Part shown: in pieces, positions 1 through 20,351 of the stretch
How the letters are laid out: each line of letters starts with the position of its first letter
Position numbering within the stretch: position 1 is the stretch's first letter
DNA from: a virus
Strand: one strand, 5' to 3'
DNA length: 20,351 nucleotides
Virus record (IMG/VR): IMGVR_UViG_3300028287_000039
Location: 1-20,351 of that record
Translations under genes and position numbers: made by a program
The notes under the pieces: generated by a model
What the model was told of the DNA's origin: nothing
What the model saw: the letters and a program-made list of their open reading frames with translations, nothing else
Databases searched by the model: none

Positions 1-27
1 AAAGTATTTATGAAGGAAGGTCTGTGA
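1..27 (+). CDS. 3' end of an unidentified upstream gene (partial)
   Basis: An open frame runs from the left edge and ends with a TGA at 25-27; the visible residues are KVFMKEGL. Its stop overlaps the GTG start of the next gene (GTGA, 24-27), the usual arrangement of translationally coupled phage genes, which is the only reason to call it coding. Nothing can be said about the product. The alternative is that these bases are leader sequence of the following gene. Confidence 0.4.
   Translation, partial: KVFMKEGL
13..20 (+). promoter_or_regulatory. Ribosome binding site deciding the GTG start at 24
   Basis: The purine run AAGGAAGG lies a few bases before GTG at 24. The 67-codon frame has no ATG near its beginning, so this Shine-Dalgarno match is what supports a GTG start there. 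It lies inside the end of the upstream frame, as expected for coupled translation. Confidence 0.55.
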
Positions 28-227
28 AACTAGAACAAGAAGCGAAAGCACACATAGAAGGTACACGCATTAAGTTCTACGATGAGTTATCTCAACACGC
101 TGAGCAGCTTGAGAAGTGCATCAAGAAGAATCTGCTACTTACGCATGAGAAGGATAAAGCCTTAGAGCATTTAACTGCGTGTCAGCTATGGGCAAAACAC
201 TGTGCTAAACGACACGGTATACGATAA
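24..227 (+). CDS. Small helical-hairpin protein, putative Acb2/Tad1-like cyclic-nucleotide sponge
   Basis: A 67-residue protein with a GTG start, preceded by AAGGAAGG and overlapping the stop of an upstream frame. It is predicted to be almost wholly helical: helix one about residues 16-35, a short turn ending HEK at 41-43, and helix two about 44-63 with L47, L50, W56, A57 and R63. From memory, small phage proteins of the Acb2/Tad1 hairpin family carry a tyrosine-led first helix, then REK, a spaced ALxxL, then a WA pair and a terminal Arg. This protein matches that pattern without gaps (Y19, A26, L29, I33, E42-K43, A46-L47, L50, W56-A57, R63). Family members bind cyclic oligonucleotide or gcADPR signals and so block CBASS or Thoeris defence. 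It lies convergent to the late operon, outside the structural genes, as accessory genes often do. The pattern match is by eye; a generic coiled-coil protein is the alternative. Confidence 0.5.
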   Translation: MKLEQEAKAHIEGTRIKFYDELSQHAEQLEKCIKKNLLLTHEKDKALEHLTACQLWAKHCAKRHGIR

Positions 228-232
228 AGAAA

Positions 233-254
233 AGGGGAGCTTAGTGGCTCCCCT
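233..254. terminator. Bidirectional stem-loop terminator between convergent genes
   Basis: An 8-bp perfect stem, AGGGGAGC (233-240) with GCTCCCCT (247-254), closes a 6-base loop TTAGTG. It sits in the 37-base gap between the plus-strand small gene (stop at 225-227) and the minus-strand late operon (stop at 265-267). Read on the minus strand it is followed by TTTTCTTT, a good intrinsic-terminator tail. On the plus strand the tail is weaker (TCTCTCGTTTGTT). It most likely ends the late transcript and may also stop the rightward operon. Confidence 0.75.
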
Positions 255-264
255 CTCTCGTTTG

Positions 265-3200
265 TTAGTCTGCAGCTAACGTATTAGCTGTCCCTTTAGA
301 CACTTGCATCATTCTACGTCTTGCAAGGTTTTCTTGGTCAACTATTAAGCGATACAAGTTAGTCTCGTATATACCTTTTTCTTCAGGTGTGAAATCATCA
401 TTACCTTTGATAAACTCTACTGCATCCTCTATAGACATATCCTCTGTTTCAAAGACACGGTCCAAGCTTTCAGAATAATACCCACGATTCTCATTCCAGA
501 CCATCTGAGCTAGTTTATTTTCAGCGTCAGACATAGCCTTGTATTCACCTTTGATGTACAGCTGATAGTCTTTACGTAACTCAGGCTCAGCAGAAGCATA
601 ACGTTTAAGTTGGTCTTCTACAACCTCACGATACAAAGACTCAAACCCTTTAAATTGTTTAGGCAGCATTAGACGTTTCTTTTCATCAGAGTAGTTTTGA
701 TACGTCTCCGTTTCCATGTACTGCTCCATGTCACGAGCCATACGTCCCTGAGCAAACTGTTGAAATCCTGTCTCAAGAAGTCTGTTCTTCTCTCTGTACG
801 GATTGTACATTTTAAAAGGATCAAGCTGTAGGCGAGTAATCTCACGCTCTAGTGCGTTCTTAGGTGGTCTACCCACGAGTCCAGTAAGCTGCTTGTCAAG
901 AGGATCAAGAATACGAAGAGGTCCGTCACCTAGTACGTTCATGCGAATAGCGTCATATTTAAGATCGTTACCGAATGCGTCTTGAGCATAGTCACTTTGG
1001 AACTGTGTACGTGTAGCTGAAGAGAAGAACTCTAGGTACTTCATAACGCCATCACTATCAATGTTTGTACCGAACATCTCATTAAAGGTGTTAGCCATTT
1101 CGTCAGTATTAAAGTCAGGCAACTGACGGGTCGCACGTTGGTAAAGATTCATTGGCACGTTCTTACCATACATATCAAGCATAGAGAATGTAGGATCTTC
1201 TGTGTTAGGGAGGTAAGCACTACGAGGATCGAACTGTCCGTAGAAATCTTTAAACACAGCCAGAGGGTAAGTTATGGGTATAACAGTATCAGCCATTGAT
1301 CTGTTAAACTTATCCCAGCCCTGCCCATCAAGCCCTGCCATAACAGAATCAACAAAACCTGTATCAACACGGAACTCAGATGCACCAAGTATCTTAGCTA
1401 GATCAGCACGTACTTCCTTGCCAGGCTTGGTGGGCATACCCTCTAAGCGACGAGCAATGTAGTCTGTTGTATAGGCATGTGCAGTAAGTGGCCCCATAGC
1501 TGATTGACCGTCATATGTACGGTTGTTGTTAGGGTCAACTACCTCATTCCAAGACGTACCATCATAAATCTTATCTTGATATACACTCAGTAGACCTAAA
1601 GTACCTAAGGCACCTGTAGCCATTCTACCAAACTCAGCATCGTCTACACGCTTGCCTGCTGCAATACGTCTAGCTACAGTAAAGCCTGTGTAGTCTGACA
1701 CAAACTTAGCCTGAGATGCAAGGTAGCGAGGGAATGGGATTGCCAGTGTAAGACCGTAGTTGTGAATAGTGCGGATAGCACTGGCTGCAGCCTTATTCAT
1801 ACCACTGGCGTCTTTACCACCGAACCTACGCTGGAATGTAAATGCTAGTGACTCATCTAGTGCTGTCTGCAGTATATCATCAGGCAAATCCTGTGTACGT
1901 CCCTTGCGCATCATATCCATAACGTCAGTGCCAAGCTGTTCGTTGCCCAGTTGCTTAAGTTGACGGTCAATACTTCCAGCAATAACAGCACGTTTAACTA
2001 CACGATCTGACATAGTGTTCAGAACGTTCATAGCTGCACCTACTTTAGAGAACTTGTTGCTTCCTGTAATAGCTTCCTCAGCAATAGCTGCATCATAGAA
2101 TACCTTTTGCATACGCTTAGGTGCGCTTTCATGAAGCAGACTCGTTAAAGCCTCAGCAACGTAGGTATCACCTGTGAGATACTTGAGGTGATCTGCTGAA
2201 CCTCTTAGGGTAGATCCTGCTGATGCTTCTGCATTAGGACGTACAGCACGAACAGCTGCAGTGGATAACTGATCCACAAAATCAATACCTGTCATAGCTA
2301 CAGAGAAGATGTTGTTGCGCATTGTAGTAGCAGGCTGAGATGTCATAAACATACGTCTAGCATTCTCAAGGTCTTTCAGGTTGTTAATCACAACAGAAGA
2401 CATACCCTGCTTAACATCCTTCATGACCTTCATTTCATCAGATGTAACAGGAGACATGCCTGCCTCAAACAGTGAGTCTACACGCTTAGCGTATACTTTA
2501 TCTTTAGCTGTACGAGAGCTACGCAAGATACGAGCAGCATCAGATACTTCTGAGGCGTATGCTACAGATAGTTGCTCACGAGACAGGCTGTACTTCTCTC
2601 TAATGGTATCTATGACAGCAAGAGCTTTACCATCGCCACTACTGATACTATCAGCAATGACCTCAGTAATACGCTTACCTTGTTTAATCATATCATCTGT
2701 GACACCCATCTCTTCTGCTACTTCATAGCCTGCAGCAGCAATACGCTGGATAGTGTCTACATCAAAACCTCCAATGATACCGTCTGGTAAATCAGAACTA
2801 AAAATGTCTTCACGTACAATCTTACCTTCTTCTACCATACGTGGATCAATAGCACGTAACATGTTGTTGGATACGTATTTAAGAAGTGCCTTACCCTCTT
2901 TAGTCTTCTTAGCTTTGGTTGACAACTTCTTAGCTGATTCTCTGGCTGCAGCACGGCGTACATTCATCGCCTCTTCGCCAGCCTGCCCTGCCTCTACTAA
3001 CTTCTTAGATGCACGATTAGCAACAGTACGCCCTGCGCCATACAAGGCTAAACCAGGTGCGGCACCAACGACTCCTGACACAGCAGCCTGACTTAAGCTT
3101 ATATCACGCTCCTCACCAATACTCTTACCGCCAATTTGACGGATACGCTGATTAGCTAAGTCTGTTAAGGCGGAGATACTACCATCAGCAGCTGCAGTAA

Positions 3201-3735
3201 TGCCTGCCTTCTTAAGGGAGTTCATAGCAGCACCACGTAGCATAGAAGCTGACACAGCTTTACCTGCACCTTTAGCTAACTCAGCACCTGCTTTTATAGC
3301 TACAGCGCCTGTACCTGCAGTAAATAGACCTGCAGCAGCAGCGGCCATAGTTGTCGGGGATGATAATACAGCACCAGCGTAGTCCTGAAACTTCTCACCC
3401 CCACGGTCAAACCATCCCTCACCCTTAGCGTTATCAAAAGCAAACATCAAACGACTAAACGCCTCACGTTCTTGTTTTGGTGTATTGTTATCAGCAATGA
3501 ACGAGTAGTCTTTGTACATTGTACGCTCATTGACTGTCTGGTAGCGCATATGCTCTAGGACTTTATCTGTGATGTCAGAAGCAGACATGTCCTTTAAGTC
3601 ATCATCTGTGTACTGTAGGCGGTTACTCTTAAGAAAGGTTATGGAGTCCTTAAGGAAGGCACTATCAGTACGCAAGTCAGACAGTTTTTTGTCTTTCATT
3701 GCCTCTGTAGTGTAGTAGTTGTTTGTATCAGCCAT
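265..3735 (-). CDS. Large internal virion / ejection protein (1156 aa)
   Basis: The last gene of the late operon, in the position and size range of the biggest T7-like ejection protein (T7 gp16 is about 1300 aa). The N-terminal 110 residues are charged. Two Ala/Gly-rich, weakly hydrophobic segments follow at about 120-155 and 213-236 (with AAPGLALYGAGR), a composition common in ejection proteins that insert into the host envelope. A SQPATTMRN motif at 466-474 and a hydrophobic patch to about 497 precede a long mixed-helical region with an IPFPRYLASQ motif in its middle. The C-terminal 250 residues are charged and helical. I see no transglycosylase motif, unlike T7 gp16; that activity sits in a separate protein at 6564-7745. 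The start ATG is 9 bases after the previous stop. Homology is inferred from size, composition and context; the family name is not certain. Confidence 0.65.
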   Translation of the reverse strand: MADTNNYYTTEAMKDKKLSDLRTDSAFLKDSITFLKSNRLQYTDDDLKDMSASDITDKVLEHMRYQTVNERTMYKDYSFIADNNTPKQEREAFSRLMFAFDNAKGEGWFDRGGEKFQDYAGAVLSSPTTMAAAAAGLFTAGTGAVAIKAGAELAKGAGKAVSASMLRGAAMNSLKKAGITAAADGSISALTDLANQRIRQIGGKSIGEERDISLSQAAVSGVVGAAPGLALYGAGRTVANRASKKLVEAGQAGEEAMNVRRAAARESAKKLSTKAKKTKEGKALLKYVSNNMLRAIDPRMVEEGKIVREDIFSSDLPDGIIGGFDVDTIQRIAAAGYEVAEEMGVTDDMIKQGKRITEVIADSISSGDGKALAVIDTIREKYSLSREQLSVAYASEVSDAARILRSSRTAKDKVYAKRVDSLFEAGMSPVTSDEMKVMKDVKQGMSSVVINNLKDLENARRMFMTSQPATTMRNNIFSVAMTGIDFVDQLSTAAVRAVRPNAEASAGSTLRGSADHLKYLTGDTYVAEALTSLLHESAPKRMQKVFYDAAIAEEAITGSNKFSKVGAAMNVLNTMSDRVVKRAVIAGSIDRQLKQLGNEQLGTDVMDMMRKGRTQDLPDDILQTALDESLAFTFQRRFGGKDASGMNKAAASAIRTIHNYGLTLAIPFPRYLASQAKFVSDYTGFTVARRIAAGKRVDDAEFGRMATGALGTLGLLSVYQDKIYDGTSWNEVVDPNNNRTYDGQSAMGPLTAHAYTTDYIARRLEGMPTKPGKEVRADLAKILGASEFRVDTGFVDSVMAGLDGQGWDKFNRSMADTVIPITYPLAVFKDFYGQFDPRSAYLPNTEDPTFSMLDMYGKNVPMNLYQRATRQLPDFNTDEMANTFNEMFGTNIDSDGVMKYLEFFSSATRTQFQSDYAQDAFGNDLKYDAIRMNVLGDGPLRILDPLDKQLTGLVGRPPKNALEREITRLQLDPFKMYNPYREKNRLLETGFQQFAQGRMARDMEQYMETETYQNYSDEKKRLMLPKQFKGFESLYREVVEDQLKRYASAEPELRKDYQLYIKGEYKAMSDAENKLAQMVWNENRGYYSESLDRVFETEDMSIEDAVEFIKGNDDFTPEEKGIYETNLYRLIVDQENLARRRMMQVSKGTANTLAAD

Positions 3736-3744
3736 TGTAATGCC

Positions 3745-5556
3745 TTACTCTTCTTCTAGGTTTTTCAAGGTAAGTTTAAAGACATCTGCCATTCTGTCAA
3801 TGTCTAATATAGGCGCATTAGCAATGTAGTTACCAATAGAAGGATCGTCTTGGTTAGCTCTATAGAAAGCATTCAAGGACTTCTTAATATCCTCTTTACT
3901 GGACTCCTCTGTAATACCGTCATTCTCAAGATGTTCTAAAATAGATGATTGATTATCTGCAATAAACTGTGCTGCAGAAGTGTATTCTTTCTCAGCCATA
4001 CTGGGTTCTGGCCCTTCCGCAAGGATATCTGTAGTTTTTTCTACCTCTGGTAGCCATGCATCTGGATCAGTATAAGCAGCGTCTATCTTCCGTATAGGCA
4101 AACCTCTATCTTTACGTTCTTGTCGTGTCAGTTTTTCCCAGTCTGAGTACGTTATATTTGAAACAGCGGCAGCCCTCTTCTCTGCGTTATCTATGTTAAG
4201 CTGTGCTGTAGCTGCTGCACCTGTTTCTCTTATAGACCCATCATCGACTACTTCTGATTTCATTTGATTCAATTCATTCTGCAATGCTCTCTTTATAATA
4301 GGATCTTGCTCTGCATCAATCTGAGCTTGTAGTTTTTCTATTTCTGTTTCAGGCTCTACAGCTTCAGGCTCTACAGGTACACTAGGAAGACCCATATCAT
4401 CATCAGTTAGACCTACTACAGGTGCATTAGGAAGACTCGTATCATCATCAGTTAGACCTACTACCACTTCACCACGTGGTTTAACTTTAACACCCTTAAT
4501 AATGGCTTCATAGTCTTCCGCAGTGAAAAGCCCCTTCTCATTGTAGATGCTATTGATAACGCCCATAGCTGTACCGTTTTCAATGTTCTGAATAAGCGTC
4601 TGTATTTCTTGTACGCCTGCAGTACCATTATCAATCTGTGAGAAGATACCCTCTAGCAGATTACGCCTTGCTGCAGGTCCAATCAAGCCAAGCCCAGCGC
4701 CAGAGTTAACGATGTCAAGCTCTAGCTTAGCCATAGCCATAGATGCTTCTAGCGCATTGTCACGCATAGCCTGTTTATCTTCTTGTGCAATACCTGTAGT
4801 AGTACGAAATGTGTCAGGGTTAGAAATATCTTCACCCGCCAGACGTGTAGCAAACATAGAGTTAAACTTACGCCGTGTACCTTCGTAGCTGCTACTATCG
4901 TAGTCAATGTCATCAAACAGTACATCACGAGTACGTGTAACACCAGGTACAACTTCTTGCTTTAGTCCCTGTGTAGCTTGGAAGTACTCTAAATCAGAGA
5001 CATCATAACCCATGATCTTCATAGTTTCTAGTTGCTTCTCAGCAGATAGATTTGGGTTGTATCCTAAGAATTCAGATAGACTTGTACCTCTTGCACGTAC
5101 CTGTGCGCCTTCACTCTTAGGGTCAGCCTCTTTCTCAAGTGCTGCAGTCTGAAGACCCATAATCTGAGCAATGGCCTGTTCACGTGTTACGTTCTCTGGT
5201 AACACAGTGTCAGGCATATCAATGACGTTAATGAAGTCTTCCTTGTTTATGCCAGCACGTCCTGCAGCAGTTCTCTGTGTATCTTCTTGTACGATACTAC
5301 TGTAGAGTTTAGTAATATCTGTACCCTGAGCTAGTGCTACAAACTCTTCATCTGTAACATTGTAGCGTGTCTTGAGCATATCACCTATCTCAAGGATGTT
5401 CTTATACTCACCCTGCGCCTGCATGTAACGTGGAGCTACAGCCTTAGCAGAAGCAATACCATCATCCACGAGAGCCTGAATACGCTCCTGTCTATCTTTA
5501 AGATTACCAACAAACGTGTTAGCAAAACTTGTAGCGAAACCTGCTGCAAAACTCAT
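3745..5556 (-). CDS. Virion-associated protein, probable ejection/internal core component (603 aa)
   Basis: A 603-residue soluble, helical, acidic protein. It begins with an amphipathic Phe/Ala-rich stretch (residues 1-17) and has no signal peptide or transmembrane segment. Residues 20-360 are globular-looking. A proline/acid linker at 360-405 contains a 15-residue tandem duplication built on LTDDDxxLP (366-395). Residues 405-435 look like a coiled coil, and a second helical domain runs to the C-terminus. The same LTDD(D/E)MGLP sequence recurs in the muramidase virion protein (6564-7745), so the two may share a binding partner. It starts one base after the stop of the 190-aa gene and ends 9 bases before the 1156-aa gene. 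Its place between these genes suggests an internal core role like T7 gp15, but I recognise no defined domain. Confidence 0.6.
   Translation of the reverse strand: MSFAAGFATSFANTFVGNLKDRQERIQALVDDGIASAKAVAPRYMQAQGEYKNILEIGDMLKTRYNVTDEEFVALAQGTDITKLYSSIVQEDTQRTAAGRAGINKEDFINVIDMPDTVLPENVTREQAIAQIMGLQTAALEKEADPKSEGAQVRARGTSLSEFLGYNPNLSAEKQLETMKIMGYDVSDLEYFQATQGLKQEVVPGVTRTRDVLFDDIDYDSSSYEGTRRKFNSMFATRLAGEDISNPDTFRTTTGIAQEDKQAMRDNALEASMAMAKLELDIVNSGAGLGLIGPAARRNLLEGIFSQIDNGTAGVQEIQTLIQNIENGTAMGVINSIYNEKGLFTAEDYEAIIKGVKVKPRGEVVVGLTDDDTSLPNAPVVGLTDDDMGLPSVPVEPEAVEPETEIEKLQAQIDAEQDPIIKRALQNELNQMKSEVVDDGSIRETGAAATAQLNIDNAEKRAAAVSNITYSDWEKLTRQERKDRGLPIRKIDAAYTDPDAWLPEVEKTTDILAEGPEPSMAEKEYTSAAQFIADNQSSILEHLENDGITEESSKEDIKKSLNAFYRANQDDPSIGNYIANAPILDIDRMADVFKLTLKNLEEE
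4372..4461 (-). repeat. 45-bp tandem duplication coding for VVGLTDDDxxLPxxP
   Basis: Two adjacent 45-base units encode residues 366-380 and 381-395 of the 603-aa protein. Both read VVGLTDDD, two variable residues, LP, then a short Pro-containing tail. The DNA copies share long identical stretches, which points to a fairly recent duplication of a short linear motif in a disordered linker. Confidence 0.8.
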
Positions 5557-5557
5557 C

Positions 5558-6130
5558 TTATTGTCCTCGCGCCATTAGCCCTACAGACTCTTCTGCAGGC
5601 ATCTCTTGTTGTAATTCTTGTGGCTCTTCTTGCTGTACTTCTTGTGGCTCTTCTAGCTGCTGCTGTGTTTCCATCATAAGCTCTTCACCTTCGTCTGCCT
5701 TGGCAGGTACAATAGAGCCAGTACGCATAGCAAGTTTAGCAGATAGCTTAGCCTTACGCTTCTGTTCAGCCTTGGCATCTTTGTCATCGTATTCTGCCAT
5801 AGTCATCTTATAGTCTACACCTACAACGTCTGCCAGAGACTTGATGTGAGCTGCTACAAAGGGGCGCAACAAGAGTTTAACGTCTACTGTGTGCATCCCT
5901 TCCATGACACCCATGCCAAGCATAGCACCAGCAACAGTGTCAATGGGGATGCCTACATCAAGCATATCCATTACATCATCTACAATCTCTTCATTACCTA
6001 GCTTCTCCATGTACATCTCAAGAGCGTCCATAGGATCAGAAAACTTAGAGGGTTTCTCCCACGGTGCATTACCGGGTTCTGCTGTAAGAGATTGACCTGG
6101 GATAGGTCCATCAAAGGGTGATAATGCCAT
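5558..6130 (-). CDS. Conserved marine-phage protein of unknown function (190 aa)
   Basis: The N-terminus SPFDGPIPGQSL, then EPGNAPWE, matches a type I remember from uncultured marine phages and from marine T4-like and T7-like genomes, where the function is unassigned. Residues 30-110 look like a compact helical domain with a methionine-rich segment (LGMGVMEGMH, 71-80). Residues 115-140 are Lys/Ala-rich. The tail, 150-182, is low-complexity Glu/Gln/Pro with a repeated PQExQQE unit. It ends in VGLMARGQ; a GLM is also present in the neighbouring muramidase protein. There is no signal peptide or membrane segment. Its place among ejection-protein genes suggests a virion or assembly role, possibly as a small scaffold or chaperone for internal proteins. 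Confidence 0.6.
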   Translation of the reverse strand: MALSPFDGPIPGQSLTAEPGNAPWEKPSKFSDPMDALEMYMEKLGNEEIVDDVMDMLDVGIPIDTVAGAMLGMGVMEGMHTVDVKLLLRPFVAAHIKSLADVVGVDYKMTMAEYDDKDAKAEQKRKAKLSAKLAMRTGSIVPAKADEGEELMMETQQQLEEPQEVQQEEPQELQQEMPAEESVGLMARGQ

Positions 6131-6141
6131 AGTGTTATACC

Positions 6142-6564
6142 TTACTTAGTGAAACCAGCGCCAAAGTAGAGACCTACGATAGCGGATACGATGTGTGTGT
6201 CTAGGGGTGTGATTACAAAGCCACGTGCTGCCTGCCATTTAACTGTACCGTCACCACCAAAGATCCAGTTAAACAAACCGCCCTGTACCTCAGTGTAACC
6301 TACAATAACGCTAACCTCAGGATACCATACAGCCACTGCCTTTGGCAAGACTATAATAGCAAAGATTGCAGATAGTGCTATGAGCCTACGTGTCCATGCG
6401 AAGTGCTTATCTGTCTTGCCAGCGTTACGTGCTTCCGTTACACCGCCAAGGAGTATTCGCTGTTGCTCTGCTTTGTTCTTAGCGTTCTGTCCTATCATAG
6501 ACATAACTCCACCCAGCACGGTAGAGAAGAGCATTGTGATGAGTTCTAGGGGTAAGCCAAACAT
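6142..6564 (-). CDS. Three-helix membrane protein, possible holin
   Basis: A 140-residue protein with three hydrophobic segments: about 5-25, 60-80 (LIALSAIFAIIVLPKAVAVW) and 122-138. The first loop, 26-59, is strongly basic and polar (KNKAEQQR, RNAGKTDKH). Size, topology and position directly beside a muramidase gene fit a holin, which would let lytic enzyme reach the cell wall. It could instead be a virion-associated membrane protein used during DNA entry. Its ATG shares one base with the stop of the muramidase gene (TAATG at the junction near 6564), so the two are translationally coupled. I do not recognise a named holin family. Confidence 0.5.
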   Translation of the reverse strand: MFGLPLELITMLFSTVLGGVMSMIGQNAKNKAEQQRILLGGVTEARNAGKTDKHFAWTRRLIALSAIFAIIVLPKAVAVWYPEVSVIVGYTEVQGGLFNWIFGGDGTVKWQAARGFVITPLDTHIVSAIVGLYFGAGFTK

Positions 6565-7745
6565 TAGTTACGTGCCTTGGGTCTCAAAGAAGTAACTACG
6601 GCTGTATCTTCTGTTTTAATAGGTGCTAAAGATTTAAACATAGGCTCTAAGTCTTTCTTTACCGTATGAATACCCTGACCGTATTTATCAGTACCGTCTG
6701 CTTTTGCTACAGAGGCCCATATGTTAGCTATCTTATTTTGAAAAGAGTCTTGACTTCTCTTACCGTTAATATACGAGTTATACCCTGCTTCCTTTAGTGC
6801 TAAGAAGCCTATTTCCTCTTGTATTGCTGGGGTATATACTGTATCTTCTGTTAACCCTAGTTTATCAGCCCAAGAATCTTTTTGCGGATTGGCTGCTGTT
6901 CCGTTTTCACCAAACAGAGAAGTTTTTATTACTTGGTACTTACCTACAGCACTTGTTCCTTTAGTTGTGCCTTTTACCTTACCTTTAGTTGCGGCTATCA
7001 GCTTTCTTTGATACGCTTCAAGTTCTTTCATTGTCATTTCAGTCACAGGTTTATCTGGTGCTAGAGCACTACCGTAACCATAAACCATATCATATTCTGT
7101 AGATCCTATTCCATACTTATTTTGGGCTTTTAGTTTTTTAGGGTCTGCCCCTTCTCCAAGAGCTATTCTATCAAGTAAGTCTTGAGTAGGCCCATCATCC
7201 AGAACACCCATATAGTTATCGTCATCAGGGAGCCCCATCTCATCGTCTGTTAACCATGACCTAGCCTTAGGGCGTAAAGGCTTCTCAGGAGGTACAGGAC
7301 TCATAAGACCAGTGCTCTCAGTCTCTGCAGTTACAGGTGCAGACTCCTCTACATCTTTAGCGGTGTCGGTAACAAGCTCATAAGGACGAGCAACAGGGCG
7401 AGTAATAGTGCCTTCTGGTGGTTCTTTACGATATGCTTCACTTCCACCCTCCACTAATGATTGTGTAATACCTGCTGCTTCTCTTTGCTGAGCATTGAGT
7501 AGAGCAGACTCTCTTGCTAGAGTTTCCATAGTAGGAGCAAGCTCTTCACGTGCCTTATTTACCTTCTCCTCAGAAGCTGTCCACCAATCAGCAAAAAACT
7601 TCATAACAGAAGAAGTACTATCCTCTGCTTTAGGTTTAGATGCAATACCTGTCTGTTCAGATTTAGGCTTGTATGCCTCCTCCTGAAAGTACCGCAGTAT
7701 CTCTAAAGGATCCGTTGTCTTAGGGGGTTCTGTAAAGCCTGCCAT
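6564..7745 (-). CDS. Virion protein with C-terminal lambda-R-like muramidase (GH104-type) domain
   Basis: A 393-residue protein in two parts. Residues 1-185 are proline- and acid-rich, mostly disordered, with a helical stretch at 50-95. Residues 188-375 follow the pattern of the lambda endolysin R family (lytic transglycosylase, GH104): LLDRIALGEG with the expected catalytic glutamate at E198; TSAVGKYQ (264-271), matching the STGAGRYQ motif; DKLGL (294-298); TPAIQEE; and NIWAS (341-345). Such domains cleave the MurNAc-GlcNAc bond of peptidoglycan. LRPKAR occurs twice (157-162 and 387-392), and LTDDEMGLP (165-173) is shared with the 603-aa protein. There is no signal peptide. The long disordered arm and the position among ejection genes suggest a virion-carried enzyme opening the wall during entry, but lysis through the adjacent membrane protein is also possible. 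The gene overlaps both neighbours by one base. Confidence 0.7.
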   Translation of the reverse strand: MAGFTEPPKTTDPLEILRYFQEEAYKPKSEQTGIASKPKAEDSTSSVMKFFADWWTASEEKVNKAREELAPTMETLARESALLNAQQREAAGITQSLVEGGSEAYRKEPPEGTITRPVARPYELVTDTAKDVEESAPVTAETESTGLMSPVPPEKPLRPKARSWLTDDEMGLPDDDNYMGVLDDGPTQDLLDRIALGEGADPKKLKAQNKYGIGSTEYDMVYGYGSALAPDKPVTEMTMKELEAYQRKLIAATKGKVKGTTKGTSAVGKYQVIKTSLFGENGTAANPQKDSWADKLGLTEDTVYTPAIQEEIGFLALKEAGYNSYINGKRSQDSFQNKIANIWASVAKADGTDKYGQGIHTVKKDLEPMFKSLAPIKTEDTAVVTSLRPKARN

Positions 7746-10700
7746 TATCCTATTGCTCCAAAGGTCTTCTTAAGTAAGTAATCCGCAGCTACAGCAGCTA
7801 TTGAACCTGCTGCACTGCCTTTAGCTGTAGCAGCCGCACTGTCTCTTTGTATCTCTGACACTAGAAGATTGTTCTCTCTAGTCAAAGCACTCTCTGCTGA
7901 ACGCCAAGCGTAGTCAAGTGCGTCACGTTCCTGCTGTAGGATATTGTTGTACGTAGTCTCAGTTAAGCTGTTAGCTTGTTGTGCAGCATCACGGTTAGAT
8001 TGGTTCTGTGCAGCGTTGTCCATTGTAGTAATAGCTTGCTCCCACTGAGCATTAGCTTGCTCAACTACAAGTGCGTTGTTAGCGTTGAACTGATCCCGTG
8101 CGTTCTGTTGTGCTGCGTTGAATTGCTCTATAGCGTTAGCCTCGCCAGCGTTAAAGCGGTTCATAGCATTAGTTTGCTCTTGGTTCTGCAAAGCGACTTG
8201 TGTAGTCAAGTTATCGTAGAACTGATTAGTCTGGTTCTCACTTGCAGCATTAAACTGCTTAGCAGCATTCTCAGCAGCCTGATCCGACAGCAGAGCTTGT
8301 TGTGTAGCCTGAGCTTTGAACATAGCCATTTGCTGTTCATTATTCAAGTTAGTCATGTCTAACTCAAGGAATGCTTTAGCGTTTTGAGCAGCAGCCTGTT
8401 GACGATTATTGAGATTCGCCATATCCATGCCAGCATACGTAGCTGCATTCTGTAGAGTAGCAGCCATGTTAGCATCTAGCTCAGCAAGACCGATAGTCTG
8501 CATCATCTTAGAGTTATGCAAAGCATTCTGCTGTTGTGCAGTAAACGTAATGTTAGCAGCATCAGCATACCGTGCAGCATTCTGAATAGATACTTGCTGT
8601 TCGTTACTCAGTACCTGAGCCTGCAGAGATGCAGCTAAGTTAGCGTTTGTGATATACGCCTGTGACTTACTGCTAAGATTAGCTAGGTTAATCTGTAACT
8701 GATTAGCATTATTCTGCATGGAAGCTTGTTGCTTGTTATTCAGATTAATGTTTGCTTGCTCAGCATAACGTGCAGCTACAGCAATGTTAGACTGTTGCTG
8801 ATTGCTAAGGTTCTGTCCCTGGAGTGTAGCACGTATTTGTGCATTAGCAATCTCTGCAGACTGGCGGTTAGACAAGTTAGTCTCTTGTAGTGAAAATGCC
8901 TGTGCGCTACGTTGGAGGTTAGCCTGTTGTTCATTGTTGAGGTTCTGAAGAGCTAGACCTTGCTGTGCTGCAGCATTAGACAGAGCAACCTGTTGACGGT
9001 TATTCAGGTTCTGCATACCCATCTGTGCAAAGGTGTTAGCATCCTGCTGCGCAATAGGTAGAGCAGATTCCATAGCAGCCTGTAAGATGGCTGCACTAGC
9101 CATACTAGAAGCCCCTAATCCACGAGAGGCCATTACAGCGTTAGCAGCCCGCATAGCCCCAGCCGCCCAAGCAGGAGTACCGTCATCAAAGTCTTTCATC
9201 AACTGCGACAACTGACCTTCTACAGTAGCAAGAGCCTTTACTTCGCCTTCCATAGCAAGGGCAAGAGTACCATTATCTACAGAGAACTTAGCTAGTTTAG
9301 CAGCTACAGGGTTAGCTTCTGGGCTAAGACCAGCGTCTGTAATAGCTTTAGCTTGAGCCATCTGATCTTCTGCTATTAGTGCGGCAGAAGGTAACTCTTC
9401 AGGTTGAACCTGAGAAGTAGCCGCTACCGCTTCAAGTAGAGCGTCAGACTGTGCAATGTTAGCTTCAATAGCCTTTAGGTTTTTACCTTTAGCTTCTGCT
9501 AACTGTTGCTTAGTTACTTCAAGGTTTACGTTCTCATTTACTTTATTGATGCGGTTTTCCGCTACAGTGTTGACCTCAGAAGCTAGAGCGTCTTCTGATA
9601 CAACACCCTGCTCACCTAGAAATGTAGAGCCAGCGGAGAGACCTGCTGCTGTAGCAGCTTTAGCCCGTTCTAGTTCTGCCTTAGCCTTATCTGTAATCGT
9701 AGTAGCATCATAAGTAGCTGCAGCCTTAGCTTTAGGAGCTACAACATCAGGGGCAGTATCTGCAGTAGTGACAGTAGCTTGTTCTGCTGTTTCATCAGCT
9801 TGCCCTGTACCTTCAGCCATCTTACCTGCTGCACGTTGTTCGTCACTTACAGTAACTACATCAGCTTTAGTAACCATAGACATAGGGTCTTCTAGCGTAG
9901 TAGCGCGCATCTCTGTAGTGCTAGGCATACCTACACGTTCTACGTTAGTTTGTGCTTGAGACAAAGCTGCCTTAGCATTAGTTACTTTAACTTGCTGTTC
10001 ATCAATCAAGCCTTGAATAACATCACGCTGAGGGTCATCTGCAGCCATATTAGCAAGCTGTGTAGTGTACTGCTGTAGGAGGTTTTGCTCTGTAGAGAGG
10101 TTACTCTGTGCCGTATCTAGGTTAGCACGTGTTTGCTCTGGTGATACTGTGGCTTGTTCAGCGGAGTACGTCTTATACTGGTCTAGCTGTTGTTGATACT
10201 GTGCAGCTGCTGCGTCTACCTGTTCTTGAGTACCTATAGAACCAGCAGCTTTAAATGAAGCAGATAAAGCGTTTGCACGTCCTTGGGCGTAGTTAATGTT
10301 ACGGTGCCTAGTATCTATTGAAGTACCATCTGGGTATACTATACTGTAAAAGCTACCCTTCTTAACTAACGTATAGTTATCTGGGTTTTCCTTAATAGTA
10401 GTATTAGCTACATTAGTATCTACGGTAGATTTAGCCCAAGTCTTGTCAGCCTCTAAGTTCAAGTTTACACCAGTAGTACCCTCATTCCATTTAGGCTCTT
10501 CAAAGGCAGCATCAATAGCAGAGGCACTATCAGTGTATATATTTTCTGGTGCAGTAGGTAGACCCTGTGATGGATCGTAGAAACCACCAGCGTCAGTACC
10601 TTGAGATACAGTACCACGACCTACACCTACTTTACCTGCCTGTAAAGCATCATCTGACGTGATCTTTCCGTCTTTGTTAAAGTCATACTGCAGGTCTACA

Positions 10701-11254
10701 GGAGAGGCTCCCGTAGTCATCTTCATAATATCCTGTAGGGTTTGGTTTGTTATATCACCTGAGTACAGAGAAGGAAGTTCTACAGGCTGTCGAGGCATTA
10801 CAGGCTTATATGATACATCATCATTATAACCTGGCTGAAACACTTCTTGCCCTGTAGTATAAGTTGGGCCTTGTTGCCCTGCACCCATGTCAAACCCACC
10901 AGTAGTGTTAGGCGTAGTAGTAGCTACACCGTACTGTTCAGGAAAGTTCTTCTGTCTATTAGATAACTGAAAAGGTGTTAAGTTTTTACCTGAAACAGGA
11001 TCGTATGTCTGTTTGTTCCAAGCAGCAGTACCTTTTTCAGGGAGACCCCCTTGGTTGTAACCCTGCTTTTTAGCCATGCCACCAGCTGCCATACCAATAC
11101 GCTTCTGCGCTAGTTCAGCCATCTTACCAACACGTGCTGCAGCACCAGGTTGAGATGCTAAGAACTTAGCCTGCTCATCAGCCTGCATACCCTGCATCTC
11201 AGGTATAATCTTACCCATCTGTTCAGGAGTGAAACCTGCAAATCGTTTAGCCAT
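7745..11254 (-). CDS. Internal virion protein with long 22-residue helical repeat (1169 aa)
   Basis: A very large Ala/Gln/Asn-rich protein. Residues 1-60 (FTPEQMGKIIPEMQGMQ, then RVGKMAELAQKRIGMAAGG) resemble the start of internal virion proteins I remember from marine phages. Residues 60-180 are Gly/Pro/Thr-rich and flexible. Residues 191-202 form an EF-hand/dockerin-like loop (DFNKDGKITSDD). A small folded segment lies at 285-340 and predicted coiled coils at 345-440 and 515-610. From 749 to 990 there are eleven consecutive 22-residue units centred on NLNNxQQ. These continue into 11-residue phenylalanine-spaced repeats (FNAxxxNxxxQ) to about 1067. The end is amphipathic with a small Ala/Gly-rich segment at 1140-1160. 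There is no catalytic motif. The long helical rod would suit a core or ejection-channel protein. Its stop and the next ATG form a TAATG overlap. Confidence 0.65.
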   Translation of the reverse strand: MAKRFAGFTPEQMGKIIPEMQGMQADEQAKFLASQPGAAARVGKMAELAQKRIGMAAGGMAKKQGYNQGGLPEKGTAAWNKQTYDPVSGKNLTPFQLSNRQKNFPEQYGVATTTPNTTGGFDMGAGQQGPTYTTGQEVFQPGYNDDVSYKPVMPRQPVELPSLYSGDITNQTLQDIMKMTTGASPVDLQYDFNKDGKITSDDALQAGKVGVGRGTVSQGTDAGGFYDPSQGLPTAPENIYTDSASAIDAAFEEPKWNEGTTGVNLNLEADKTWAKSTVDTNVANTTIKENPDNYTLVKKGSFYSIVYPDGTSIDTRHRNINYAQGRANALSASFKAAGSIGTQEQVDAAAAQYQQQLDQYKTYSAEQATVSPEQTRANLDTAQSNLSTEQNLLQQYTTQLANMAADDPQRDVIQGLIDEQQVKVTNAKAALSQAQTNVERVGMPSTTEMRATTLEDPMSMVTKADVVTVSDEQRAAGKMAEGTGQADETAEQATVTTADTAPDVVAPKAKAAATYDATTITDKAKAELERAKAATAAGLSAGSTFLGEQGVVSEDALASEVNTVAENRINKVNENVNLEVTKQQLAEAKGKNLKAIEANIAQSDALLEAVAATSQVQPEELPSAALIAEDQMAQAKAITDAGLSPEANPVAAKLAKFSVDNGTLALAMEGEVKALATVEGQLSQLMKDFDDGTPAWAAGAMRAANAVMASRGLGASSMASAAILQAAMESALPIAQQDANTFAQMGMQNLNNRQQVALSNAAAQQGLALQNLNNEQQANLQRSAQAFSLQETNLSNRQSAEIANAQIRATLQGQNLSNQQQSNIAVAARYAEQANINLNNKQQASMQNNANQLQINLANLSSKSQAYITNANLAASLQAQVLSNEQQVSIQNAARYADAANITFTAQQQNALHNSKMMQTIGLAELDANMAATLQNAATYAGMDMANLNNRQQAAAQNAKAFLELDMTNLNNEQQMAMFKAQATQQALLSDQAAENAAKQFNAASENQTNQFYDNLTTQVALQNQEQTNAMNRFNAGEANAIEQFNAAQQNARDQFNANNALVVEQANAQWEQAITTMDNAAQNQSNRDAAQQANSLTETTYNNILQQERDALDYAWRSAESALTRENNLLVSEIQRDSAAATAKGSAAGSIAAVAADYLLKKTFGAIG
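8285..9010 (-). repeat. Eleven 66-bp units coding for a 22-residue helical repeat
   Basis: Units start at residues 749, 771, 793, 815, 837, 859, 881, 903, 925, 947 and 969 of the 1169-aa protein, with no insertions or deletions. The core is NLNN(R/E/K)QQ followed by Ala/Asn-rich positions; units 8 and 9 are the most divergent (TFTAQQ, ELDANM). A 22-residue period is two hendecads, which suits one long helix in a nearly straight coiled coil. At DNA level the copies are well diverged, so this is old, selected periodicity. Confidence 0.85.
10649..10684 (-). other. EF-hand/dockerin-like calcium-binding loop in the virion protein
   Basis: These codons encode DFNKDGKITSDD (residues 191-202). Asp/Asn occupy positions 1, 3 and 5, Gly position 6, Ile position 8 and Asp position 12, exactly the canonical 12-residue calcium loop, followed by ALQAGK as in dockerin-type loops. 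Only a single loop is seen. Confidence 0.6.
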
Positions 11255-11268
11255 TATAGTAGTCCTTA

Positions 11269-11535
11269 TTAGTTACCTAGTTTCATCCAGATTGCAGCCC
11301 CGATGAAGGTAAACACAGCAATGGTTGTTATCTTTACAAACGTATTCCATATACTCAAGCGCGTCTGACGCCAAGTGTCAAGCAAGCTACGGATCTCACG
11401 AATGTCTACAGCAGCTGTCTCATCCTGCAAGCCCAACTCACGCAGGACTAACTTAGCCCCACGCTTAGCTGAACGATCTAGCATCTCTTCTAGCTCTTCT
11501 GTAGTAAGCTTAATCTCTGACATAGTTAAACCCAT
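11269..11535 (-). CDS. Small single-span membrane protein (DUF6127-like)
   Basis: An 88-residue protein. An acidic/basic amphipathic N-terminus (LTTEELEEMLDRSAKRGAK) is followed by LRELGL, then DIREIRSLLDTWRQTR, and one C-terminal transmembrane helix at about 63-85. The layout of a helical, Asp/Arg-rich cytoplasmic part, an LLDxWR motif and a terminal membrane span recalls a family I know as DUF6127 from alphaproteobacteria and their phages; I hold that name loosely. Function is unknown; in this position it could aid lysis (holin or antiholin) or envelope interaction. Translation may begin at the first ATG (11533-11535) or four codons later at MSEIKL; neither has a strong ribosome site. It lies 23 bases after the propeller-repeat gene and 14 before the internal virion protein gene. 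Confidence 0.6.
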   Translation of the reverse strand: MGLTMSEIKLTTEELEEMLDRSAKRGAKLVLRELGLQDETAAVDIREIRSLLDTWRQTRLSIWNTFVKITTIAVFTFIGAAIWMKLGN

Positions 11536-11558
11536 TTTAGTGTATCTGTCAAGTGCTA

Positions 11559-14500
11559 TTAAACAACCCGTACTTTGAGGTTCTGCGCAGCGTTAGATGT
11601 TACCCTGACTGTAGTGCTATCGGGGAAATCGTAGTCGTAATCAGTCCCCAGAATTGCACCCTTGTTCAAACTCTCAGCATCGTAGTTGATAGACACACCA
11701 TCTGAGCTTGGAACATCTGACGAAGCAGAACCCAAGTATAAGCCGATCATCAAGTCCAAGCTATCACCCAACGTGTAGTGGTTGGGGTCTGTGACAGCCT
11801 CTAGCTGAGTTTTGTCCATGCGGTTAGGTGCTACTTCAGTCAGTGCTTGCTGAAGTGCATATAGCTCAGAGTTGGTTGTTGAGTTAGCCCAAGTTGTTGA
11901 TGTTGTGTATCCTACAGAACCAATGTCGTATTCACTTACATCATTTCCTTGTTCGCCAAAAACAAACATCTTACTTCCGTCTGATTTAAAAGAGATAGCC
12001 TTTGGATAAATCTCCTCAGTAGCTACACTAAAACTTTGAGTATAAGAGGCTGTAGATACATCCCATGCGGTAGTTAGCGTATACTCATATGCATTGTTAT
12101 TTTGATCCCCAAGATGGAACATCTTAAGACCATCAGGCTTAAAGAAGATACCACCGACATCAGTGTCTTGAGAGCTAAAACCAAAGGTCTGAACGTATGA
12201 TGCAGTGGATACATCCCAAGCGGTACTCAAGGTATACTCATTTACATCATCCCCAGTAGCGCCAGCAACATACATTTTAAGTCCATCAGCCCTAAAAAAT
12301 AAACCGCTAGGATTTGTTTCTTGACCGCTTACAGAAAAACTCTGACTATACGAGGCTGTAGACACATCCCAAGCTGTACTTAAGTTATACTCATTTACAT
12401 CGTCTCCGCTTTTACCGCAAAGATACATTTTTGTACCATCTGTCTTAAAAAACAAACCTGAAGACGCTGTTTCTTGACCACTTATATCTTTGCTGTTGGT
12501 ACTATACACAGAAGTACTTACATCCCACGCAGTGCTTAAATTATATTCGTATACGGTATGAGTACTAATAGATACCATATACATCTTCGTACCATCAGGC
12601 TTGAAAAAACCAGTCCTCATAGAACTAGCTTGAGAAGTAAAACTAAAGTTTTTATTATTAAATACTGCCGTAGATATGTCCCAAGCGTTAGCAACACTGA
12701 TTGCACTATTATACTGCCATGTGCCGCCGTTATCCCGTACAATCGGACGTACACCATCAGCCTCTTTAATAACCGACCAAGTGGTGCGATCATCAGTGGA
12801 CACAGCGTAATAAGCTGCACCAGCACCAGCAATATCGTCTGTGGTCATACTGTTAATGTCAGTCCAGTATTCGGTGTCAATCTGGCCGCCAGCGTTGGTG
12901 ATGGAGGGGATGTAGCCAGTAGCTGATACAAAAGTGCCTAAGTTGTATTCATATACTTGGTTATAATCATCCCCAACCATATACATTTTGACGCCGTCTG
13001 GGTGAAAAAATATATTGTTAGGGGATCCATCTTGAGAAGCTACGCTAAGCAGTGTGCTGTACGAAGCTGTTGACACGTCCCAAGCCGCACCTAAAGAATA
13101 CTCATTTATTTCATTGCCGGCTTGCCCACAGACGTACATCTTTTTGCCGTCCGGCTTAAAGAACAAACCACGGGGCGTCGAATCCTGACTCCCTACATAA
13201 AACCGTGTGCTGTACGAAGCTGTTGACACGTCCCAAGCCGTGCTGAGACTCCATGCGTTTACATACGCATAATTAAGCCCAAGGTAATACATTGTTGTCC
13301 CGTCTGGGTGAAAGAAAATAGAAAAAGGATTTGCATCTTGGCCTGTACCCGACCCGCCTACATTTAAAGTTTGATTGCTGTAAGAAGCGGTCGATATATC
13401 CCAAGCAGTGCTTAAACTGTAAACGTATACTGAGTTTCCAGTATCCCCCATTATAAACATTTTGAGGCCGTCAGGCTTAAAGAAAACATCTCTTGGAAAT
13501 GAATCTTGACTGGATACACTAAAGTTTTGGCTGTAGACTGACGAAGATACGTCCCAAGCCGTCGATAAATTATATTCGTTTACGTCATCGCCTGAAGTGC
13601 CAGTCACAAACATTTTGAGGCCGTCAGGCTTGAAGAAGATGCCTTGTGGGGCAGTTTCTTGGGGATTTACATAAAAAAGTGTTGTGTATACTGCCGTAGA
13701 AAGATCCCAAGTATTTTCGGCTGCGCTACTCATCTCAAGGCCATCGGTAGCATTTGCAGTAACGGCGGTCATTGACCAATCGCCAGCGGCAATAGTGCTA
13801 CTGTCGGTAAATGCTGTTGTTTCAACGTAAGACCCATCGGTAGCAGTCAATACCACAGCGCCGCCATTGCCTTCAATGGTTTTACCTATGTCTGAAGATG
13901 CGAAGGAGCCTGTGCCGAGGATTAGGGTTTGAGTGAGGTCTAGGTCATATTCGTGTACGTTACTACTACCCTGACCAGTAACGTACATTTTAGTGCCATC
14001 AGGCTTGAAGAAGAGACCATGGGGTGCAACATCTTGATAAGCTACATAAAAGTTCTGACTGTAAGATGCTGTAGATACATCCCAAGCTGTACTTAGGCTG
14101 TACTCATTTACGTAATCTCCAGAGTACCCAAGAATATACATTTTAGTGCCGTCAGGCTTAAAGAACACGCAGGTTGGATTACCCTCTTGGCTACCAACAT
14201 TAAAGTTTTGACTATAAGATGCAGTAGAAATATCCCAAGCGGTACTTAAGTCATATTCGTTTATATCATTGCCAGCATCCCCAAGAATATACATTTTAGT
14301 GCCGTCAGGCTTAAAGAACATGCCGCTTGGATTAGACTCTTGGCTACCAACACTGAAGTTTTGACTATAGGAAGCAGTAGATACATTCCAAGCTGTGCTT
14401 AGGTTGTATTCGTTTATATCATTGCCAGCATCCCCAACAATATACATCTTAGTACCGTCAGGCTTAAAGAACATATCGTTTGGGTTTGTGTCCTGAGAAC

Positions 14501-15155
14501 CTATATAAAATCTCTGAAGGAAGGATGCTGTAGAAACATCCCAAGCTGTGCTTAAGTCGTATTCATTTACGTCATCTCCACTCCAACCAATAACATACAT
14601 TTTAGTGCCATCGGTCTTGAAGAAGACACCTGTTGAAGAACTCTCTTGAGAACCTATATAAAAGCTCTGAAGGAAGGATGCAGTAGAGATATCCCAGCCT
14701 TCACTGAATGGCGTCAGCGTCGTATCATAAGCAGTATCCAGGCGATCATAGTTTGCACCACTAGATGCAACATCCCACGCACCTTTGCTGATTATACCAG
14801 TTTGCGGCACTTCTTTAGTAACAGAAACAACAGGCGCTGGCGACAAGGCAGACGACAGAGCAATGCTTGCTGTTTCACCAGAAGCAAAAGACTTGGTTAA
14901 ACTACCCGCAGTTACGCTAATACTATCCAACTGTGTTTGGATGCTGCTGGTTACACCGCTGAGATAGTTGATCTCCTGTGTAGTCGCAACAGCACCATCA
15001 AGTTTGTTAAGGTCATCAACAGTAGCTGTAACACCGTCTAGGGTATTCAACTCAGCAGCAGTAGCAGTTATAGCTGTACCATCAAGGGTAAGAGTGTTCA
15101 CCGTAGCATTTCGGTTACTGTCAATAACTGTATTACCTGAAACTTTAATAGCCAT
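11559..15155 (-). CDS. Giant tail adhesin with 15 beta-propeller-type repeats (1198 aa)
   Basis: Residues 1-75 are a phage-fibre stem (TAAELNTLDGVTATVDDLNKLDG), probably the trimeric attachment to the tail. Then come fifteen repeats of about 51 residues in three blocks of five (about 152-414, 482-741 and 823-1080). The typical unit is Y-SQNF-V-SQ, FFKPDGTKMY, a G-x-GD turn, then VNEYxLSTAWDVSTAS. The first block is spaced exactly 51 residues at FF(K/R)(P/T)DG; one step in block two is 56 and one in block three is 52. Spacer one (415-481) has GTGSFASSDIGKTIEGNGG, and spacer two (742-822) has DDRTTWSVIKEADGVRPIVR. The C-terminus, 1085-1198, carries MDKTQLEAVTDPNHYTLGDS. Such PDGTKMY repeats are expected to form propeller blades, usually binding glycans or proteins. 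The gene follows the fibre gene by 18 bases and has an AAGGA ribosome site. A role in adsorption and host range is inferred. Confidence 0.75.
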   Translation of the reverse strand: MAIKVSGNTVIDSNRNATVNTLTLDGTAITATAAELNTLDGVTATVDDLNKLDGAVATTQEINYLSGVTSSIQTQLDSISVTAGSLTKSFASGETASIALSSALSPAPVVSVTKEVPQTGIISKGAWDVASSGANYDRLDTAYDTTLTPFSEGWDISTASFLQSFYIGSQESSSTGVFFKTDGTKMYVIGWSGDDVNEYDLSTAWDVSTASFLQRFYIGSQDTNPNDMFFKPDGTKMYIVGDAGNDINEYNLSTAWNVSTASYSQNFSVGSQESNPSGMFFKPDGTKMYILGDAGNDINEYDLSTAWDISTASYSQNFNVGSQEGNPTCVFFKPDGTKMYILGYSGDYVNEYSLSTAWDVSTASYSQNFYVAYQDVAPHGLFFKPDGTKMYVTGQGSSNVHEYDLDLTQTLILGTGSFASSDIGKTIEGNGGAVVLTATDGSYVETTAFTDSSTIAAGDWSMTAVTANATDGLEMSSAAENTWDLSTAVYTTLFYVNPQETAPQGIFFKPDGLKMFVTGTSGDDVNEYNLSTAWDVSSSVYSQNFSVSSQDSFPRDVFFKPDGLKMFIMGDTGNSVYVYSLSTAWDISTASYSNQTLNVGGSGTGQDANPFSIFFHPDGTTMYYLGLNYAYVNAWSLSTAWDVSTASYSTRFYVGSQDSTPRGLFFKPDGKKMYVCGQAGNEINEYSLGAAWDVSTASYSTLLSVASQDGSPNNIFFHPDGVKMYMVGDDYNQVYEYNLGTFVSATGYIPSITNAGGQIDTEYWTDINSMTTDDIAGAGAAYYAVSTDDRTTWSVIKEADGVRPIVRDNGGTWQYNSAISVANAWDISTAVFNNKNFSFTSQASSMRTGFFKPDGTKMYMVSISTHTVYEYNLSTAWDVSTSVYSTNSKDISGQETASSGLFFKTDGTKMYLCGKSGDDVNEYNLSTAWDVSTASYSQSFSVSGQETNPSGLFFRADGLKMYVAGATGDDVNEYTLSTAWDVSTASYVQTFGFSSQDTDVGGIFFKPDGLKMFHLGDQNNNAYEYTLTTAWDVSTASYTQSFSVATEEIYPKAISFKSDGSKMFVFGEQGNDVSEYDIGSVGYTTSTTWANSTTNSELYALQQALTEVAPNRMDKTQLEAVTDPNHYTLGDSLDLMIGLYLGSASSDVPSSDGVSINYDAESLNKGAILGTDYDYDFPDSTTVRVTSNAAQNLKVRVV
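11916..12689 (-). repeat. Propeller repeat block C, five units of about 153 bp
   Basis: It encodes residues 823-1080. The landmarks are at 850, 902, 953, 1004 and 1055, so steps are 52, 51, 51 and 51. The first and last units are the most divergent (VSISTHTVYEY and ISFKSDGSKMF), as expected for blades at the ends of a closed ring or array. Confidence 0.88.
12933..13712 (-). repeat. Propeller repeat block B, five units of about 153 bp
   Basis: It encodes residues 482-741. The landmarks are FF at 507, 558, 614, 665 and 716, so steps are 51, 56, 51 and 51; the third unit carries a five-residue insertion (SGTGQ region). Two copies of an identical 36-base segment lie exactly 153 bases apart (13052-13087 and 13205-13240). 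Some units replace KPDG by HPDG. Confidence 0.88.
13914..14702 (-). repeat. Propeller repeat block A, five 153-bp units
   Basis: It encodes residues 152-414 of the 1198-aa adhesin. The FF(K)PDG landmark recurs at residues 178, 229, 280, 331 and 382, exactly 51 residues apart. Units 2, 3 and 4 are strikingly similar at DNA level across the segment encoding GDAGNDINEY and FFKPDGTKMYI, which suggests recent duplication or gene conversion. Confidence 0.9.
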
Positions 15156-15173
15156 CTTCGTGTCCTTCCACTA

Positions 15174-17117
15174 TTAGCTTATTGTAGCCACAGTATCTAT
15201 TGTACCTGTGATCTCTAGATTGCCAGACGCATCTAGCTTCATCTTGTTATTTCCACCTGCAGCGAAGTACAAAGACCCGCCAGACTCCGTGATAGTCCAA
15301 TCACCTAAGTCTACTGTAGTGGCGTTAAGTGTTACAAACGTAGGGCTGTCTGTTGTAGCTAAGCCCTGATCAATAGCATCAAGGTTAGCGTCATAGCCCT
15401 GAACGGTACTGCCAATGTCAGCATCAAATAGTGCAGTACCAACATCAAAGGCAGCAGCATTCCAAGCACTACCAGTCCATATGAAGAGGTTATTAGTAGA
15501 TGTATTCCAATACAAAGCACCTGTCAGTAGTGCATCACCATCGTTGTCGAGTGTAGGTGCGGAAGCCTTAGCCCCTAGATAACGGTCATCAAGGCTGTCA
15601 AAGGATGCGGCAGCAGAGGCAGCGCTACTACTTGCGTTAGTCTCACTTGTAGCAGCATTAGTTTCACTTATAGCCGCAGCAGCCGCACTTGATGCAGCAG
15701 AAGTTGCACTACCTAAAATGCTATCCACATAAGCCTTACGTGTAAGGTCATCATCTGCTGTCGGGGTAGCAGTAGAGGTAGCTTTGTTAGCACCCAACAC
15801 AATGTTGCCTGTCATGGTGCCACCAGACAAGTTCAACTTAGTTGCATCAGCTGTATCTACATACGCTTTAGTTGCTGCGTCTTGGTTAGCTGTAGGGTCA
15901 CCTAGTCCTGTAATCTTGCTAGTACCCATAGCAATAATACCTGACATAGTACCCCCAGCCAGAGGCAGCTTTGTAGCGATACTGTTAGTTACTGTAGTAC
16001 TAAAATTAGCATCGTCACCCAGAGCAGCAGCAAGCTCGTTAAGAGTGTCTAGTGCAGCAGGCGCAGAAGCAATAACATCAGAGATAGATGTATCTACGTA
16101 GCCTTTGGTAGCTGCGTCGCCTGCATTTACAGGGGTAGTAAGATTGGTTATTGTAGCAGTTGTGCCAGCGTTCATGTTTAGTGTGCCATTAATGACAACA
16201 TCATTAAACGAAGAAGACCCGCTAGAGGCAGTAATGTTACCCGTAACGTCTCCCGTCAAATCGCCAGTCACATCACCCGTAACATTACCCGTTAGATTAC
16301 CTGTTACGTTACCCGTAAGATTACCAGAAAACCCCGTAGACGCTGTAATGAGTGTTCCTGTGATAGCTTGAGCGGAAGAACCTCCAATAACAGTACCGTC
16401 AATAGTGCCACCATCTATATTGACAGTAGGCAAAATGGACAGACCAGTGACACTAAGAGTGCTGTCCAAGACAGTTGCACCTGTAACGTCCAGTGTACCT
16501 GCAATGTCTGCATTAGCACCAGTGAATGTGATAGCTGTAGTAGCACCACTCTTCAGTACAAGATTACCTGTGTTGCTTGTGAGGGTAGCGTAAGTATTAC
16601 CAGCATCCTTGAGTACTACATCACCGCCATCAGCATCAAGGTTAATATCACCTGATACATCAAACGTCATGTCACCTGTTACAGTGTATGCGTTATCAGT
16701 GATTACAGTATTGTCAGTATCGCCAACACTTACTGTATCAATGAATGCTGTACCATCTACGTAAACATTCTTAAACTCTAAGGAAGAAGTACCGAGGTCA
16801 ATGTCATTATCTACTACAGGTACAATCAGTCCGTCCTGAAAGCGGAACTGCTCAGTAGATGTACCCGCTACCTCAACCCAAACACCAAAGCGATTATTTA
16901 CTTGGCTTACCTGTATCTTATTTAAAGCATCTAAATCAGCAATCAGAGGTACATATGAACCCTCATCAGATGTACCGTCATGCTTGTGCCCTGTAGTACC
17001 TGTGTCGCTTTGTGCAAAAGCATCACGTAGTTTGTTGTACTCTGAGTTGATAGGCGCTGCACGTACTACCGCCGTAGGTACAATGTCTGCAACAGATTGG
17101 CGTGTATAGCCTGACAT
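15174..17117 (-). CDS. Tail fibre protein (647 aa)
   Basis: Residues 1-115 are a tail-attachment head including GTTGHKHDGTSDEG (40-53) and LGTSSLEFKNVYVDG, both typical of marine phage fibres. Residues 115-260 are beta-rich repeats (GDMTFDVSGDINLDADGG). At 265-296 there are eight GNxT/GDxT tetrapeptides. Three copies of (A/L)T(K/R)xYVD lie at 336-342, 415-421 and 459-465, each followed by a fibre-shaft segment. A Ser/Ala-rich shaft spans 467-508 (ISETNAATSETNASSSAA), followed by ALYWNTSTNNLFIWTGSAW (535-553) and a final beta segment WTITESGGSLYFAAGGNNKMKLDASG. No intramolecular chaperone or peptidase motif was seen at the end. The ATG follows a GAGG ribosome site. It is probably the trimeric shaft fibre carrying, or acting beside, the adjacent propeller adhesin. 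Confidence 0.85.
   Translation of the reverse strand: MSGYTRQSVADIVPTAVVRAAPINSEYNKLRDAFAQSDTGTTGHKHDGTSDEGSYVPLIADLDALNKIQVSQVNNRFGVWVEVAGTSTEQFRFQDGLIVPVVDNDIDLGTSSLEFKNVYVDGTAFIDTVSVGDTDNTVITDNAYTVTGDMTFDVSGDINLDADGGDVVLKDAGNTYATLTSNTGNLVLKSGATTAITFTGANADIAGTLDVTGATVLDSTLSVTGLSILPTVNIDGGTIDGTVIGGSSAQAITGTLITASTGFSGNLTGNVTGNLTGNVTGDVTGDLTGDVTGNITASSGSSSFNDVVINGTLNMNAGTTATITNLTTPVNAGDAATKGYVDTSISDVIASAPAALDTLNELAAALGDDANFSTTVTNSIATKLPLAGGTMSGIIAMGTSKITGLGDPTANQDAATKAYVDTADATKLNLSGGTMTGNIVLGANKATSTATPTADDDLTRKAYVDSILGSATSAASSAAAAAISETNAATSETNASSSAASAAASFDSLDDRYLGAKASAPTLDNDGDALLTGALYWNTSTNNLFIWTGSAWNAAAFDVGTALFDADIGSTVQGYDANLDAIDQGLATTDSPTFVTLNATTVDLGDWTITESGGSLYFAAGGNNKMKLDASGNLEITGTIDTVATIS
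16230..16325 (-). repeat. Eight 12-bp units coding for GN(L/V)T or GD(V/L)T
   Basis: Residues 265-296 of the fibre read as eight consecutive tetrapeptides: four GN(L/V)T, three GD(V/L)T and a final GNIT. The underlying DNA is a degenerate 12-base tandem repeat. It probably forms a narrow triple-beta fibre segment whose length can change by slippage in whole-turn steps. Confidence 0.85.
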
Positions 17118-17132
17118 GTTTGTTTTCCTCTT

Positions 17133-18671
17133 CTAGCGCCTGTCGTGTAGGCCGTATGTTAGTGTAATAGCTTGAATAGTATGACTAGGTTTTGTATTAT
17201 TTGCAACATAGCGCACTGAGACAGATTTAGCTGAGCCTGATATAGTCGTACTCTCTACAGGTGACGGGTTACCATCATAAATGTCTGCGGTGTCGTAGGT
17301 AGCTTTATCATAGTAAGCTGCAGCGCCTGCAGTAGACAACTCATAATCAGACCCAATAGTTACGGAAGGGTTACTGTAGTCATAATCAACAGCCATGTTA
17401 ACAGTTACTTCACCCTCAGAACGCATGTACGTATCTACATCATAGAAGGACTTACGTACTGCAGGGTCATCCATGTAATAGAAGGGTGTTTGAAACAAGC
17501 TAAAGATGTCTCTACCATCAAAGTCATTACCTACTTCTTGACGGAAAACATAACCAAAACTATCTCCATGTATCACAAACTCTTCATCACCAATGTAGCC
17601 ACTGTCTGCACAGTTGACTGATACACCTACTAACTGACTAAATTCAAACCCTGCACCACCCTGACCGCTACGCCTGATAGCGCCAATGATACCAAGGGAG
17701 TCTTGATTAGTAAAGAATAAACGAAACTGTGACTTCTTTTTTAGTACTACAGTAGTCATTGTAGCAAGATCTTCGTTAGCTGTGTAATCCTCAAAGATAG
17801 ACTGAATAGGCTTAGACAACGTAGCTAACTCAATATCACCAATGCGGTTAGTACCAGTTACGGGTCTAATACCATCAGGTGCTAAGAAAAGTATCTCACC
17901 GTTAAACTCTGCTACACTATCTGGGGCAACACAGCCAAGGTTAGCAGTAACTGTTTGTAGTGTGAAGTCAGCAATGTTATTGCCCACTAAGCGTTTAATG
18001 TTATTACGCCCAAAGATATACATCTCATTACGGAATGTCTTAAGCTGAACAACCTCAAAGCCTACGTTAATAACGCCACCATCTGTCCAATTAGTTTCAT
18101 CCATAGGGGAACCAAAGTATAAGTTGTGAGGCTCAGAAGGATCACCAGCTAGAAATAAATGATTGTTAAACGATGCAACTAAACTAGGTGCGCTGGGCGC
18201 ATATCCGCCATTAAGCTGTACGTATGTCGTACCGTCCCATGTAGAAGCAGGGTTAACGCCATCAACCATAGCAAACTTAGGAGCACTCCAGTTAAAGCTT
18301 TCAAAGCGTACCTTAGATACACCAACCATAGTAGGAGAACCTACGCTAGTAACAGCATCCCACGACTCTGTAGAGTTGTTCCACTTGTGCAAGTAGTTAT
18401 TACCAGAGACAGGCTTACGTGCAGCAAAGATACCATCATTGATATCAGCAGATACGTGTACACCTAGCACGGGAGTATTAGCTTCACCGGGTACTTCACC
18501 GTATGTGTTGGTATACCCTGAGATACGTCTATAGCCGCCATTCAAGGCAGGCTCGTAGTTAATCAGACGTAATGCTGACCCCGGCATCTGACCGCCCTGT
18601 GTCAGAGGGTCTTGGTTAACTACCAAGCCGCCCGTACAGGGTGTAGCAAAGGTACGTAGGTTATCTGCCAT
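17133..18671 (-). CDS. Tail nozzle / tail tubular protein B-like (512 aa)
   Basis: A 512-residue beta-rich protein with no signal peptide or membrane span. ALRLINYEPALNGGYRRISG at residues 32-51 is a signature I associate with podovirus tail-nozzle and stabilisation proteins. Several segments then alternate beta strands with loops (DGIFAARKP, HLFLAGDPSEPHNLYFGSP, NEMYIFGRNNIKRLVGN, GEILFLAPDGIRPVTG), the pattern of a propeller-like nozzle domain. It is shorter than T7 gp12 (about 790 aa) and closer in size to P22 gp10. Directly following a gp11-like gene, sharing one base with it (TAATG), is the position of tail tubular protein B in T7-like phages. It probably forms the hexameric distal tail tube. 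Confidence 0.75.
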   Translation of the reverse strand: MADNLRTFATPCTGGLVVNQDPLTQGGQMPGSALRLINYEPALNGGYRRISGYTNTYGEVPGEANTPVLGVHVSADINDGIFAARKPVSGNNYLHKWNNSTESWDAVTSVGSPTMVGVSKVRFESFNWSAPKFAMVDGVNPASTWDGTTYVQLNGGYAPSAPSLVASFNNHLFLAGDPSEPHNLYFGSPMDETNWTDGGVINVGFEVVQLKTFRNEMYIFGRNNIKRLVGNNIADFTLQTVTANLGCVAPDSVAEFNGEILFLAPDGIRPVTGTNRIGDIELATLSKPIQSIFEDYTANEDLATMTTVVLKKKSQFRLFFTNQDSLGIIGAIRRSGQGGAGFEFSQLVGVSVNCADSGYIGDEEFVIHGDSFGYVFRQEVGNDFDGRDIFSLFQTPFYYMDDPAVRKSFYDVDTYMRSEGEVTVNMAVDYDYSNPSVTIGSDYELSTAGAAAYYDKATYDTADIYDGNPSPVESTTISGSAKSVSVRYVANNTKPSHTIQAITLTYGLHDRR

Positions 18672-19393
18672 TATTTAATGCCTGGCTGTGAGTTGAAGTG
18701 CTTACCAGCAATAACAGTGGATGTAAGGTACAGAGGACTGTCAAGCAATAGGCGGCGCATGTTGTCCATACCCTGCTCAAACTTCTGTTGATGCAAAGCA
18801 GCGCTCTGCTCATTAGCACGAAAGCGCATGAGGTACATTACTGCACCGTCAACTACAACAGTGTTAAACCTATCAGGTACAATACACTCATCGTTGTAGG
18901 TTGTCATATCAGAAGGGTAGGACCAGTAGCGATACTCAATCTCATAAGCATCATCAGGAAGCGGCGTAACACCAAACTTCAGATCCTCTGTCTGGTAAAT
19001 CTTAGTAGGGACGCTGTAAGCGTTTGTGCCACCTACATCCTCACCAGAGCGATGATACCTAAGATAATCCTCATACGTAATGACAGGGAGCTTCTCAGGT
19101 GTGTTACTTTTAGAAGATAAACTCTTAATGTAGAAAGTGTCCCAGTCTACCTTAGAGGCATCAGACGCCAGTGCGTAGATACCTGTACCAGCAGTCAAGG
19201 CTTGCGTATATGTTGTAAAAGTAAAAGGCCATTCTTGTGTGAACTGCAGAAGCTCACGTACAGAGGAGTTAATAGCATCCTTAGCTAAACCCTGTAGATT
19301 ACGGGCATCACTAAAGCCATCGCCACCGATGTCCAGCTCTACTTCGTTAACACGGCGTAGTGCTTGATTTACGAGTGTAACATAGTTAGCCAT
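18671..19393 (-). CDS. Tail tubular protein A-like adaptor (gp11-like, 240 aa)
   Basis: The N-terminus, LVNQALRRVNEVELDIGGDGFSDARNLQGLAKDAINSSVRELLQ, has the pattern of T7 gp11-type proteins: NxAL-R-GE, then a helix of regularly spaced Ala/Leu, then EWPFTF. A beta-rich middle includes DTFYIKS and PDDAYEIEYRYWSYP (residues 135-155), followed by a C-terminal helical part (VPDRFNTVVVDGAVMYLMRFR). It is slightly longer than T7 gp11 (196 aa). This protein would form the ring joining portal to nozzle. The gene starts 66 bases after the capsid stop, beyond a stem-loop, and its stop overlaps the nozzle start. Residues 1-45 are quoted by pattern only. Confidence 0.8.
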   Translation of the reverse strand: MANYVTLVNQALRRVNEVELDIGGDGFSDARNLQGLAKDAINSSVRELLQFTQEWPFTFTTYTQALTAGTGIYALASDASKVDWDTFYIKSLSSKSNTPEKLPVITYEDYLRYHRSGEDVGGTNAYSVPTKIYQTEDLKFGVTPLPDDAYEIEYRYWSYPSDMTTYNDECIVPDRFNTVVVDGAVMYLMRFRANEQSAALHQQKFEQGMDNMRRLLLDSPLYLTSTVIAGKHFNSQPGIK

Positions 19394-19417
19394 AGTTGTC
19401 CCTCAGAAAGCAAAGAG

Positions 19418-19443
19418 GGGCCAGCCTCATGAGAGACCAGCCC
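19418..19443 (-). terminator. Stem-loop after the capsid gene, probable attenuating terminator
   Basis: On the minus strand, GGGCTGGTCTC (19443-19433) pairs with GAGGCTGGCCC (19428-19418) over 11 base pairs with three G-U pairs and a 4-base loop. A pyrimidine-rich tail (CTCTTTGCTTTCT) follows. It lies within the 66-base gap between capsid and adaptor genes. T7-like phages place a leaky terminator just after the capsid gene, keeping capsid mRNA in excess. The weak T-tract suggests partial read-through here too. Confidence 0.6.
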
Positions 19444-19459
19444 GACTTATTAAGTGTGA

Positions 19460-20351
19460 TTAAGCAGCGTTGTAACGTACTGTGAGGAGTGCCTCTGGAC
19501 GCAGAATCTTGCGGCCATAGAGGTGCATACCACGCACGATGTCAGCAAAGCTGTCTGGGTCACGGTAGTTCTCAACTTTGTTGATCTGCTCAGCAGAAGC
19601 AACAGCATCGTCCTGACCAGCTACGATAACACCGTAGTTAGTGGACTGTGCAGTTGTACCAGAAGTACCAGCACCTGTACCAGCAGCAGGAAGAGCGTTG
19701 GACTGATAAACACGGAAGCCGTGAATGTTGTTCAACACCAGACCGTTTTGCAGGCCAGCGCCACCGAAGTCGCCGTTCAGCATACGTGAGTCTTCATCTT
19801 TCAGCATCTCAATAAATACTGGATCAAGAACAACCCAACGTCCACGTGATTCTACATTTGCTTGGTCCATCTTACGAGCCATACGTGCAAGTACGGTCAA
19901 TGGGGAAACAGTTGTAGCTGACAGGGCAGTTGCACCTGGCAAACGTGGTGCCAATGGTACGGAGTCACCTGCAGTAGCTGAACCAGAAATGGTCAAGTTA
20001 CCGAAGTCAGTTGCGTCCAAGTGGTTTGCAGTGATGTATTCACCAGTGGCTGTCTCTGTAGTTTGCTTGTCACCAGCAGAAGTAGTGATGAAAGCACCTG
20101 CAGTTGTGTGGCCTGAGAGGTACGACAGTACGTCTGTGTCCATAGCATCAGCCATCTTATAGGCAGCACGATCAGCAGCCAAAGAGGTGAAGTCTACGTT
20201 TGCAAACTGCTCTTCAATGTCATCCATTTTGAAAGCAAAGTAGTTAGCTTGGTCAATGGTGAGCGAGAAGTCAGAATCATCAAGCTTCTCTACTGAGATA
20301 CCTGTGTGACGCTGCAGAGCGTTGACTGTTACGTCTGGCTCTTTTTGAATG
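19460..20351 (-). CDS. Major capsid protein (5' end beyond window)
   Basis: The frame stays open to the right edge: 41 codons lie upstream of the first in-frame ATG at 20227 (…GISVEKLDDSDFSLTIDQ…), so that internal Met is not the start. At least 296 C-terminal residues are visible; T7 gp10A has about 345. Features expected of an HK97-fold capsid protein are present: FAFKMDDIEEQ, a helix rich in AADRAAYKMADAMD, a variable surface-like segment, RGRWVVLDPVFIEMLKDED, NNIHGFRVYQSNALP, and a C-terminal domain ending LRPEALLTVRYNAA. It is first in the visible operon and next to the gp11-like adaptor, as in T7-like phages. I call it major capsid with good confidence; the exact family (T7-like or P22-type) is not settled. 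Confidence 0.85.
   Translation of the reverse strand, partial: IQKEPDVTVNALQRHTGISVEKLDDSDFSLTIDQANYFAFKMDDIEEQFANVDFTSLAADRAAYKMADAMDTDVLSYLSGHTTAGAFITTSAGDKQTTETATGEYITANHLDATDFGNLTISGSATAGDSVPLAPRLPGATALSATTVSPLTVLARMARKMDQANVESRGRWVVLDPVFIEMLKDEDSRMLNGDFGGAGLQNGLVLNNIHGFRVYQSNALPAAGTGAGTSGTTAQSTNYGVIVAGQDDAVASAEQINKVENYRDPDSFADIVRGMHLYGRKILRPEALLTVRYNAA

Follow-up and report, generated by a model that had tools for sequence, protein, structure and literature searches.

Acb2 of phage T4 (Vs.4, PDB 7UQ2) and of Pseudomonas phages (p26, PDB 8H2J/8IXZ) are sponges that counteract CBASS. Substitutions in T4 Acb2 prevent Panoptes activation (Y8A), weaken binding (F82C) or reduce the affinity (T68M) (PMC12657218, PMC12657230). 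The C-terminal hairpin of Tad1 (Thoeris anti-defence 1, PDB 7UAV/7UAW) falls in the same Pfam domain, and the N-terminal beta-sheet of Tad1 helps to form the gcADPR pocket (PMC12043709). A short form is represented by 'Acb2 homolog 43' (PDB 9ptq), a 76-aa hairpin with six chains in the entry, of which no published account was found in the literature searched.

The DNA studied here, referred to as the window, comprises the 20,351 bases of a virus record and encodes a capsid protein that has 85.6% identity with its counterpart in Roseobacter phage CRP-2 and 55.5% with the one in Puniceispirillum phage HMO-2011. By this identity and by the arrangement of early and late genes, which also matches, the window belongs to an HMO-2011-type podovirus genome, in agreement with the marine podovirus-like genome surmised in an earlier note on the same sequence. 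Phages of this type infect SAR116 and Roseobacter RCA bacteria, which are among the commonest in the ocean; to our knowledge, little is known of their dealings with host immunity.

The hairpin gene and its surroundings

The earlier note had described an ORF for a 67-aa protein beside the late operon. It was present as described, with a GTG start, and is a real gene (Table 1). Coupling of a PhoH-like gene to the hairpin gene by a GTGA or ATGA overlap was also seen in the IMG/VR locus L012, in CRP-603 and in CRP-2, whereas in CRP-207 the gene upstream of the hairpin encodes endonuclease VII instead of a PhoH-like protein. Farther upstream in the relatives, genes are found for endonuclease I, MazG or another NTP pyrophosphohydrolase, ribonucleotide reductase and glutaredoxin.

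Table 1. Positions of the hairpin gene, its parts and its neighbours in the window, and of tagged genes occupying the same slot in other phages
Feature	Position	Strand	Remarks
CDS, 67 aa, GTG start	24..227	+	divergent helical hairpin of Acb2/Tad1 type, tagged N-terminally with LEQEA; closes the early/middle operon
GTGA overlap (start GTG 24-26, TGA 25-27 ending the upstream gene)	24..27	+	suggests translational coupling
Codons for residues 3-10, LEQEAKAH tag	30..53	+	consensus LE[QK]EAxx[F/H]; E4, E6 and A7 invariant
Hairpin domain, residues 15-65	66..218	+	AlphaFold and HHalign
Allele-exchange tract relative to IMG/VR contig 3300038299_000020 (L007)	104..235	+	64-66% identity; flanks 98-100%
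Terminator-like hairpin between two convergent operons	230..257	both strands scored	RNA fold z = -3.0
Large late gene, 1156 aa, convergent	265..3735	-	last gene of the leftward late operon; neighbour that marks the slot
YAG protein, CRP-13 gp34	L189:2175-2426		LEQEA/LEEEA tag, operon-end slot
YAG protein, CRP-9 gp35	L192:1327-1575		LEQEA/LEEEA tag, operon-end slot
MazG, HMO-2011 (phage1322_21)	L193:3387-3770		LEQEA/LEEEA tag, operon-end slot
MazG, CRP-345 gp39	L191:4494-4856		LEQEA/LEEEA tag, operon-end slot

Two other proteins of the window, both encoded on the minus strand, are rich in repeats. In the one of 1198 aa (11559-15155) a unit of about 51 aa with the pattern PDGTKMYxLG...STAWDVSTASYSQ recurs many times in degenerate form (period 153 bp); it is probably a propeller-like repeat protein of the tail or a fibre. 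The one of 1169 aa (7745-11254) has many repeats of the NLNNRQQ/NLNNEQQ type in its second half.

Scans of IMG/VR for the hairpin gene yielded 40 loci, and 77 after a second scan, with hairpin identities of 67-99% in about 38 loci and of 28-43% in about 35 further loci. Among cultured phages the gene is carried, at an unchanged location, by the three roseophages CRP-603, CRP-2 and CRP-207; a profile search of the whole records did not find it in CRP-1, 3, 9, 13, 212, 235, 345 and 738 or in HMO-2011. As it is absent from these nine relatives, the hairpin gene is accessory, and the idea that it is a core gene of HMO-2011-type phages was rejected, given that nine of the 12 cultured genomes checked do not have it. 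In bacterial genomes a pattern scan found no relative of the hairpin, which leaves a cellular origin without evidence.

Throughout the hairpin gene pairwise dN is far below dS, indicating purifying selection. Residues 1-22 change slowest (dN 0-0.06, with dS often at least 0.3), and in a 38-row alignment E4, E6, A7, F18, L50, W56 and G65 are invariant, so that the peak of conservation lies in the N-terminal tag region and not in the usual hairpin signature. Diversifying selection was considered and rejected because of the low dN; the differences between alleles look like the result of recombination. Within 4 kb of late genes, the window and the IMG/VR contig listed in Table 1 agree at 98-100% of positions over most of the length. 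Their hairpin genes are identical in the first 80 nt and only 64-66% identical from about 104 to 200, which means that the tag and the first 26 residues are common to both and that the 3' two thirds of the gene has been swapped. The pattern would fit an exchange of the body behind a retained tag. This is the one clear exchange pair, and a second case (L026 versus L033/L034) is weaker. The exchange tract may reflect module shuffling, the spot being the border between the early and the late module.

Relationship with the Acb2/Tad1 hairpins

The earlier note had recommended a profile search to verify its assignment of the protein to the Acb2/Tad1 family. For the window protein alone this search was negative, no match being found in Pfam, PHROGs or NCBIfam, and for its relatives it was weakly positive. 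These matched PF24729 (Acb2_Tad1_hairpin) with E-values from 2.5e-4 to 0.04, the best at 21.6 bits and thus under the curated Pfam cut-off of 27 bits; in CRP-603 and CRP-207 the hairpin gene was the sole match to this model in 54 kb. They also matched phrog_1454 (E 4.4e-6 to 0.02), a family that finds T4 Vs.4, i.e. Acb2 (7e-4), and the hairpin of phage phiCB2047-B (3e-8) as well. Three other names that appeared in family searches with the window protein, YwhD, DUF6435 and NblD, were dismissed as chance matches.

Independent profiles were then compared with the marine loci. A first set was built from the hairpins of Streptomyces, Gordonia, Mycobacterium, Microbacterium, Arthrobacter and Paenibacillus phages and of one Silvanigrella phage, together with PDB fragments of 'Acb2 homolog 43' and Tad1, all marine sequences being excluded. 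When 3,978 frames from the marine loci were searched with these profiles, all matches listed were the hairpin gene (best E 1.9e-7). A second set, consisting of 67 IMG/VR hairpins close to gp51 of Gordonia phage Remus, gave the same outcome (best E 1.2e-5). In HHalign the window family matched two sets of short hairpins with probabilities of 96.1% and 94.6% and the Vs.4 type with 82-85%. Among 33 conserved small-ORF families of these loci it reached 96.4% for the short hairpins and 84.9% for the Vs.4 type, with the runner-up at 0.5% and 1.1%, respectively; as all HHalign figures are single pairwise comparisons, it is these background families and not the E-values that carry the argument. The alignment with the short hairpins covers 51 columns and is ungapped, pairing HEK with REK, ALxxL with ALTxL, WA with WAN and R63 with the arginine of IAR. 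It reproduces the gap-free alignment that had been made by eye. Searches of PDB sequences were less informative: an early family profile returned noise only, a wider one ranked Vs.4 (7UQ2) first at a non-significant E of 0.73, and the relative L073 alone found Tad1 at rank 4 (E 0.85).

The window protein is predicted with high confidence to fold as a two-helix hairpin. The AlphaFold model, based on the 38-row alignment, has helices at residues 2-36 and 41-64 separated by a turn at 37-40, with a mean pLDDT of 95.1; it consists entirely of helix and contains no N-terminal beta-sheet domain like that of Tad1. The non-hairpin fold that the earlier note had named as speaking against its proposal was thus not obtained. 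When BFVD was searched with this model by Foldseek, 15 named Acb2/Tad1 hairpin proteins were present among the best 22 matches, with individually weak E-values (0.1-1.6) and Foldseek probabilities of 0.82-1.00. The top match, at 39% identity, is presumably the orthologue from a CRP phage. A control search with a different small helical protein of the same phages returned no Acb2/Tad1 names. The PDB gave no significant fold match, only generic helical hairpins with Foldseek E-values above 1, and the solved Acb2 structure 7UQ2 scored Z 7.2 against the model, inside the noise of helical bundles; matches in the PDB are uninformative because two-helix folds are commonplace.

Taken together, the window protein is very probably a distant homologue of the Acb2/Tad1 hairpin superfamily. 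Since it has no match itself and its relatives do not exceed 21.6 bits, it is not called a member of PF24729 and is described as a distant homologue or sister clade.

Residues of the ligand site

In an alignment anchored on the common tryptophan (W76 in T4, W56 in the window), T68 of T4 Acb2 corresponds to E48 and F82 to K62. The presumed place of Y8, 15 residues before that of K23, is occupied by the non-aromatic Lys8, in a region that is not securely alignable. The Tyr-led first helix of the earlier note did not hold up: Tyr19 is an internal residue of helix 1, shows no conservation across the family and is not the counterpart of the ligand tyrosine Y8. Judged by these positions, the known pocket of T4 Acb2 (Y8, T68, F82) appears not to be kept in the window protein, so that a ligand, if there is any, should bind differently. 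L073 retains the threonine of ALTKL, so that the loss may have been gradual.

A common tag in the operon-end slot

The N-terminus of the hairpin family reads M-x-LE[QK]EA-x-x-[H/F]. In CRP-13 and CRP-9, which are without the hairpin, the slot holds an unrelated protein with KKKTLEQEAQEF followed by a body with YFAGCALSGLIASGKFLRSDEIVDEA, referred to as YAG. In HMO-2011 and CRP-345 the slot gene encodes a MazG with the N-termini MNKLEQEASNWMKERY and MKLEEEAKKYMENKYE, respectively. A tag was likewise predicted upstream of the annotated MazG start in CRP-1 (gp30, L190:4113-4493) and was found there: MNKLKEEAEQFLKEKYN is gained if translation begins at an in-frame ATG 51 nt before that start, which is probably annotated too late.

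A six-frame search of CRP-603, CRP-2, CRP-13, HMO-2011 and CRP-345 detected the motif once per genome, in the slot gene. Five occurrences were observed against 0.007 in shuffled proteins, for a motif that was picked after the data had been seen. MKLEQEA codons were present at 91 places in IMG/VR, and the 64 start-like frames among them comprised 41 hairpins, 23 MazG and no other protein. A scan with LEQEAQEF gave at least 112 YAG, at least five MazG and one evident chance match among the 120 matches listed. At loci with enough sequence, the tagged gene lay tail to tail with a large ORF in 30 of 39 hairpins, 14 of 15 MazG and all 73 YAG. HHalign of the hairpin and YAG families aligned the 15-residue tag and nothing beyond it. 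Among the carriers the tag codons differ synonymously, which favours a constraint on the protein over a signal in the DNA. The YAG loci were partly fetched with a pattern that contained the tag, by which the tag invariance observed in them is inflated. No published account of a LEQEA motif in phages was found in the literature searched.

The YAG family itself (L198-L277) displays an AT-hook-like PRGRPPKKK, followed by TLEQEAQEF and a predicted body of two helices. Against Pfam it gave nothing above cut-off (AT-hook at 14.9 bits, 17.4 being needed), its model was moderately confident, and a fold search returned no named match.

Possible function

The position of the gene in the early operon, its accessory nature, the recombining alleles, the homology with the hairpins and the existence of an equally small relative solved with six chains (9PTQ) fit a protein that binds a host nucleotide signal stoichiometrically; an accessory and recombining gene is also what would be expected of counter-defence. 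Our favoured reading is that the hairpin protein is a putative sponge for a nucleotide-type signal of host antiphage defence, which we hold to be about as likely as not. Such a protein would form an Acb2-like oligomer, with a pocket remodelled for a nucleotide signal and independent of the tyrosine pocket of T4, and in the infected cell the LEQEA tag would guide the hairpin, like the other cargo proteins of the slot, to one shared partner. Of the sponge proposed by the earlier note, the distant homology is thus borne out by the profiles with their controls, by AlphaFold and by Foldseek, whereas the sponge function is unsupported, Y8, T68 and F82 not being kept. Also counting against the favoured reading are the lack of a family match for the window protein itself, the scores of its relatives below the Pfam cut-off, the PDB fold matches at noise level, the concentration of conservation in the tag region and selection that is purifying instead of diversifying.

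The missing pocket residues together with the tag imply that either the ligand or the job has changed. In the latter case the protein might be a former sponge that has become a structural or regulatory oligomer in the middle-phase metabolism of the phage, recruited via the tag and tuning functions encoded nearby, for instance those of ribonucleotide reductase, the PhoH-like protein or MazG. The lost T4 ligand residues agree with such a role, and so do the maximum of conservation in the N-terminal 22 residues, the genes of nucleotide metabolism that always adjoin the hairpin gene and the presence of the same tag on MazG, a nucleotide pyrophosphohydrolase. Other HMO-2011-type phages possess these metabolic genes and no hairpin, however, which indicates that the pathway does not require it, and we regard the metabolic role as a tentative possibility. 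It is improbable that the tag is itself the active part, acting as an inhibitory or hijacking peptide on a protein of the host or the phage, with the hairpin, MazG and YAG bodies mainly as its scaffolds. This reading could explain why one slot holds three unrelated bodies with a nearly invariant LEQEA, why each of five genomes has exactly one motif and why the hairpin-YAG comparison is confined to the tag, but the bodies are well conserved too and MazG keeps its own enzymatic motif. It is very improbable, finally, that a common kind of two-helix phage protein resembles Acb2/Tad1 here by chance. The lack of a family match for the window protein alone, the abundance of two-helix hairpins and the nonspecific PDB matches could suggest it; against this, three hairpin profiles single out the gene among 3,978 frames and 33 families, and Foldseek with viral models finds mainly Acb2/Tad1 hairpins and none for the control protein.

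The putative sponge can be extended to a broader proposal, of which we are rather doubtful as a whole: HMO-2011-type marine phages would possess a dedicated cargo slot in which unrelated proteins are swapped behind a LEQEA docking tag for a common partner, and the hairpin would be a sponge with a new pocket. That a relative of the sponges lacks the ligand residues known from them points to either a novel signal or a changed job, and the common tag makes the slot a place to seek further host-takeover proteins and predicts a single partner for them.

Comparison with known systems

With the Acb2 proteins of T4 and Pseudomonas phage the window protein has in common that it is a phage protein with a helical hairpin and a terminal A-xxxL-xxxx-W-A motif (AKTKLKEASMWACRA versus KALEHLTACQLWAKHCA). 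It differs from them in lacking the N-terminal segment with the ligand tyrosine, T68, F82 and the long insert between the helices, in the presence of the LEQEA tag and in a PF24729 score below the cut-off. The short hairpins of actinophages and Paenibacillus phages and 9PTQ belong to the same size class, and their REK-ALAxTKLEEAMFWANAAIAR aligns without gaps with HEK-DKALEHLTACQLWAKHCAKR of the window. The actinophage proteins keep an F-x-FHPAT N-terminus and VR before helix 1, where the window protein has the tag helix instead. Tad1 is echoed weakly in Foldseek and phmmer, and its N-terminal beta-sheet has no counterpart in the window protein.

A marine roseophage hairpin is known in SUFG_00048 of Sulfitobacter phage phiCB2047-B (L084:3575-4141), which the A2 profile finds at 2.2e-7 and which bridges both families. 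In this protein, unlike that of the window, the hairpin is fused to a RyR domain and the LEQEA tag is absent; its C-terminal hairpin exceeds the Pfam cut-off, and the whole is possibly a two-domain nucleotide binder. The MazG of HMO-2011 and CRP-345 and the small protein of CRP-13 and CRP-9 share the slot and the N-terminal tag with the window hairpin, whereas their bodies, a nucleotide pyrophosphohydrolase and a small helical protein, are unrelated to it.
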